A stretch of DNA of 64,000 nt from an uncultured Erysipelotrichaceae bacterium (lineage in GTDB: Bacteria; Bacillota_I; Bacilli_A; RFN20; CAG-826): assembly GCA_902777015.1 (NCBI GenBank), contig CACYSA010000008.1, positions 1 through 64,000 of the forward strand, given 5' to 3'. Below are positions 1 through 64,000 of the stretch, in pieces. The notes beneath the pieces are model-generated. The model saw only the letters and a list, made by a program, of their open reading frames with translations, was not told the origin of the DNA and ran no database searches. Position numbers and translations under genes: made by a program. Position 1 is the stretch's first letter, and each line of letters begins with the position of its first letter.

Positions 1-49
1 GGAGGAGTTGATTTATAAGAAAAATATGATTAATTTATTTGTGTTAAGG

Positions 50-85
50 GGCGTGGTCAATTAGACTGTCACGCCTGGTCAATTA
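50..85. repeat. short inverted and direct repeats at the window edge
   Basis: GGCGTG (50-55) can pair with CACGCC (70-75), and TGGTCAATTA occurs twice (54-63 and 76-85) at a 22-base interval. This may be a terminator or a protein-binding site next to the stop codon of the small membrane protein gene. No uridine tract is evident, so the role is unclear. Confidence 0.25.
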
Positions 86-385
86 AACCGATATACTCAA
101 AATAAGAATAACGGAGATAGTGAAATACAATATAGATTCTAGCCACCCTAAAACACTCATCTTTTCGTTAGTTGTTAATGGTTTTGCAATCAAAAGTATC
201 GAGCAAATAAGAATGGCAATAGTACATACGAAAGCAACCGGCGCATTTTTAGTTAGAAGGGAGACAACCATAACAGTGTAGGCAGTCGCGTAGACAACTA
301 AAATAATTAAAGATGGCAGCATCTTTTTAAAGCGTCTTTTTCTATTAAAATAAGATATGTAATATTCAAAATAACTGTTATCCAC
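83..385 (-). CDS. small membrane protein, unknown function
   Basis: I do not recognise this 100-residue protein. After a basic N-terminus (RKRRFKK near residues 16-22) it has three hydrophobic stretches (about 24-45, 50-67 and 79-99), so it should be an integral membrane protein with three helices. The start used here is GTG, and no strong ribosome site precedes it. An ATG at residue 22 is an alternative but also lacks a good site. It lies about 150 bases downstream of the helicase gene on the same strand and could be the last gene of that island. Confidence is moderate to low because of the weak start. Confidence 0.4.
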   Translation of the reverse strand: MDNSYFEYYISYFNRKRRFKKMLPSLIILVVYATAYTVMVVSLLTKNAPVAFVCTIAILICSILLIAKPLTTNEKMSVLGWLESILYFTISVILILSISV

Positions 386-534
386 ACAACTATTATAGTA
401 AGTGAATAAAAATCTTGTACGATATTTTATAATTATTTACTTGTCTTGCATAAATCATTACAGCCAATGTATGCGTTATAGTCGGATGCCAATATGATAA
501 GTATTCATAAGTCGACGATATAGTGACTGTCCAA

Positions 535-3243
535 TTATCTCTTCACACGCATACTATGTTTTGAAGCAAAAATACTTACATCCTTAAGCGAGTCATCTTT
601 TGCTATATTCTTAAGCACCCTTTGTTGCGTTGATGGAGTCCAATAAATGCTAAGTGATTCTGTTGCTCTAGTAATGGCAGTGTAAAAAATATCATGACTA
701 ACCATCTCGTCACATCCTTCGTCAATAACTATCTTAACATTTTTGTATTCTAAACCCTGTGCTTTGTGAATAGATACTGCATAGGCAATCTGGAAAGGGA
801 CGAGCTTTGAAGTCGTTTCATCTGTATCACTATCAAATTCTTTTTCGACAGAAAGACTGATATTTGTCGTTCCATCAGGATTATTACTGATAATAGTGAC
901 TCCGCCATTGAACTGTTGCACATCAAGTTCATTAATATTCGAGTCAACATTTAGAGTAAATGTTAAGGTTTTGTCATCTTCTTTTATTGAAACAATTTGT
1001 CCTTTAAGATTGTTATATAAAACTGCGGCATATTTGTTGTTATCAAGGAACAAAATAGGATCTCCAACTTTATAAATCATGTTGCCTATTTCAAATTTTG
1101 TTGTTTCATTCTTCCCTTGCATTATTAAATTTAGATTGTTAATACCATATAACCCATCATAACTTAAGCATAAAATGATTTGATCATCACGCTTATCGAA
1201 CAAAGACAGGTCATCAAGTTCTTTGGTGTATCCAAACGAAGAAAGAATTTCATCGATTACATTTTCCTTTTTTCTTACGTAATCCCATAAAATTGTCAAT
1301 TCCTGTTTGTTTGTTCGGTGCAATTCTGTCAACTCATTAACCGCTTTATTATTTAGCAAATGATTTGAAAATTTAAACCAGGATCCAAAATCAATTGCTT
1401 GAATTTGATAAATGTCACCGAGAAGAATTAAGTATTTAAACATTCCTAAATTAAGAATGTCGTTTAAATCCTTATTGCTAACCATACTACATTCATCAAT
1501 GAATAAGAAATCACAACTAGAAGGACGCTTCAAATACTTCTTTATAGTCATGTAGTCTTTCCAATTTCCACCAATTTTACGATACATATTCATAACAGCT
1601 GGATGCGTATTTGATAAATACTTTTTAGTAGAGTTCTGAAACAATATAGAAATATGTCTAGCCATTGTGCTCTTTCCAGTTCCTGCTGGTCCAAAAATGC
1701 ACGCAACTGAGCTGTTACTCAGCAAAGATACTATAAGTCTTCTTTTCTCTTCTGAATCAATAGAATAAGACAAACGGTTTATTTCGTTTTGAATGTAAGC
1801 GTTGTAATTAGCAAAGCTGCGACTTTCCAAAGCATTTAGCTTTGCAAAGATGTTTTCCGTAATAGTTTCAAACTGTTTAATATAGAATAAGTCTCCGCTA
1901 TTGACGATTTTTATTTCAGGTCTCCAATTAAGTTTTTGATTAATCTTCGTCATCAATCTAATCGCTTCGTTCTTATCGATTTTTAAATCCGAACATGAAT
2001 GATACAGGATGCCTTCTTGATTTGTTCTGTTCGCTATTTTTCTGTAAAATAGCTCATCGTCTTTTTCATCTAAATCAAACACTTCCATTAAATGAAGAAT
2101 ACTTGTGTTGTGGCCTACTAACGACATTGCTATCGGAAGGCTATCGAACGGTTGTTTTTTGATGTTGAGAAGATGATAGTTTGGTTCACTAGAATATTGA
2201 TCTTTAATCAACTTGTTATTCATTGTAACCATAAGGTACTTTAATACATTGCTACCGTGCTTGTTACTGTCTATAGCGGCTTTTACTTTATCTAAAACAT
2301 TAAATATATAGATTTTTTCTGTATTTTGAAGAATGTATTTTTTTATGCTATTGTACTGTTTCTTTTCTTGTAAAACAATTTCATGCAGACCTATATGGTT
2401 CGTTGTCATGTACTCCATAAGACGCTTATATTCATGCAAAAGACTCTTTACATCAGCATTAACTCCAACTAGTTTACCTAAATTGTTAAATTCGCATGGC
2501 CTGATAGAAATAATATAATCTGATACAACTTTAATAGGGATATTTAAGCTATTTACGTGAATTGTTTTCTCCACATAATTTAATCTAATTGCGTATCGCT
2601 GGTCTATTTTAAAACTGGAAAAAACAATAAACTGATTAAATTTTGTAGAATAGTCGCTGGCTAAGCCAACCGTTGTTTCGTATATAACACTATTATTTGT
2701 AACAATTGGAACTGATTTGTAGACGTAATATCTGTTTTTTGGTTCGCTTTTATTAACTGGAACAGTCAAAACCGCATTATATATCTCGTCATAATATTGT
2801 GAAAGATATTCAGAGTGAATCGAATTAACATTCTCTAAATTGGTCAAAATATCTATGTCATGAACTGATTTAATCCAACTGCGCATTTTTAATAAATTTG
2901 GTACATATTTCCACAATAATCTAGGCGCAGATATTTCATCGATTACATAATGAGAAGCGGAAGCTTGAAGATAATAATGCAATTCAGTCAGAAACGCCAA
3001 TGATTGGCCTTGTCGTTTCATAAAAGCGACTGTAGTCCTAAGATTTTCCTTAGTCAAAACACATTCAACAGTATTAACAATGCCATAGTGGTATATCACA
3101 ATGTGCTCAACTAAAGTTCGGAGTTTATCAATGATATCGACACATATTAGATCAACATCGTCTTTTTCATCAGAAAGCTTTTCAAGGTGCTTTTCAATCT
3201 GCCCGTTTTGTTTTTTTATTAGTTGCAGTTCTAGTTCGTTCAT
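535..3243 (-). CDS. RecD/Pif1-like superfamily 1 DNA helicase with large unassigned N-terminal region
   Basis: This is probably an ATP-driven DNA helicase or translocase. The C-terminal half carries superfamily 1 motifs in order: Walker A GPAGTGKS near residue 517, Walker B FLFIDECS near 581, LLGDIYQIQ near 612, LTELHRT, then the RecD/UvrD C-terminal motifs HKAQGLEY near 829 and YTAITRATE near 857. Residues 1 to about 490 match no family I can name. They are not a RecB-type nuclease and show no HNH or PD-(D/E)XK signature by eye. The ATG is preceded by a good GAGGA ribosome site at 7 bases. The codons just upstream are in frame and resemble the start of the neighbouring nucleotidyltransferase, but there is no upstream start codon. 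The nucleotidyltransferase and a Sel1-type protein nearby suggest an accessory or defence-type island; that role is inference. Confidence 0.8.
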   Translation of the reverse strand: MNELELQLIKKQNGQIEKHLEKLSDEKDDVDLICVDIIDKLRTLVEHIVIYHYGIVNTVECVLTKENLRTTVAFMKRQGQSLAFLTELHYYLQASASHYVIDEISAPRLLWKYVPNLLKMRSWIKSVHDIDILTNLENVNSIHSEYLSQYYDEIYNAVLTVPVNKSEPKNRYYVYKSVPIVTNNSVIYETTVGLASDYSTKFNQFIVFSSFKIDQRYAIRLNYVEKTIHVNSLNIPIKVVSDYIISIRPCEFNNLGKLVGVNADVKSLLHEYKRLMEYMTTNHIGLHEIVLQEKKQYNSIKKYILQNTEKIYIFNVLDKVKAAIDSNKHGSNVLKYLMVTMNNKLIKDQYSSEPNYHLLNIKKQPFDSLPIAMSLVGHNTSILHLMEVFDLDEKDDELFYRKIANRTNQEGILYHSCSDLKIDKNEAIRLMTKINQKLNWRPEIKIVNSGDLFYIKQFETITENIFAKLNALESRSFANYNAYIQNEINRLSYSIDSEEKRRLIVSLLSNSSVACIFGPAGTGKSTMARHISILFQNSTKKYLSNTHPAVMNMYRKIGGNWKDYMTIKKYLKRPSSCDFLFIDECSMVSNKDLNDILNLGMFKYLILLGDIYQIQAIDFGSWFKFSNHLLNNKAVNELTELHRTNKQELTILWDYVRKKENVIDEILSSFGYTKELDDLSLFDKRDDQIILCLSYDGLYGINNLNLIMQGKNETTKFEIGNMIYKVGDPILFLDNNKYAAVLYNNLKGQIVSIKEDDKTLTFTLNVDSNINELDVQQFNGGVTIISNNPDGTTNISLSVEKEFDSDTDETTSKLVPFQIAYAVSIHKAQGLEYKNVKIVIDEGCDEMVSHDIFYTAITRATESLSIYWTPSTQQRVLKNIAKDDSLKDVSIFASKHSMRVKR

Positions 3244-3247
3244 TGTG

Positions 3248-3277
3248 TATTCCTCTTTAATTACATATTCAAAATGT
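3248..3277 (-). pseudogene. remnant or duplicate of the nucleotidyltransferase 5' end upstream of the helicase
   Basis: On the minus strand these 30 bases match the first codons of the nucleotidyltransferase gene (4046-4075) at 26 of 30 positions. Read in frame they give HFEYV-K-EY, matching nine of eleven residues when the flanking codon is included, and three of the four base differences are at third codon positions. The frame runs directly into the helicase ATG, but an upstream TAA and the lack of a start codon mean it is probably not translated. The same bases supply the helicase ribosome site. Confidence 0.55.
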
Positions 3278-3435
3278 AATGGCGTGAAAACAAAATAAAA
3301 TTCTCTTGTATTCAGACCTTTTTAAATGATGATAACACAAAAAAATTGTAAAATGAAAGCTTTTAAAACGTTTCAATAGCGATACATATTATTGAGATGA
3401 GAGGATGAGGCAGAAAGAAAGCCTGAGTTATATCA

Positions 3436-4080
3436 TTATTCAAAATGTTTATCGTGTATTTCTTTTACTGTTTCGGCAAATATAGATCTTGATTTTTTAT
3501 TGTTGTCTTGATTTCTGTTTTTCTTTTCAATATACAGATCTCTTACTTCTTGCCAATATCCATATTCTTTAATATCATCAACTCTTTCATTTAATAGATA
3601 ATAACCGTCTGGTTGTTCTTGCCACTCATAGGTGTTTTGTGACTTATTAAAATGAATATACTCTTGACATTCATATCCATTGTCATCTATGTAGTCATTC
3701 ACTACAGCGAAATCACAGCCATGAAGTATTTTAGAGTTCTTCTTGTCTTTGACCTTGATTGTTAAAACTCTTTTGCTGTCTTCAGCATTATCGTAAGAAA
3801 ATAGCTTACCGTGTTTATCAAAAGCAGTTTTAAGAATATTTCTAATCTTCTTAGCTGTATATTTATTGTCTGGATCATTGACTCGTATATTGACGTCAAA
3901 GTCATAGCCAACGTTTCCACCAACTTCTCTGGTGATCATGTTTCTAGATGCACTACCAATAAAATCATATCTAAAAGTAAAATGTTCTCTGACATCATCC
4001 TGGACCATTCTTATCAAGTTGATTAATTCTTCCTTTACTGGTCCATATTCCTTTTTAGTTACATACTCGAAATGTTTCAT
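3436..4080 (-). CDS. nucleotidyltransferase (DNA polymerase beta superfamily)
   Basis: A 214-residue stand-alone nucleotidyltransferase. It has the superfamily signature: GSASRN near residue 40, the paired acidic motif YDFDVNI near 58, and a third acidic residue in GCDFAVV near 121, so the metal-binding triad looks intact. The sequence resembles a family common as single genes in Bacillota whose substrate is not established. The C-terminus is rich in Lys and Asn with a conserved-looking SRSIFAETV segment. I start at the ATG after GGAGGT at 7 bases; a longer frame from a TTG would place the ribosome site inside the coding region. No antitoxin-like HEPN/MNT partner is adjacent, so a classical toxin-antitoxin pair is not supported. 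It could work with the downstream helicase. Confidence 0.75.
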   Translation of the reverse strand: MKHFEYVTKKEYGPVKEELINLIRMVQDDVREHFTFRYDFIGSASRNMITREVGGNVGYDFDVNIRVNDPDNKYTAKKIRNILKTAFDKHGKLFSYDNAEDSKRVLTIKVKDKKNSKILHGCDFAVVNDYIDDNGYECQEYIHFNKSQNTYEWQEQPDGYYLLNERVDDIKEYGYWQEVRDLYIEKKNRNQDNNKKSRSIFAETVKEIHDKHFE

Positions 4081-4423
4081 GAAAAATACCTCCAAAAATA
4101 GATATTCCCCTAACCGACCATCTAAAGAGTTTCTTTAAATCGTTATAGAATACAACACCATTTTATCATTGGCAATAATAGTTTTATATTTTTAGAGCCA
4201 CAACACTACCAAATCGTAATGCTCTGGTGTAAAAAACATATTTCCTGACACGGGGTCTAATTATGCACTATATATCATAGGCAGCCAGTGTATCATGAAA
4301 TATGTTTTTAGGCAATTTTAATATTATTTTATAATATTACTCTAAAATCCCAGCGTAGTAGTGACCACTCATGCCTCGTGCTAGCAACATAATAATACCG
4401 AGACAAAATAGAACACTAGAACT
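4081..4423. other. intergenic region with a 13-bp inverted repeat and candidate promoter
   Basis: This stretch has no convincing gene. It contains a perfect inverted repeat, AAAAACATATTTC (4232-4244) and its complement (4297-4309), with 52 bases between the arms. A minus-strand promoter-like pair, TTGCCA and TATTCT at 17-base spacing, lies near 4143-4175 and could serve the nucleotidyltransferase gene. The inverted repeat could be a long terminator for the Sel1 gene or the remains of a small mobile element; neither is proven. Confidence 0.4.
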
Positions 4424-5080
4424 TTACGAATCGATTTTGATATTTAATTGTTCTAAGAGTTCAATAGCCTTTTTATATCCTTCGGAAGCTGATTCTTTAA
4501 TCAATTCAATGCCTTTTTTCTTATTTTTTATTGTGCCAAGACCAGAATAATAGCATAGATAGCCTAAATTGTATTTTGCTCTTGGACTACCTACCGAGGC
4601 TTTTTTGAACAATTTAAAAGCTTTTTCGTAATCTTCCTTTACGTTGTAATAGTATCTTCCTTCTTCGTTGTACCTTCTACATTCAGGATCTTCCACTATA
4701 CCGTCCTGAATTTTTTGAGCAAGAGCTTCCTCAACAAATCTTGTTAATTCATCCACTTCAGCTGGTTTTTGCTTTGTATCTTTAATAATGATTGGCTCAG
4801 GAGATTCGTTAATTTCCTTAACCGCACCATATCCAATAACCGTGCCAGTGTAAGCCAAACTCCCATCTTTAACAATTCTAAAGTCAGAGAATTTGACATC
4901 TGGATATTTGCGCATTTCCTCTTCTAAATCTTTTTTAACTTTATCCATTACATATCGTAATTTTTTGCTAAAATTCTCACTTTCAATCCCAAAAATATTA
5001 GCAAAAAAGACACATATAGAAGTCCATAAGCCAATTCCGACGTTAGCAGAAGCAGTTAAGACAATTGATTTATTTTCCAT
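4424..5080 (-). CDS. YbjQ-like and Sel1-repeat protein
   Basis: A 218-residue protein of two parts. Residues about 5-85 resemble the YbjQ-type heavy-metal-binding fold (a hydrophobic segment TSICVFFANIFG, then DFRIVKDGSLAYTGTVIGYG). Residues about 135-215 form one to two Sel1-like tetratricopeptide units (YEKAFKLFKKAS, then AKYNLGYLCYYSGLG, then GIELIKESASEGYKKA). Sel1 repeats are protein-interaction scaffolds. I start at an ATG with AAAGGG eight bases upstream; a GTG three codons earlier overlaps that site. It is first in the same-strand series leading to the nucleotidyltransferase and helicase but is separated from them by about 340 bases. The cellular role is unknown. Confidence 0.7.
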   Translation of the reverse strand: MENKSIVLTASANVGIGLWTSICVFFANIFGIESENFSKKLRYVMDKVKKDLEEEMRKYPDVKFSDFRIVKDGSLAYTGTVIGYGAVKEINESPEPIIIKDTKQKPAEVDELTRFVEEALAQKIQDGIVEDPECRRYNEEGRYYYNVKEDYEKAFKLFKKASVGSPRAKYNLGYLCYYSGLGTIKNKKKGIELIKESASEGYKKAIELLEQLNIKIDS

Positions 5081-5150
5081 ATAAAACACCCTTTATAAAT
5101 TATATCTTTCTCAAACACTTCGGTAAATGATTACAACACATTGATTGCCT

Positions 5151-6581
5151 TTAATCTTGGAAATGTTTTATTGAATCTTGGATTGTTTTTTCTTTAGATT
5201 CTCGTCCGTATTTATCAACTTCCATCTTGTCTCTTACTTCGTGTGTGAGACAGCATGGTCCACCGATACAACCACCGATACAGCCCATACCTTCAATAAA
5301 GTTGAAATCAACGTTACCACCTTTAGCCTTAATTAACGCTAAACGGCAATTTTCTAAGCCATCAACCACTATTGGTTTAGCTTCAAATGAACTACCTTGT
5401 TCTTTTAAAGCTTCTTTAACTGCATCTGTTAAACCACCAGATCTAGCGAATATACGTCCATAGTAACTAGCGTTATCTAATGGTGATTCTTCTAATGATT
5501 TTAAATCTATCTCTTTAGCGTCAATCATTGCTTGTAGTTCTTCAAATGTTAATGTGACATCAACATATTTAGATACTTTTTCATCTTTGATTTCTTGTTT
5601 TTTGGAGATACATGGTCCAATAAACATAATCTTACATTTCTCACTATGTTCTTTAATCCATTTAGCGATTGTGGCCATTGGGGATAAGTTAGTGCTGATC
5701 TTATCCGCTAATTCGGGATAATACTTCTTAATAAAGGTCACAAATGTTGGACAGCAACTTGATGTTAAGAAGCCCTTTTCTTCTAGTTCTTGTGCTTCTT
5801 TATAAGAAACCATATCCGCGCCTAAAGCGGCTTCTACAACGCTCTTAAAGCCTAGTTTTTCTATACCAGTGACTACTTGTCCTAAAGTAACACCTTTAAA
5901 TTGCACCGCGATAGAAGGCGCAACAATAGCGTAAACAGGATATTTATTCGAGTTATCAGAATCTTTTAAGATATTAATTGCTTCTTTAATATAGCTCTTA
6001 TCCATGATTGCACCGAAAGGACATTGATAGACACATGCACCACATTGGACACATTTCTCATCATTAATTTGAGCGGAGTGATCTTCATGCATTGATATGG
6101 CTTTGACCTTACATGCTTGTTCACATGGTCTTAAATAGTTTTGAATAGCGTTATATTGACAGGCTTTTGCGCACATCCCACAGTTAACGCATTTATCTTT
6201 GTCAATAAAAGCGGTTCTTTTTACTTCATCAAATCTAATCGCGTCTCTATGGCAAGCTTTTTCACATCTATGAGCAATACAGCCACGGCATCTATTAGTG
6301 ACTTCATAACCACCTAATGGACATTCATCACACGCAATAGGAATAACTTCAATAACGTTATTAATATCTTTATTACCACCTAAGGCTAATTTCATTCTTT
6401 CTAAAACAATGGCTCTCTCTTTATAGATGCAGCACCTCATCGTGGATTTTGGTCCTGGAGATATCCTTTGAGGTATCTCATTATATTCCTCTAATAGAGT
6501 GTCATTAAATAAGCCTTTGGCAATTTCTTTTAGAACTTTATATTTCAGTTCTTGTACGCTTGTATCGAATCTTGTGTCCAT
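5151..6581 (-). CDS. [FeFe]-hydrogenase, monomeric, group B-like
   Basis: An iron-only hydrogenase that would interconvert protons plus ferredoxin electrons and H2. The N-terminal third is rich in cysteine clusters for [4Fe-4S] centres (residues about 80-185, including CVNCGMCAKACQ and CVQCGACVYQCP). The H-cluster domain has all three signature loops: TSSCCPTF near 275, FIGPCISKK near 324 and EGMGCIGGCIGGPC near 434, so the four cysteine ligands are present. The TSSCCP form and the extra clusters fit group B rather than the prototypical group A enzyme, but the assignment rests on motif reading. It is the last gene of the ferredoxin-sensor-phosphatase-hydrogenase operon, 14 bases after the phosphatase, with an AAGGGAG ribosome site. 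The maturases HydE, HydF and HydG are not in this window. Confidence 0.88.
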   Translation of the reverse strand: MDTRFDTSVQELKYKVLKEIAKGLFNDTLLEEYNEIPQRISPGPKSTMRCCIYKERAIVLERMKLALGGNKDINNVIEVIPIACDECPLGGYEVTNRCRGCIAHRCEKACHRDAIRFDEVKRTAFIDKDKCVNCGMCAKACQYNAIQNYLRPCEQACKVKAISMHEDHSAQINDEKCVQCGACVYQCPFGAIMDKSYIKEAINILKDSDNSNKYPVYAIVAPSIAVQFKGVTLGQVVTGIEKLGFKSVVEAALGADMVSYKEAQELEEKGFLTSSCCPTFVTFIKKYYPELADKISTNLSPMATIAKWIKEHSEKCKIMFIGPCISKKQEIKDEKVSKYVDVTLTFEELQAMIDAKEIDLKSLEESPLDNASYYGRIFARSGGLTDAVKEALKEQGSSFEAKPIVVDGLENCRLALIKAKGGNVDFNFIEGMGCIGGCIGGPCCLTHEVRDKMEVDKYGRESKEKTIQDSIKHFQD

Positions 6582-6595
6582 GTTATTTTCTCCCT

Positions 6596-7777
6596 TTAAA
6601 AATAGCTGATTCTCACATTTTTACCCATCATCTTTAATTTATCCGCTAAATCATCAATAAGATGCATTTTCGTTGTGAAATTGATACCCGTCTCTTCTCC
6701 TTGATGTGCGTTATTCATTGCGCATCCCACAAAGAAATTAATATCAGTAGCGTTTTCAAACAGCTGTTGCGCGATTAAGCTTGCTCCATCTTGAGCGTAA
6801 TACCAATTCATATATTCACTATTCTTGTCTAAATAGTTATTCGCATATTCTAATACTTTAGTAATGGTAATTATTCCTTCTGTTACTAAATCAACTCCTT
6901 CAATAAAGGCGATTGGAGGAACATCTTTATCTAGATAACCACTACTATCTAAAACAACATCTTTCTTTAAATAACGGGCCACTATTGTTCCAGTTGTGCC
7001 ACCAGAAACAATATGTGTTCCTTCTTTAGCAAAGAATAAAGATAGCATCATCTCATCATCTTCTTTATTCGTTGGTGGTCCTATTAAAACATTAACTTGT
7101 TTTCTTTCTCTTATTCTAACAACTGCAACAGTCGTATCATCACCAGGACGGAAATTATATAATTCATTGCATCTATTAGCGAGTTCTGTCGCTAAGGCTT
7201 TAGATGATGCTTCTTGACGATATATTAATCCTAAGAAATCTTTGATTTGAGGCATATCCCAACCAAAGTTAAGTGTTTCGCCAACACCTGCGTATTTCAC
7301 CCCATCGCTCATTAAGAAGAATGTATCATATGGTGATGCCTCATATTTCGTGTGATGGATATTCTTATTATCAATAATTGTGGTTTCATAAATTAAATCC
7401 ATCACTTTACCGTTATGGATAACAAATGGTTCAGGATTATCAAAATTATAAATATCAACATATCGATTATCTTTGATTTTGATAATACTGAATGTTGAAT
7501 AGGCTACTTTTCTAACCTTACATACTGGTAACGTATTAGCGATGCATTTAATACATTCTTGTATTGATATATCTCCTGCAATCATTGAAGATAACATCTT
7601 ACTAGTTAATGTTGATAAGATATTAGCCTTTACTCCACTTCCTAGGCCATCCGCCAAAACTAAAATCTTCGTGGATTCATCTGGTGAGGTGATTTCAATA
7701 TGATCACCACATAATTCTTCTCCCACGTGATTAAAAGATAGATAACCAATTTCAGTGACGTATCGACTATTTATCAT
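6596..7777 (-). CDS. SpoIIE/PP2C-type serine phosphatase of the hydrogenase cluster
   Basis: Residues 1 to about 220 form a PP2C/SpoIIE-type phosphatase: GDHIEI near 25, LADGLGSGVKA near 42, FFLMSDGV near 156 and GDDTTVAVV near 212 supply the acidic residues that bind the two metals. Residues about 230-393 form an additional domain of unknown function with glycine-rich loops (VSGGTTGT). Such phosphatases are known companions of sensory [FeFe]-hydrogenases in Clostridia, where they are thought to pass on a redox or H2 signal. The start ATG overlaps the end of the sensor gene by 11 bases, so the two are probably translationally coupled. The phosphorylated partner and the opposing kinase are not visible here. 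Confidence 0.8.
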   Translation of the reverse strand: MINSRYVTEIGYLSFNHVGEELCGDHIEITSPDESTKILVLADGLGSGVKANILSTLTSKMLSSMIAGDISIQECIKCIANTLPVCKVRKVAYSTFSIIKIKDNRYVDIYNFDNPEPFVIHNGKVMDLIYETTIIDNKNIHHTKYEASPYDTFFLMSDGVKYAGVGETLNFGWDMPQIKDFLGLIYRQEASSKALATELANRCNELYNFRPGDDTTVAVVRIRERKQVNVLIGPPTNKEDDEMMLSLFFAKEGTHIVSGGTTGTIVARYLKKDVVLDSSGYLDKDVPPIAFIEGVDLVTEGIITITKVLEYANNYLDKNSEYMNWYYAQDGASLIAQQLFENATDINFFVGCAMNNAHQGEETGINFTTKMHLIDDLADKLKMMGKNVRISYF

Positions 7778-9446
7778 CTTCTAATGTTTCCTTTAATGAT
7801 GACAAAGCCACCTTTGTCTCCGCGGTTGTTTCGCCTAATAAAGAGGCTATTTCTTGTACCGCGCGCATGTTCTTTTCAACAACTTTATCTGTAATTTCTA
7901 AAGACTTCTTAACCACATCAGCGTGTTTTTGTTTAGCAATCTCTTCATTAGTAATATCTTTAGTAATACAAATTAAGATATGGAACTTCTTATCATAGAC
8001 AATTGTGTTTTCAACATATTTATCGTAATCATTTAAATATGTTTTCTTGCAGTATATTAAACAATCATCTAATGCTTTTAGATAATCAGTTGGATCAAGT
8101 ATCGTGGATATGTTTTTACGTATCACATAACTTGGTTCTTTAATATTTAAAATACGGCACATTGATTTATTAATAGATTGGATATTTAGCGCTTCGTCCA
8201 CCACCATGATGCCATTAGGGGTATTACCCACAATATAATCAGAGAATGATTCTGCTTTCTCCATTAAATATGGTAAGCACATTTCAACATTAGCTTTACC
8301 TTGGATAACAGCGATAGCTTTCGCTCTACATGTATCATAACCACATGAACCACAGTTTAAGATTTTCTCTTTTTCTGTTTTACCCATTTCTACGAGTACT
8401 GCTTCTATTTCTTCTTCGCTAGGTGTGGCTTCAGTAATCGCATATGAATAATAATTCTTTTCAATATCTTTATAAGCAATCTTGCCTTCTTTGAAGTCTT
8501 CTTTTCCTGCGGCTTTATTAATATCAAAATAGCTAGAAGCTACACTCTTATCTTTATTAGATACTGGGCCATTAACACAGCTACCCTCACAAGAAGACAT
8601 TTCAATAAAGCATTTATGTATTTTGCCATCTAATATGTCTTTAATAACTCTAATAGAATTCTCCACTCCATCGATGGCTAAATATTGATATTCATCATTA
8701 GAACACTTCATTGTTCTAAGAATGCCACCACAGGTTGGGAACAATCTTGCTTTACTATCTTCTTTCTTCCAATCATCTTTAACTTCTTTTAAAGCGATAT
8801 CTTCTTGTTTTAACCATTCATCTAATTCTTTAAATGTTAAAACAGCGTCCACTAAACCGACATTGCTATCAGCTTCATCTTTTTTAGCGATACATGGACC
8901 AATAAATACTACCTTAGCCTCTGGATCTCTAGATTTAATATCTTTCGCATGAGCGAGCATTGGCGATAAAACATTCGCTAAATATTTTTTAGCCTGTGGA
9001 TAATGCTTTTGAATTAATAGATTAATAGAATGGCAACAAGACGAGATAATAACATCTCTATCTTTTTCTTCTAACATCTCATCATAGGCTTTTTTAACAA
9101 TTGTGGCCCCTATCGCTGTTTCTTCAACATTAGAGAAACCTAATCGCTTTAAAGCATTATTAATTTCATCTAAAGAAGTATATGAATAATAACTAATAAA
9201 AGAAGGGGCTAATGAAGCATATACTTTTTTACTAGTTCTAAATAATCTTTTAACGACTTCAACATCGTTTCTTATAACTTTAACTTCTTGAGGACAAACT
9301 AAATAACATTGCCCACATAAAATACATGTATCACTAATGATACTTGCCCTATTGCTCGCAAAAGATATCGACTTAGTAGGACAATGTCTAATACATTTAT
9401 AACAGTTCTTACAGTTTGTGGTCTTACTTTGTAAACAGAAATCCAT
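7767..9446 (-). CDS. hydS: PAS-containing sensory [FeFe]-hydrogenase (HydS-like, group C)
   Basis: A putative H2 or redox sensor built on a hydrogenase scaffold. Two [4Fe-4S] motifs (CKNCYKCIRHCP, CILCGQCYLVCP) open the protein. The H-domain follows with modified loops: SSCCHS near 138, IGPCIAKKDE near 184 and SSCEGSC near 285, keeping the cysteine ligands but differing from catalytic enzymes around them. A CGSCGYDTC cluster near 365 and a PAS domain at about 395-500 (PNGIMVVDEALNIQSINKS) complete it. This order matches group C HydS proteins. The N-terminus overlaps nothing; the stop overlaps the phosphatase start. The C-terminal helix after the PAS domain (about 505-559) is probably the signal output, as there is no kinase or GGDEF domain. 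The gene symbol is by architecture only. Confidence 0.85.
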   Translation of the reverse strand: MDFCLQSKTTNCKNCYKCIRHCPTKSISFASNRASIISDTCILCGQCYLVCPQEVKVIRNDVEVVKRLFRTSKKVYASLAPSFISYYSYTSLDEINNALKRLGFSNVEETAIGATIVKKAYDEMLEEKDRDVIISSCCHSINLLIQKHYPQAKKYLANVLSPMLAHAKDIKSRDPEAKVVFIGPCIAKKDEADSNVGLVDAVLTFKELDEWLKQEDIALKEVKDDWKKEDSKARLFPTCGGILRTMKCSNDEYQYLAIDGVENSIRVIKDILDGKIHKCFIEMSSCEGSCVNGPVSNKDKSVASSYFDINKAAGKEDFKEGKIAYKDIEKNYYSYAITEATPSEEEIEAVLVEMGKTEKEKILNCGSCGYDTCRAKAIAVIQGKANVEMCLPYLMEKAESFSDYIVGNTPNGIMVVDEALNIQSINKSMCRILNIKEPSYVIRKNISTILDPTDYLKALDDCLIYCKKTYLNDYDKYVENTIVYDKKFHILICITKDITNEEIAKQKHADVVKKSLEITDKVVEKNMRAVQEIASLLGETTAETKVALSSLKETLEDDK

Positions 9447-9447
9447 A

Positions 9448-9699
9448 TTATCCCTTTATCTTAGTTAAGATGTGATTATTAAACACATCATCAAAATTCT
9501 TAGGAGTAACACCAGTGATGATTTCGTCATCAACTTTGATTGAGACACCAGCGACACCACATTTCCCTAAGCAAAAAGTTCCTTTTAATTCAATTTGATT
9601 TTCAAGATGTTCTTCTTTCACTCTTTTAGTTAATAGTTCAATAACTTCATAACTACCTTTTAAGTGGCAAGAAGAACCAACACACACAAAAACTGTCAT
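9448..9699 (-). CDS. thioredoxin-like [2Fe-2S] ferredoxin
   Basis: An 83-residue thioredoxin-fold ferredoxin, like the NuoE/HydC-type [2Fe-2S] domain. Cysteines lie in CVGSSC near the start and in FCLGKCG near residues 42-48, consistent with a CxxxxC and CxxxC ligand set. It probably carries electrons to or from the hydrogenases encoded next in the operon; the sensor gene starts one base after its stop. I start at the ATG preceded by GAGGT at 5 bases, which puts the conserved MTVFVCVG at the N-terminus. A longer frame of 12 extra codons has no ribosome site. Confidence 0.85.
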   Translation of the reverse strand: MTVFVCVGSSCHLKGSYEVIELLTKRVKEEHLENQIELKGTFCLGKCGVAGVSIKVDDEIITGVTPKNFDDVFNNHILTKIKG

Positions 9700-9739
9700 A
9701 TTGTACCTCGAGACTATGTTATAAATCTGACACAATTAT

Positions 9740-9780
9740 TTTACTAAAAATAAAGCCTTTATACCATCTTTAAAAAAGGC
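9740..9780 (-). terminator. hairpin upstream of the hydrogenase operon
   Basis: GCCTTT (9755-9760) pairs with AAAGGC (9775-9780); on the minus strand the hairpin is followed by TTTATTTTTAG. It looks like an intrinsic terminator or leader hairpin just ahead of the hydrogenase operon and downstream of the SHOCT gene's own terminator. It might be a redundant stop or an attenuator. Confidence 0.45.
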
Positions 9781-9861
9781 ATAAAAACATTATTTATAAA
9801 ATGTATTGATTATATGATAACTTTAGTTAAGGTATTTTATTTAGATAGCAGAAGACAAACT

Positions 9862-9886
9862 AAAAAGCATTCCGTTTTGGAATGCC
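9862..9886 (-). terminator. intrinsic terminator after the SHOCT gene
   Basis: GCATTCC (9867-9873) and GGAATGC (9879-9885) form a 7-bp stem with a 5-base loop. On the minus strand the stem is followed by TTTTTAG, the form of a Rho-independent terminator for the gene ending at 9893. Confidence 0.8.
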
Positions 9887-9892
9887 AATTAG

Positions 9893-10402
9893 TTATTTAT
9901 TATTTAGTAATTCTTCTTTCTTTTTATCGTAATCTTCTTGAGTGATAGCGCCAGCATCTAGAAGCTTTTTATATTTTAATAATTCATTAATATTCTTATT
10001 TTCTTCTTTCTTAGCGATACGTTCTTCTCTGGCTTTGATTCTTGCATCTCTCGCCTTAAGATTAGCGTCTAATTTGGTGTAATAATCGATAGCGTGTTTG
10101 ATATATGCTTCATCTGGTTTCTTTTTGAATGAGATGATAAATAAGACAATACCTGCGATGGCCATTAAACCAAAAGTGATAGCGATTGAATAATTGATCC
10201 ATACAAATCTTTCATCAAATTTATCTTTAAATGCAATAGCCACGAGGGTGTAGATTAATGCAGTCATAAGACCAATAGATATTAAACCAAGGCCAGAACC
10301 TCTATAAATCCAATAGAACTTTGGATAATGTTGTTTACCAAATTCTAATAGTTCTTCTCTTGTATATTCTTTTTCACCAATGATTATCTTTTTATCTTCC
10401 AT
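9893..10402 (-). CDS. membrane protein with C-terminal SHOCT domain (paralogue A)
   Basis: A 169-residue protein with a cytoplasmic N-terminal motif (GEKEYTREELLEFGKQHYPKF), two membrane helices (about 36-57 and 71-91), a KKPDEAYIKHAIDYYTKLD segment, a charged helix, and a C-terminal SHOCT motif (LKYKKLLDAGAITQEDYDKKKEELL). SHOCT domains are short oligomerisation or tethering helices found at the ends of many proteins. The protein at 24302-24787 has the same layout and is a clear paralogue. It is a single-gene unit with its own terminator. The function is unknown. Confidence 0.75.
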   Translation of the reverse strand: MEDKKIIIGEKEYTREELLEFGKQHYPKFYWIYRGSGLGLISIGLMTALIYTLVAIAFKDKFDERFVWINYSIAITFGLMAIAGIVLFIISFKKKPDEAYIKHAIDYYTKLDANLKARDARIKAREERIAKKEENKNINELLKYKKLLDAGAITQEDYDKKKEELLNNK

Positions 10403-10443
10403 GCTTTTAATCCTAATTGTTTTTAAACAAATAAAAGCATATA

Positions 10444-10635
10444 AACAAAAATCCCCAATTTCAATGGGGATTAATGTATTTATGATTAATAATTACTTGA
10501 GACATGCTCCCATCACTTAAAGAAGTGTGGTTTCTTGCTCGATGGCTTTAGAGGAAAGAAAAGGCGATTTCTCGCCTGTTTTTACAACTGCCGCGCTTAG
10601 GGAGGGGCATCTCCAGATTTCGAAGATTTCTCTTC
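10444..10635 (-). ncRNA. candidate structured small RNA of about 190 nt (class unassigned, possibly 6S-like)
   Basis: There is no open frame here, but there is a complete transcription unit on the minus strand: an extended -10 TGCTATAAT (10642-10650), then about 190 bases, then an intrinsic terminator (stem AATCCCCA/TGGGGATT at 10450-10472 followed by a T-rich tract). The transcript can form GAAGA-GAAA-TCTTC, GGCGA-GAAA-TCGCC and CACTT-CTTT-AAGTG hairpins, plus a long closing pairing between GGAGATGC...TCCC and GGGAGCATGTCTC. The length and the GAGATG/CATGTCTC closing stem recall 6S RNA, but I cannot confirm the class; its apical stem seems short for 6S. A protein-coding reading is disfavoured because no frame is open. 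Confidence 0.5.
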
Positions 10636-10764
10636 ATGTGTATTATAGCACACTGCAAAAATATATTGACGAACAATATCGCATTTTTCAATCATTATAG
10701 ATTTTTTATCAGTATAAAAAAGGCCCTTATTTTTTGAAGTGAGACCCAAAAGTTGGACTTGCTT

Positions 10765-11699
10765 CTAATATCCTAATTGAACAAAGGACTGTTGTCTATA
10801 AGTTAATGGAGACAGTCCTTTTGTTTTCTCCATTATTCTTTCATTGTTGTAATATTCAATGTATTTAACCATTGCTTTTTCTAATTCCTCTAACGATTTA
10901 AATTCATATTCATGTCCATAGAACATTTCGTTTTTCATAACTCCAAAGAAATTCTCCATAGGTGAGTTATCTAAGCAGTTTCCTTTCCTGGACATCGATT
11001 GTTTGATACCACGTTTTTCTAATTCTTGATGATAAAACTTCATTTGGTATTGCCACCCTTGATCACTATGGAAAATCAATCCCTCTAAATTGTCATATTT
11101 ATTAAAGGCTTTTCTTAACATATCAATTGTTTGATTGAAGTTAGGATTTCTAGATATATTAAACGCTACGATTTCACGATTATGCATATCTAGAATTGGA
11201 GACAAATACAATTTGCCCGCTGCTATATGGAACTCAGATACATCGGTTGTCCATTTTTGGTTACACGCTGTTGTTGAGAAGTCTCTTTTATAAGTTGTTT
11301 TATGTTTTTCTTCATCGACAACTTTATCGAGAAGAAGATTCTTACAAGTTCCGTTTTGATCACCTTTATGCGAGTTATATTTTCCTCTAGGTGTGATGCC
11401 ATGGATATTAAGCAAACGCATGATTCTTTTAATCTTTTTATGGTTAACTTTATATCCTCGATTAGCTAATTCAAGCAATATTCTTCTATAGCCATATCTT
11501 CCTTTATTTTGATGATATATTTCTTCAATTTGTTTAAAGATTTCTTCATTTTTATCATCTTTATTAACTTTGTTAATCGTGTAAAAGAATGTTGCCTTTT
11601 TAACTCCTGAAACCTTAAGAAGGACGTTTAGTTTATAAAATTGCCTTAATTCAACGATAACCTTTACTTTTTCTTCGGTTGTCGGCCCTTCCTTTTTTG
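10765..11699 (-). CDS. IS3-family transposase OrfB (DDE integrase), produced by -1 frameshift
   Basis: The catalytic half of the transposase. The DDE residues are visible: D in KWTTDVSEF, D in IFHSDQGWQY and E in NSPMENFFG, the usual rve-core layout with an HTH-like N-terminal segment (IEEIYHQNKGRYGYRRI). The frame is open upstream from the first likely initiation codon (a TTG at 11478) to a run of six A residues followed by GG on the minus strand (11690-11698), inside orfA. This is where a -1 ribosomal frameshift would create the OrfAB fusion. The coordinates give the open orfB frame; if only the internal start were used the protein would have 237 residues. Confidence 0.8.
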
Positions 11700-12158
11700 A
11701 ACTAAGGCATTTAGTTTTTTTAGGTATTCATTCTCCGCACGAAGATACTCAAGTTCTTTTTCTAACTCTTCTTTGGTTTTTGGTTCATTAGATGTCTTAG
11801 GTTTCTTCGCCATTTTAGGAGGCCTCCCTCGTCTATCTAATTTTAAACCATCTATGCCAGATTCTTGATATATTTTGTACCATTTAGAAAGAAGGTCTTC
11901 TTGGATGCCGTTTGAAAGAGCAACCGACTGTATTGATTCGCCATTAAGAACACGTTGAATCATATCCATTTTATCTTGCCAAGTTCGTTTAGGTTTCTTG
12001 TGTTCTAAGCCCACTTCTCCCACAGAATCATAAATCCTAACCCAACGTCTAACTTTATCAATAAAAGTTTTGTGTTTACACCCACCAGGGTCATAAATGT
12101 GTTCACCGGTTTTATATTTTCTGATGCATTCTAATTTGAATTCTTTTGTAAATCTCAT
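11664..12158 (-). CDS. IS3-family transposase OrfA (HTH protein)
   Basis: A 164-residue DNA-binding protein with two helix-turn-helix-like blocks (residues about 5-45, FTKEFKLECIRKYKTGEHI; and about 60-105, MIQRVLNGESIQSVALSNG), a basic linker (DRRGRPPK) and a C-terminal leucine-zipper-like helix (KEELEKELEYLRAENEYLKKLNALV). In IS3 elements OrfA recognises the terminal repeats and, when fused to OrfB by frameshifting, forms the active transposase. The end overlaps the orfB frame. Confidence 0.8.
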   Translation of the reverse strand: MRFTKEFKLECIRKYKTGEHIYDPGGCKHKTFIDKVRRWVRIYDSVGEVGLEHKKPKRTWQDKMDMIQRVLNGESIQSVALSNGIQEDLLSKWYKIYQESGIDGLKLDRRGRPPKMAKKPKTSNEPKTKEELEKELEYLRAENEYLKKLNALVQKRKGRQPKKK

Positions 12159-12234
12159 ATAAGAAAAGACCCTCCTGTTAGTTGGTCTAACATTTGGGTC
12201 TCATCTCATTTTAAGAGCCTTATTTATTGATTAT

Positions 12235-12537
12235 TTATTGATTAACCACTACTTGTTTTTCTCTTTTTTCTTTAATCGAGAAGATTAATAGCATTACTCC
12301 GTAGAATGCGATGCCACCTAGAACTGTCCAGATAGAGATCCATAAATCCACTGGCATTTCAAAGCTTAAGAATCCTTCGCCTTCAACTGCGGAAACGATA
12401 CAGTCAATTAACCACATCAAAGTGGCCGCACCAAAGGTGATCGTAGCAACTTCAAAATGGAGGTTCTTTTTAGTTTTAACAAATAAATATAAGGCAAGTG
12501 ATATTAAAGTCATGCCTAACGCAACGAGGAAATACAT
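12235..12537 (-). CDS. small membrane protein of the hyp operon
   Basis: A 100-residue protein with three predicted membrane helices (about 2-20, 29-50 and 67-88) and a basic C-terminus (KEKREKQ). I do not recognise the family. It starts one base after the stop of the gene upstream in the hypB-oxidoreductase-hypA operon, with GAGGT upstream of the ATG inside that gene. The pairing with another membrane protein suggests a two-subunit membrane component, perhaps an anchor for the soluble oxidoreductase or a metal transporter; this is speculative. Confidence 0.7.
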   Translation of the reverse strand: MYFLVALGMTLISLALYLFVKTKKNLHFEVATITFGAATLMWLIDCIVSAVEGEGFLSFEMPVDLWISIWTVLGGIAFYGVMLLIFSIKEKREKQVVVNQ

Positions 12538-12538
12538 A

Positions 12539-12925
12539 TTATTGCTTGACCTCCGCTTTAGCTTTACGTCTCTTTAAGAACAGTTTACGGAACAATAATG
12601 CCGCTCCCCAGACTGCGACAATAGTAAGAGTCATAGCAACGCCTACTGTTCCCATTTCAAATAGCATTGTCCTAACCGCATCAGGTCCTTCGTTAATTGC
12701 CGTTAGGAACGGGAAAGTAAATGTAACTTCACCATGTAAGATGTGTTCACCCGCTAAAAGGAAAGATCCACCAAATAAGGCTAGTTCTAAGATGCCTAAC
12801 TTCTTTGATGTCTTCATATTATCGGTATTATTAGATGTAACTTCTTTCTTTTCTTTATGTTTAGCAATATGTCTTGCTACTGCTACACCAATCGCTGCAG
12901 CGGCTGGAACTGTGAAACATGCCAT
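12539..12925 (-). CDS. membrane protein of the hyp operon
   Basis: A 128-residue protein. A hydrophobic N-terminus (ACFTVPAAAAIGVAVARHIA) is followed by a charged linker and two further hydrophobic segments (about 43-60 and 88-112), ending in a Lys/Arg-rich tail. I do not recognise the family. It lies three bases after hypA, with an AAGGAG ribosome site nine bases before the ATG, so it is a true operon member. The His residues around HIAKHKEKK and EHILHGE could bind metal, but this is only a possibility. Confidence 0.7.
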   Translation of the reverse strand: MACFTVPAAAAIGVAVARHIAKHKEKKEVTSNNTDNMKTSKKLGILELALFGGSFLLAGEHILHGEVTFTFPFLTAINEGPDAVRTMLFEMGTVGVAMTLTIVAVWGAALLFRKLFLKRRKAKAEVKQ

Positions 12926-12928
12926 AAT

Positions 12929-13285
12929 TTAATTCTCCTTATTTTGTACTTTAATGTCTTTTATTAATACTTCTTGCCCTGATACAAGGTATGTATGAGG
13001 TGAATGGCATTTAGGACATTCTTTACCGTATTTCGTTGTGGGATATGTATTCTTACAATCCTCACAGTAGCTAATACCTTGTATTGGTACATAGACGAGT
13101 TTGCATTCTTTCATATATTCACTTTTCTTAATGAACCACTTAAATGCATCCTCGAAATATTCTTTAATAACGCCACTAACTTCACCAACTTCAATAGTTA
13201 GTTCAATAACTTTATCGACGTTATTATGTTTAGCAAGTTCTTCGACTTGCTTAACGACCTCGACGACAATTCCTAACTCATGCAT
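12929..13285 (-). CDS. hypA: HypA/HybF nickel-insertion chaperone
   Basis: A 118-residue metallochaperone. The N-terminal MHELG supplies the nickel-binding His2 of the family. The zinc-ribbon cysteines are CEDC (near 73-76) and CPKC (near 90-93), as in HypA. It would deliver nickel together with HypB. The start codon overlaps the last codons of the upstream oxidoreductase, indicating translational coupling. No [NiFe]-hydrogenase structural genes are in the window, so the nickel enzyme served is unknown. Confidence 0.9.
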   Translation of the reverse strand: MHELGIVVEVVKQVEELAKHNNVDKVIELTIEVGEVSGVIKEYFEDAFKWFIKKSEYMKECKLVYVPIQGISYCEDCKNTYPTTKYGKECPKCHSPHTYLVSGQEVLIKDIKVQNKEN

Positions 13286-16193
13286 TGTCTTCAGGATCTT
13301 TCACCGCATTACCGGTATGTGGAGCGGTTTTCTTAGCTTCTTTATAGTACTTGTTCCATTCTTTTCTCTTTTTACGCATTTCTTTTGCTTCTTTACTACC
13401 AGAATGGAATAAGATCTTAATTTGTCTTGGTAAAGCATAACCAAGTAAGCCAGTAACCTTCTTTTCAGCTTTACGCATATTGGAATGCTTTGGATGATCT
13501 CTTACTAAGTGAATAGCGTCAAATGAACACTTAGTGGTACAAATACCACATCCAATACACTTATTAGGATCAACATAAGCCGCACCACAAGATAAGCATC
13601 TAGAAGTTTCAACTTTAACTTGTTCTTCTGTTAATGTCTTATGGGCATCTTTGAATGAATTCTTATAATCAACAGATTCATCCATACCAGCTTCTTGTCT
13701 ACCAGCGTCATCATAGCCAGGTAATGTAATATCTTCTTTATTTAATGGAGTAAATCTACGTTTATAGAAGGCAATTGTTGGGTGAGCATTTGGTCTAACG
13801 TGTCTAGCTAATGCATCCGCTACTTTATGACCTGCGGCGATAGCGTTAATAACAAATGATGGACCAGTAAAGACATCACCACCGACAAAGATATCATCAT
13901 CTGCGGTTTGATATGTTTCTTTATCTGCGAGTGGATAATTACCATGCCAGAATGTGACTTTACTACCTTCAAGTAATTTGCCCCATTCAATGGCTTGACC
14001 AATAGCAAATACTACTTTATCCGCTTTAACTTCTAAAGTATCATTCTCATCATATTTCGGATTGAATTTGCCATTTTCATCGAAGACGGATACGCATTTC
14101 TTAAAGATGATCGCGGTCACATTACCGTTTTCATCAACCTTAAGTTCTTTTGGACCATAACCATTAAGGATATCAATGCCTTCTTCTAATGTTTCTTTAA
14201 TTTCTTCATTACTAGCAGGCATTTCATCACGTTGTTCTAAGCTAAACATTTTAACTGATTTAGCATTTAATCTATGCGCTGTTCTAGCGCAATCGATAGC
14301 GACATTACCACCACCGACAACAACAACGTCACCATTAAATGGTACTTGTTTATCTAAAGCTTCTCTTAAATAACTAACAGCGATATCTGTTCCTTTAGCG
14401 GTATCATTAGCGACACCTGGTCTTCTACCACCTTGACAACCAATCGCGATATAGAAAGCTTTATAGCCTTGTTCTTTTAATTGGTTAATTGTGATATCTT
14501 TACCAACTTCACAGTTAGTTTTAAATTGAACTCCTAATTCTCTTAAGACATCGATTTCGCTTTCAATGACATCTTTTTCTAATTTATATGAAGGAATACC
14601 ATATGTCATCATGCCACCTAATTTAGCGTTCTTTTCAAACACTGTTGGGGTAAAGCCCATTGTGGCTAAATAATAGGCTGCTGATAAACCCGCTGGACCG
14701 GCACCAATGATGGCGATCTTTTCATCGAATTTGCCATATGTTGACGCAACAATCTTTTCAGGAATATAACGATCTTTCTTATTACGTTCTAAATCCGCTA
14801 AGAATTTCTTAACAGCGTCGATACTAACAGGAGCGTCAATCTTACCACGTGTACATGCTTCTTCACATTTCTTATTACAAACACGACCACATACCGCTGG
14901 GAATGGGTTTTGTGTCTTAATTAAGGCTAAGGCTTCTTCATATCTACCTTCTTTAGCCATCTTTAAGTAACCTTGAACAGGGACATGAGCAGGACATGCT
15001 ACTTTACATGGAGCGGTACCTGTTTCCCATGTATCAATGTTTCTCGCAGTATTTCTATAATTTTCATCCCAAGCATATTTGCCCCATTTGATCTTATCTG
15101 GTAATGGAGCGTGAGGATATGTTTGTTCTTTACCATCACCTTTACATAGTTTTTGACCTAATTTAACTGCACCCGCTGGACAGTTTTCAACGCATCGACC
15201 ACAGGCCACACAGTTTTCTTTAGTAACTTTCGCAGTATAAGCACTTCTTTCAAGGTTAGGAGTATTGAATAATAAGGCTGTTCTTAAAGCATTACAAATC
15301 TTCACATCACAGTTACAAATATCAAAGATCTTGTTTTCACCATCGATATTAGTGATTTGATGGACGAAACCATTCTTTTCCGCTAATTCGAAGATTTCTA
15401 ATGCTCTTTCTTTTGTAATATAGTGGGCTCTACCTGTTTCAACAGTGTAGTCTGCCATATCACCAAATTGGATGCACCAGTCATCATTATCATCGATACA
15501 GCCTTCACCTAACATCGCTCTAGATGCTCTACATGAACATACACCTGCGGAAATATGTCCTTCGTATTTTTTCATCCAGTGAGAGATATGTTCGATATCT
15601 AACGATTCTTTAGTGTTACCAATAGCTTTTTCGACTGGGATGACGTGCATACCAACACCACCACCGCCTGGAGGTAACATTTCAGTAACACCCGCTAAAG
15701 GAATAAATGTCATTCTTTCAAAGAATGATGCAACAGCAGGATTCTTAGCGATTCTTTCCACTGTGGAATTCATTAATTCCGCACTACCTGGAACGAAATA
15801 TGAAAGCATGTATCTTTTAATCTTAGGAGCATCCTCAATTGGATGATCCCAAGCATAGTTATCGCCATAGTCATATTCAATGATACCGACTACAGACATA
15901 TCATCTAATAGCTTTTGGAAATCAATTGGGCGATTTTCATATTCTTTATTAATTTTTAGTAATTGTTCAAAAGTATAGTGCTTACGTTGTTTCATCTTAA
16001 GAAGAACATCAATCATTTCTTCTGTAAGTACTTCTCTTAAACCCCAGTATTCTGGATCAGTTGTGTTCATACCAATTAACTTATGAGGCACAACGTCTGT
16101 AATCTTACGGCATAACTTAATCAACTTCTTTTCGTAAGAGTAACCTTTTTCGCCTTCAAATTTCGAGACGATCTTAGTGTTCTTTTCTGGCAT
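13278..16193 (-). CDS. multidomain FeS/FAD/NAD(P) oxidoreductase (GltD/NfnB-like core)
   Basis: A 971-residue soluble electron-transfer enzyme. Residues 1 to about 310 form an N-terminal domain of unknown role with a CSCRASRAMLGEGC cysteine motif near 220. A [4Fe-4S] motif CVACGRCVENCP lies near 334. A glutamate-synthase-small-subunit-type section follows (CKVACPAHVPVQGY near 395, VCGRVCNKKCEEACTRG near 440), then FAD-binding GAGPAGLSAAYYLA near 500, NAD(P)-binding VVGGGNVAIDCART near 628 and a C-terminal CIGCGICTTKC cluster near 880. The layout is that of NAD(P)H:acceptor or ferredoxin oxidoreductases such as NfnB. I start at the ATG two bases after hypB; a GTG four codons earlier overlaps hypB. 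It probably links the NAD(P)H pool to ferredoxin, which could feed the hydrogenase. The exact reaction is inferred. Confidence 0.8.
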   Translation of the reverse strand: MPEKNTKIVSKFEGEKGYSYEKKLIKLCRKITDVVPHKLIGMNTTDPEYWGLREVLTEEMIDVLLKMKQRKHYTFEQLLKINKEYENRPIDFQKLLDDMSVVGIIEYDYGDNYAWDHPIEDAPKIKRYMLSYFVPGSAELMNSTVERIAKNPAVASFFERMTFIPLAGVTEMLPPGGGGVGMHVIPVEKAIGNTKESLDIEHISHWMKKYEGHISAGVCSCRASRAMLGEGCIDDNDDWCIQFGDMADYTVETGRAHYITKERALEIFELAEKNGFVHQITNIDGENKIFDICNCDVKICNALRTALLFNTPNLERSAYTAKVTKENCVACGRCVENCPAGAVKLGQKLCKGDGKEQTYPHAPLPDKIKWGKYAWDENYRNTARNIDTWETGTAPCKVACPAHVPVQGYLKMAKEGRYEEALALIKTQNPFPAVCGRVCNKKCEEACTRGKIDAPVSIDAVKKFLADLERNKKDRYIPEKIVASTYGKFDEKIAIIGAGPAGLSAAYYLATMGFTPTVFEKNAKLGGMMTYGIPSYKLEKDVIESEIDVLRELGVQFKTNCEVGKDITINQLKEQGYKAFYIAIGCQGGRRPGVANDTAKGTDIAVSYLREALDKQVPFNGDVVVVGGGNVAIDCARTAHRLNAKSVKMFSLEQRDEMPASNEEIKETLEEGIDILNGYGPKELKVDENGNVTAIIFKKCVSVFDENGKFNPKYDENDTLEVKADKVVFAIGQAIEWGKLLEGSKVTFWHGNYPLADKETYQTADDDIFVGGDVFTGPSFVINAIAAGHKVADALARHVRPNAHPTIAFYKRRFTPLNKEDITLPGYDDAGRQEAGMDESVDYKNSFKDAHKTLTEEQVKVETSRCLSCGAAYVDPNKCIGCGICTTKCSFDAIHLVRDHPKHSNMRKAEKKVTGLLGYALPRQIKILFHSGSKEAKEMRKKRKEWNKYYKEAKKTAPHTGNAVKDPEDNA

Positions 16194-16195
16194 AT

Positions 16196-16864
16196 TTATC
16201 TCCACTCCCTTATTCTCTTTACGAGATAATCTTTAACCAAATTTATATTTTCACCAGTTAACGCACTGATGTTAATGACTGTAGCGTTTGGATTACGATA
16301 ATGAATCATTTCATTACATTTATCGAAATCAAAATCAAAATATTGTTTTGTATCTATTTTATTAATTAAAACTAAATCACATTTTTGGAATATCAATGGA
16401 TACTTTAACGGTTTATCATCGCCTTCAGGAATAGAAAGGATAACCATATCCATAGTGGCCCCTGTATCAAATTCCGCTGGACAGACTAAATTACCAACGT
16501 TTTCTAGGAAGACTAAATCTAAATCATTAGCCCCTATCTCATCTAATCCAGTTTTAGTCATACCAGCATCTAGATGGCACATACCTGATGTATGTAATTG
16601 GATAGATTTAACTCCTGTTTCTTTAGCGACATTAATCGCGTCTACATCACTATCAATATCCGCTTCCATGACACCAATCTTAAAAGTATCCTTTAAAGCA
16701 TTAATGAGTTTAATTAATGTTGTGGTCTTACCAGCGCCTGGAGAAGACATCACATTAATAAGAAAAGTGCGGTGATCAAAAAGATAATCACGCAATAAAT
16801 CCGCTTCTAAATCGTTATTCGCATAGGCGGAACGATTTACGATAATCGTTTTTATGTCTTCCAT
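16196..16864 (-). CDS. hypB: HypB nickel-insertion GTPase
   Basis: A 222-residue SIMIBI-class GTPase. Walker A is SSPGAGKTT near residue 41, the switch/acidic motif is MEADIDSDVDA near 70, the G-domain metal site is CHLDAGM plus the cysteine in NLVCPAEFDTGA, and NKID near 173 recognises guanine. There is no histidine-rich N-terminus and no CxxGCxC motif. It heads the operon with the oxidoreductase and hypA. The ATG follows GAGGG at 5 bases; a GTG two codons earlier is less likely. It would hydrolyse GTP to load nickel via HypA. Confidence 0.88.
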   Translation of the reverse strand: MEDIKTIIVNRSAYANNDLEADLLRDYLFDHRTFLINVMSSPGAGKTTTLIKLINALKDTFKIGVMEADIDSDVDAINVAKETGVKSIQLHTSGMCHLDAGMTKTGLDEIGANDLDLVFLENVGNLVCPAEFDTGATMDMVILSIPEGDDKPLKYPLIFQKCDLVLINKIDTKQYFDFDFDKCNEMIHYRNPNATVINISALTGENINLVKDYLVKRIREWR

Positions 16865-16892
16865 TGTCACCCTCTATTTTATATGAGAAATC

Positions 16893-16908
16893 ACATTATT
16901 ACTAATGT
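16893..16908. promoter_or_regulatory. palindrome between the divergent hypB genes
   Basis: ACATTA-TTAC-TAATGT is an inverted repeat with 6-bp arms in the 66-base gap between the two divergent hypB genes. Next to it, TG-T-TATTAT (16915-16923) is an extended -10 reading toward the plus-strand gene. The minus side has TATAAA near 16879-16884. A shared operator, for example for a nickel- or redox-responsive regulator, is plausible. Confidence 0.45.
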
Positions 16909-16930
16909 AATTTGTGTTATTATAGTTTTG

Positions 16931-17593
16931 ATGGATTATAAAATTGTTGAAGTAAAAGAGAATCTTTTAATTGAGAATAACCAAAAAGCTCAGGAGTTAA
17001 GAGAACATTTGTCATCTAAAGGCGTTTATTTTATTAATGTCATGGCGTCTCCTGGAAGTGGTAAAACAACTTTATTAGTTAATTTAATAAATAGACTTAA
17101 AAATGATTATTCTATCGGAGTGATGGAAGCGGATATCGATGGGGATGTCGACGCGGATAGGATACATAAACTAACTGGTGTACCTTCTATTCAAGTCCAC
17201 ACTTCAGGAGCGTGTCATTTAACCGCGCAGATGGTTGAAGACGCGATTAATTCTTTTGATATTAAAGGTATTAATTTACTGATATTAGAGAATGTTGGCA
17301 ATCTTGTTTGCCCCGCTGAATTTGATACCGGTGCCCATCTTAATTTAGTTTTATTATCCATACCAGAGGGTGATGATAAGCCACTTAAATATCCTTTGAT
17401 GTTTGAAGTCGCTAATATCGTTGCTATTACAAAGATGGATACTTTACCAGCGTTTAACTTTGACATTAATAAATGCAAAGATAATATTCATTTAAGAAAC
17501 AAAGATATAGATGTCTATCCGATATCAGCATTAAAAGATGAAGGCATGGATGAATTAGCTAAGGCAATCAAAAAAGTCATCTATTATCAATAG
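16931..17593 (+). CDS. second HypB-type GTPase
   Basis: A 220-residue paralogue of the divergent HypB. It has ASPGSGKTTL (Walker A near 38), MEADIDGDVDA, GACHLTAQM with the CH metal ligands, LENVGNLVCPAEFDTGA and TKMD in place of NKID for base recognition. I start at ATG 16931, giving MDYKIVEVKENLL, because an upstream extended -10 sits about 7 bases before it and no ribosome site is present; the transcript would be leaderless. The 16-codon longer frame would begin upstream of that -10. Two HypB-like GTPases with one HypA suggest specialisation for two nickel clients or one GTPase with another metal. Confidence 0.8.
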   Translation: MDYKIVEVKENLLIENNQKAQELREHLSSKGVYFINVMASPGSGKTTLLVNLINRLKNDYSIGVMEADIDGDVDADRIHKLTGVPSIQVHTSGACHLTAQMVEDAINSFDIKGINLLILENVGNLVCPAEFDTGAHLNLVLLSIPEGDDKPLKYPLMFEVANIVAITKMDTLPAFNFDINKCKDNIHLRNKDIDVYPISALKDEGMDELAKAIKKVIYYQ

Positions 17594-17609
17594 TTCTAAT
17601 ATCAAAATA

Positions 17610-18968
17610 TCATAAACAAAATGTCATATAAGCAGGAATACAAATAATTCCATCTTCTCTAATAGATAGATTCTTTGGATGAATAATATAAGCTTTATCA
17701 ATTCTATTGCTGAATTTCTCGATAAACTTTTTCATTGATTCTGCTTTATATGATTTAGAGGATTTGACTTCTAAAGGTATTAGCTTTTGAGAAACTTTAT
17801 TTCCAGTTGTTAATAAAAAATCTATTTCTATATCGTTTCTATGTTTTTCTTCATTATATCTTGTATAAAAATATAATTTATAGCCGTTTGAGACAAGCAT
17901 TTGGGCAACTACGTTTTCAAAAAACATTCCTTGATTAATTGATAATTTATCTGACAATAACTCTTTATGATAATTTGTTTGTTTTTCATTGTTCTCATCA
18001 AATGTATGTGTTAAAAGCAATCCTGTGTCGGCCATATAGCACTTTACAAAATTTCTTTTTTCATTCAATGACAAGCCTAAATTGGGATCGGTACATAAGA
18101 AACATTCATTACAAATCATAGAATCACTTAACCAAAAGAAAGTTTCTTCATAATCAATTGAGGTACTATCAGTCGAAACTGAATTAATTCTTACTCTTTT
18201 TTCATGTTGTGATAAAAAAGAAGGAATTTGATCAAAGATTGATAAAACTTTCGATTGATAAGCTCTATCTATCTTATGTATATCATCTCGATATGTTTTT
18301 AATATATCGCGTTTTTCCCTTTCGCATTGAGCAAATTGCTTGCCATTTAACAAAAATTCATCGACAGCTTTAGGCATTCCTCCTACAAGCATATATTGTT
18401 TAAATAGGAACATCGCTTTCTTGTGAATTGAATCGTATAATGGAACTCTTTTTTCGAAGCAATCCTTAATGTACCCAATTAGCATTTCCTCACCTAATGC
18501 CCAAGCAAATTCTTCAAAATCCATAGGATACATAGTTATGCTTTGCTCTTCAGAAGGAATAAGAATGTCTCTGACATTTTCTTTTATAGATATTAAAGAA
18601 CCTGTCTCTATAAAGTCATACCTTCCGTCTTTAACAAGATGTTTAATAGCTTCTCTAGCTCTAGGAAATTTTTGCACTTCATCAAAAATGATTAATGATT
18701 CCCTTGGATATAATGGAGTATCGAACTCTAGTGACAAGACCATAAACAATGAATCTAAATTATCAAGAAGATTATTAAATGCTTCTTTAACAGAATTTGT
18801 AGTTTTAGAAAAATCGATAAGAATATAACTCTTATAATTATTCTTCGCAAATTCTTCTACAACTGTTGATTTTCCAATTCTACGAGCACCTTCAACCAAT
18901 ATCGCTTTTGATCCCTGTGTTTCATTTTTCCACTTTAGTAATTTATCATATATTTTTCTCTTAAACAT
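17610..18968 (-). CDS. AAA_14/DUF4143 ATPase 1, with PD-(D/E)XK-like C-terminus
   Basis: A 452-residue member of the abundant but little-understood AAA_14 plus DUF4143 family. Walker A GARRIGKS lies near residue 25 and Walker B LIIFDEVQKFP near 93. The middle has the family's FEEFAWALG and YMLVGGMPKAV segments. The C-terminus has IEIDFLL...IPLEVKSSKS near 378-400, which has the D...ExK pattern of a restriction-like nuclease fold. Start ATG with AAAGGAG at 8 bases; a longer frame has no site. It is close to ATPase 3 and more distant from ATPase 2. Its promoter is overlaid by 33-bp-spaced repeats, suggesting self-regulation. The biological role is not known to me. Confidence 0.82.
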   Translation of the reverse strand: MFKRKIYDKLLKWKNETQGSKAILVEGARRIGKSTVVEEFAKNNYKSYILIDFSKTTNSVKEAFNNLLDNLDSLFMVLSLEFDTPLYPRESLIIFDEVQKFPRAREAIKHLVKDGRYDFIETGSLISIKENVRDILIPSEEQSITMYPMDFEEFAWALGEEMLIGYIKDCFEKRVPLYDSIHKKAMFLFKQYMLVGGMPKAVDEFLLNGKQFAQCEREKRDILKTYRDDIHKIDRAYQSKVLSIFDQIPSFLSQHEKRVRINSVSTDSTSIDYEETFFWLSDSMICNECFLCTDPNLGLSLNEKRNFVKCYMADTGLLLTHTFDENNEKQTNYHKELLSDKLSINQGMFFENVVAQMLVSNGYKLYFYTRYNEEKHRNDIEIDFLLTTGNKVSQKLIPLEVKSSKSYKAESMKKFIEKFSNRIDKAYIIHPKNLSIREDGIICIPAYMTFCL

Positions 18969-18980
18969 ATTCAAACTCCT

Positions 18981-19055
18981 TTTACGCAATCATATTATGC
19001 TTGAAATATCAAAAAAGCGCAAACATTATAATGATAAAATATCAAAAAAGCGCAA
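18981..19055 (-). promoter_or_regulatory. 33-bp-spaced repeat promoter module of ATPase 1
   Basis: AAATATCAAAAAAGCGCAA (plus-strand form) occurs at 19004-19022 and 19037-19055, 19 of 19 identical and 33 bases apart. A degenerate third copy ends in ACGCAA at 18989, again 33 bases away. On the minus strand the middle copy supplies the -35 TTGCGC, with a 17-base spacer to CATAAT (-10). The upstream copy likewise precedes a TATAAT. The third copy lies between the -10 and the ribosome site. The arrangement is that of repressor sites covering a promoter. Confidence 0.75.
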
Positions 19056-19152
19056 TTAACAATAGATAATAAGGTACGTTCAAGAAAAAAATTCTAAATA
19101 AACACCTCTAATGTTTCGCATTTTTAAACAAGCATATATAATGTTTGTAGGT

Positions 19153-19656
19153 ATGAACACTCCGTTATCCAACAAACAGTTTTTAGATAGATTAAATAAC
19201 GATAAAGAATTAAGGAATAGGAGAGATGAATTAGTGAAGGGACAACATCCTGAAACTTTAGTCATCACTTGTTCTGATTCAAGAGTGGTTCCTGAATTTA
19301 TCTTTAATTGTTCTTTAGGGGATATCTTTGTTATTAGAACCGCGGGTAATGTCATTAACGAAGGTGAATTAGCGACAGTCGAATACGCGATTGAACACTT
19401 AAAAGTTAAACATATCATTGTTTTAGGCCATACCCACTGTGGAGCGGTACACGCTGCAATACATAACGAACAAGGTAGATATTTATACCCAATATTAAAT
19501 AGAATCAAAGCTAATATCGGTAACATATGTGATGAATCAGAAGCTTCTAAAATAAACGCTATTAGGGAAGTTAATTATTTAAAAGAAAAGTTCCCTCAGT
19601 ATGAAGGAACTATTGAATACAAGATATACGATATAGAAACTTCAGAATCACGCTGA
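19153..19656 (+). CDS. beta-class carbonic anhydrase
   Basis: A 167-residue zinc enzyme that interconverts CO2 and bicarbonate. The beta-class motifs are ITCSDSRVVPE (zinc Cys plus the Asp/Arg dyad) near residue 37 and LGHTHCGAV (zinc His and Cys) near 97, with VIRTAGNVI between. The start at MNTPLSNKQF is chosen because TATAAT ends 10 bases upstream; two earlier in-frame ATGs lie before or inside that -10. The transcript would have almost no leader. It is a single gene between AAA_14 ATPase genes on the opposite strand. Confidence 0.88.
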   Translation: MNTPLSNKQFLDRLNNDKELRNRRDELVKGQHPETLVITCSDSRVVPEFIFNCSLGDIFVIRTAGNVINEGELATVEYAIEHLKVKHIIVLGHTHCGAVHAAIHNEQGRYLYPILNRIKANIGNICDESEASKINAIREVNYLKEKFPQYEGTIEYKIYDIETSESR

Positions 19657-19676
19657 ATATATTAGGGCGTTCAAGA

Positions 19677-20954
19677 CTAGATATATTCAATTGGAAGAGA
19701 ATAAAGGTTCTCTCTTAATTTCAATTTGTATTCGCCTGTGCAAATAATAGCTCCCATACCTCTTTTTTTATCAACATCTTTGTCCAAAACAGTAAAAGCA
19801 TCGGCATCACTTGCAGTAGGATTACTTCCTTTTTTTATTTCAACCGGATAAAGAATACCATTTTCTTCGATGATGATATCAATCTCGCTTTCTTCAAATT
19901 CTTCCGTAACGTTTCCGTTTGAGTCTGTTTTCTTTTTCTTAACTTTGTCTTTACCGCGATAATAGTAAATGTATTTGGAATAGTCTTTTCCGATATTGAT
20001 AAATGATTTGATAATTTCGTTAACAACAAAAGTCTCAAACATATGACCCGCAATGGCACCATTTTTCAAAGTATCAGGAGTTAACCAAGAAGTAAGGAAG
20101 CATGCTAGCCCAGTATCCCTAAAATAAATTTTAGGTGATTTTATTGCGCGGTTAAGATGTGAATTGTGATACGGTTGAAGCAAACAAACGATATCTGTTT
20201 TAATCAAAATGCCAATCCATAGTTTGACTGTCTCTGCGCTTATTCCAATGTCATTAGCAATATTTGTGTAATCAAGTATTTGCCCTGTTCTAGCGGCAAC
20301 AGAGACCAAGAATCTATAAAATGTTTGATAGTCTCTTATCTTGGTAATCTTATAAACGTCTCTTTCAATATATGTTCTAACATAATCTTGATAAAACTCT
20401 TCCCAATCTTTTTCTGGATGTTCATATAATTTTGGATAAAAACCTCTATGAATCTTTTTCCATATATCGGTATATTTTTTTAATTCTTTTTCTCTATTTT
20501 TGATATATGCATCAGTCGGTATAAACCTCTCATTAAAATCTATGCTGTTTATTTCTCTCAAAGAAAGACCTGCTAGTTCAACAATTCCAACCATCCCAGA
20601 CAAGGAATCAGATAGCCCTTCCATTAAAGACCACTTCTGAGATCCTGAGAAAAGATAATTACTATAAGATGAGACATTATCCAATATATCTTTAACTGAG
20701 CTCAATAATTTTGGACATTCTTGAACTTCATTGATAAATAAAGGTCTATCAAAACTTTCCATAAAACCCTGTGGATCACTATCAGCAGCGTCAAGAAGAT
20801 TTGGATTTTTTAAATTTATTCTTCTAACGCTAGGGAACAATTCTTTTGTCATTCTGGTTTTCCCAACTTGCCTTGCTCCAGTAACCGCTACACTTTTATA
20901 TGATTGATATTTTTTAATCAACAATGGTTCAATTGCTCTATTTATATAAGACAT
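19677..20954 (-). CDS. AAA_14/DUF4143 ATPase 2
   Basis: A 425-residue ATPase of the AAA_14 plus DUF4143 family but from a different subgroup than its two neighbours. Walker A is GARQVGKT near residue 27, Walker B LFINEVQECP near 73 (Asn replaces the usual first acidic residue), and a sensor-like LFSGSQK near 104. The DUF4143 region contains the ETFVVNEIIKS segment, and the C-terminus has SEIDIII...YPVEIKKGS, the D...ExK pattern of a nuclease-like fold. Upstream lie two similar 13-base repeats at a 21-base interval. The role is unknown. Confidence 0.8.
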   Translation of the reverse strand: MSYINRAIEPLLIKKYQSYKSVAVTGARQVGKTRMTKELFPSVRRINLKNPNLLDAADSDPQGFMESFDRPLFINEVQECPKLLSSVKDILDNVSSYSNYLFSGSQKWSLMEGLSDSLSGMVGIVELAGLSLREINSIDFNERFIPTDAYIKNREKELKKYTDIWKKIHRGFYPKLYEHPEKDWEEFYQDYVRTYIERDVYKITKIRDYQTFYRFLVSVAARTGQILDYTNIANDIGISAETVKLWIGILIKTDIVCLLQPYHNSHLNRAIKSPKIYFRDTGLACFLTSWLTPDTLKNGAIAGHMFETFVVNEIIKSFINIGKDYSKYIYYYRGKDKVKKKKTDSNGNVTEEFEESEIDIIIEENGILYPVEIKKGSNPTASDADAFTVLDKDVDKKRGMGAIICTGEYKLKLRENLYSLPIEYI

Positions 20955-20970
20955 AGTAAACGCCCTTTCT

Positions 20971-21004
20971 GACTTTTTCCAAATTCAATTTGATTTTAGC
21001 CAAA
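20971..21004 (-). promoter_or_regulatory. two direct repeats upstream of ATPase 2
   Basis: GACTTTTTCCAAA (20971) and GATTTTAGCCAAA (20992) match at 10 of 13 positions and start 21 bases (two helical turns) apart, immediately upstream of the ATPase 2 start. They are shorter and more diverged than the repeats of the other two ATPase genes, so the assignment is tentative. Confidence 0.35.
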
Positions 21005-21066
21005 CGCGATAAAAAAGCAACTCTTACTGGTAAAACACTATGATTTTTGTCTTGGTTTATAATATA

Positions 21067-22383
21067 TTATAAAAACATAATTAAATAGATAGGTAAAGTT
21101 ATAAGATTGCTTTCTTTTTTTACTACGTTCTTATTCCCAAAAACAAACCCCAAAGGAATATTGTAATTGCCATCAGGATCCACTAATTTAGGAATTGCTC
21201 TGAAGTTGGTTTGATCGTTGCCTGATTTGATTTCAACTGGTAAAACACGCAAATTATTATAATCGTTGATTAAAAAATCAACCTCTCCAACTTTTTTACT
21301 ATCAAAATAATATAGTTCGTGACCATGAGCAATTAATTCCATTGCTGCTGCGGTTTCGTAAACAGAACCTAAATTTATCCCTTTATTTTTGTTTAACACA
21401 GCATCGATGTTATTTCTATACAAAATATTAGTTAATATGCCTACATCATTATAATAGACCTTCAAGAGATTCTTACTTCTGCTTTCAGTCAATGGAAAAA
21501 CAGGGTTAGATACAGCTCTAGAAGGTAAAGAAATTCCGGAATCAAACAAATAATCAAACTCATCTTCATATTTTTCTAAATTTGAATCATCTTTATCTTC
21601 AATTTTCTTGAATTGAATTCGTTTGACTTTGTTTGCCATATTGGAGGAAAGAAGATTATATATTCTTTTAATTTTTAATTTATGTTCTTTATCATATTTT
21701 GAACAATCGTCATTGTAAAAGCCATAAATTTCACTATGAACTCTTCTCATCTCCGAAACATTTCTGTTATTCACATATTGAATAACCGCATCAGGCAGAC
21801 CGCCACTAAGAAGATAATCTTGAAATAGTCTCAATGTTATTTGGTGAATACTTTCATTAATTGGCTTTAAATTAGAAAAACAATCTTTTAAGTAACTAAT
21901 TACATCTTTTCCGTAATTGTTTGCCCATAAAAATTCCTCAAAATCCATAGGGAACATCCTTTTTTCAGTAATCGATCCCATAGGAATAAACGAATGACGA
22001 AGTGTGATTCCAAGAAGCGATCCACTAACAATGTATCTATATTTGTTTTCTTTATAGAGAGGTTTTAGCATTGTCATTAAATGCGGATAATACTGAATCT
22101 CATCTAAAAAGACGATTGTATCCTCACTGTTGTTAAGCCCGGCAAACATAGATCCGACTAATAAATAAAAATCCTTTGTTGTTTTAATATTCGCAAATCT
22201 TTTTTCGGTTTCAAAATCATCTTTTAAGTCAATTTCAGCATAATGTTTAAAAGATGTTTTAGCTGTTTCTCTAATAATGTAACTTTTTCCAATTTGTCTA
22301 GCTCCATAGACAATAAGGATTTTTGCATTGTCCTTCGCTTCATAATATTTATATAATTCCGATTCTATTTTGCGTTCAAACAT
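21067..22383 (-). CDS. AAA_14/DUF4143 ATPase 3
   Basis: A 438-residue ATPase related to ATPase 1. Walker A is GARQIGKS near residue 28 and Walker B is IVFLDEIQYYP near 91. It shares MDFEEFLWANN, YLKDCF and LFQDYLLSGGLPDAV with ATPase 1. The C-terminus has VGEVDFLI...PVEIKSGND near 366-388, a D...ExK nuclease-like pattern. The start ATG follows AAAGGAG. Its promoter is covered by three copies of its own 33-bp-spaced repeat, different in sequence from that of ATPase 1. Confidence 0.82.
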   Translation of the reverse strand: MFERKIESELYKYYEAKDNAKILIVYGARQIGKSYIIRETAKTSFKHYAEIDLKDDFETEKRFANIKTTKDFYLLVGSMFAGLNNSEDTIVFLDEIQYYPHLMTMLKPLYKENKYRYIVSGSLLGITLRHSFIPMGSITEKRMFPMDFEEFLWANNYGKDVISYLKDCFSNLKPINESIHQITLRLFQDYLLSGGLPDAVIQYVNNRNVSEMRRVHSEIYGFYNDDCSKYDKEHKLKIKRIYNLLSSNMANKVKRIQFKKIEDKDDSNLEKYEDEFDYLFDSGISLPSRAVSNPVFPLTESRSKNLLKVYYNDVGILTNILYRNNIDAVLNKNKGINLGSVYETAAAMELIAHGHELYYFDSKKVGEVDFLINDYNNLRVLPVEIKSGNDQTNFRAIPKLVDPDGNYNIPLGFVFGNKNVVKKESNLITLPIYLIMFL

Positions 22384-22400
22384 AGTTTAGACTCCTTTTA

Positions 22401-22481
22401 TCAGGTTTTTCCAATGTTATTATAGGTAAAATAATCGGTTTTTCCAATATTTTTCTTCTGTGAAATATCGGTTTTTCCAAT
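22401..22481 (-). promoter_or_regulatory. 33-bp-spaced repeat promoter module of ATPase 3
   Basis: The plus-strand unit (A)TCGGTTTTTCCAAT occurs at 22434-22448 and 22467-22481, with a near-identical copy at 22401-22415 (one-base difference). Ends fall at 22415, 22448 and 22481, exactly 33 bases apart. On the minus strand the middle copy gives the -35 TTGGAA, a 17-base spacer and a perfect TATAAT; the first copy lies between the -10 and the AAAGGAG site. This is the same geometry as for ATPase 1. Confidence 0.8.
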
Positions 22482-22528
22482 AATGAAAAGCACAAACCTT
22501 TAAACGACATTGAAATAATCAATATATT

Positions 22529-22575
22529 TGCATGTTTTTCGACATATATTTTTATAGTTTATGCATGTTTTTCGA
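22529..22575 (-). promoter_or_regulatory. orphan 33-bp-spaced repeat module
   Basis: TGCATGTTTTTCGA occurs at 22529-22542 and 22562-22575, identical over 14 bases and 33 bases apart. On the minus strand TTATCG and TATAAA at 16-base spacing could form a promoter with one copy over the -35 and one after the -10. No gene follows directly; the next module belongs to ATPase 3. It may be what is left of a lost ATPase gene. Confidence 0.6.
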
Positions 22576-22586
22576 TAGTTAAATAA

Positions 22587-22711
22587 TTACTTGGTGTATA
22601 TATTCTTAAGGAGATAAGATTTTCCGCATCTACTGATACCAGTAATAACCTTTGGAAACCCGTTATTTTTTGTATTAATAAGTTGATTTAATATTTGACA
22701 CGTTCAATCAT
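22587..22711 (-). pseudogene. 5' fragment of a fourth AAA_14-type ATPase gene
   Basis: On the minus strand a strong AAGGAG site precedes an ATG reading MIERVK; after a one-base shift the frame continues NQLINTKNNGFPKVITG then ISRCGKSYLLKNIY before a stop. This is the typical N-terminus and Walker A of an AAA_14 ATPase (ITGxxRCGKSYLL) of yet another subgroup. Everything after the Walker A is missing. The fragment thus carries both a frameshift and a 3' truncation. Confidence 0.7.
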
Positions 22712-22960
22712 AAAATCTCCTTTTTGGTTAATTACTACCTTTTTTCGATTTCTTTATATAACTTGGATATTATATTCTTTCAAGAATGATCAAAAAACAG
22801 CATATTGTCGTCACCTATTCAACTTTGTATTAACGAATTATTATATTAATATAATAAACGCGAAGAAAGCTTGCGTCTTTTAAGCATATCCTATTCCCTG
22901 TTACGGGGTGCGAACGTACTCATAGTCAACACCAATATCCCAACATTAACGTATGTTAGC

Positions 22961-22995
22961 AAAAAAATTCCCCACTTTTATGTGGTGGGAAAATG
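22961..22995 (-). terminator. intrinsic terminator of the acyltransferase gene
   Basis: On the minus strand TTCCCACCAC, a short loop and GTGGGGAA form a slightly bulged stem followed by TTTTTTT. It sits just after the stop of the PlsC-type gene. Confidence 0.7.
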
Positions 22996-23008
22996 TCATG
23001 CGATGAAA

Positions 23009-24241
23009 CTATATTTTGTTATTGAGATATTTATACAATTCTTCACACGCTAGAGACATCTTGGTGACGGAGAATTTTTCACATTTTGGATAGACATAAA
23101 ATGTATCGTTGAGTGTATTTAAATCAACACAATCACCAAATTTACCAAGATATTCATATTCGATATGTACTGAATAATGATCTTTAGCCAATAAGATGAC
23201 TTCATAATCTTCATCTTTATATCGACCAGTTAATTTAAATCCATTCATATCATGGACTAGTTTACCCATGCCTAAATCGATATATCCTTTAGCGTTAGGT
23301 AAGGCATCCACTCGTACTGGACATTCAAAATGATATCTATTTTCTAATACTTCTTTTTTGACATTATTTCTTTCCCATTCATACCAATCTGGAACATATG
23401 GGAATTCAGTTTCACCTTCTAAAGCATGTAAAACACCATGTTCATCCATTTCATAAGTTTTACCACAGTGATTGCACTTTAGCTGTATACCGTCACTGCT
23501 CATTTCATATTCAGTTAAGCAGTGTGGACATTGATATAAGACTTTATGTAATCCTTTAGCCCTATTCTTATCTTTTAAAAGTATCCCACTTTCTCTAAGC
23601 CATTTATAATCATCGTATTCAAGAGCTTCTTGTAATCTAACATCTAGTTCTTTAACAGATAGTTTTTCTACTTCTTCTTTCGTAGCGATGCATTTTAAAG
23701 TTGCTTCCAATCCTTTAATTTTTCTTCTTTTTGGATTATAGAAAGGTTCGACAATATGGTCACCATGTGTGGTTAACGTTACTAAAGGCACTTTAAACAT
23801 CTTCGCTAAAGCGGCATTACTTTCAGGTATGATGGCTTTTGTGCCACATAATGAATATCTAGCTTCAGGATAGATTACCATAATATCGCCGTTTTTAAGA
23901 ACTGTTTTGATATGCCTTAATAAATTAACATCGTTAGTGAATTTCCTTTTACAGATTCCCCCTATGGAACGTAATAACCATTCTCTTTTAATAAACCCGT
24001 CAATGGCCACAACATAATTACATCTATTTGGTAATATCGCTCTTTCGAGCACCATCAAATCATAGTAAGAATTATGATTACCCATTAAGATATATGGAGG
24101 TTTGATGCCTTCCATATTTACTTTATTAATAATCTGCCCTTGTTTCTTGGTTGTTAAAGGGGCAATAATCTTCATCAAAAACCTTAGTCGTTGACGACAT
24201 GGAGGCTTTTTCATATCAAAGCGTTTTATATTATCTAACAT
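23009..24241 (-). CDS. PlsC-type lysophospholipid acyltransferase with zinc ribbon
   Basis: A 410-residue protein. Residues about 45-200 are a PlsC/LPLAT domain with the catalytic HX4D motif in NHNSYYD near 57 and YPEARYS near 128 in the position of the PEGTR block. Near residue 237 a zinc ribbon (CPHC and CNHC) follows, then about 150 residues that I cannot assign. It probably acylates lysophosphatidate or a related lipid. No ribosome site is visible; TAAAAT ends 9 bases before the ATG, suggesting a very short leader. It is a single gene with its own terminator. Confidence 0.8.
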   Translation of the reverse strand: MLDNIKRFDMKKPPCRQRLRFLMKIIAPLTTKKQGQIINKVNMEGIKPPYILMGNHNSYYDLMVLERAILPNRCNYVVAIDGFIKREWLLRSIGGICKRKFTNDVNLLRHIKTVLKNGDIMVIYPEARYSLCGTKAIIPESNAALAKMFKVPLVTLTTHGDHIVEPFYNPKRRKIKGLEATLKCIATKEEVEKLSVKELDVRLQEALEYDDYKWLRESGILLKDKNRAKGLHKVLYQCPHCLTEYEMSSDGIQLKCNHCGKTYEMDEHGVLHALEGETEFPYVPDWYEWERNNVKKEVLENRYHFECPVRVDALPNAKGYIDLGMGKLVHDMNGFKLTGRYKDEDYEVILLAKDHYSVHIEYEYLGKFGDCVDLNTLNDTFYVYPKCEKFSVTKMSLACEELYKYLNNKI

Positions 24242-24301
24242 TGCTTTTATATTTTAGCCTAATTAAATTAAAATTACATATAGAGGAAGTACATAAACAA
24301 T

Positions 24302-24787
24302 ATGAAACAGACATATACAATTGGTGACAAACAATATAGTAGAGAACAACTAATAGCGTTAGGTAAAGATAAATATCCAAAATTTAATCTAATACCAAGG
24401 ATTGTTGGTATTCTTCTATTTTCTGTTGGTTTGTTAGTATGTGGTTTATTAGGTATAGTTTTATTAATCCTCAATGTATCAGGAGTGTTTGCAGATCCTG
24501 AATTCCCTATTTGGGTATTCTTTATACCATTAGGTATATTTGGCACTCTAGTTTTAGCGGGTATCATCTGTTTTGTTTGTTCCTTTATTAGAAAACCAGA
24601 TGAAGCATATATCCAACACGCGATTAAATATTTAACTAAATTAGAAATAAATAATAAAAGTATTGATCTAAATCAAACTCTTAGTCCAAGAGACCAAGAA
24701 ACATTAGCGAGAAACGAAAGACTCCTTAAAGGTGGAGTCATCACTCAAGAAGAATTTGATAGAAGAAAAGAAGAATTATTTAAATAA
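24302..24787 (+). CDS. membrane protein with C-terminal SHOCT domain (paralogue B)
   Basis: A 161-residue paralogue of the protein at 9893-10402: GDKQYSREQLIALGKDKYPKF, two membrane helices (about 33-58 and 69-95), RKPDEAYIQHAIKYLTKLE, then the SHOCT-like end LLKGGVITQEEFDRRKEELF. Similarity runs the whole length and is strongest at the two ends, with the membrane part diverged. The ribosome site AGAGGAAG is unusually far (about 12 bases) from the ATG. The function is unknown. Confidence 0.75.
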   Translation: MKQTYTIGDKQYSREQLIALGKDKYPKFNLIPRIVGILLFSVGLLVCGLLGIVLLILNVSGVFADPEFPIWVFFIPLGIFGTLVLAGIICFVCSFIRKPDEAYIQHAIKYLTKLEINNKSIDLNQTLSPRDQETLARNERLLKGGVITQEEFDRRKEELFK

Positions 24788-24792
24788 CTTTA

Positions 24793-27729
24793 CTAAGAAA
24801 TCTTAATTAGGAATTTCACTGTATATTTTTTATTCGCTTTATATAAATATTCTTTAGCGATATAAGGACCACAGGCACCTGTACCAATACCTTGCTGGAA
24901 GGCTTGGATAGTAACATAGGTTCCTGTTCTTATTTCATCTTTATTATGTTTCATTTGGATTAACGCTCTATCGGTATAAGGTTTAATACCTAATTCAAAC
25001 GTATCATTTAAGGCGATGAAAGATACTTTATGCTTGTCATTAGAAACACTAACAAATGAGCAATCCATTCTATTACCACTTTCTTGTGGTTTGATATTTG
25101 GTTCTGTCATATCTAAAACATGGCATTTATTACGACCAATCATAAATTGATCAACCATATCAGCGTATGTCTCACCACTTCTAGCGATATATTCGACATC
25201 ATCAAATGAAGAAGGTAAATAGAAACATTTACCAAATCTTGGTAGATATCCTTTAGCGGCAATTGGTTCAATTGTGCTTGTCACAATGATACCTTCATCA
25301 TGACCTTGATATCTATCAGTCACTAGATATTTGCCTCTTTTATTAGTGACTTTTGTTTTAATTTCGATACCGTTATCGATATTTTTGCTTGAGAGATATG
25401 TTTCCTTTTGTGAATAATATGGCTTCATCTTATTAGTGAAAAAATAATCACTATCATTATCAGTTTTCGCTCTATATAAAAGATTATATTCATCATTAGA
25501 TAAGAGTTTATCTTCCCCTATTTTGATTTCTATTTTGCCATTACTAACTTTAAAACAATCTGGTAAAGGCTTATTAGAGATTAAATCTTTAATATGTTTT
25601 TTAATGATTATTTGTTCTTGAGCGATGACTTTATCTTCACCTTTTTTATATGTAGTGATGATTAAAGATAAATTACCATCTATTTCTTTTCCTAAAGGAA
25701 TATTAACTTCTTTTTTACTTAATGGAGGGACATCGAAGATGTATTTATGATGACTTCCATCATTAAAAGCGATATCTAATTCATATTCATTGGAGGAAGT
25801 AAACGCTTGAGTGTTAAATATTTCAAAGACATCATCATGAAGATGTCTTACTCTAATTGGTCTATAAATATATTTAATGATATATGCGCCTGTAGAAGGT
25901 CTTCTATCTGGATAAAATAAGCCATCCACACAGAAATTACCATCGTGTTCCCATTCATGATGATCGCCACCATAGGTATATGAACCATCTTCGTGTAATA
26001 TTGCGTGGTCCACCATTTCCCAAACACAGCCACCGATGATGTTGTCGTATTTATATATTTGTTTCCAATAAGCTTCGCTGTCCCCTGGACCAACGCCCAT
26101 CGCGTGAGCGTATTCGCACATAATATATGGCCGATCATTTAATGGTTTTTGTTTTCTTTTATGTTGACCCACTAGAATGACATTACGCACACTTGGATAC
26201 ATTTCACTACCAACATCATAAGCAATTCTTCTTGAATGAATTGAACTTTCATAATGCACCGGTAAAGAAGAATGGGCTTTTAAATATTCATACATCCGAT
26301 CAGTGTTATAATATCCACCCGCTTCATTACCAAGTGACCACATGATAATAGAGGTATTCGCATGTATCTTATCTCTTTGATATAGACGTGATATGCGGTC
26401 TATATAATGAGCTTCCCAAATCTTATTTTGTGTAATCGTATTAAAGTTAGGAGGAAATTGATTAGAGAAACAACCATGTGTCTCTAAATCATTTTCATCA
26501 ATAATATATAAGCCATATAAATCCGCGAGTTCGATTAATAAAGGATCAGGTGGATAATGCGATGTCCTAATCGTATCGATGTTATATTCTTTACAAATTA
26601 AAATATCTTTTTCGATTTCTTTAGGGGTCATATAATAGCCATTTTTAGGGCCAGTATCATGATGGTTAACGCCATGTACTTTAAATAGGTGGTTATTTAG
26701 ATATAACTTATCCCCAATTATTTTTACATCTTTAAAGCCAACACTTTCTTTAATACAAGATGTCGGAGTCATGATATAGATGTTATAAAGATTTGGGCTT
26801 TCTGCAGTCCATTCTTTAATTTCTAAATCATCAAAGGCGATTTCAGCGACTTTATTATATGTTTTAACGCTTTTTTCTAGTTTTATATTATGACCTTCAA
26901 AGATTACTTTAACTTCAGTGTCATTAAATGCTTCACTTTTAATTAAAAGATTATATCTATCATTGATCTTATGAGTTCTAATATCGATATCATAGATATC
27001 TTCTTTTTCATTAATTCTTAATAAAACATCACGGAATATACCGTTATTTCTAAACATATCTTGGTTTTCTAGATATGAACCATTACACCAACGATGAACA
27101 ACGGCGAGTAGTTCATTATGACCGTTATTAAGATATTTAGAAATATCGAATTCCGCGGTATTATGGCTGCCTTCAGAATAACCAACATATTGTCCGTTGA
27201 TATATAAATCAAGACATGAAGTGACACCTAAAAAGGAAATAATATGATTCTTTTTGTTATCTTGAATATCAAAGGTATGACGATAAACACCAACGAAGTT
27301 ATATTCGTCTTTGGGTTTTCTAATTTTTACTGACATCCCTTGGTCAAAGCCTAACCAAGAAAAACATTTCCCTACTTCATCTTCTTCAGGAATATAGGGA
27401 GGTTTAAATGGAAATTGATATCTAATATTAACGTAAAAAGGATGATAATAACCACGACACTGCCAACAGGAAGGGACATCGATTTTATCAAACTTAATGT
27501 TATCCGTATCTAAGATATCAGGTAAATCTTTAGGATATGGATAAAACTTAAAATCCCAATCACCATTTAGACAGATGACTTTTGATGATTTATATCTTTT
27601 ATCTAACAATGATACTTTGTCGCATTCTTCTTTATTAAGATATGGAATAAAATAACTTCTACCAGATAGCTTATTATCCTGAAATATATTAAAATTACGA
27701 TAGTTAGTTTTATTGATTTGGTATTTCAT
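24793..27729 (-). CDS. lacZ: beta-galactosidase, glycoside hydrolase family 2
   Basis: A 978-residue GH2 enzyme of LacZ type and length. The jelly-roll and Ig-like domains precede a TIM barrel with GVNHHD near 352, the acid/base glutamate in WSLGNEAGG near 470 and the nucleophile in MCEYAHAMG near 538. The C-terminal beta-sandwich (domain 5 type) ends near 978. There is no signal peptide, so it acts in the cytoplasm on imported oligosaccharides. It is the last gene of the rhamnose operon, four bases after the isomerase, which suggests a substrate with both galactose and rhamnose, for example a rhamnogalacturonan fragment. Confidence 0.9.
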   Translation of the reverse strand: MKYQINKTNYRNFNIFQDNKLSGRSYFIPYLNKEECDKVSLLDKRYKSSKVICLNGDWDFKFYPYPKDLPDILDTDNIKFDKIDVPSCWQCRGYYHPFYVNIRYQFPFKPPYIPEEDEVGKCFSWLGFDQGMSVKIRKPKDEYNFVGVYRHTFDIQDNKKNHIISFLGVTSCLDLYINGQYVGYSEGSHNTAEFDISKYLNNGHNELLAVVHRWCNGSYLENQDMFRNNGIFRDVLLRINEKEDIYDIDIRTHKINDRYNLLIKSEAFNDTEVKVIFEGHNIKLEKSVKTYNKVAEIAFDDLEIKEWTAESPNLYNIYIMTPTSCIKESVGFKDVKIIGDKLYLNNHLFKVHGVNHHDTGPKNGYYMTPKEIEKDILICKEYNIDTIRTSHYPPDPLLIELADLYGLYIIDENDLETHGCFSNQFPPNFNTITQNKIWEAHYIDRISRLYQRDKIHANTSIIMWSLGNEAGGYYNTDRMYEYLKAHSSLPVHYESSIHSRRIAYDVGSEMYPSVRNVILVGQHKRKQKPLNDRPYIMCEYAHAMGVGPGDSEAYWKQIYKYDNIIGGCVWEMVDHAILHEDGSYTYGGDHHEWEHDGNFCVDGLFYPDRRPSTGAYIIKYIYRPIRVRHLHDDVFEIFNTQAFTSSNEYELDIAFNDGSHHKYIFDVPPLSKKEVNIPLGKEIDGNLSLIITTYKKGEDKVIAQEQIIIKKHIKDLISNKPLPDCFKVSNGKIEIKIGEDKLLSNDEYNLLYRAKTDNDSDYFFTNKMKPYYSQKETYLSSKNIDNGIEIKTKVTNKRGKYLVTDRYQGHDEGIIVTSTIEPIAAKGYLPRFGKCFYLPSSFDDVEYIARSGETYADMVDQFMIGRNKCHVLDMTEPNIKPQESGNRMDCSFVSVSNDKHKVSFIALNDTFELGIKPYTDRALIQMKHNKDEIRTGTYVTIQAFQQGIGTGACGPYIAKEYLYKANKKYTVKFLIKIS

Positions 27730-27733
27730 TTAC

Positions 27734-29152
27734 TTATCTAGTAATAATATCCACTGGAACATTTAAAATCTTCGCTACTTTTAAGATAGTATCGATATGA
27801 CGACCACTGCCAGCGGCCATATGATGAGTTGGGCCAGCTTCGTTCCATCTATTAGAAAATTCTCTAGCGCCACATGAGAATCTTGTTCTCATATTTGTGT
27901 CACCAAAGGTGAAGATTGGACCTTCTTCATTTACGCCTTCTGCAACCACAAATTTGAAATTACCATCTTTATCTTGGGTAATACCTAAATAAGTCACAGG
28001 ACCTAAATGTGGATAGAACTGTGTGAGATATCCTCCACCAGTCTTACCGTGGAATACTGGAACAATTTTCATTGTTGGTTTTTTACTTGATATAGCAGCA
28101 TCCCCACTACCAGAATGACCAATGATACAAATATCTTTATCAAAATCAATTGAGTACATTTCGCTTAATTGGCCAGTACCGGATATTGTTTTCATAATGG
28201 ACATCGCCATTGCCACTTTCATATCACCTTCAACGGCGCAAGCAGTACCTTGCTTAATTAACATTGAGAAAGCAGGAATAAGCATACTATCTAATACACC
28301 AGCTTGGCCTTTAGCAAAGCCATCATAGTGAGAGGCAATTAAGCCTAGTTTTTCTTCTTTGACCCACTTTTCAAAAGCAACGACATATCTAGCCATGTCA
28401 TAGACTTTTTCAATCGTGCCTCCACCTTCAATATCAAATGTATCTAATATTTCTTGTGCTTTAGCTTTAATTAATTTGTCATCTTTAATATCATCAGCGA
28501 TAGCCCACATCTTTTCCCAATCGAATTGTTTGGTATATAAGAACATGCGGTTATATAAATTAGTTTCATCGATATATAAATCCATCATACCTGGATATGG
28601 TCTACCAATTTGAGCGATATTAGTGTCTCTAAATCTTCTTCTCACTTGGGCGGCAACACACCAATCAGCGATTTGTTTATCAACTTCTTGATCTCCGCCT
28701 TCTTTAACACCAGTGACCACTGCGTAGCGTTTACCCGCGCGTTGAAGATCCGCAACTGCTTCACCCACACCACCACAGGCATATAATTCACCTAACCAAG
28801 TAGGTATATCAGTGTGTTCATAATCTGGGACTTTTAATTTTTGAATATTAAATAAGATAATTGGAACATTTAAATCTCTCACCACTGGTAAAAGATTATA
28901 AGAAGTGGAGTATGTTAGCATTTGGCAAAAGACGACGTCGACGTCTTTAGCTCTAAATAAATCAGAGGCTTCGACCGCTAATTCTTTAGAAGTAATTAAT
29001 CCTCCATCCACTAATTCAACTGAATCAGGAATCATCTTTTTAAAGTCTTCAAATTGATCATTAAATTCTTTAACGAGTTGAGGAAATTGCTTTAAGTAGG
29101 CACCAAGTGCCACTGAAAATACACCAACACGTGCTTTTGTTTCTACTAACAT
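27734..29152 (-). CDS. L-fucose/L-arabinose-type isomerase, probable L-rhamnose isomerase
   Basis: A 472-residue member of the fucose/arabinose isomerase fold, not of the RhaA family normally used for rhamnose. Visible segments include VVFCQMLTYSTS near 75, VEGDMKVAMAMSIMK near 310 and HHMAAGSGRH near 448, as in the conserved C-terminal part of these manganese-dependent isomerases. Between a rhamnulokinase/aldolase gene and a GH2 gene it most likely converts L-rhamnose to L-rhamnulose, as no RhaA is present; this is inference from context. Start ATG with AGGTGA upstream. Confidence 0.78.
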   Translation of the reverse strand: MLVETKARVGVFSVALGAYLKQFPQLVKEFNDQFEDFKKMIPDSVELVDGGLITSKELAVEASDLFRAKDVDVVFCQMLTYSTSYNLLPVVRDLNVPIILFNIQKLKVPDYEHTDIPTWLGELYACGGVGEAVADLQRAGKRYAVVTGVKEGGDQEVDKQIADWCVAAQVRRRFRDTNIAQIGRPYPGMMDLYIDETNLYNRMFLYTKQFDWEKMWAIADDIKDDKLIKAKAQEILDTFDIEGGGTIEKVYDMARYVVAFEKWVKEEKLGLIASHYDGFAKGQAGVLDSMLIPAFSMLIKQGTACAVEGDMKVAMAMSIMKTISGTGQLSEMYSIDFDKDICIIGHSGSGDAAISSKKPTMKIVPVFHGKTGGGYLTQFYPHLGPVTYLGITQDKDGNFKFVVAEGVNEEGPIFTFGDTNMRTRFSCGAREFSNRWNEAGPTHHMAAGSGRHIDTILKVAKILNVPVDIITR

Positions 29153-29162
29153 AATTATTCAC

Positions 29163-31391
29163 CTATTTCTTATTTAAGAAATCCCAACGGACAACATCTT
29201 CAATTTTAAACAAATGAATGAGTTGTTCCATCGCTTCATCGCTGATGGTATTTAGAATTGGGCGACTACCAATAATATTGTATATTGTTGCGGATTTTTC
29301 AATAGTTTCCACTAAACCAAAGGCTTCATCTAAGCTCTTACCAGCACCATAAATGCCATGCAATGACCATAAGACCGCTCTAAAATCATGGAACTTTTTA
29401 GCGGTGGCTTCACCAATCTCTTTAGTGCCACACAACATCCATGGTAAGACACCAACACCTTCTGGGAAAACAACCACACATTCAGTGGACATTTGCCATA
29501 ATGTGTGTGAGAACTTAGCTTCATCTAATTCATGAACATATGTCATCGCTAAGATATTAGTAGGATGGCAGTGCATCACTACTCTATTTTCTGGATCAAC
29601 TTCAAGTCTTGCCATATGGGACATAATATGGGCAGGGAATTCACTAGTGAATCTACCACCATCTTCAAAGCCCCATAATAATTCAGCGTGTTTACCATCT
29701 TTAGCAATACGAACAATACCTAAATTGTTTCTTGGATCACCTTCAACGTTTTTAAAATATTTACCAGTGCCAGTAACTAGGAATATTTTGCCAATGAGTG
29801 GAGAGGCATCAAAATCAGCGGATTCCACACCCATAAAATCAATTGTCCTAATGACATGATTTAAGTCTAAGTATTCTTTAACTTCTTCTTCCTTTAAGAT
29901 ATATGAAATATTGCCACCATTTCTTTCGTCCCATCCTAGACGATACATATTAGAAGTGGTTTTGCAAAATTCCACTAAAAACGGGGCAGTCATTATGTCT
30001 TTCATAGTAGTTCCTCCTAAATGACTATTTATCTCGCTAACGGGGAATGAACGTTTAACTAGTTCTCTTCCTTCATTAACGTCTTTAACAACTTTTGTGG
30101 CAATTAATTGCATCAATAGATTGCCAATCGCTGTGGCCTCTTTTGGTCCAGCGCATACTTTAATGCCGCATTCATCCGCGGTCATTTGATTTAATAATTC
30201 ATTCGCACATCCACCACCAACGATATTTAAGGTGTTGAATTTACGACCAGTTAATCTTTCTAATTCTTTTAATGAATCACGATATGAGATAGCTAAGGAA
30301 TGATAAACACAGTAAGCAATTTCACCAACACTTGCTTCTCCGATTTTCTTTTTAATCTCTTCGATCATTGAATTAGGGGATATAAAGCATTCATCATTGA
30401 CGTTAATGACTTTGTCATGAACATTCTTTAGGGCTAAATCCACTAATTCAGGGAACGAATATTTATCGTTAAGTTCATGTCTGACTTGTTGAATAATCCA
30501 TAAACCCATGATGTTTTTTTGATATCTAAATAAATAATTAACATCGCCTTCATTGGAATAATTAAATTCCATTGACTTTTTATCAGTGTGACAAATATCT
30601 TCTTCAGCGCCTAATAAAGACCATGTACCACTAGAGATATATGGATCACCAACATTAATAGGCGCAGCGATAATCGCACTAGCGGTATCATGAGTCGCTG
30701 GTAATAATACTGTCGCGTCATAACCGATAAGTTCTTTTATTTCCGCTTTTAATTGACCAACGATATTACCTGGTTGAGTAATTGGTAATAACAATGATTT
30801 ATCAATACCTAATTTATCTAATAATCCTTCATCCCAGGTATGAGTTAAATGATTAACTAAACCTGTAGAAGTCGCATTTGTGTATTCTTGTTTTTTAATA
30901 CCGGTTAATAAGAAATTGAGATAATCCGGTAACATCAGCATTGTTTTTGCTTTTTTAATCTTAGAAGTCAAAACGTCATCGTATAGCTGATAGATGGTAT
31001 TGAATGGTTGATATTGAATACCAGTTTTCTTATATATCTCTTCGAATTTAATGATGTTATGAACTTTTAATGAGGCTTCTTTACCGCGTTTATCACGATA
31101 ACAATATATTTCCCCTATTAATTGGTCCTTATCATCAAGTAAGGCATAATCAACCGCCCATGTATCAATAGCGATATATTGCACATCAATATTTTGTTTT
31201 TTGGCTTCTTTTAAACCGTTTAGTATTTCGTTAAATAAATGGCTATGATCCCAAATTAAATGACCATCTTCTCTTTTTGTAGGCCCATTAGAAAAGCGAT
31301 ATATCTCTTTAAGGACTAATTTATTGTCCTTGATATCTCCAACAATATGACGGCCACTACTAGCGCCTATATCAATAGCTAAATAAGACAC
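29163..31391 (-). CDS. rhaB-rhaD: bifunctional rhamnulokinase / rhamnulose-1-phosphate aldolase fusion
   Basis: One 742-residue frame encodes two pathway enzymes. Residues 1 to about 460 are an FGGY-family rhamnulokinase (AIDIGASSGRHIV at the N-terminus, AIDTWAVDYALLD near 75, GGGCANELLNQMTADE near 395). Residues 463-742 are a class II aldolase of RhaD type (LGWDERNGGNIS near 485, metal-binding HCHPTN near 607). The kinase would phosphorylate rhamnulose and the aldolase cleave it to dihydroxyacetone phosphate and lactaldehyde. Exactly at the junction, the aldolase ATG is preceded by a perfect AGGAGG at 7 bases inside the coding frame, so a free aldolase may also be made. The start of the frame overlaps the rhamnosidase stop by one base. 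A lost stop codon explains the fusion best. Confidence 0.85.
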   Translation of the reverse strand: MSYLAIDIGASSGRHIVGDIKDNKLVLKEIYRFSNGPTKREDGHLIWDHSHLFNEILNGLKEAKKQNIDVQYIAIDTWAVDYALLDDKDQLIGEIYCYRDKRGKEASLKVHNIIKFEEIYKKTGIQYQPFNTIYQLYDDVLTSKIKKAKTMLMLPDYLNFLLTGIKKQEYTNATSTGLVNHLTHTWDEGLLDKLGIDKSLLLPITQPGNIVGQLKAEIKELIGYDATVLLPATHDTASAIIAAPINVGDPYISSGTWSLLGAEEDICHTDKKSMEFNYSNEGDVNYLFRYQKNIMGLWIIQQVRHELNDKYSFPELVDLALKNVHDKVINVNDECFISPNSMIEEIKKKIGEASVGEIAYCVYHSLAISYRDSLKELERLTGRKFNTLNIVGGGCANELLNQMTADECGIKVCAGPKEATAIGNLLMQLIATKVVKDVNEGRELVKRSFPVSEINSHLGGTTMKDIMTAPFLVEFCKTTSNMYRLGWDERNGGNISYILKEEEVKEYLDLNHVIRTIDFMGVESADFDASPLIGKIFLVTGTGKYFKNVEGDPRNNLGIVRIAKDGKHAELLWGFEDGGRFTSEFPAHIMSHMARLEVDPENRVVMHCHPTNILAMTYVHELDEAKFSHTLWQMSTECVVVFPEGVGVLPWMLCGTKEIGEATAKKFHDFRAVLWSLHGIYGAGKSLDEAFGLVETIEKSATIYNIIGSRPILNTISDEAMEQLIHLFKIEDVVRWDFLNKK
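30003..30018 (-). promoter_or_regulatory. internal ribosome site and start codon of the aldolase part
   Basis: AGGAGG (30013-30018 on the minus strand) lies 7 bases before an in-frame ATG (30003-30005) within the kinase-aldolase fusion. Its quality equals the best sites in the window, and it would allow separate translation of rhaD. Confidence 0.65.
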
Positions 31392-33943
31392 TATTTAAGA
31401 CCTCCAGTTAATGTATAATGGCCACTTCTAAGATTATTAACTTGGCCATTAGGGAATATCACTTCGCAAGATGCACCACATGGAACAGCAATATCCATAT
31501 TCATCATGTCGTTTTTAATAACCCATCTGACTTTAATTTGTCCAAATGGCGTTAAAACATCGCCTTCACACTCTTTGATATCTCCGCCTAATATTGGTTG
31601 TACTTTAAATGTTTCATAACCTGGTTTAATGGCTTCTAAACCTAAGATTCTGCGATATAAGAAATCACCAACAGCGCCAGAAGCATAGTGATTGAAACTA
31701 ATCATGCCACCAGTACCATCTTCAGGAACATTGAGTTTGCCATTATCATCAAGGCCATCAAATCTTTCCCAAATTGTTGTGCCACCAGTGACTACTTCAT
31801 GTAACCAAGAAGGATCTTTAGTTTGTAAAAGCATTTTAAAGGCATCTTCAACGTGATTATTATCCGCTAAAGCGAAAAGGATATAAGGTGTACCTGGGAA
31901 ACCTGTACCAATACGGTAATCATTTTTCTTTACTAATTCCGCTAAATTATCCGCAGCTATAAGTCTTATCTCATCATCAAACATCTTAAAGTGAATTGGT
32001 AAAACATAAGCTGTTTGGAATTCTTTCTTTAATAACTTGCCTTGGCCATCAGTTAATACTGAAGAATAGGCATCTGCTACTTTATTACTTAGTTCTTCAT
32101 ACTTTTTAGCGTCTTCTTCTTTACCTAAGATATTAGCTATTTCACTTAATCGTTTAGATGTGAAATATAAAGAAGCAGTTGCGGTCCATTTATGTCTAGA
32201 TTGACATTCACCCATTGATTCTCCTGGTGCAACCCAGTCACCAAAATGGATGAATGAAATATTGCTCCAAATATATCTTTTCTTACCAAAACTTAAGAAG
32301 TTAGCCCACCACTTACAGGCATTAACATATTTCACCATCGTGTGATAGTTTTCTTCTAAAACTGTCTTATCGCCTTTAGCCATATAAATAGCGTAAGGAA
32401 CATTAACACAAGCATCACCCCAGAAATCGATAGCGACTGTTGGGAATGTTGCGGGCATACCATATCCCTTATGTGGGACTGTAGAAGGTATACCACCCGA
32501 CTTAAGTTGTTCCACTCTTAAGTCTTTTAACCATTTTGTTAAGAAATTAGTTAATTCAAAATTGTATGTGGCGACAGGGGCAAAGACATTAATGTCACCA
32601 GTCCAACCCATTCTCTCATCTCTTTGAGGACAATCAGTTGGTATTTCATATAAATTAGATTTCGCAGACCAAATGATGTTTTGCTGTAATCTATTTAATA
32701 ATTCGTTATCTGATTTCCATGAACCATTAATGGCAATATCGCTATAGCAAACGATAGCTTCCACTTCTAAATCACGGTAATCAATACCAGTAACTTCAAT
32801 ATATCTAAAGCCATAATAAGTTAGTTCACTATGGTATTCTTGTTCACCATCTTTAGCGATATATGTCGCTGTTTGTTTAGCGGTTCTTAATAAAGCAGTA
32901 TTAATATGACCATCTTCTTTTAATATTTCCGCATGCTTAACAACAATCTTTTGTCCTTTTTTCGCAGACTTAATATGTAATACTGATAAACCAGCAAAGT
33001 TTTGACCAAAGTCATAGATGACACTATCGTCTTTAACGTAAAAACTAATTGGTTTTAATCTTTCTTTTTCCACAACTGGTGAACCATATTCCGCGATTAA
33101 TTTAGGTGAAACACGTGGCTTTTCAATACTTGCTTTATGATAGTTAACTTTATCTAAATCAATTGTCGCGTCATAAGTTTCGCCATCATAGATGTCCGCC
33201 ATAAGGAAATTACCATCAGTAGAGACATCAAATGTTTCATCACTAATATAGACTTGAGAAGAACCGTCTTCATATTGAATATGCAATTCTAAAATGAGCG
33301 CTTGTCTATCAGCATATAATCTATTTTTTCTAGTCATGATATATGAGCCAACTGCCCAACCACCCGCAATAACAGCGGTCAATGTGTTGTCTTTATTGAG
33401 CATTTCACTCACATCATAGACTTGGTATTGTAAATAATGTTCATAGCTAGTAAAGCCTGGAGCTAAATATCTATTGCCAACTTTATTACCGTTTAAATAA
33501 AGATTATAAATACCTAAAGCGGAAGCATAGATCTTCGCACTTTTAATCTTTTTATCAATGGTGATTTTCTTTCTAAAGAGCATTGGTTTAGGAGAAATGG
33601 ATTTCTCTTTAAAGCGATACTCTTTATCACTAATCCATTTACCAACCCATGGATCGTTTAATTTTCCAGTTTCAAAATAAGTCACAGCTTCATCTTTTTC
33701 ATCGTTAGAATCAACCGCGATAACTTTCACTTCATAACGGCTATAAGGTTTTAATCTTTCGCCTTCATATCTCACTGGTTGAATCTTATTAATCTTCTTT
33801 TCAAAACCATTAATCGATATAACCGCAGATTTAAGAACTGTTTCTTGTTTGTCTGATTCGATATAGAAAGTTATTGTAGGATTTAAATTATCGGTGACTA
33901 ATCCTAATTGGACATTATCGACACATAGATTTCTAATCTTCAT
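31391..33943 (-). CDS. alpha-L-rhamnosidase, glycoside hydrolase family 78
   Basis: An 850-residue GH78 enzyme that removes terminal alpha-L-rhamnose. An N-terminal Ig-like domain (to about 90), a concanavalin-like rhamnosidase domain, then the (alpha/alpha)6 barrel carrying DCPQRDERMGWTGD near 441 with the acidic residues of the active site, WGDACVNVPYAIY near 500 and TTIWERFD near 726 supplying a further catalytic Glu. There is no signal peptide, so it probably acts on imported oligosaccharides. It heads the operon with the fused RhaB-RhaD, the isomerase and the beta-galactosidase, and is divergent from a DeoR-type regulator. Confidence 0.9.
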   Translation of the reverse strand: MKIRNLCVDNVQLGLVTDNLNPTITFYIESDKQETVLKSAVISINGFEKKINKIQPVRYEGERLKPYSRYEVKVIAVDSNDEKDEAVTYFETGKLNDPWVGKWISDKEYRFKEKSISPKPMLFRKKITIDKKIKSAKIYASALGIYNLYLNGNKVGNRYLAPGFTSYEHYLQYQVYDVSEMLNKDNTLTAVIAGGWAVGSYIMTRKNRLYADRQALILELHIQYEDGSSQVYISDETFDVSTDGNFLMADIYDGETYDATIDLDKVNYHKASIEKPRVSPKLIAEYGSPVVEKERLKPISFYVKDDSVIYDFGQNFAGLSVLHIKSAKKGQKIVVKHAEILKEDGHINTALLRTAKQTATYIAKDGEQEYHSELTYYGFRYIEVTGIDYRDLEVEAIVCYSDIAINGSWKSDNELLNRLQQNIIWSAKSNLYEIPTDCPQRDERMGWTGDINVFAPVATYNFELTNFLTKWLKDLRVEQLKSGGIPSTVPHKGYGMPATFPTVAIDFWGDACVNVPYAIYMAKGDKTVLEENYHTMVKYVNACKWWANFLSFGKKRYIWSNISFIHFGDWVAPGESMGECQSRHKWTATASLYFTSKRLSEIANILGKEEDAKKYEELSNKVADAYSSVLTDGQGKLLKKEFQTAYVLPIHFKMFDDEIRLIAADNLAELVKKNDYRIGTGFPGTPYILFALADNNHVEDAFKMLLQTKDPSWLHEVVTGGTTIWERFDGLDDNGKLNVPEDGTGGMISFNHYASGAVGDFLYRRILGLEAIKPGYETFKVQPILGGDIKECEGDVLTPFGQIKVRWVIKNDMMNMDIAVPCGASCEVIFPNGQVNNLRSGHYTLTGGLK

Positions 33944-33985
33944 AAATGCTCCCTATTAATACTTATGTGAGGTATCACTCTTATT

Positions 33986-34091
33986 TTATCTTAAGATAAG
34001 ATAAATAAAAATGAGAAAATAACGATTATGAAAAGTTGGGAAATACGCATATTGATATAGGTAAATGAGCGGAAACAAGCAGAAATGAGCA
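33986..34091. promoter_or_regulatory. candidate operators between the rhamnose operon and deoR-type gene
   Basis: The gap holds a perfect 14-bp palindrome TTATCTTAAGATAA (33986-33999) near the rhamnosidase promoter and two direct copies of AAATGAGC (34063-34070 and 34083-34090) 20 bases apart, with a weaker AAATGAGA at 34009. The AAATGAGCA word recurs ahead of both GH3 genes. The DeoR-type protein is an obvious candidate to bind one of these sites. Confidence 0.5.
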
Positions 34092-34152
34092 TAAATTACT
34101 TATTATTACCATAAATATGGTGATAAAATCATAAACGACACGAGGAATTAAT

Positions 34153-34905
34153 ATGAAAGACTTAGAAAGATTAGACAATATTCTTAATTACGTAAAGAAA
34201 CACCACTCTGCGACTGTTGAAAGTCTCGCTAAAGAGTTTTATGCTTCACCAAGCACAATTAGAAGAGATTTAACAGCTTTAGAAAAAACAGGTATGATTC
34301 ACCGCACTCATGGTGGCGCGATTTATAATGACCGCATTAAAGAAGTATCTATCTTAGTAAGAAAGAAAGAAAACGAAGCGGTTAAAAACGAACTTGCCGC
34401 TATCGCTAGTAAATATATTCCAGAATTTAATTCTATCTTCATTGATAATTCATCAACATGTTTACAGCTAATTAAGTATCTAGATTTAAATAAGAAACTT
34501 GTCGTTACTAATTCCTTAATCATGGTTTCAGAAATTAAATCTTTCTATGACGCCAATATCATTTTCTTAGGTGGTGAATACGATTTAGATACGATGTCCT
34601 CTACTGGTCCATTAGCGATTGAAAACCTCAATGATTTCCATCTTGATTTAATGGTGCAGTCCACTGCTTTCGTTGATATAGATGGAGCGTATGAAAATGA
34701 ATTTAAAGTATCAATCATTAAAAAAGTCGCTAGAGAAAGATCCACTAAGCATGTTTTAATATTTGATAAATCTAAATTAGAAAAGAACGCTTCATATAAA
34801 TCTAGTTCATTAGAAAACTTTGACACAATTGTTTGTGATTTAAGCGATGAAGAAATCGCTAAATTTAAAGAACAAAAGCCATTCTTAAACATTCAAAACA
34901 AATAG
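34153..34905 (+). CDS. DeoR-family transcriptional regulator
   Basis: A 250-residue sugar-operon repressor. The N-terminal helix-turn-helix is typical (ILNYVKKHHSATVESLAKEF then SPSTIRRDLTALEKTGMIHRTHGGA). The C-terminal DeoRC sensor domain has FIDNSSTC near 98 and the GGEYDLDT region near 140, where sugar phosphates bind. The ATG follows GAGGAA at 7 bases. It is divergent from the rhamnose operon and most likely responds to rhamnulose 1-phosphate or a related intermediate. Its end overlaps the convergent lipoprotein gene by 21 bases. Confidence 0.88.
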   Translation: MKDLERLDNILNYVKKHHSATVESLAKEFYASPSTIRRDLTALEKTGMIHRTHGGAIYNDRIKEVSILVRKKENEAVKNELAAIASKYIPEFNSIFIDNSSTCLQLIKYLDLNKKLVVTNSLIMVSEIKSFYDANIIFLGGEYDLDTMSSTGPLAIENLNDFHLDLMVQSTAFVDIDGAYENEFKVSIIKKVARERSTKHVLIFDKSKLEKNASYKSSSLENFDTIVCDLSDEEIAKFKEQKPFLNIQNK

Positions 34906-36630
34906 TAATTCGTTAATGACTCTTTTAGTTCTAATGTTGACACCTTCTGTAGATAGATGGTTATCAGTGCCATAGAAATATAAAGGCGACATTAAACTAA
35001 TAGAAGTCGAAGAAATAAACTGCATTTTGATATTTTCTTTTAAATAGATATCTAATTCATTAATGGTCTCTGAATCAGAATCATCACTAATGGAGATATC
35101 CATGCGTGGTGAATAATCATAATATAAAGAGACTTTTTTATCATTTAATAAAGCAAAACAATTATTAAAATTATCAATATATTCTATTGGGAAATATTTC
35201 TTGTTATAGAAGGCTCTTTTGACACCGAAAGATTTTAATTCTTCGTTGTTTTTACGGTAAACAACATAATCGCCATATCTATTATATGAAGGGGAAGTAA
35301 CTTGATTACCGTCTTCATCATATTTATTAGGGCTATCAATATATGAACACTTTTCTAAATGATTTCTATTAGATTGATATTCCTTGAAAGAAGAAAAGAA
35401 ATTCTGATATTTATTAAAATCTAAGATAGATAAGATATCGTAATTAGCTTCACACATCGCAATGAAATCTTTATCAAATTTAGGTAATAAATTAATTTGT
35501 TGCTCAATTGCGTCGAATTCCGGAGAAGCAATAAGGACATCTTCTTTATTAACGTAATTTGATATTACTTCTACCTGTGGATAAGAAACTGTATAAGCAA
35601 ACACTCCTATGTTTACTACTTCATAATCTAAAAATGTTTTATCAATTAATTCACTATCAAAACCAAATCTTGTAGAAGAACCACTATAAAGGATGATTTT
35701 CTTCTTGTCTTTGATTGATATTAGTCTATCCACCTTATCAGCGTATGTACCAAAATATGATTTGATATAAGTTGGCTCTTTACATGCATTAATACGTATA
35801 TGATCGATAATTGTGTCATTAAAAGAAGCGTCTGAAACAGTAGAAAGATTATCGTAAAAGATTAAGTTGTTAATATGGCAGTTATTAAAAGCATTATCAC
35901 TAACAATTGATAGAGTTCTTGGTAACACTATTTGGTCAATATCTAGATTATTAAAAGCATTATTATCTATTTGAATAACTTGATAGTCATTAATAAGTTG
36001 AGGAATAGTAATATCACTATCACTTCCTAAATATTTTTTAATTTTAAGACGAGTATTATCGATATTCTCATATTCGAATAATGATGTATCGGTTTCTTTT
36101 TGATAGATAGCCTCTAATGATAAGTTTTCATTAACAGTTGCTCTGCTACCTAAAGAGATAATATCGTTATTATTTTTCCAGCCCACTAAAGCATAACCGC
36201 TTTTATCAAATGTAGCGTAATCATTATTAGTGTTTATTCTTTCATGTGTTTTATTAACATATTCGTCTTTAGTTATTTCATCATTTTGATAAGTTATTTT
36301 AACAGCGTCGTTTATTGATAAAGAGACCACCATTGGATAGTTAACATTATGGAAAGTTAATGTATCAAAACGTTTAGTGTCCGTTAATGATTCACTAATG
36401 GAATAATTATCATAACTTGTATCGACAATAATCTTATTGATATCCAAGACAACATTAAAAGTAAAATCGCTACCTTTATCCAACACAAGCGTATTCATGT
36501 TAGTGGTATATTCCCCATCTTCTAGCATTACTTTTATTTTTGGAGTATTAACGTTATGACACGCCACTATAACAAAAGAGACAACAGCCAATAGAAGATA
36601 TTTAAAAGATGATTTTTTAATGCTCTTCAT
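34885..36630 (-). CDS. lipoprotein with LRR_5-type repeats and SGNH-like hydrolase domain
   Basis: A 581-residue surface lipoprotein. The lipobox is IVAC with the modified Cys near residue 24. A central part has BspA-like leucine-rich units (IPQLINDYQVIQIDNNAFNN, then IVLPRTLSIVSDNAFNNC). Residues about 310-575 look like an SGNH/DltD-AlgX-type domain with YSGSSTRFGFD near 317 and the late D-x-x-H as TDNHLSTEG near 558. It may move or remove acyl groups on surface glycans. The plus-strand SGNH protein at 42213-43562 has the same two parts in reverse order. The stop overlaps the convergent regulator gene, and an intrinsic terminator abuts the start codon, so expression control is unclear. Confidence 0.68.
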   Translation of the reverse strand: MKSIKKSSFKYLLLAVVSFVIVACHNVNTPKIKVMLEDGEYTTNMNTLVLDKGSDFTFNVVLDINKIIVDTSYDNYSISESLTDTKRFDTLTFHNVNYPMVVSLSINDAVKITYQNDEITKDEYVNKTHERINTNNDYATFDKSGYALVGWKNNNDIISLGSRATVNENLSLEAIYQKETDTSLFEYENIDNTRLKIKKYLGSDSDITIPQLINDYQVIQIDNNAFNNLDIDQIVLPRTLSIVSDNAFNNCHINNLIFYDNLSTVSDASFNDTIIDHIRINACKEPTYIKSYFGTYADKVDRLISIKDKKKIILYSGSSTRFGFDSELIDKTFLDYEVVNIGVFAYTVSYPQVEVISNYVNKEDVLIASPEFDAIEQQINLLPKFDKDFIAMCEANYDILSILDFNKYQNFFSSFKEYQSNRNHLEKCSYIDSPNKYDEDGNQVTSPSYNRYGDYVVYRKNNEELKSFGVKRAFYNKKYFPIEYIDNFNNCFALLNDKKVSLYYDYSPRMDISISDDSDSETINELDIYLKENIKMQFISSTSISLMSPLYFYGTDNHLSTEGVNIRTKRVINELLFVLNV

Positions 36631-36661
36631 AAAAAATATAAGGGAGGTTTACTCCCTTATA
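36631..36661 (-). terminator. intrinsic terminator of the GH3 operon, abutting the next start codon
   Basis: On the minus strand TAAGGGAG, a short loop and CTCCCTTA form a stem followed by TATTTTTT, directly touching the ATG at 36630. It should end the GH3 transcript. The only AGGGAG in the leader of the downstream gene lies in the stem, about 20 bases from the ATG. Confidence 0.75.
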
Positions 36662-36689
36662 TTATCGATTATTTGTTGTATTTTATCAA

Positions 36690-37160
36690 TTAATCTTTTT
36701 TTGGTGAGATGAACGCACCGACAAGAGCAGCGATGACAGCAATAGCACTAAACACGATAGCTGTGATAGAGACGCCAGCGGATGCAATGTTTGCAGGTGT
36801 AGCAACTTCTTTAGCAACATCAACGTTGGAGAAGAAGATGTAGCCAAATCCTTCAACACGGCTTTGTACTAATTTCAAGATAGCAATCATGATGAATAAT
36901 GGAACTAATACTTTTAAGACCATGACTAGTAAGTCTAATACTTTATCAAGGATACCTTCGAAATTTAAGAATGATCTTGCGATGATTAATAAATCGAATA
37001 CCATGACGAAGATTAATAAGAGGACTAGACCATCAGCTCTAACGCCTTGGAAGTAACCTGTTGAGTTAACGTTAACAGCGTAGAGGATGAGGGCAACTAA
37101 GGATAAGATGAATGTAACACAGGCTAAGATATTACTTAGACTAAGAAGCTTTTTCAACAT
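36690..37160 (-). CDS. four-helix membrane protein paired with a GH3 enzyme
   Basis: A 156-residue protein with four hydrophobic segments (about 10-30, 44-62, 78-99 and 127-150) and a basic tail PKKD. I do not recognise the family. It starts one base after the stop of the membrane-anchored GH3 gene and so is co-transcribed. It may help assemble or anchor that enzyme. The small protein after the other GH3 gene (63343-63495) is in the same position but is much shorter. Confidence 0.7.
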   Translation of the reverse strand: MLKKLLSLSNILACVTFILSLVALILYAVNVNSTGYFQGVRADGLVLLLIFVMVFDLLIIARSFLNFEGILDKVLDLLVMVLKVLVPLFIMIAILKLVQSRVEGFGYIFFSNVDVAKEVATPANIASAGVSITAIVFSAIAVIAALVGAFISPKKD

Positions 37161-37161
37161 A

Positions 37162-40100
37162 CTAAGCTACCTCCTTTTTCTTTCCAGGAACGAAGAGTAA
37201 GGCAACTGCACCAATCGCACAGACAGATGTTAAGATGATGGAGATAACCTTAACTGTATTAATTGCTGTTTCCCAAGCTGGAGTGACTTTTGTGGTCTTG
37301 ACGTTGAAGATATAGCTATTCGCGAATGTGAAGAGTTGATATTTTAAATCTTGTCTTGCTTGTTCGACGAATTCTTTATCGTTCTTAACGCTACTAACTG
37401 AGATATAACCCCATGTTTTATCAACACCATCATTTGCGTTGATGTGGTTATCGTTTTGTGCAAAGTCAGCAACTTGTGTAATCGTGGACATAACCATTGC
37501 TTCAGCGATGAAGTAATATGGGTTTGTAGCCATATCGGTTGAGATGATGCCGTTGAATCCCCATTCACCACGGAGGATGTTCTTAATGACACCGACACTG
37601 TGGCAAGCATTTGTGGAACCAATACGGTTGAACGCGATCATAACGGCTAAGCCATTACCATCTTTTGGTTCAAGAGCGGCTTGGAAGCAACGTAAGTCAC
37701 CTTCTCTAAGTTTTTGTTCGGTCATGAATTCATTGAGACCGGCTCTCTTATATTCTTGGTCATTAGCGCCTAAGTGTTTTGGACCATTGATGATACCATA
37801 GTCCGCACAACCTCTAAGAATCTTAGCACCAAGTCTATTAGCGAGCATGGAGTCTTCAGAGATGTATTCATAGTTACGACCATTGTATGGAGTTCTTCTT
37901 TGTGTTAAGCCAGTACCCCAAAGGTCAAATCTAGAAACCCATAAACCAGAGTTACCTTCAACTTCGCCCCATTCATACGCTAAGTCTGGGTTGAATGAAG
38001 TGGCAATTAAGGTTTGTGAGTGGACGTTGAATTTGTAGTTTGCTGCATCTGGATGAGCTTTGCACCATGTGGATGAAGCTTTATCCGCATCAGTGAATGT
38101 GTAACCAGTTGTGAAACCAGAGACACCTTCGTTTTGAGCAACGATTGGGTTTTCAACGTTTGATAATTTATCTGTTTGTGAACCACCATGGATAACCGCA
38201 CCAACTGCTTCATCGATTGTGATTTCACTAACTAAGTCTGACCAATATTGATCATTGATATTGGATAATTGATCATATGTTAAGTTAGCATCAGTACCGA
38301 ATCTTAAGCCTTTATCAGCACCTTCAGTAGCTGGGTTATTTGTTTTAAGTGTGTATTGTTGTCCTCTGAACTCTTTTAACCATTCATCTTTCTTAGCGGA
38401 ATCCGCGATTTTGAAAGAGACTTCGTTATAGTTCTTTGGGAATGTTTCCCAGTTTTGTCTTGTCATATATTCGACTTTGCCTGGTAACCAGTAGTTTAAG
38501 TCAGCATTGTCGGCTTGGTTTGTGACAGCGTTATTATAGGAAACTGCGTATGTGAATGTATCTAAAGAGACACTATTCCATTTTGTAACTGCACCAGCAG
38601 CTTCACCACTTGTTGGTGTATGGCCTTGAGCCTTTAAGAAGTTGTTAACAGCTTCGTGCGCACCATTAGCGGCGGTGAATAAATAATCACCTTCGTCTAA
38701 GATATATGTCTTAGCGGCTTTGGAATCATAAGAAGCTAAATATTTAGTAGGAACTGTAATAGTAACTTCTTTTGTTTGACCCGCTGGGACAAGAACCTTA
38801 GCACTGTTTAAGAACATAACTGCGGATTTTTCCACTAAGTTTGTTCTGTCATATTGTGTATATGGTTGTTGGACATATAATTGAGCGGCGAATAAACCTT
38901 CTTTATCACCATTATTCTTAATAGCGACAGTGGCGGTAACATCGCCTTCGTTTGTTTTATCAACCACGACGTTAGTGATATTTTGTGTGTAATCTAAGTA
39001 AGATAAGCCACTACCGAATGTGTATAAAACTTCTTTATCATATGACCAGGCATTACCATCATGTGAGCCAGCTTTTGCATCGGCTTTGAAAGAAGGATTA
39101 GCGATTGAATCATAATATCTTGTTTCAAAATATTTATAACCAACGTAGATACCTTCAGCTTCAACGATGTAAGAATCTGAGCTATATGATGTTTGAGAAG
39201 CGAATGATGAGTGAACACCTGTTTGAATTTCGGTGTTTGGCCATCTTGGGTCATAACCATTTGTCGCATTAGCTTCAACGATACTAGCATCTGTGAAGAT
39301 ACCACTACCGATGTTTTGGCTAGCTGGAATGGATTTTAAGTTATCAACGACGAATGTGTCGGATAAGTGACCACTGGCGTTAACTTTACCAGATAAGACA
39401 TCAACAACACCTTCTAATTGGTAGTCATTGATACAACCGATATAAGCAATACCATCGACTTCGTGAGCGCCACCTTTGGAAATTTCACCTAATTCTAAGT
39501 TATTTCCAGAGTTGATTAAGACGACGACTTTACTACATTTACTCTTTGCTAAATCAATAATGCTTAGTTCATCATCGGATAAAGCAAGAGCGACTTTTGT
39601 GGTGTCATTACCTAAGTAGTCTTTAGCTAATTTAACTGGATCATAGGTATTACCTTCACCAGCACCACGTGTGATGACAACAAAGGCTGTGGCCTTGTTA
39701 TCAATGTTGTCCACCCAGTTTTCTGCGACACCAGCTTTAGCGGCTAATGCACTGGCAGGAACTTCATTATTTTGGAATTGCACCATGTCGCCTGGGGATG
39801 TTGCTGGAGCAGCATCATAAGCGATTGTTTCGACTGTTTCGCCAGTCCATGGGTTTGTTGATGTTGATTTGTGTTTGTTAGTGACTGTCTTATAGACACT
39901 AGCAACATTTTCTTCGAGTGTGAATCCAGCATTAGTGAACGCTGTTTCTAGATCAATTGCGTCGGCGTTGCCAGCTTTTAAGTCACCAGCAAGGTATGGG
40001 AATGTAGCGTACGCACCAATACCGAATAAAGCGACTTTAGACTTGGCAGCAAGAGGTAAGACGGCATTGTCGTTTTTCATTAAGACAGTACCTTCTTGTC

Positions 40101-40332
40101 CTTCTTTAACTGATACTGCACGGGCAGCATTAATCATTTGATCAATAGTAGTAAATTTCTTATTGAATCTACCTTCGCCTTCAACAGTAACATAACTCTT
40201 GGTGCCAAGAGCGCTATCAATATTCGCACGATAACTATTAGCGATTTGTCCACCAATTACTGAGACGGCTAAAAAAGATGCAAATGTGGCAGTTAAACCA
40301 ACAGCAAGAGAATTCAAAGTTCTTCTTTTCAT
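37162..40332 (-). CDS. membrane-anchored, domain-permuted GH3 glycosidase 1
   Basis: A 1056-residue GH3-family enzyme with the domains in reversed order. After an N-terminal membrane helix (about 8-30) comes the domain normally at the C-terminus (GTVLMKNDNAVLPL near 80, VFVITRGAGEG-like region near 215), a fibronectin-III-like domain (about 455-560), then the TIM barrel last, with GPKHLGANDQEY near 840 and the probable nucleophile Asp in GIISTDM near 929. The usual SDW is replaced by TDM. A second hydrophobic helix (about 1025-1048) and a KKKEVA tail end it, so it is anchored at both ends with the catalytic part outside. The permutation is known for some rumen beta-glucosidases. The natural substrate is not evident. 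Confidence 0.82.
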   Translation of the reverse strand: MKRRTLNSLAVGLTATFASFLAVSVIGGQIANSYRANIDSALGTKSYVTVEGEGRFNKKFTTIDQMINAARAVSVKEGQEGTVLMKNDNAVLPLAAKSKVALFGIGAYATFPYLAGDLKAGNADAIDLETAFTNAGFTLEENVASVYKTVTNKHKSTSTNPWTGETVETIAYDAAPATSPGDMVQFQNNEVPASALAAKAGVAENWVDNIDNKATAFVVITRGAGEGNTYDPVKLAKDYLGNDTTKVALALSDDELSIIDLAKSKCSKVVVLINSGNNLELGEISKGGAHEVDGIAYIGCINDYQLEGVVDVLSGKVNASGHLSDTFVVDNLKSIPASQNIGSGIFTDASIVEANATNGYDPRWPNTEIQTGVHSSFASQTSYSSDSYIVEAEGIYVGYKYFETRYYDSIANPSFKADAKAGSHDGNAWSYDKEVLYTFGSGLSYLDYTQNITNVVVDKTNEGDVTATVAIKNNGDKEGLFAAQLYVQQPYTQYDRTNLVEKSAVMFLNSAKVLVPAGQTKEVTITVPTKYLASYDSKAAKTYILDEGDYLFTAANGAHEAVNNFLKAQGHTPTSGEAAGAVTKWNSVSLDTFTYAVSYNNAVTNQADNADLNYWLPGKVEYMTRQNWETFPKNYNEVSFKIADSAKKDEWLKEFRGQQYTLKTNNPATEGADKGLRFGTDANLTYDQLSNINDQYWSDLVSEITIDEAVGAVIHGGSQTDKLSNVENPIVAQNEGVSGFTTGYTFTDADKASSTWCKAHPDAANYKFNVHSQTLIATSFNPDLAYEWGEVEGNSGLWVSRFDLWGTGLTQRRTPYNGRNYEYISEDSMLANRLGAKILRGCADYGIINGPKHLGANDQEYKRAGLNEFMTEQKLREGDLRCFQAALEPKDGNGLAVMIAFNRIGSTNACHSVGVIKNILRGEWGFNGIISTDMATNPYYFIAEAMVMSTITQVADFAQNDNHINANDGVDKTWGYISVSSVKNDKEFVEQARQDLKYQLFTFANSYIFNVKTTKVTPAWETAINTVKVISIILTSVCAIGAVALLFVPGKKKEVA

Positions 40333-40349
40333 TGTATCCTCCTATATGT

Positions 40350-40477
40350 GAGCGGTTTGCTCGAGTACATTCTCATTTTAAACAACCACTTTTTGATTGC
40401 AAAATAAAATCGCTTATGCTCGAAAAGTTGATAAATGAGCATGATTTAAGCATAAAAATGCGCATTTTGCTCATTTT
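40350..40477. promoter_or_regulatory. GH3-1 upstream region with GAGC/GCTC repeats
   Basis: This gap has an inverted repeat GAGC-GGTTT-GCTC (40350-40362) close to the GH3 start, and AAATGAGCA at 40433-40441 facing TGCTCATTT at 40468-40476 (9-bp arms). The 11 bases ATGAGCATGAT at 40435-40445 recur, inverted, ahead of the second GH3 gene (60191-60201). Shared regulation of the two GH3 genes, perhaps also of the rhamnose operon, is plausible. Confidence 0.45.
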
Positions 40478-40552
40478 GACCACTAATTAGCAACAAACGA
40501 TAATAATATGAGAAGCCATCTAATAGCGCATTTGTATATAATATTATTGCGT

Positions 40553-40798
40553 ATGAGCCTATTACAATATCCAGCGTTATTAGCCTTTATTGTTGTGATT
40601 GCATTATTATTAATCGCATCTTTTTTTGTAAAAAAGGGACAATGGGTATTAGTTTCTGTAGCGGTTATTATTACCGCTTTATATCTTATTAATTCTTTAT
40701 TATTAGGATTCAATTATTTAGAAATCATTATCACATTATTGTCGATAGCAATTATAATGTTGCTCATTTTGTTAATAAAGGGGAGAAATAGACAATGA
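40553..40798 (+). CDS. small membrane protein preceding the MBOAT gene
   Basis: An 81-residue protein with three hydrophobic stretches and a basic tail (KGRNRQ). The family is unknown. I start at ATG 40553 because TATAAT ends 10 bases before it and no ribosome site exists; a frame beginning 15 codons earlier starts upstream of this -10. Its end overlaps the MBOAT start by four bases (ATGA), so it is translationally coupled to the O-acylation genes. Confidence 0.6.
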   Translation: MSLLQYPALLAFIVVIALLLIASFFVKKGQWVLVSVAVIITALYLINSLLLGFNYLEIIITLLSIAIIMLLILLIKGRNRQ

Positions 40799-42210
40799 AT
40801 TTTATATCTATCTCCTTCTTTATTTTCTTGCCAATTGTTTTGTTGTTATTTTGGCTTGTGCCTAATAAATATCGTTATCTAGTATTAATACTAGGTTCAT
40901 ATTTCTTCTATAGCTTTTTAAACTATTGGTTAATACTTTTAATCTTGTTTACCACTCTTGTTAGTTATTTAGGAGCAAGAGGCATAGAAAAATATCAAAA
41001 CAAGAAGAAATTGTTTTTAGTTTTAACAATAATTGCTTGTTTAGGATCATTATTTGTCTTTAAATATTTAGACTTTTCTATTGGTCTATTTGGTAAGTTC
41101 TTCTCCTTAGTGGGTCTTAATCTTTCTATCAATCCTTTAAATATTATTCTTCCCGTTGGTATTTCTTTTTATACTTTCCAAACACTTGGCTATGTCATTG
41201 ATGTTTATAAAGGAAAAATGCAAGCAGAAAGACATATTGGTTATTATGCATTATTTGTTAGTTTCTTCCCTCAATTAGTAGCTGGCCCAATTGAAAAAGC
41301 TTCTAAATTAATTCCAGAACTTAAAAAAGAACACCATTTCTCATTAGATAATTTAAGTTATGGATTAAGATATGTTATTTCTGGTTTTATTAAGAAGGTA
41401 TTAATCGCTGATTTCTTAGTCATCTATGTTAATAACGTCTATGGTAATTTAGGTATTTCTAGTGGCATTGAAATCTTATTAGCGACATTCTTGTTTGGTT
41501 TAGTCATCTACTGCGACTTCTCTGGGTATAGTGAAATTGCAGTGGGTATTAGTAAATGGTTAGATATCGATTTAACAATGAACTTTAATAGACCATATTT
41601 ATCAAGTTCATTTAAAGAATTCTGGAATAGATGGCATATTACTTTAAATGATTTCTTTACTGAATATATCTATATTCCATTAGGTGGATCACAAAAAGGA
41701 AAATTTAGGAAATATTTAAATATCTTTATTGTCTTTTTGATAAGTGGTTTATGGCACGGTGCGAGTGTGCATTTTATCTTATGGGGTGTCGTGTGTGGAC
41801 TATTATTAATTATTGAAGATTTATTACATCCTCTTATTAATAAGATAACCATCAAAGATTCTATTAAGAAAATTATTGGCATTATTATCACTTATTTAAT
41901 TATTAATCTTTGTTGGATCTTCTTTAGAGCGCAATCTCTTAACGATATCGGTTTAATCTTTAAACAAATATTTACTAATTTCGGAAGTGGATTTGACACT
42001 GCTTTCTTTACTATATTCAATACCGTATTACTTATTTTGTGTTTAATAACACTACCGCTTACTTATTATTTACCAATTATTAATAAAGAAGATAAATATG
42101 CCTATGCGCACATAGGCTTATATGCCTTATTAATTATTGTCGTTTCATTGATGTATATCCATAACTTAAATGCTGTAGGAGAAAGTAGTTTTATCTATTT
42201 CCAATTCTAA
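40795..42210 (+). CDS. MBOAT-family O-acyltransferase (AlgI/DltB/PatA type)
   Basis: A 471-residue polytopic membrane protein with about 11-12 helices. The family blocks are RPYLSSSFKEFWNRWHITL near 262-281 and ISGLWHGASVHFILWG near 315-330, the latter with the catalytic His. Such proteins pass acyl groups, usually acetyl, across the membrane onto a periplasmic or surface partner. The gene directly downstream, two bases away, encodes an SGNH-type protein, the usual partner in alginate, cellulose or peptidoglycan O-acetylation. The acceptor glycan is not identified here. Confidence 0.88.
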   Translation: MNFISISFFIFLPIVLLLFWLVPNKYRYLVLILGSYFFYSFLNYWLILLILFTTLVSYLGARGIEKYQNKKKLFLVLTIIACLGSLFVFKYLDFSIGLFGKFFSLVGLNLSINPLNIILPVGISFYTFQTLGYVIDVYKGKMQAERHIGYYALFVSFFPQLVAGPIEKASKLIPELKKEHHFSLDNLSYGLRYVISGFIKKVLIADFLVIYVNNVYGNLGISSGIEILLATFLFGLVIYCDFSGYSEIAVGISKWLDIDLTMNFNRPYLSSSFKEFWNRWHITLNDFFTEYIYIPLGGSQKGKFRKYLNIFIVFLISGLWHGASVHFILWGVVCGLLLIIEDLLHPLINKITIKDSIKKIIGIIITYLIINLCWIFFRAQSLNDIGLIFKQIFTNFGSGFDTAFFTIFNTVLLILCLITLPLTYYLPIINKEDKYAYAHIGLYALLIIVVSLMYIHNLNAVGESSFIYFQF

Positions 42211-42212
42211 TT

Positions 42213-43562
42213 ATGAAAAAGAGACCGTTAATTATTACATCAGTTATCACTCTTATCGCTTTAATAAGTGTGCCTTTAACTATGGATATCATGCTATATG
42301 CATTACCTAATGTTTATAGTGATACATATTATGGGGAGATGAAAGATAAGATTGATTTATTAAAAGATAAATCTAATAAGCGCATCATTCTCATCGGAGG
42401 ATCAAGTGTTCCTTTCAGTGTTGATTCTCATTATTTAAAACAATATCTTCCAGATTATAATCCTATTGATTTTGGTTTATATGCTTCTTTAGGTACGAAT
42501 ATGATGCTAGACATCGTTTCTAAATATATAAGAACGGATGATATTATCATCATCACTCCTGAAATATCAAATCAAACATTATCGATGTACTATAACGGTA
42601 ACGAGGCTCTAAAAGCTTTAGAAAATAATAAAGATTTATTGTTTAATTTAAGTAATAAATTAAGTCAATCTATCTTAGGAGCAATCCCCGCTTTTAACGG
42701 TGAAAAGATGTCTTATATTTCCAAAAACAATATTCCTCATCCTGAAGACATTTATTCGCATGATTCATTTAATGAATATGGTGATATTAAAGTTAATCGT
42801 GAAGGAAACATTCTTCTAGGTGGTGTTGATTATAACAACATGATTAATTTAGATACCTCTATCATCGATAAAAACTTTATCAAATATCTCAATTCATTTA
42901 ACGATAAGTGTTTAAAGAAATCCGTGAAATGTTATTTTAGATTTTCTCCGATGAATGACGCTTCAATTATTAATAAAAACAATTTAGAAAATTTATATAA
43001 CTATTTAGACGAATCATTACATTTTGAAATAATGGGTGACCCATATAACGCAGTATTAGAAAAAGAATATTTCTATGACACTAATTACCATTTGAACACT
43101 AGTGGTGTTGTTAAATGGAGCAAGCAATTAATTAAAGATATTAAATTAACGCTTAATGATAGTTCACCAACAAATATCGTTGAATTAGATAAACCTGATT
43201 TAATTAATCCAAGCGATGATAAGAATGGAAATAACGAACATGTCCACTATTTTAGTTATATCGAAAATGGGAATAACTATTTCGATAAAGTAATTACTCA
43301 TTTTAAAGATGATGTATTTACTAATAGCAATGTTGAAGAAATAACCATTCAAAGCAATATTAGAATGATTAGTGATTATTCATTTAAAGACTCTAAAATC
43401 AAAAAGATAATTATTGATAATGATTATCCAAACACTATTGCTGTTGGTGATCATCTACTAGATGGCTGTAATGCTTATATCTACATTAAAAAAGATAATT
43501 ACACTAAATATAAAACTAGTTATTCTTGGGCTAAATATGCTTCAAGAATAAGGCAGTTATAA
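42213..43562 (+). CDS. SGNH-type partner of the MBOAT protein with C-terminal LRR_5-like part
   Basis: A 449-residue protein anchored by one N-terminal helix (about 7-30). An SGNH/AlgJ-like domain follows, with IGGSSVPFSVD near 61 and the late D-x-x-H as DTNYHLNTSG near 290. The end (about 370-445) looks like a BspA-type leucine-rich unit (IQSNIRMISDYSFKDSKIKKI). It probably takes the acyl group from the MBOAT enzyme and puts it on an extracellular glycan. The lipoprotein at 34885-36630 has the same two parts in the opposite order. Confidence 0.78.
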   Translation: MKKRPLIITSVITLIALISVPLTMDIMLYALPNVYSDTYYGEMKDKIDLLKDKSNKRIILIGGSSVPFSVDSHYLKQYLPDYNPIDFGLYASLGTNMMLDIVSKYIRTDDIIIITPEISNQTLSMYYNGNEALKALENNKDLLFNLSNKLSQSILGAIPAFNGEKMSYISKNNIPHPEDIYSHDSFNEYGDIKVNREGNILLGGVDYNNMINLDTSIIDKNFIKYLNSFNDKCLKKSVKCYFRFSPMNDASIINKNNLENLYNYLDESLHFEIMGDPYNAVLEKEYFYDTNYHLNTSGVVKWSKQLIKDIKLTLNDSSPTNIVELDKPDLINPSDDKNGNNEHVHYFSYIENGNNYFDKVITHFKDDVFTNSNVEEITIQSNIRMISDYSFKDSKIKKIIIDNDYPNTIAVGDHLLDGCNAYIYIKKDNYTKYKTSYSWAKYASRIRQL

Positions 43563-43563
43563 A

Positions 43564-44559
43564 TTATTTAAGCTCTTCGTTGTTTTCAGAAGAAGCGAAC
43601 GAATCATCGTCATCTAAAACAGCATTACAGCTATGACATCTTTTTATCGTACCTGCGTAATAAGGAGTGTCACAATATGGGCACTTCTTAAGCACTAGTT
43701 TTGTTTGATCTTTAACGGGTGTGGCGTCTTTTAATCTATATTTGTTGAATAATGCGATTGAGTCTCTAACGATTAATGAAATAAATATTGCCGCCCAGAT
43801 AGCGGTAAAAATAATCGCTGGAGTTTCCACTTTATAATAATTCTTCATGAGATTAGGTGTAATCACGTTAAAAGCATTATCAATTGCAGTGCCTATAGCG
43901 GCATTATTATTAAGTTCGTTATATACAGTTTTATTAAATTCTGTAGTTATGTCACTATATAAAATAGTGTCGGTATCATTACCTTGCATACCTTCAAACT
44001 GCCAGATATCACGTACGTCATTATAGTAATATGCGATTAGCCAGTGCTTCTCATCATTGAAGTTCTTTACATAATAGTTATAAGCATAATCTTCTAATGT
44101 ATAAGTATAATCATCAGTGGTTACTACCGCTGGAGTGATACCTGTTTTATCAAAGAAGGAAGCAAATGTTTGTTTTAATTTAGTTTCTTCTTCATCACTT
44201 AAGACATTAATATTATCAGCAATGATTATTTCTGTATTGTAATTAGTGTTCAATTTCTTTGGGAAATGAAAACTAGTAAAAAGAATAATAAATAAAGGAA
44301 GGATTAGAATAATTAATTTAACAATCAAAGATATCCAATACGCTTTAAATGACTTAGTTGGCTTATCGTTACTATAAATTAATTGTGGTTCACCATGTGA
44401 ATAATAGACATAACACATAGCGCCTATAAAAGGAGTACGTGAATATCTATAAGTTGGTGTATAAGATGAATTATTGCTATGGCTATAGCTGCTACTTCCA
44501 CCGTGGAAGCCACCGCCACCGCCACCACCGCCAGAACCACCGCCTGAAGAATGTGGCAT
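43564..44559 (-). CDS. TPM-domain membrane protein with glycine-rich N-terminus and zinc ribbon
   Basis: A 331-residue protein. It begins with a striking glycine/serine/histidine-rich tract (residues 4-35), then a membrane helix (about 72-95), an extracytoplasmic TPM-like domain (about 110-245, ADNINVLSDEEETKLKQTF then TGITPAVVTTDDY), a second helix (about 248-268) and a cytoplasmic zinc ribbon (CPYC and CHSC near 295-315). In relatives such as YgcG the glycine-rich tract is at the C-terminus; here it is at the front. The ribosome site AAAGGAGG is strong. Its role is unknown, possibly membrane-protein turnover or stress, by analogy. Confidence 0.7.
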   Translation of the reverse strand: MPHSSGGGSGGGGGGGGFHGGSSSYSHSNNSSYTPTYRYSRTPFIGAMCYVYYSHGEPQLIYSNDKPTKSFKAYWISLIVKLIILILPLFIILFTSFHFPKKLNTNYNTEIIIADNINVLSDEEETKLKQTFASFFDKTGITPAVVTTDDYTYTLEDYAYNYYVKNFNDEKHWLIAYYYNDVRDIWQFEGMQGNDTDTILYSDITTEFNKTVYNELNNNAAIGTAIDNAFNVITPNLMKNYYKVETPAIIFTAIWAAIFISLIVRDSIALFNKYRLKDATPVKDQTKLVLKKCPYCDTPYYAGTIKRCHSCNAVLDDDDSFASSENNEELK

Positions 44560-44611
44560 ATGTCAGTCCTCCTTTGCCTATATTATTGTAGTACTTTATA
44601 AGTCTCTAGCA

Positions 44612-44636
44612 AGAAAAATAGCCACCACAGGTGACT
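44612..44636 (-). terminator. intrinsic terminator of the lipase-like gene
   Basis: On the minus strand AGTCACC-TGT-GGTGGCT forms a 7-bp stem with one wobble pair, followed by ATTTTTC. It lies just after the stop at 44661. Confidence 0.7.
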
Positions 44637-44660
44637 ACTTTCTAATTATTGTAATAATTA

Positions 44661-46259
44661 TTATTCAGCGGTATTTAACGCAAACACTAGAGGAATAACT
44701 GTTTCCAAAGCATGGAAATCAATAAGTCTCATAAGGTTTTGTTTGTAATCCGCAGAAGCAAATAAAAGTAAGAGCGCAATCTTTTGTGTTGCTAACTCAG
44801 CAACAGCATTTGTGGACGTTTTTAATTGAGCATCATCATAAGCAAAATTATGCTCATTTAAGATTGGAGTAAGGAAATTATATAAACCATCAGTGGATAA
44901 AAGACCCAGCATACCAAAAGCACCCATCTCTGATAATTTAGTTTTAATATCTTCAACCACATCACTTGGAAGAGAGAAGAATAAAGACACTAAATATGCA
45001 GCATCACCTTGGACATTATCAACAAAATTTTCTCTAGTGGAAATATCTCTATTTTGTTGTCCGTCACCAATATCTGTTACTGGTTTTAACAAATAACTAA
45101 TTACGAAATTAACAAAATCAATATCATTAGCAAAGTTAGGAATTGATGCATCTTCTGGATCTTCGTTTCTAGGAGTAAAAGTTGGAAGCACTAATTTTTC
45201 ATTATATTCATTAACTTTAGCGTCAGCGTTTTCACTATATAATTCAATATCCACACCAACACGTTTTAAACCATATTCAGTTGGCGCAACATAAGTAACT
45301 AAATCAGCGGAGTTAACAATATTGAAGATTGATTTATATTCTTTTGTGTTTTCAACACTGACACCTTTTGGTGTTTCAAATAGATACGCATAGTAGTTAG
45401 ATTCTTCCACTATTTTGTCATCAAGAATAAAAGTGGACATCAAATTAGCGATAGCGGCAGTTCTTGAATAACCATTAACAAACACTTTTGGTTCGTTATA
45501 TTTAGCTAAATAATCGAGGAATACTGGTAAGACTTTTGTGACACCTTCCATAAAACCTTCATGGTCACCTTCTTTACCAATGGTTAAGTTTTGTTCCCAT
45601 TGTTTTTGATAGTTATAGCCACTGAGAGAAAGAGCCACTAGATCATCATTACCAATCTTTTTATGAGCAAGAGAGAATAAGACTGAGTCTTTTTCTTGTT
45701 CTTTATCATAATCTTCAGAGTAATAGATATCATCGAATGAATGATATGTATAAAGTCTCGCTAATTCGTCTTTATAAGGCGCTGCTGCGACAAATGATAA
45801 TGCTTCAATAGCAAGGTTCTTATTAAATGTTGTTGATTTATGGGCAAATGATAAATATTCCTTTGGAACATCAAATTCCACATCAATTGGTTTACCTTCT
45901 TCATCCGATAAGAGCATTGATTCAACCTTAGCGTGATATGCTTCATCTACTGGTTGAGTACTACTTGAAGCAGAACTTGAACTACTTGGTTGTGCACTAG
46001 ATGATGGTTGTGCACTGCTTGAAGAAGGTTGAGCACTGCTTGAAGATGGCTTAGCACTGCTACTACCTTTCGCACTACTTGGTGCCACTGAAGAACTCTT
46101 TTGTTCTGAACTTGTTCCTCTATCACTACTGACTGATGTAGCGGGAACAACGCTACTATCATTTATTGAACTTTTAGGGGCTTCACTACTAGGAGTCGCT
46201 TTATTACAAGAGACCACCATTAGGGAAGCGGCTAATAACAAGAATATTTTACTTTTCAT
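44661..46259 (-). CDS. serine-rich-linker lipoprotein with lipase-like alpha/beta hydrolase domain
   Basis: A 532-residue lipoprotein. The lipobox MVVSC places the modified Cys near residue 18. Residues about 25-105 are a low-complexity linker of Ser, Pro, Ala and Gln with repeats of the form SSSSAQP, which would hold the enzyme away from the membrane. The rest resembles a class 3 lipase-type alpha/beta hydrolase, with the candidate nucleophile in VNGYSRTAAIAN near 265. The G-Y-S-R-T form departs from GxSxG. I start at the ATG 10 bases after AAAGGAG, since the 26 extra codons in the longer frame lack a site and would hide the signal peptide. An OmpR/PhoB-type box lies upstream. Confidence 0.68.
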   Translation of the reverse strand: MKSKIFLLLAASLMVVSCNKATPSSEAPKSSINDSSVVPATSVSSDRGTSSEQKSSSVAPSSAKGSSSAKPSSSSAQPSSSSAQPSSSAQPSSSSSASSSTQPVDEAYHAKVESMLLSDEEGKPIDVEFDVPKEYLSFAHKSTTFNKNLAIEALSFVAAAPYKDELARLYTYHSFDDIYYSEDYDKEQEKDSVLFSLAHKKIGNDDLVALSLSGYNYQKQWEQNLTIGKEGDHEGFMEGVTKVLPVFLDYLAKYNEPKVFVNGYSRTAAIANLMSTFILDDKIVEESNYYAYLFETPKGVSVENTKEYKSIFNIVNSADLVTYVAPTEYGLKRVGVDIELYSENADAKVNEYNEKLVLPTFTPRNEDPEDASIPNFANDIDFVNFVISYLLKPVTDIGDGQQNRDISTRENFVDNVQGDAAYLVSLFFSLPSDVVEDIKTKLSEMGAFGMLGLLSTDGLYNFLTPILNEHNFAYDDAQLKTSTNAVAELATQKIALLLLFASADYKQNLMRLIDFHALETVIPLVFALNTAE

Positions 46260-46280
46260 ATATAAAAGTCTCCTTTCATT

Positions 46281-46316
46281 AATATGATACCACCCTTTTG
46301 TCACAGATGTGCCACA
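46281..46316 (-). promoter_or_regulatory. direct-repeat box and -10 upstream of the lipase-like gene
   Basis: On the minus strand TGTGGCA-CATC-TGTGACA (46299-46316) gives two heptamers at an 11-base interval, followed 12 bases later by CATATT (46281-46286) as -10. Nearly the same box lies upstream of the acyltransferase-3 gene. Confidence 0.5.
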
Positions 46317-46322
46317 CGCGTG

Positions 46323-46347
46323 AAAAAAATTAGGCAAATTGCCTAAT
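46323..46347 (-). terminator. intrinsic terminator overlapping the 46343 gene stop
   Basis: On the minus strand ATTAGGCAA and TTGCCTAAT form a 9-bp stem with almost no loop, then TTTTTTT. The stop codon of the preceding small gene lies within the stem. Confidence 0.75.
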
Positions 46348-46651
46348 CTTTGTTTTCATCTTCTTGTTTATTTTCTTCAGTTTCTGGGTTTTCTTTATTA
46401 TCTTGTTCTTCTTCGCCCACTACCTTTTCAGCGGTTCCCGCTGCGGCTTTACCTAATGACTTACCAGCTTCACCGAATGATTTGCCTGTTTCTCTCCAGG
46501 CATTACTTACTTCTGTATGACCATTGTTTTCAATCATATTTTCATCATCAGTGAATACCGTCTTCATTGTTTTGCCAAAAGCTTTACCAAAATTGGAGAA
46601 GGCTTTACCGGTATTTTTACCCATTTCTTTCCATTTATCTTTTAATGACAT
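46343..46651 (-). CDS. small hydrophilic protein with glycine/lysine/phenylalanine repeats
   Basis: A 102-residue protein without membrane segments. It has repeated GK-x-F motifs (GKNTGKAFSNFGKAFGKTMK, later GKSFGEAGKSLGKAAAG) and an acidic, Asn/Glu-rich tail. I do not recognise a named family. It sits 33 bases after yggS on the same strand and ends in its own terminator. An amphipathic, membrane-surface association is possible. Confidence 0.6.
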   Translation of the reverse strand: MSLKDKWKEMGKNTGKAFSNFGKAFGKTMKTVFTDDENMIENNGHTEVSNAWRETGKSFGEAGKSLGKAAAGTAEKVVGEEEQDNKENPETEENKQEDENKD

Positions 46652-46684
46652 TTTTGTTTTACCTGATTTCCTTAATATATCTTA

Positions 46685-47320
46685 CTATTCTTCGAATAAA
46701 ATTCTACCTAATCTTATATGTGTAGCGCCTTCTTCTATAGCAATCTTATAGTCATAACTCATACCCATAGATAAATAAGGTATTTTTATATTTAATTCTT
46801 TCGATAATTCTATTTGTAATTCTTTTAATTTTCTAAATTGTTCGTGGAGGCTCTCGATAGAAGAATTGGCCACCGCCATCATCATAAGACCAACAATATT
46901 GATGTTTTGATATTGTAAACATTGTTTAATAAAGTCTTTAACTTCATAATATGGAACGCCATTTTTGTTTTCTTCTAAATTAATTGATACTTCTATAAAG
47001 CAGTTTAAAGGACTACTACGATATTTATTAATCACTTTAGCGAGTTCTAATGAATCTAATGAATGTAGATAATCAATCTTATCAAGCACTAAGTGGGCTT
47101 TATTTCTTTGCAAATGTCCAATGAAATGCCATTTAATATCTAGATTTCTTAATGCTTCATATTTACTAATAAAAGCATCCACTCTATTTTCACCAAAGTT
47201 ATAAACCCCAGCATCGTAAAGATCTTTCAAATCATCAACACTACCATATTTTGTAGCGGCAACAAGTGTGATATCTTTTGGTAATGTTTTAAGAAAGTCT
47301 TTTATATCGTGCCTGATCAT
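46685..47320 (-). CDS. yggS: YggS/PROSC-type pyridoxal phosphate homeostasis protein
   Basis: A 211-residue PLP-binding protein of the YggS family, close to the usual 220-230. ITLVAATKYG near residue 20 carries the PLP lysine; NFGENRVDAF near 42, WHFIGHLQRNK near 62, FIEVSINLEENKNG near 108 and LSMGMSYDYKIAIEEGATHIRLGR near the C-terminus match family blocks. I start at MIRHDIKDF: TGCTATATT ends 12 bases upstream of this ATG and there is no ribosome site, so the leader would be only a few bases. Earlier codons would fall in or before the promoter. The four-copy repeat array lies directly upstream. Confidence 0.85.
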   Translation of the reverse strand: MIRHDIKDFLKTLPKDITLVAATKYGSVDDLKDLYDAGVYNFGENRVDAFISKYEALRNLDIKWHFIGHLQRNKAHLVLDKIDYLHSLDSLELAKVINKYRSSPLNCFIEVSINLEENKNGVPYYEVKDFIKQCLQYQNINIVGLMMMAVANSSIESLHEQFRKLKELQIELSKELNIKIPYLSMGMSYDYKIAIEEGATHIRLGRILFEE

Positions 47321-47356
47321 ATTCAATAAAAGAATATAGCACAAAAAATGCGTAGC

Positions 47357-47475
47357 ATCACAAAATTCGGCACTTTTTTTCGCCAAAAATCACAAAATTC
47401 GGCACTTTTTAATAGGGTTTTATCACAAAATTCGGCACTTTTTTTCGCCAAAAATCACAAAATTCGGAATTTTGT
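47357..47475. repeat. four-copy array of a 17-bp repeat at 32-33-bp intervals
   Basis: ATCACAAAATTCGGCAC starts at 47357, 47389 and 47422, with a partial fourth copy at 47454 (first 14 bases). The spacing is 32, 33 and 32. The last copy becomes a perfect palindrome ACAAAATTC-G-GAATTTTGT (47457-47475). It fills the gap between yggS (minus) and the GT-C-like gene (plus) and may control either. The period equals that of the AAA_14 promoter repeats, though no such gene adjoins. Confidence 0.7.
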
Positions 47476-47512
47476 CTTAATACAAACGCCAAACAATATC
47501 ACTTTTCATTGA

Positions 47513-47549
47513 TTGTTATATAACAAATTGTTGTTATTACGTTTATAAT
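47513..47549 (+). promoter_or_regulatory. palindrome and -10 of the GT-C-like gene
   Basis: TTGTTATATAACAA (47513-47526) is a perfect 14-bp palindrome. TATAAT (47544-47549) follows and ends 9 bases before the ATG, so the transcript should be nearly leaderless. The palindrome would cover the -35 region and could be an operator. Confidence 0.5.
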
Positions 47550-47558
47550 GATATCGCT

Positions 47559-49904
47559 ATGTTTTTTATTAACTACTTATTAGCGTTAGCATTGTTCGTT
47601 ATTATCTATCTAGCCACACGATTAGTGCTTTTCTGGTGCAAGAAAAAAGCTATCTGGCCAATAGCAGATTTTAATTTATTGATTAGGGCTATTGCTTATA
47701 GCGGTATCACGTTATTACTATTAGGTATTCTTCATATCGTATTTAAGAAGATTAACACTATTAATTTGTTATGGCTTGATGCTTCTATCTATATTTTCTT
47801 AGCGATTATCAAGCCAGAACAAATATTTAATCTAATTAAAAGCAAAGAAAGATATGTCCCTAAAAAGCATCACTTCCTAGGAGGAGCTTTCTTTGTTTTT
47901 ATTTTATTAGAATGCTTTGTTTTTAACGCTAAAGGATACAGCGCTAATAAGGAAACATATACATATCAAAATTACATTAGTGAAGGTATCACCACTGATG
48001 GAGAGATTAAAGATAACAAAATCATCTTAAAAAATAAGCAATGCATTTATATCGACACTGATAAGAAAGATTATGAAAATCTCTATCTTCATTTCAATAC
48101 TGAAGATATGAACTTATATGTTAATATCCACGAAAAGAAAGTAGACGCTAGTGAATATACATTTAAGAAATTTGTTTTAATAGATCCTTCTATTGATGCA
48201 TATGGCTATATCTCTTTAGACCATATGGATGACGTCTCTAGTTTAAAGATTGAATTTGATATTGATGATTCTAGATATTTAAATGATTCCACTAAGCCAT
48301 TAATTACTATTGATAAGATTAGTTTTGATGCTTATTTCCCACTTATCATTAATCCTCTTAGATTAGGGGGAATATTAGGATTATTATTAATTGGCTTTAA
48401 CTTTGTTAAATTGTTCGTTAAAAACGAATTAAAAGAAGAATTAAATACATATCAAAAATTAGAAAGAGTAGTTCTCTTTGGTGGCATTGTTATCTTCGTT
48501 TATTTCTTTATTATCTCTTTAATTAATCACACCACTTATTTCATTAAATATGACGAATTGTATCTAGGTGGGACATCATCAAATAATATCTACTATCAGC
48601 AGTTAGATGCTTATATTAAAGGACAACTACATATTGATACTCCAGTTGATCCAAATTTAGCGGCATTATCTAATCCATATGATCCCGCGAATAGAACTGG
48701 AATGACTTATTTATGGGACCATGCTTTCTATAACGGTAAATATTATTGTTATTATGGTCACGCTCCTATTTATTTAGTGATGTTACCTATTTATTGGATC
48801 AGTAAATATGTACCATCTAACTTATTTGTCTTACAATTAGGTACTTTATTCTCCATATTTACTTATCTATTAGCAGCACTTCAAATCATTAAATTATTTA
48901 TTAAAAAGGCTAATACTTCTTCTATTGTCTTAACACTAGTGGCGATGGTCTTTGGCTCATTATTACTATGCAATAACACTTATGAATATGGTGGTATGAC
49001 TTATCGTATTCCATATGCTTACGCGAATGGTTTCTTATTCTTGACAATCTATTTATTTATGAAAGGATATAAAGCGGATAGATATCGTTTCTTATATTTT
49101 GCTTTTACCGCGTTAAGTTTGGTCTTTATTATCTTATCTCGTCCATTAGAGGCAATTTACTTAATCTTATTCTTACCTCTTATTGTTAAGATGCTTATTA
49201 AAGAATTTAAGAATAATAAAAAAGGCATGATATTAAATTATGTTCCAGCGTTAAGTATTTTATTAACCGGTGCGATTATTGTCTGCGTGATGAACTACAC
49301 TAGATTTGGTAGCATCTTAGAATTTGGTGAACACTACCAATTAACAGTGACAGATTGCACTAAAAACCATTTAAGCATTGATGGTGTTTTACCAACTATT
49401 TATCACTACTTCATCCAACCACCACAATATGTGAAAGAAAGTGGCATGTTGTCTTATACATATCATCAAGAAGGATTTGATATCCATCCATATGTCACTG
49501 GTTCTATTGGCTTAGCATTTATTCCTGTTTCTTTATTAATGGTCTTAGTGCCTTTTGTTGTTAAGAAAGATGATGATTTATCATTCATTATTTTTGCTAT
49601 TGCTAGTCCAATAGTTGTCTTCTTTGTAGCATTTGTTAATTACTGCTTTGCGGGTGTCTGTCCAAGATATATGAATGACTTCTTACCATGGGCTTCTATT
49701 GCGGGTGGCTTAATGGGACTTAAAGCTATTGAAAGAAGCGAAAATAAATACAAAGCTGTTCAACCAATAATAAGTATTGTTTTATTCATCAGCATTTTCT
49801 TAACTGGACAATATCATTTCCAAGAATTTGATGGTTTAAGAATTGGTGATTTCCATGGTTTATTAGGTATTATTAAAACAATCACCAATCGTTATAACGT
49901 CTAG
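47559..49904 (+). CDS. polytopic GT-C-like glycosyltransferase, probable
   Basis: A 781-residue protein with about 12-13 membrane helices. Helices 1-4 come first, then an extracytoplasmic beta-rich domain (about 130-260), then the GT-C-like core. The motif YQQLDAYIKGQLHID near 346-360, followed by SNPYDPANR and HAFYNGKYYCYYGHAP, resembles large membrane glycosyltransferases using polyprenyl-phosphate sugars, with the Asp as possible base. It likely decorates a surface glycan or protein. The start is set by the -10 nine bases upstream. The donor and acceptor are unknown. Confidence 0.7.
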   Translation: MFFINYLLALALFVIIYLATRLVLFWCKKKAIWPIADFNLLIRAIAYSGITLLLLGILHIVFKKINTINLLWLDASIYIFLAIIKPEQIFNLIKSKERYVPKKHHFLGGAFFVFILLECFVFNAKGYSANKETYTYQNYISEGITTDGEIKDNKIILKNKQCIYIDTDKKDYENLYLHFNTEDMNLYVNIHEKKVDASEYTFKKFVLIDPSIDAYGYISLDHMDDVSSLKIEFDIDDSRYLNDSTKPLITIDKISFDAYFPLIINPLRLGGILGLLLIGFNFVKLFVKNELKEELNTYQKLERVVLFGGIVIFVYFFIISLINHTTYFIKYDELYLGGTSSNNIYYQQLDAYIKGQLHIDTPVDPNLAALSNPYDPANRTGMTYLWDHAFYNGKYYCYYGHAPIYLVMLPIYWISKYVPSNLFVLQLGTLFSIFTYLLAALQIIKLFIKKANTSSIVLTLVAMVFGSLLLCNNTYEYGGMTYRIPYAYANGFLFLTIYLFMKGYKADRYRFLYFAFTALSLVFIILSRPLEAIYLILFLPLIVKMLIKEFKNNKKGMILNYVPALSILLTGAIIVCVMNYTRFGSILEFGEHYQLTVTDCTKNHLSIDGVLPTIYHYFIQPPQYVKESGMLSYTYHQEGFDIHPYVTGSIGLAFIPVSLLMVLVPFVVKKDDDLSFIIFAIASPIVVFFVAFVNYCFAGVCPRYMNDFLPWASIAGGLMGLKAIERSENKYKAVQPIISIVLFISIFLTGQYHFQEFDGLRIGDFHGLLGIIKTITNRYNV

Positions 49905-49990
49905 AATATTCAACTTTAATAAATCGATTTTGTTGTTTTTATTATTCTTATATTTATAAAAGTATACAATTGATATGAGGAGATTTTCAT

Positions 49991-50671
49991 ATGGCGGAAA
50001 AAGTATTAGAAATTAAAAACCTCAAGAAATATTACGGTAAAGGTGATTCATTAGTCTATAAAGGTGAAATGCTTGTCTTACTTGGTAATTCTGGATGTGG
50101 TAAATCCACATTACTTAATATTATCGGAGGTATGGATTCCCCTACTGATGGACATGTTTTAATTAACGGAGAAGATATTACTCAATATAAAGACAAGAAA
50201 TTAACTAATTACCGTAAAGAAAAGATTGGCTTTATTTTCCAATTCTATAATCTTTTACCAGATTTAACCGCCTTAGAAAATGTCAGAATGTCATTATCTA
50301 AAAAAGATGAAAATCATCTTAGTGAAAAGACATTAGAACTCGTGGGATTAGGTGATCAAAAGATGAAACAATATCCATCCCAAATGAGTGGCGGTGAACA
50401 ACAAAGAGTGTCTATCGCAAGAGCGTTAGTGAAAAACGCTGAAATCATTTTATGTGATGAACCAACAGGTGCATTAGATGATAAAACAGGTCGTAAGATT
50501 TTAGAGTTATTACAAGATATTGTTAGAAAACAAGGTCAAACAATGATTATTGTGACCCATACCACCCCTATCGCTGATATGGCTAATCGTGTCATTACTT
50601 TAAGAGATGGCAAGATTGAACACGAAAGAGTTAATGAACATCCATTATCTGCGAAAGATATTGTTTGGTAA
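49991..50671 (+). CDS. ABC transporter ATPase (LolD/MacB type)
   Basis: A 226-residue ATP-binding subunit. Walker A is LGNSGCGKSTLL near 32, the Q-loop FQFYNLLPDL near 83, the signature MSGGEQQRVSIARAL near 131, Walker B IILCDEPTGALD near 152 and the switch His in IVTHT near 185. Strong GAGGAG site at 7 bases. It forms a two-gene unit with the FtsX-type permease whose start lies five bases downstream. Such pairs export lipoproteins, peptides or toxins rather than import nutrients. Confidence 0.9.
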   Translation: MAEKVLEIKNLKKYYGKGDSLVYKGEMLVLLGNSGCGKSTLLNIIGGMDSPTDGHVLINGEDITQYKDKKLTNYRKEKIGFIFQFYNLLPDLTALENVRMSLSKKDENHLSEKTLELVGLGDQKMKQYPSQMSGGEQQRVSIARALVKNAEIILCDEPTGALDDKTGRKILELLQDIVRKQGQTMIIVTHTTPIADMANRVITLRDGKIEHERVNEHPLSAKDIVW

Positions 50672-50676
50672 AGATA

Positions 50677-53052
50677 ATGAAATTAGTTAAAAGCCTATTA
50701 TTACCATATCTTAAACGCTTCTGGTTAATGCTACTAAGTATCGTCTTAGTGGGCGCTTTTGGATGTGGGATATTAATTGGCTTAAGAAATTCATATCACG
50801 CAGTTGATAATGCGATACAAACATTATTGGATGAATGTGGTTATCCTGATTTATATGTCCAAACTATCGATGGAATTGATAGATCATATTTAAATCTTTT
50901 ACCTGATGACTTTAATGGTTATATGGGCATTAAAAAAGCCGAATATCGTAGCACATATACCACTACTTTTGATTTTGGTAATGATTCATATTCTGGAAGA
51001 TTAATTGGTTATGATGAAAATAGCATTTTAAAACATCATGTTGTAGACGGCGAAATCAAAGAAGAAGGCAAAGGTGTTCGTATGGAATATTATTTTGCTA
51101 AACATAATGGTTTTAAAGTCGGTGATACGATAAAGGCTAAAATGCCAGATAACACTATTTCTGAATTTAAAATTGACGCTACGATTGTTTCTCCAGAAGC
51201 ATCAATTGTTAAAGCGGATCCATATTCTATTTCTTCTTCTCGTGATTTTGCCTATATCTATGTTCCACAAAGTGAAATCACAAGTCATTTAAATAAAAAG
51301 ACATTTAATGAAATGTTATTTGTCTTTGAAGAAGGTCAAAGAAAATCATTAGATAAAACTATCGAATTATTAAAGTCATATTTAAAAGAAAAACAAGGTA
51401 TCGAAATAAAAGAAGATGATGTTAAACAGTTAAAGGCTAATATTGCTTACGCTACAACATATGATGATTCTGAAGTAACTACTTTCTATAAAGAAACTAG
51501 AAGTGCACTTAATTTGATTACTATATCCGCACCTTTGGTCTTCTTTGTGGTTGTTTTAATTGTTACTGCTTTATTCTTATTCCAAATAGTTAAACAGTGC
51601 CGTAAAGATATTGGTATTATGCGAGCATTAGGTGAGAAAACTAGTTCTATTGCATTAGTGTTCTTATCTATTGGTTTTGTTGTGGGCTTATTAGCCTGGT
51701 TAATAGGTGTAGGAATAGGTTCTATATTCACTCTGATTGCTAATCAAGCATATGGCAGTGCGATTAAATTATTCCCATTAGCATTTGCCTTAAAACCAGT
51801 AGCGATATTTGCGTCATTAGGTATTGTTGTTTTTGTCACTGTTTTAACTGCCTTCTTCGCGTCAATTAATATCTCTAAAGTTAGACCAGTAGAAGCAATG
51901 AAAGCTTTACCACCCACAAAGAACACTACTCCTTTATTAACTAGAACATTATTTAAGAAAGCCCCTATTACTTTAAAGGTCACTATCTCTCAAACATTAA
52001 GAAACTTCTCTAGATATATTCTTTCTGGTATCTGCTTATTAGCGAGTGGTATGTTAATCTTTGTCGCTTTATCAATTGGTGAAAGCAAGAATACGATGAT
52101 GAATCAAACATTTGAAACTAGACTTAATTATGATGTCCAAGTCTATTTCGATAATCTTCCAAGTGAAGAAGATATTAATAATACATTCTTAAGTAGTGAC
52201 ACTAATATCACCTCTAAGACATTAATTAAATATGTTCCTAGTGAAATTATTAACACCTCTAATAATAAGAAAACTATCGGCCTAATAAATGGCTTAAAAG
52301 ATAACCAAGAATTAATTAATGTCGTGGATGATTATCAACACACGATTGATGTTCCTAAAGATGGGATTATTTTATCAACATATCACGCTGGTTTATTGGA
52401 CGCTAAAGTGGGTGATATTATTACCGCTAATGAAGTGGAACTAAAAGTGACTGCGATATCTAATGAATATCTATATCAAGTTAGTTATACCAGTTTCGAT
52501 AATTATAATCCTGAACACGCTAGAGGTTCATTATTAGCGAAAGTTAAAAGTGAAAAAGAATTCTTTGATAAATATAAAGATGCAGAACACGTCACTTATA
52601 TATCTTATACAAGTGTGATATACGGCGAATTTAATGACCGTTTAGCGGCGTTTGAAATATCTAGTCGTTTACTAACGGCAATGGCCATTATCGTCGGTTT
52701 TATGATTGTCTTTAATATGATGCAAACAAATCTCAAAGAACAAAAGAGAACTTTTGCCACGATGAGGACATTAGGCTATCAAAGAATATCTATTTCTTTA
52801 GCGAATTTATTTACTAGTATTGTGCAATTTATCGTCGCGATGGTATTTGCCTTACCGATTGGTATTATCTTATCTAAACGCTTGTTAGAAAACATTTCTG
52901 TTCCAGATCAAATATATCCGTTTCCACACCACTACATCATGTATGTTTTAACAACGGTTATTGTCTTAGGTTTCCTTCTTGTTTCTCATTTCTTAACGAT
53001 GAACAAGATGAAAAAATGGAACTTACCAGAATCTGTAAAAGAAAGAGAATAA
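50677..53052 (+). CDS. FtsX-family ABC transporter permease
   Basis: A 791-residue permease. One N-terminal helix (about 13-35), a large extracytoplasmic domain (about 40-255), three helices of a first FtsX domain (about 260-395), a further helix (about 430-450), a second extracytoplasmic domain and a second FtsX domain of three helices at the C-terminus (about 655-780). This duplicated layout matches exporters such as bacitracin- or lipoprotein-type systems. I start at the ATG following the ATPase stop; four extra codons from an overlapping TTG are less likely. The substrate is unknown. Confidence 0.85.
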   Translation: MKLVKSLLLPYLKRFWLMLLSIVLVGAFGCGILIGLRNSYHAVDNAIQTLLDECGYPDLYVQTIDGIDRSYLNLLPDDFNGYMGIKKAEYRSTYTTTFDFGNDSYSGRLIGYDENSILKHHVVDGEIKEEGKGVRMEYYFAKHNGFKVGDTIKAKMPDNTISEFKIDATIVSPEASIVKADPYSISSSRDFAYIYVPQSEITSHLNKKTFNEMLFVFEEGQRKSLDKTIELLKSYLKEKQGIEIKEDDVKQLKANIAYATTYDDSEVTTFYKETRSALNLITISAPLVFFVVVLIVTALFLFQIVKQCRKDIGIMRALGEKTSSIALVFLSIGFVVGLLAWLIGVGIGSIFTLIANQAYGSAIKLFPLAFALKPVAIFASLGIVVFVTVLTAFFASINISKVRPVEAMKALPPTKNTTPLLTRTLFKKAPITLKVTISQTLRNFSRYILSGICLLASGMLIFVALSIGESKNTMMNQTFETRLNYDVQVYFDNLPSEEDINNTFLSSDTNITSKTLIKYVPSEIINTSNNKKTIGLINGLKDNQELINVVDDYQHTIDVPKDGIILSTYHAGLLDAKVGDIITANEVELKVTAISNEYLYQVSYTSFDNYNPEHARGSLLAKVKSEKEFFDKYKDAEHVTYISYTSVIYGEFNDRLAAFEISSRLLTAMAIIVGFMIVFNMMQTNLKEQKRTFATMRTLGYQRISISLANLFTSIVQFIVAMVFALPIGIILSKRLLENISVPDQIYPFPHHYIMYVLTTVIVLGFLLVSHFLTMNKMKKWNLPESVKERE

Positions 53053-53076
53053 AAAAGCACTTTTAGTGCTTCTTTT
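53051..53076. terminator. bidirectional intrinsic terminator
   Basis: AAGCAC-TTTTA-GTGCTT (53055-53071) is flanked by A residues on the left and TCTTTT on the right, so it can stop the ABC operon and the convergent acyl-CoA ligase gene. The last codons of the ligase gene lie in the stem. Confidence 0.8.
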
Positions 53077-54709
53077 GAATTGCTTTATGCATTAAGATTC
53101 TTGTTTTCCTAGCTAAAGTATCTTCGTTTAAATATTTAGATAATTTTAATAAGCAAATTTCTTTAAGCTGCATTTCATCTAATTTGCCGTTTGCAGTTAA
53201 TGGGAACTTATCAACATAGATAATATGTGAAGGTACTTTAATCGCTGGTAAGTTCTTTCTCATTTCATCTAAATACTTAGTTTCTACGAAATGTAATGGC
53301 TTCTTTTTAAGTTCGACACAACCAATGATATATTCTCCTTCATCAATTGATGGGAAACCAAATACTCTTACTCGATCAAATTCATCGAATTTACATAATT
53401 CGTGTTCGATTTCTTTAGGAGAGATATTCTCACCTTTACGAATGATGATATCTTTTAATCGACCATTTAAAACTAGATAACCATCTTCATCTAAATAACC
53501 AATATCACCGGTATGTAAATAGCCATCTTTATCAAATGGTTGTTGTTCTTTAGTTAATTTATAATAGCCATTAAAAACGTTATAGCCTTTAATTAATATT
53601 TCACCCGCTTGACCATGAGGTAATAATTCTTTTGTTTTTGGATCTTGGAAGACTATTTCTATACCTTCCATTGGAACACCAACAGTTGTTCTTTTCTTAA
53701 TATCAGGAGCGTCAGGATACACTAAGGAGATAAGAGGAGAACATTCAGTTTGCCCGTATCCATTCATGAATTTACCTTTGCCATATTTCTTTTCTAAGAA
53801 ATCGAATTCTTGTTCAGAAGTAAAACCACCACCAACGATACAGTGTTCCACGAATCTTGCGCCATGCCACCACCATAAAGGCGCTCTTGCAAGCCTATCA
53901 TATATCGCACTTACAGAAGCATAGTCACCACATTTATTTCTTACAAAGTCTCGATAGATTTTAATCTTATCTGAAAGGCTATTAAGATAAACGGTTCTTT
54001 GAAATGCCATATAGGCATTGACCACTAATAAGCCAAAGCAATGAAACATCGGTAATAGACACATGAACTTCTGTGGGAATACAGGATCTAATTTAGAAAA
54101 ATTCAAATAGATGAGATTCATCATACTATATTGACTTAAACATGCTGCTTTTGGTTTCGCGGTTGTGCCTGTCGTAAAGATAATATATGAAGTTCTTTTA
54201 CTGTCTTCTTCTCTAGATAATGGAGAGATGTATGGTTTGATATCTTCTTTTGCTAATATTTCTTTAAAGTTGATATGACGATATCTCATAGAAACTGCAT
54301 GTTCTATTGGGATATTAGTTTCTTTTAATAACAATTCAAATTCATCTTCTTGCTTAACTAAAGCGGTATATTTGCCATAACAAATAAATTTACAGTCCGT
54401 ATATTTAATTAATTCCACGAGTGTTTCGTGTCTAGCCATGTAGTTAAGTAAGACTGCGACTGCACCTACTTTAATAATCGCATAGAACGCTATTAACCAG
54501 TTATAGCAGTTCATACCTAATAAGGCGACATGATCACCTTTTTTAATGCCTTTATCAGCTAAAACATGTGAATAATAATCCACACTCTTTTCGATCTCTT
54601 TAAATGTGTAATTAGTGTCTTTAAAATTAATGCCATATATTTGGCATTTTTCTTCATCTAATTTATATATGTCTTCAAATAGATAATTATCTAATTCTCT
54701 TTTAATCAT
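53063..54709 (-). CDS. AMP-forming acyl-CoA synthetase/ligase
   Basis: A 548-residue adenylate-forming enzyme. The ATP-binding loop is FTTGTTAKPKA near 181, with NGYGQTECSP near 316, LHTGDIGYLDEDGYL near 399 and the catalytic lysine region FPLTANGKLDEMQLKE near 505. It would activate a fatty or aromatic acid to its adenylate and CoA thioester. It is transcribed two bases after an acyltransferase-3 gene, suggesting the two act together on a lipid or surface acylation product. Confidence 0.85.
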   Translation of the reverse strand: MIKRELDNYLFEDIYKLDEEKCQIYGINFKDTNYTFKEIEKSVDYYSHVLADKGIKKGDHVALLGMNCYNWLIAFYAIIKVGAVAVLLNYMARHETLVELIKYTDCKFICYGKYTALVKQEDEFELLLKETNIPIEHAVSMRYRHINFKEILAKEDIKPYISPLSREEDSKRTSYIIFTTGTTAKPKAACLSQYSMMNLIYLNFSKLDPVFPQKFMCLLPMFHCFGLLVVNAYMAFQRTVYLNSLSDKIKIYRDFVRNKCGDYASVSAIYDRLARAPLWWWHGARFVEHCIVGGGFTSEQEFDFLEKKYGKGKFMNGYGQTECSPLISLVYPDAPDIKKRTTVGVPMEGIEIVFQDPKTKELLPHGQAGEILIKGYNVFNGYYKLTKEQQPFDKDGYLHTGDIGYLDEDGYLVLNGRLKDIIIRKGENISPKEIEHELCKFDEFDRVRVFGFPSIDEGEYIIGCVELKKKPLHFVETKYLDEMRKNLPAIKVPSHIIYVDKFPLTANGKLDEMQLKEICLLKLSKYLNEDTLARKTRILMHKAIQKKH

Positions 54710-54711
54710 TA

Positions 54712-55896
54712 CTAGATATCTTCAGGAGCTTTCGCTTTTTCAATTTCTTCTATTATATCAGACTTAACTTTTTTCTTCTTATACATGAAATCAAGTAAGA
54801 AACATAAACCCACTAGAAGGATGATTGAAATAACACCATAGAATACGCCTTGGAATTGACCCCATATAACTTTTCTTTGGAAGAAAGAAATAGATAATAA
54901 CGCAATAAATATTGGATGGAATAAATAAAACACCGCGGAATGGTTACCAATATATTGTAATGCCTTACCCACAAGTGGAATATGTTTAATTAATCGACAT
55001 AATGTATGTAAGAAATATGTACCAATAATACTAAATAGGAATGTAATAAGTGGATCAAAACCTTTCATCACTGGATCGTATTGCCCACCAGGAATAGAAC
55101 CAGTATAGAAGGCTCCAAATCTAAAGTGGCACACTAAACAAATACCAACGACTAAAGCTTCTGCGATAATCATATTTAAAGCGTGGAATAAACTATCTTT
55201 CTTGGAAAGTATTCTGAGATTTAAGAAATGGTACTGCCTTAAATGTGCCGCTGTTAGCATAATAGCGACAATTAATGGATAGCTTTGTACATGATATGGT
55301 AAATATGTGCCTACAAACTCGCCTAAGCAGAAAGCCATAACTAAACAAATGATATCCACTGAGATAAGTGTCGTTACTTTCTTATTGGTGTGTTCCACTA
55401 ATAAATAGAATGGTATTGAACAAATAAATAATGCATATAAGAACCAAAGTAATCCTAAACCCACTACTAGTTCAAAGACGACACCACCACTTTGTGGGAA
55501 ATTAAGCATCATCGCGAATGGTTCGGATAATAAGCTATAAACAATTGTATTGCCAATAGTTTGGAAAGAAGAAGCCATATCTTCGTGGTTATAAGCTAAA
55601 TACATTGGTGAAATTAAAAGAATTGAAACCGCAAAACATATCACTAATGGAATTAATAACTGTTTAGCGCGTCTAATAATGTTGTATTTAAAGCTTTTAC
55701 CATTTGGCAAATAGTTATAGCCAGTATAAAAGAAGAATGAACTTAATAAGAACGGGAATAACGCTATTAAGATATTAAAAGTTGCTAATGTTTCTTGTGG
55801 ATTAGGCGCGATGATTAACCAACAGTGGAAAAAGACAATGGCCATAACCATAATCCCTTTAGCGGCGTCTTGTGCTCTTGTTCTTTTCTTTTCCAT
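54712..55896 (-). CDS. acyltransferase family 3 membrane protein
   Basis: A 394-residue polytopic protein with about 10 membrane helices, an OafA/OatA-type acyltransferase. The N-terminus RAQDAAKGIMVMAIVFFHCW places the family's conserved His near residue 24, and FFFYTGYNYL near 54 and NHSAVFYLFHPIFIALL near 330 match the family. It probably acylates a surface sugar or lipid. The next gene encodes an acyl-CoA ligase. No ribosome site is obvious. An OmpR/PhoB-type box with a -10 lies upstream. Confidence 0.82.
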   Translation of the reverse strand: MEKKRTRAQDAAKGIMVMAIVFFHCWLIIAPNPQETLATFNILIALFPFLLSSFFFYTGYNYLPNGKSFKYNIIRRAKQLLIPLVICFAVSILLISPMYLAYNHEDMASSFQTIGNTIVYSLLSEPFAMMLNFPQSGGVVFELVVGLGLLWFLYALFICSIPFYLLVEHTNKKVTTLISVDIICLVMAFCLGEFVGTYLPYHVQSYPLIVAIMLTAAHLRQYHFLNLRILSKKDSLFHALNMIIAEALVVGICLVCHFRFGAFYTGSIPGGQYDPVMKGFDPLITFLFSIIGTYFLHTLCRLIKHIPLVGKALQYIGNHSAVFYLFHPIFIALLSISFFQRKVIWGQFQGVFYGVISIILLVGLCFLLDFMYKKKKVKSDIIEEIEKAKAPEDI

Positions 55897-55929
55897 AACA
55901 ATAATATTTTACTACTCTAAATAACCATA

Positions 55930-55966
55930 ATAATAGTAACAATGACTATGCCACAGAAGTGCCACA
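55930..55966 (-). promoter_or_regulatory. direct-repeat box and -10 upstream of the acyltransferase-3 gene
   Basis: On the minus strand TGTGGCA-CTTC-TGTGGCA (55949-55966) is followed after 13 bases by TATTAT (55930-55935). It matches the box upstream of the lipase-like lipoprotein gene, in the same orientation and distance to the -10. Confidence 0.5.
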
Positions 55967-55968
55967 CA

Positions 55969-56015
55969 AATGTATACAACATTTCTGCGCAAAAAAATGA
56001 TTTGTTGTATACATT
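55969..56015. repeat. 12-bp perfect inverted repeat with TGTATACA cores
   Basis: AATGTATACAAC (55969-55980) and GTTGTATACATT (56004-56015) are perfect inverted repeats 23 bases apart. Each arm holds the self-complementary octamer TGTATACA. There is no T tract at either end, so two operator sites for a dimeric regulator fit better than a terminator. Confidence 0.55.
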
Positions 56016-56031
56016 GTGATTACGTAACTAA

Positions 56032-56721
56032 CTATTTATTTGAATAATGATTATTGATTAATGTTCTTAATGAAGCAGTGTCATATAAAGCACTATAATC
56101 ACGTGTCCCTGCTGTAGCGTTTATTGGTAAATCAAGTTTAGCATCACAAACTGTTTTTCTTGCTTCATCAACACTTACTTTATTTTTAGTAATTGTTCTA
56201 GTCGGGCAAGAAGAACGATTCATACAACCATATCCATCATATTGAATATAAATGGAACAACAACCACCACCACATTCTTCGCCAATGGTAAATAACCCTT
56301 CATCGTGTAGATAGATTGGAGAAATACCACCACAAGAGAAACCATTTCTAGTAGTTAAGACACTGATATCTTTACCTTTAAGAAGATTGAGCATTTCATC
56401 ATCTTTTTCATCAAAGACTTTATCAAGATTTAAATCAAATTCATAAGTCACTGTTGAAGTACGGTCAGTCATAGTATTTGACGAATAGAAATTTTTATGA
56501 CCAGTTAATAAAGCAATCATAAAGAGCATTTCATCAGTGCTACCACCAGTATTGGCGGATAAATCAATGACAACGTGCTTAATTTCCTCATCTTTAGCAA
56601 CTTTATTAACACCATAATTAATAGCTCCTACTGCCCCACCATAACCAGCGCCAAAAGGAATATCTTTTCTTTCGCCTTTATAATATTTATCCCATTCATC
56701 TCGTAGTCCTATTTCACCCAT
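56032..56721 (-). CDS. C-terminal part of a frameshifted S41-family protease lipoprotein
   Basis: This 229-residue frame is the catalytic end of an S41 (tail-specific protease-like) enzyme: HVVIDLSANTGGSTDEM near 48, TRNGFSCGGISP near 122 with the candidate nucleophile Ser, and FTIGEECGGG near 144. It has no ribosome site or signal peptide. The frame continues upstream as AYIHIDGFMGEIG, directly following the end of the N-terminal part, so the two were once one gene of about 610 codons. One indel near 56745-56755 separates them. Either the gene is inactive or the sequence has a base error. Confidence 0.7.
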   Translation of the reverse strand: MGEIGLRDEWDKYYKGERKDIPFGAGYGGAVGAINYGVNKVAKDEEIKHVVIDLSANTGGSTDEMLFMIALLTGHKNFYSSNTMTDRTSTVTYEFDLNLDKVFDEKDDEMLNLLKGKDISVLTTRNGFSCGGISPIYLHDEGLFTIGEECGGGCCSIYIQYDGYGCMNRSSCPTRTITKNKVSVDEARKTVCDAKLDLPINATAGTRDYSALYDTASLRTLINNHYSNK

Positions 56722-56744
56722 AAAGCCATCAATATGGATATAAG

Positions 56745-57875
56745 CTATATCCTCTTAGGTTTATTCAGTTTTTCACTTCTTGCTTTATAAACCGCTGGAT
56801 GTTCATAGAATAAAGAATCACTATTAACTAATTCTTCATAGTTTTTACTATATTCATCTTGTATTAGTTTAGTGGCCTCATCACGGACTTTAAGTAACCA
56901 ATTTGGATAATGTCCATAACCATCGGAATCAACATAATATGTATAATCAATTGGATTATAAACAGAGTGTCCTCCATCTGCGCGTAGATAGCCAAGTAAT
57001 GTCGCGCCTGCTAAATATTTAACAACATTTGGAGACTTAATATATTCAATAATCTTTTGACCTAATGGTCGACTTTTAAGTGCAGCATCTAAGCCATTTG
57101 ATAAATCGTAATAAACTTCTAATGAGCTTCTTCCTGGTCTACCAAGTAATATGTCATAATCAAGACATAGTTCGTTATAAACATATTCACTATATTCTTT
57201 GTTCATCTTACTAGAGAACATATCTTCGTAATATTTAGCACCAAATTGTTCTAATTCCTCGTTTTCAGTGTAATTAAATACATATAAGTCTTTATTGTTA
57301 TAAGCGGCTTGTAAGATGTTTTCATTAGAGAATAAATCAGTAGCGAATGTCATTGGTAGATAAACTTCTTTATCATCACCATAAATTTTTAAATTATATT
57401 TTGAAAAATCGATAATAGTCTTTTTCGCTGGTTTATCATCTTTTACTGATTTAACCCTTGTAAATGGCAAGCCATCATAAGAAACTGACGCAAAATCACC
57501 ATAGGAATTTAGATTAGTGTTTTTAAAGTTCCATAAGTTATCTGATTCCATCTTGTTAGAAGAGACATCAAATGTCGCAGTGTATCCACCTAAAACAGTA
57601 TATGTATAAGAATCACCATTTTGCACTAAATCGAGTTGATCTCTACCTTGTTCATAGGTTCTGCCTCTATATAAGAGTTTATGGATATCTTTAAAAGAGA
57701 TATATGGGATTACACTTTTACCATAATAACGAATATCGCATGTCGTATTGTTATCTTCGTTTAAATAATAGACATTGATTGTTTTAGTTTGATATTTGTT
57801 ACCAGTATTACCTTGACCATTACAAGAAGATAGGAGCAAAGGTATTAATAATAGATATGGTAATTTGTTTTTCAT
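56745..57875 (-). CDS. N-terminal part of a frameshifted S41-family protease lipoprotein
   Basis: A 376-residue frame with a lipobox (LLLSSC, Cys near 18) and the long N-terminal half typical of surface S41 proteases of gut Bacillota, ending SEKLNKPKRI before a TAG. The stop is reached because of a one-base shift: in the neighbouring frame the sequence continues as the protease domain at 56032-56721. Even if translated, this part lacks the catalytic Ser. Confidence 0.7.
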   Translation of the reverse strand: MKNKLPYLLLIPLLLSSCNGQGNTGNKYQTKTINVYYLNEDNNTTCDIRYYGKSVIPYISFKDIHKLLYRGRTYEQGRDQLDLVQNGDSYTYTVLGGYTATFDVSSNKMESDNLWNFKNTNLNSYGDFASVSYDGLPFTRVKSVKDDKPAKKTIIDFSKYNLKIYGDDKEVYLPMTFATDLFSNENILQAAYNNKDLYVFNYTENEELEQFGAKYYEDMFSSKMNKEYSEYVYNELCLDYDILLGRPGRSSLEVYYDLSNGLDAALKSRPLGQKIIEYIKSPNVVKYLAGATLLGYLRADGGHSVYNPIDYTYYVDSDGYGHYPNWLLKVRDEATKLIQDEYSKNYEELVNSDSLFYEHPAVYKARSEKLNKPKRI

Positions 57876-57936
57876 AAATCTCTCCTTAGATTAGATATAT
57901 AGATAATATATTCTATTGCCACTAATTGCTATAAAA

Positions 57937-57966
57937 AATCCCCTCGCACGGAGACGAGAGGATTTT
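57937..57966 (-). terminator. intrinsic terminator of the Ig-like lipoprotein gene
   Basis: On the minus strand AATCCTCTCG, a short loop and CGAGGGGATT pair over ten positions (with one G-U pair), followed by TTTTTATAG. It lies after the stop at 57985. Confidence 0.85.
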
Positions 57967-57984
57967 TATTTCTAGATATTGATA

Positions 57985-60111
57985 TTAGGCAACTGCGCTA
58001 ACTTTTAAGCAGCAGATATCCCATGTGTCACCACTCTTTAAGATTTCGTATTGGTGACCACCAACAGTGAATTGACCGTTACCAGCAGTAATCTTCATGT
58101 TGTCAGCTTCAGCGCCGTTAAAGACGGAGTGGACAAGGAAGATACCATCAACTGAAACTGGGAATGATGCTGGATCCATGAGGAATTTAGCGGTGAATTG
58201 ATGTGTTGCTGTATCGAAAGAAGATAATGTCTTATCGAAATCAAATTTATTTGTTTTGTCGCCTAAGACATAGTTCCAATCACTCCAACCCATATTGCCA
58301 TGGTGTTGTAAGTTGATACCATAAGCCTTTTGATATTGATCGAGTGTGTATTCGCCTGTGAATTCACCATTAACAACATAATATGGTTTGTTATTGATTA
58401 ATTCGACATCAGCGGATTTTGGTGTAACTGTAGCATCAATAGCGCCTTCTTTATTAGCGATTAAGGAGACACAGTTCCATGTATCACCATTGGCATATAA
58501 TTTGTATTCAATACCATTAGCGGCAACAGTTGTTTCTTGGAATGAGATATTTAAACCATCCCATGTTGGGGCAGGAATAGCGTTCTTGAACTCATCTGAT
58601 AATGTGTCGTAATCTGTAACGCCATCCCAATCATCTGGTAATGTATTGATTTCAATAACTTCACCATCAGCGGTGTGTCTATAACGTTTGGCATCGTTTC
58701 TGATTAAGGCTTTTAAGTCTTCATCTTTATCAGTGCCTTCCACTCTGAACTTACCAATGTATGGTGTTCCTAAATTGTTTTTAATGAAAGCATTACCTTC
58801 ATCTAATAAGTTAGCTCTTAAGACCCATGAACCATCTTCTTTATAGCTCATTGGTTCATCTAATTTTAATGTTTCAGTTGTCCAGCTACCACCTTTGATC
58901 ATGTTTCTTAATTCAAACTTTGTTTGATCAGAAGCAGAACTACCAACGACTTCGTAAATGAGTTTGTCGCCAACTTGTTTTAACGACATTTCATTAACTG
59001 TGTATTGACGTGTTTGATAAACGGCTGTGTAAGTAACTTCCTCAGCGCTTGTGGCATATGGAAGGATTTCTTTATCGAAACCACGGAAGACGTAAACACC
59101 ATTTGCGTCTGCGGCTTTTCTTGGTGCACCAGCGGTGAATGCTGGAATTTCACCAACAGTAACTTCATCAGCTTTATAACCTTGGATTAAAGTACCATCA
59201 GTATTTCTGAATGCGACTGCGAATTTCACAGAATCATCGATAACTGTAACTTTGAATCCTTTGGTAAATGGCTTACCTTGTGCATCTTTTGCATCAGTTG
59301 CAACAGAGATTTGCGCTTCGCCAACAGCCTTAGCGGTAACTAAACCTGTATCACTAACAGAAGCAACACTTGGATTACTTGAAGTAAAGGTTACTTTCTT
59401 ATTTGTAGCGTTGGTTGGTAAAACTGTAACACCAATTTGTTTTGTTTCACCTTTCTTTAAGGTAATATCATCGACGTCGATTTCTAAACCTGTTGTAGCG
59501 GTAGATTTAACAGAAACTTTAACAGTTTTGCTAATGGCTTTGCCATCTGAACCTAAACCAATTGTTTCAACAGTGATTTCTGTTTCACCAACGGCAACAG
59601 CACTCACTAAACCAGCATCACTAACTGTGGCGACTGCAGTATTCTTGGATGTATATTTGCAGCCTTTTTCAGTAGCGTTTTCTGGGGAAACAGTAGCGGT
59701 AATTTGTTTTTTACCATTAACTTGTAATTCAATGGATGAAACATCAAGTTCTAAACCAGTAACACTAACGGCACGAACGGTAATTGGTAAATTGAATTCA
59801 ACATCTCCATAAATGACTGTAACTGATTTGTCATCAATCTTGAGTGCTTTTGATGGAGAAACGCGATAATCATCAACGACTTCTTCACTACCATCACTCT
59901 TCACTGCGGTAACAACCATACCTTCTTTGGAGAATTTTTCACCAACAAAGTATTCGGTTTTAGCACCTGTGACTTTTAAACTCACAACTGTAACTGCTTG
60001 TTGAGATTGTGAAGCGGAAGCAGGTTTACAAGCTGGGAGTGCGAGGAATGTTGCAGCGCCTAATAACGCAAGGCTAATAGCAAACGCTCCTCTTGTTTTT
60101 CTTCTTTTCAT
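57985..60111 (-). CDS. lipoprotein with bacterial Ig-like (Big_3, Big_2) domains
   Basis: A 708-residue surface protein. The lipobox LALPAC puts the modified Cys near residue 28. Residues about 40-113 form a Big_3-type domain (GAKTEYFVGEKFSKEGMVV). Two Big_2 domains follow (about 117-200, VSSIELQVNGKKQITATVSP; about 207-290, VDDITLKKGETKQIGVTVLP). An InlB-repeat-like section (VKFAVAFRNTDGTLIQGY) and a long C-terminal region of about 330 residues with two related WxxC-type units (DTWNCVSLIANKEG and DTWDICCLKVSAV) end it. The domains suggest a glycan-binding or adhesion role. It is divergent from the second GH3 gene, so co-regulation is plausible. Confidence 0.75.
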   Translation of the reverse strand: MKRRKTRGAFAISLALLGAATFLALPACKPASASQSQQAVTVVSLKVTGAKTEYFVGEKFSKEGMVVTAVKSDGSEEVVDDYRVSPSKALKIDDKSVTVIYGDVEFNLPITVRAVSVTGLELDVSSIELQVNGKKQITATVSPENATEKGCKYTSKNTAVATVSDAGLVSAVAVGETEITVETIGLGSDGKAISKTVKVSVKSTATTGLEIDVDDITLKKGETKQIGVTVLPTNATNKKVTFTSSNPSVASVSDTGLVTAKAVGEAQISVATDAKDAQGKPFTKGFKVTVIDDSVKFAVAFRNTDGTLIQGYKADEVTVGEIPAFTAGAPRKAADANGVYVFRGFDKEILPYATSAEEVTYTAVYQTRQYTVNEMSLKQVGDKLIYEVVGSSASDQTKFELRNMIKGGSWTTETLKLDEPMSYKEDGSWVLRANLLDEGNAFIKNNLGTPYIGKFRVEGTDKDEDLKALIRNDAKRYRHTADGEVIEINTLPDDWDGVTDYDTLSDEFKNAIPAPTWDGLNISFQETTVAANGIEYKLYANGDTWNCVSLIANKEGAIDATVTPKSADVELINNKPYYVVNGEFTGEYTLDQYQKAYGINLQHHGNMGWSDWNYVLGDKTNKFDFDKTLSSFDTATHQFTAKFLMDPASFPVSVDGIFLVHSVFNGAEADNMKITAGNGQFTVGGHQYEILKSGDTWDICCLKVSAVA

Positions 60112-60150
60112 ACAAAAACTCCTTCAAAAAAATAACGCATTAAGAAATTA

Positions 60151-60201
60151 TGACAATCTTGTTATCTCGATTTTGTGACAATCATGTCATATCATGCTCA
60201 T
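60151..60201. promoter_or_regulatory. operator-like repeats between the Ig-like lipoprotein and GH3-2 genes
   Basis: TGACAATCTTG (60151) and TGACAATCATG (60177) are near-identical direct repeats. The second is part of the inverted repeat TGACA-ATCA-TGTCA. ATCATGCTCAT (60191-60201) is the inverse of ATGAGCATGAT upstream of GH3-1. The gap of about 200 bases separates two divergent genes. Confidence 0.4.
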
Positions 60202-60313
60202 ATATTTTGCTATTTTTTAGTTAATTTTGCAAGTAAGATGTGTTAGAATAAAGCGTCGATTTTCAAAAAATCCGTAATCATGGGAAAAAATTTAGAAGGA
60301 GAGTTCACTATTT

Positions 60314-63300
60314 ATGCCTTTAAAAATAGGTAAAAAAATGATTTTGCGTGGAGCCTCAATATTGACCGCTGCTGTAGTTGTCGGCGGTTTAATTGTTGGT
60401 GACACACTAGTTAAAAACAATGAAAGCAATTTAAATTCCATTCTTTGCCCACCAATCGTTCACCAAGACTCATTAGTGGTCTCAAGAGAGACTGGTCAAA
60501 AGATGGCACAACAAATTGTGGAAGAAGGTGCAGTGTTATTAAAGAACAATGGCACACTACCACTGAAAGCTAATAATGATAAAGTTAATATCTTTGGTTG
60601 GGCAAGTATTGACTGGGCGTATGGCGCGAACAGTTCATCATGTTCAGGTAGAGTTATGGCGGAAGATTCTAAGCGTGAATCTTTAGTGGATATTTATGAT
60701 GCCTTAACTAATTATGGAATTAAATATAATGCTGATTTAAAAGACATGTATACACGTTATGCTAATCCATATGTCTATGCATTAAAGGATCCAGGCTCAG
60801 TTAATAACGACGCTGTCATCACATTACACGAACCAGAAATCAGCGATAAGAATTATTATTCAGACGCTTTATTAGCAGACGCTGAAGCATATTCTGATAC
60901 AGCGATTGTTGTCATTACTAGAAACGCTGGTGAAGATATCCCAGCGGATAGAGCGATGAGAAAAGCTGGTAAAAACTACGTTAATGAAAGTAATAAGATT
61001 TATTTAGATTTATCAATTGAAGAAGAACATTTACTTAAATATGTTGGTGAAACATTTGATAAAGTTGTAGTTCTTGTTAACTCTCCTGCTGCGATGGATT
61101 TATCTTTCTTAAATACCATTCCTGGAATAGGTGCAGCATTACAAGTTGGTTTTACAGGTACACATGGCGCTAGCGCAATTCCTGAATTATTATATGGTGA
61201 AAAGAATCCATCTGGTCATTTAGTGGATACTTATACATATGATCGTTCTTTAAGCTTTGCTTATAGAGCGAAAAATGCTGCGAATTTTACCGGTTCAGGA
61301 TTATCTGATAAGAAATTCTTTGAATACATCGAAAACATTTATGTCGGTTATCGTTGGTATGAAACCGCGGACGCTACATATTATTGGGAAGATTATGAAA
61401 GAACATTATTAGATGAGGATGATAAAGAAACATTAGTTAAAGGCTATGACGCGGTTGTGCAATATCCATTTGGCTATGGTTTAAGTTACACAGATTTCGA
61501 ATACAAATTAGAAGATAGCTATTTCACTAAAAAAGGTGAAGAAATTAGTGATGTCGATGTGGAAGGTGAATACCATATCAAATTAAAAGTCACTAATACT
61601 GGCGATAGAAAAGGTAAAGATGTTGCTCAAGTATATTTAGAAGCACCATATCATAAATTCCAAATCGAAAAGAGTGCTAAAGCACTTGTTGCCTATGAAA
61701 AGACTATCGAATTAGAACCAGGTAAGAGTGAAATCTTAGATATCGAAATTCAAATATCTGATTGTTTATCTTATGACTGTTATGACTTAAACAATAACGG
61801 CCATACTGGTTATGAATTAGATAAAGGCGAATACAAATTCCACCTTGGTAAAAACTCACATCAAGATATCGAAATGACAAATAGCGAAAATGAAAAAGTC
61901 AAAGGTGTCTTATCATTTGAAGTTCCAACCACTATTAATGTGATGAAAGATAAGTACACAAATAATGATGTTGATAACTTATTCACTGGTGACGACGCAA
62001 TCGATGGTTATCCAATTGATGCTGTTGAAGATAATTATGAACCTGAATATATTTCAAGAGCGGAATTCCCAGATGTTGAAGAATTCAATGGCACAAAATC
62101 TAGAGAAGCTTCTAGCAAATTAAAAGATGTTTATTTCTTTGATCAAGCTAAAGGTGATGCTTGGGATAACGCCACTACTGACAAATTTGGTGATCCAGTA
62201 TTTGATGAAACAGTTGTTTGGGGTAAAGAAAACAACATGCGCATTACCGAAGATGGTAAAGTAACTGCTTTAGGCTATGAATTAGGTGAAGATTACGATA
62301 ATCCTAAATGGGAAGAATTATTAGAACAAGTCACCGTTGATGAAGTGACTAACACTATTAATAAATCATATGGTACTCCTGCAGTTAATTCCGTTGGTAA
62401 ACCAGCTTTAAATGAAGTTGATGGTCCTGCACAAATTAAGTGTTATTATCAACAACCTCCAAGAGGTACAGGCTATCCATCCGCAGTTGTTATTGCTCAA
62501 ACATGGAATAAAGATTTAGCGGAAGACTTTGGCTTATCATTCGCTATGGATATGAACTCTGTTTCCATCAATGGTTTATGGGGTTGGGGATGTAACTTAC
62601 ATAGAACCCCTGTTGGTGGTCGTAACTGGGAATACTTCTCTGAAGATCCATATATGTCTGGTAAGACCTTAGCGGGCGCTGTTAGGGGTTTATTAAAAGG
62701 TGGTAGATATTCTTATATCAAACACTTCTGCATGAATGAATCTGAAGCAAGTAAGAAAGAAGGTTTTACCTTCACTACTGAACAGGCTTTAAGAGAATGC
62801 TACTTTAAACCATTCCAAATGGGTATCCAAGAAGGTGGCGCAGTTGGTATCATGACATCATTTAACCGTATTGGTGCGGTTTATTCTGGTGGTTCAGAAG
62901 CCGCTATTACTGGTGTTGCTAGAAAAGAATGGGGATTTAAAGGTGCAATTATTACTGACTGGGCTGATCAAGGTGGTTCATATATGTCAATTGACCAACA
63001 ATTCCGTGCTGGTGGTGACTTAGGTATGAATACCTCTCTTAATGGCTATAGTGGTGCGAAATTCTCCTATAACGCTAACGCGACACCAAGAGTGCAACAT
63101 CAAATGAAAGAAGTTATGCACCATGTCTTATTTTCTTGGTTAAGATGCCAATATTTAAATAAGCAATATAACGAGAATCCAGATTCAAAAACTAAGGTTG
63201 TTCAAACCGGTTCTATTGAATCTTATAAATGGTATAAAACAGTGCTTGTTGATGTGAACATCTTATTAGGAGGCGGCGCGTTAATCTTCCTCTTGTTAGC

Positions 63301-63340
63301 CTTTATACCGGTTAAAGAAAAGAAAGTGAAAGGAGAATAG
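60314..63340 (+). CDS. membrane-anchored, domain-permuted GH3 glycosidase 2
   Basis: A 1008-residue enzyme with the same reversed domain order as GH3-1: an N-terminal helix (about 12-33), the usual C-terminal domain first (GAVLLKNNGTLPLK near 73), a fibronectin-III-like domain (about 415-500), then the TIM barrel (HRTPVGGRNWEYFSEDP near 763, SYIKHFCMNESE near 800) with the probable nucleophile in AIITDWADQGG near 881. A C-terminal membrane helix (about 978-998) and KEKKVKGE end it. Strong AGAAGGAG site. It is paralogous to GH3-1 but has the more canonical TDW. It probably degrades glycan fragments outside the cell. Confidence 0.85.
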   Translation: MPLKIGKKMILRGASILTAAVVVGGLIVGDTLVKNNESNLNSILCPPIVHQDSLVVSRETGQKMAQQIVEEGAVLLKNNGTLPLKANNDKVNIFGWASIDWAYGANSSSCSGRVMAEDSKRESLVDIYDALTNYGIKYNADLKDMYTRYANPYVYALKDPGSVNNDAVITLHEPEISDKNYYSDALLADAEAYSDTAIVVITRNAGEDIPADRAMRKAGKNYVNESNKIYLDLSIEEEHLLKYVGETFDKVVVLVNSPAAMDLSFLNTIPGIGAALQVGFTGTHGASAIPELLYGEKNPSGHLVDTYTYDRSLSFAYRAKNAANFTGSGLSDKKFFEYIENIYVGYRWYETADATYYWEDYERTLLDEDDKETLVKGYDAVVQYPFGYGLSYTDFEYKLEDSYFTKKGEEISDVDVEGEYHIKLKVTNTGDRKGKDVAQVYLEAPYHKFQIEKSAKALVAYEKTIELEPGKSEILDIEIQISDCLSYDCYDLNNNGHTGYELDKGEYKFHLGKNSHQDIEMTNSENEKVKGVLSFEVPTTINVMKDKYTNNDVDNLFTGDDAIDGYPIDAVEDNYEPEYISRAEFPDVEEFNGTKSREASSKLKDVYFFDQAKGDAWDNATTDKFGDPVFDETVVWGKENNMRITEDGKVTALGYELGEDYDNPKWEELLEQVTVDEVTNTINKSYGTPAVNSVGKPALNEVDGPAQIKCYYQQPPRGTGYPSAVVIAQTWNKDLAEDFGLSFAMDMNSVSINGLWGWGCNLHRTPVGGRNWEYFSEDPYMSGKTLAGAVRGLLKGGRYSYIKHFCMNESEASKKEGFTFTTEQALRECYFKPFQMGIQEGGAVGIMTSFNRIGAVYSGGSEAAITGVARKEWGFKGAIITDWADQGGSYMSIDQQFRAGGDLGMNTSLNGYSGAKFSYNANATPRVQHQMKEVMHHVLFSWLRCQYLNKQYNENPDSKTKVVQTGSIESYKWYKTVLVDVNILLGGGALIFLLLAFIPVKEKKVKGE

Positions 63341-63342
63341 TT

Positions 63343-63495
63343 ATGAGTAAGAAACTTAGAAACATTATTATCTTTAGCTTAATTGGTTTAATCCTCATAG
63401 CGATTGGTATTTATTCTCTTGTCGCCTATTTGAACTATGAAGGCTATCGTAAAACCATGGAAGCTGCGATAGCAACTGTACTAATGCTTAAATAA
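63343..63495 (+). CDS. small membrane protein after GH3-2
   Basis: A 50-residue protein, basic at the start (MSKKLRN) with one membrane helix (about residues 8-29). It begins two bases after the GH3-2 stop with AAAGGAG 8 bases before the ATG, so it is a co-transcribed real gene rather than a chance frame. It may stabilise or modulate the GH3 enzyme; the other GH3 gene is also followed by a membrane protein gene. Confidence 0.65.
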   Translation: MSKKLRNIIIFSLIGLILIAIGIYSLVAYLNYEGYRKTMEAAIATVLMLK

Positions 63496-63513
63496 CTATT
63501 GCAATAGTTAAAC

Positions 63514-63542
63514 AAAACCTCCGCGATATGAACGGAGGTTTT
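63514..63542. terminator. bidirectional intrinsic terminator
   Basis: AAAACCTCCG (63514-63523) and CGGAGGTTTT (63533-63542) form a ten-base perfect stem with A and T flanks usable from both sides. It closes the GH3-2 unit and the convergent hydrolase gene. A smaller palindrome, AACTATTGCAATAGTT, precedes it. Confidence 0.85.
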
Positions 63543-63553
63543 AATTATCATTA

Positions 63554-64000
63554 TTAAGCATTAATGAAGTCAACGATGTAAGAGACTGTTAAATCTATTT
63601 GTTGCTCTCTTGAGATGGTTGCTTCACCATCACCTTTTTGAGCACCGTAATAACCATAATTAGCGTGGTTACCACCTTCAATTATTTTAGAAACATATCC
63701 ATTTGGTAAATTTACAATATTCTTTTCATATTCTTTACGGTTCATGACGCGATCTTCAGTACCATAAATAGTTAACGCTTTATATTTATTATCGATTGGT
63801 TTATTTGAATAAGACGCTAACATGATGATGCCTTCATAATCTAATTCTGTTTGGACTAAATCAATAGCAGCACATACGCCACCAAGAGAATGGCCCATTA
63901 AATAAACGTTTTCATATTGATCAATTGATTTATAAACATGGTCAGCTTTAGTTTGACTAAATAAGGCAAATCTAAGAGGTATTTTTAATAGATAAACATC
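63554..64000 (-). CDS. alpha/beta hydrolase, partial (5' end beyond the window)
   Basis: The frame is open to the window edge, so the true start is outside. The visible part has the nucleophile elbow MGHSLGG, an acid in IYGTEDRV and the histidine in IEGGNHANYG, which completes a Ser-Asp-His triad. This pattern fits the small-esterase or dienelactone-hydrolase-like group of alpha/beta hydrolases (Abhydrolase_5 type). The upstream visible residues read DVYLLKIPLRFALFSQ. The substrate is unknown. Confidence 0.75.
   Translation of the reverse strand, partial: DVYLLKIPLRFALFSQTKADHVYKSIDQYENVYLMGHSLGGVCAAIDLVQTELDYEGIIMLASYSNKPIDNKYKALTIYGTEDRVMNRKEYEKNIVNLPNGYVSKIIEGGNHANYGYYGAQKGDGEATISREQQIDLTVSYIVDFINA

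Follow-up and report, generated by a model that had tools for sequence, protein, structure and literature searches.

MalT, an ATP-controlled STAND ATPase, binds repeated sites at promoters, and the iteron-Rep systems of plasmids combine autorepression with private direct repeats, spaced by about 20 bp, next to the gene whose product binds them. In an E. coli phage-defence island, the regulator RptR represses its own promoter, where it binds three direct repeats that overlap the -10 (PMC12255303). At the protein level the nearest described system is PDC-S01, in which an ATPase and a domain of the PD-(D/E)XK superfamily are fused and which was found by guilt-by-embedding. PDC-S01 is reported to be the fourth most common prokaryotic defence system, with 29,494 bacterial and 9,986 archaeal detections, and most such systems await validation (PMC12988326).

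We analysed a window of 64,000 nucleotides, the whole stretch of DNA considered here, from a contig of an uncultured Erysipelotrichaceae bacterium (GCA_902777015.1, CACYSA010000008.1, positions 1 to 64,000). Three proteins encoded in the window carry AAA_14 and DUF4143 domains above the Pfam gathering score (PF13173 and PF13635). All three match PADLOC models of PDC-S01 over nearly their full length, with E-values between 1e-90 and 1e-150 for the best model, and by annotation they are candidate PDC-S01 defence proteins. The coordinates of the three genes and of the elements mapped around them are given in the table.

Table. ATPase genes, operator repeats and promoter elements mapped in the window.
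Feature	Position	Strand	Basis
ATPase 1 gene, AAA_14 and DUF4143, subfamily A1 (WK type, 33-bp class)	17610..18968	-	Pfam, PADLOC PDC-S01, subfamily HMM
ATPase 1 remnant third repeat, in phase (CGCAA; TTGCG on the gene strand)	18985..18989	-	sequence
ATPase 1 possible -10 CATAAT, 17 nt past TTGCGC of the middle repeat	18994..18999	-	read from sequence; weak
ATPase 1 operator repeat, middle copy AAATATCAAAAAAGCGCAA	19004..19022	-	exact 19-nt match
ATPase 1 operator repeat, distal copy AAATATCAAAAAAGCGCAA	19037..19055	-	exact 19-nt match, 33 bp from the middle copy
ATPase 2 gene, AAA_14 and DUF4143, subfamily A5	19677..20954	-	Pfam, subfamily HMM; upstream repeat not significant
ATPase 3 gene, AAA_14 and DUF4143, subfamily A1 (33-bp class)	21067..22383	-	Pfam, PADLOC PDC-S01, subfamily HMM; model pLDDT 92.5
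ATPase 3 operator repeat, promoter-proximal copy GGTTTTTCCAAT	22404..22415	-	sequence
ATPase 3 -10 TATAAT	22419..22424	-	promoter analysis
ATPase 3 operator repeat, middle copy ATCGGTTTTTCCAAT, holding the -35 TTGGAA (22442-22447)	22434..22448	-	sequence
ATPase 3 operator repeat, distal copy ATCGGTTTTTCCAAT	22467..22481	-	sequence
Orphan operator repeat, first copy (TGCATGTTTTTCGA; listed also as TCGAAAAACATGCA)	22529..22542	-	unit and flanks as in L113 and L097 promoters
Orphan operator repeat, second copy, 33 bp off	22562..22575	-	sequence
Remnant of a fourth ATPase, frameshifted, NKLI/A4 type: NNGFPKVITGISRCGKSYLL	22594..22711	-	three-frame translation

The mechanism proposed below would most resemble that of the tandem-operator autoregulators, namely RptR, MalT-type STAND ATPases and iteron-Rep pairs. 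The window loci share with RptR the pattern of a putative autoregulator acting on three direct repeats at a locus that, in the window, is a candidate defence locus. RptR, however, is a small dimer whose 9-bp repeats contain a TAGCTA palindrome and lie within 28 bp, its site is conserved rather than private, and it operates without an ATPase or a nuclease (PMC12255303). The maltose-system structure of MalT (8bob) ranked third in our fold search with a TM-score of 0.28 over the query, the likeness being that of the AAA+/STAND core, but MalT activates other genes and has no nuclease domain. Iteron-Rep pairs belong to plasmids, whereas the window loci come from a chromosomal contig of a MAG, and no Rep protein domain was found in the window ATPases, for which a Pfam search returned just AAA_14, DUF4143 and a sub-threshold AAA_22. 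We know of none among RptR, MalT-type ATPases and iteron-Rep pairs in which private operators and a spacing specific to the subfamily go together with an ATPase-nuclease. The window proteins do match the PDC-S01 models; an operator of this type, autoregulation and subfamily geometry are absent from the accessible parts of the published PDC-S01 descriptions, and the surveys of that system, as far as they are accessible, mention no such operator. In the literature searched, which lay mostly outside subscription journals and preprints and was in part accessible, DUF4143 is named in one paper, within a table of expression changes, and no earlier description of 33-bp repeats with this family was found within the same search.

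Direct repeats were scored at any period from 14 to 60 in the 150 nt upstream of each gene and compared with 3,000 dinucleotide shuffles each. The scores of ATPase 1 and ATPase 3 were both reached by 0 of 3,000 shuffles. An earlier, sequence-only reading of this DNA had described three repeat copies, exactly 33 bp apart, upstream of each of these two genes. All three are present at this spacing at ATPase 3. At ATPase 1 two exact copies of AAATATCAAAAAAGCGCAA lie 33 bp apart, but the third, described as degenerate, amounts to just CGCAA, though it stands in phase. The same reading had placed the -35 in the middle copy, followed by a 17-nt spacer and the -10. This layout is clear at ATPase 3 (TTGGAA-17-TATAAT, 22447-22419, minus strand), whereas at ATPase 1 it is readable (TTGCGC-17-CATAAT, 19022-18994) with a weak -35, and this promoter was absent from the promoter-scan output. 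Two weaker repeats at 21 bp had also been described upstream of ATPase 2. At 21 bp the score there was 5, and the best over all periods was 6, a value that 2,252 of the 3,000 shuffles reached; we rejected this array. Subfamily HMMs place ATPase 2 in A5 and ATPases 1 and 3 in A1. We detected one further 33-bp pair, TGCATGTTTTTCGA, which that reading did not contain and whose score was reached by 1 of 3,000 shuffles. Within this genome the ATPase 3 unit is restricted to the promoter of its own gene, and the remaining loose matches occur at the level of a reversed-pattern control.

The repeats were then placed in a survey of 495 unique AAA_14/DUF4143 genes from bacteria and archaea, sorted by subfamily HMM and drawn from the window's genome, 40 relatives, and genome and viral contig collections, with additional genomes and phyla. 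The surveyed loci were picked by similarity and hence are not independent, and start codons were set by rule. The window's genome contains nine copies of the family, and up to 31 per genome occur among the 40 relatives. Periodic repeats were found upstream of these homologues, as had been anticipated from the window. In subfamily A1 (WK type, which includes ATPases 1 and 3), 241 of 246 strong arrays have a period of 32-34 bp. All 36 strong arrays in A2 (GPKWCGKT) have a period of 23, 24 or 46 bp (23 bp or its double), and all 19 in A3 (RPFY) have a period of 39-42 bp. Long inverted repeats are a further feature of A3 promoters and are present in 64% of them, compared with 8.9% of controls and 3.8% of shuffles. 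Within the 495-gene survey, a strong array is missing in approximately 30% of A1 genes, A4 (NKLI) has zero strong direct-repeat arrays, and A5, the subfamily of ATPase 2, has just two, both in genes of divergent type. The number of copies was counted in 249 arrays and is three in 154, two in 62, four in 31 and five in 2. Spacing is kept within a subfamily and differs between subfamilies, in support of the sequence-only reading.

The 33-bp arrays of A1 occur in nine phyla, seven of them bacterial (Bacillota, Mycoplasmatota, Bacteroidota, Spirochaetota, Actinomycetota, Fibrobacterota and Chloroflexota) and two archaeal (Thermoplasmatota and Methanobacteriota). The identical 33-bp layout in bacteria and archaea, despite their differing promoters, suggests that this geometry belongs to the protein. 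Arrays could also arise by chance or by neutral tandem duplication in AT-rich intergenic DNA, and the genomes are indeed AT-rich, with slippage a known source of tandem repeats. Control promoters argue strongly against this. In the first set of genes a strong upstream direct repeat was found in 70 of 139, compared with 5 of 182 control promoters on the same contigs, and in the cross-phylum set in 87 of 116, compared with 0 of 132. The control promoters belong to ORFs clear of ATPase genes and of the 300 nt upstream of these; they replaced an earlier control set that had shown the same periods as the genes, apparently because some of its ORFs overlapped with an ATPase gene or with the region upstream of one. 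Together with the shuffles at ATPases 1 and 3, the fixed period of each subfamily and the conservation of units beside diverged spacers, these counts refute chance or neutral duplication, whose probability we regard as negligible.

Each unit sequence is private to one gene, yet the operators follow the proteins in sequence. Protein identity and operator similarity were correlated among 136 A1-type genes (Mantel test with 999 permutations, r = 0.338, p = 0.001), whereas protein identity and the similarity of the inter-unit spacers were not (Mantel r = -0.026, p = 0.89). Across 249 genes the mean operator similarity rose from a z of 1.2 at less than 25% protein identity to 4.6 at 75-85%, while spacer similarity was flat, at 1.2-1.5, across identity classes. 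For 48% of genes the best-matching operator is owned by one of the five nearest proteins, compared with 2% expected and 12% for spacers. The co-variation of repeat and protein proposed by the sequence-only reading is thus found in the operators and not in the spacers. Across 58 orthologue pairs, all copies had changed in concert at 67 positions, and a further 218 differences were partial. For example, one orthologue (L139) has AAAACCC in all three copies where the window version has AAAAACC, and two archaeal genes whose proteins are 83% identical carry three copies of TTAAGGAATCAGGAAATT and three copies of TAAGGAAACAGGAA(A/G)AAT, respectively.

Binding of the arrays by the ATPase itself is deduced from sequence, and an unlinked host regulator might bind them instead. 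Paralogues in the same genome, however, do not share operators, and their operators resemble each other no more than those of different genomes do once protein identity is matched. Across phyla, archaea included, it is the protein that the operators follow. Moreover, the units are too different for one regulator, and many would be required. We therefore consider a host regulator very unlikely. A linked partner as the reader of the operators is likewise unsupported, as each neighbouring gene family is present in at most 4 of 80 loci. With neither a host factor nor a linked partner supported, the ATPase is left as the likely reader. That each protein recognises its own operator, as had been proposed, is the best reading of the co-variation, paralogue and neighbour results, and from it we infer autoregulation.

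As in autoregulators with tandem operators, the repeats overlap the gene's own promoter. The median distance from the final repeat copy to the start codon is 37 nt (249 arrays). Bacteroidota promoters have a -7 box, TAnnTTTG, that differs from the sigma-70 -10; it is present in 29 of the 34 Bacteroidota promoters (2.25 expected) and, in 23 of 25 cases, lies 8-12 nt past the GGAA/GAAAA core of the repeat, modulo the repeat period. The box is phase-locked to the array (resultant R = 0.84, 0 of 5,000 permutations), with the same phase whether the last copy is downstream of the box, on the box or one period upstream. This phase is partly a matter of sequence overlap (GTGTA running into TAnnTTTG), yet it is kept where no copy covers the box.

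In type III toxin-antitoxin loci, too, a gene is preceded by tandem repeats of 30-45 nt, and the arrays might accordingly function in RNA, as a leader, an antisense RNA or an antitoxin RNA. Their position is at odds with this. The distal copies precede the promoter, and in some Bacteroidota genes the entire array ends before reaching it. A type III toxin-antitoxin system was rejected, as the repeats are not confined to the interval between promoter and gene and two of the three ATPase 3 copies are at or upstream of the -35; identity with an RNA family was rejected after an Rfam search without a match. We judge a role in RNA to be highly improbable. Given the relation between array and promoter, transcriptional regulation would be the natural function of the arrays. 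Repression seems a likelier sign of this regulation than activation, since the array overlaps or abuts the promoter, although the effect of the bound protein, repression or activation, cannot be told from sequence.

Our preferred explanation, which we consider probable, is that each ATPase binds its own array as an oligomer and regulates, most likely represses, its own promoter, with the repeat spacing set by the oligomer. Each gene would then be a self-contained unit, consisting of one ATPase with a nuclease-like domain and its own operator of two to five, mostly three, direct repeats that overlap or abut the promoter. The shape of the oligomer would determine the spacing, at 33 bp in the WK type and 23 bp in the GPKWCGKT type, while the RPFY type would have either a spacing of approximately 41 bp or inverted sites. 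Protein bound over the -35/-10 (or -33/-7) would regulate its own transcription, most likely by repression and probably in a nucleotide-dependent manner, that is, under the control of ATP, and the nuclease may serve as an effector, for instance in anti-phage defence. Paralogues would have diverged to separate addresses, so that many copies, up to 31 per genome, could share one genome without cross-talk.

For hundreds of members of the family, the gene's own promoter now supplies a DNA sequence to which the encoded protein very probably binds, with a fixed geometry in each subfamily. The arrays offer ready-made binding assays and a natural collection of data on which to base a protein-DNA recognition code. 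They would also provide a handle on the roles of the ATPase and the nuclease, and private operators would give a reason why many paralogues coexist in one genome.

An AlphaFold2 model of ATPase 3, built with 67 sequences (mean pLDDT 92.5), predicts an AAA+/STAND-like ATPase at the N terminus, followed by a helical central part and, at the C terminus, a PD-(D/E)XK-like fold. The Walker A and B motifs are intact, with G27, G32 and K33 invariant and D94 and E95 present in 247-248 of the 249 A1 members. The D...ExK residues of a nuclease-like fold, noted earlier from the window proteins, are a feature of the A1 subfamily, where the putative catalytic residues E343, E367, D/E369, E384 and K386 are 97-99% conserved (249 members). 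In the model they form an E...(E)xD...ExK core in alpha-beta-beta-beta order, with E343 on helix 339-352, E367 and D369 on strand 366-374, and E384 and K386 at the end of strand 379-385. In A3 and A4 members Q often replaces ExK. A sequence search returned no close solved structure, and the fold search returned generic AAA+/STAND matches (ClpA, MalT (8bob), EfAvs5, NLRP9 and Cdc6/Orc1). Their TM-scores over the query are at most 0.34, which indicates that no close relative has been solved, and AAA+ proteins other than STAND ATPases rank equally high.

We searched for the residues behind operator specificity as protein columns that predict the operator once overall identity is removed. Over all pairs, two segments of ATPase 3 in the vicinity of the active site, 355-371 and 384-399, were predictive (r = 0.185, permutation maximum 0.083). 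Segment 355-371 still ranked top with cluster-pair weighting but was among the top ten in just 58% of cluster bootstraps, and no signal was left when the comparison was restricted to 108 pairs that are phylogenetically independent (max-statistic p = 0.51). Because the independent-pair test fails to confirm it, we treat the hairpin beside the active site (355-371) as a lead to the putative reading domain. A more speculative extension, which we think rather unlikely, is a self-addressing ATPase-nuclease, in which the nuclease-like domain would read the promoter repeats via this hairpin and one surface would both silence its own gene and mark a target elsewhere. Were this true, the promoter array would record the target code, and the targets of tens of thousands of PDC-S01 proteins would be predictable from sequence.

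The orphan pair TGCATGTTTTTCGA lies upstream of ATPase 3. Its surroundings are nearly identical to the promoter of a different A1 gene found in two genomes (L113 in G004 and L097 in G019), where three copies are present. The A1 gene that matches this operator is missing in the window; the operator stays and is followed by the ATPase 3 operator and gene. Operator and gene seem to be gained and lost as one unit. Their apparent replacement as a unit, the conservation of the putative catalytic residues in the 33-bp subfamily and the annotation of the family as PDC-S01 are what would be expected if the ATPase bound the arrays mainly in an effector or mobility role, recognising them for cleavage, for homing, for the replacement of genes or for immunity against a relative, with transcriptional control secondary. 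We consider this unlikely: the arrays are located at the gene's own promoter, where they overlap or are in phase with the -35/-10 or -7 boxes, and the ATPase 3 array was not found elsewhere in its genome. Beyond the orphan operator, a fourth ATPase survives as a frameshifted fragment.

Upstream of ATPase 3, the window carries a 33-bp operator without a gene (TCGAAAAACATGCA), and the same promoter was found with its gene still attached at two compared ATPase loci, L113 (genome G004) and L097 (genome G019). A fourth ATPase, of the AAA_14 type, also survives upstream of ATPase 3 as a frameshifted remnant (FPKVITGISRCGKSYLLKNIYT). The carbonic-anhydrase-like gene between ATPase 1 and ATPase 2 is divergent from ATPase 1, and the repeat-bearing intergenic stretch is therefore common to both. 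A head-to-head pair of HypB-like GTPase genes adjoins ATPase 1, and the window also contains IS3-like transposase genes.

Short perfect palindromes (TGTGTAATTACACA, GGTAGAATTCTACC) lie upstream of NKLI-subfamily genes, near the start codon (L037, L110, L049 and L131). They are modestly enriched (29% versus 8.9% in controls) and perhaps represent a third operator type. Long perfect inverted repeats, with arms of up to 20 nt, are frequent upstream of RPFY-subfamily genes (L082, L118, L039 and other loci of this subfamily), either in addition to the 39-42 bp direct repeats or replacing them. At L166 and L212, a gene for a divergent ATP-binding protein (MNNLIETYKLLIDRVNVDFVRYLHDKI) adjoins a WK-type ATPase gene and has a separate 33-bp array of its own (TTGCATACTCTATCGTGCAA). 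The G035 genome has 31 AAA_14/DUF4143 copies, several of which are packed densely within 24 kb, each with a separate operator.

Coordinates of the features described
Feature	Location	Positions	Strand
IS3-like transposase genes	window	10765-12158	
HypB-like GTPase gene pair	window	16196-17593	
Carbonic-anhydrase-like gene	window	19111-19656	
Orphan operator	window	22529-22575	minus
ATPase remnant	window	22594-22711	
Divergent ATP-binding protein	L166	2556-3731	minus
Divergent ATP-binding protein	L212	1757-2932	minus
ATPase gene cluster (L039, L040)	G035 contig C1	214000-238508
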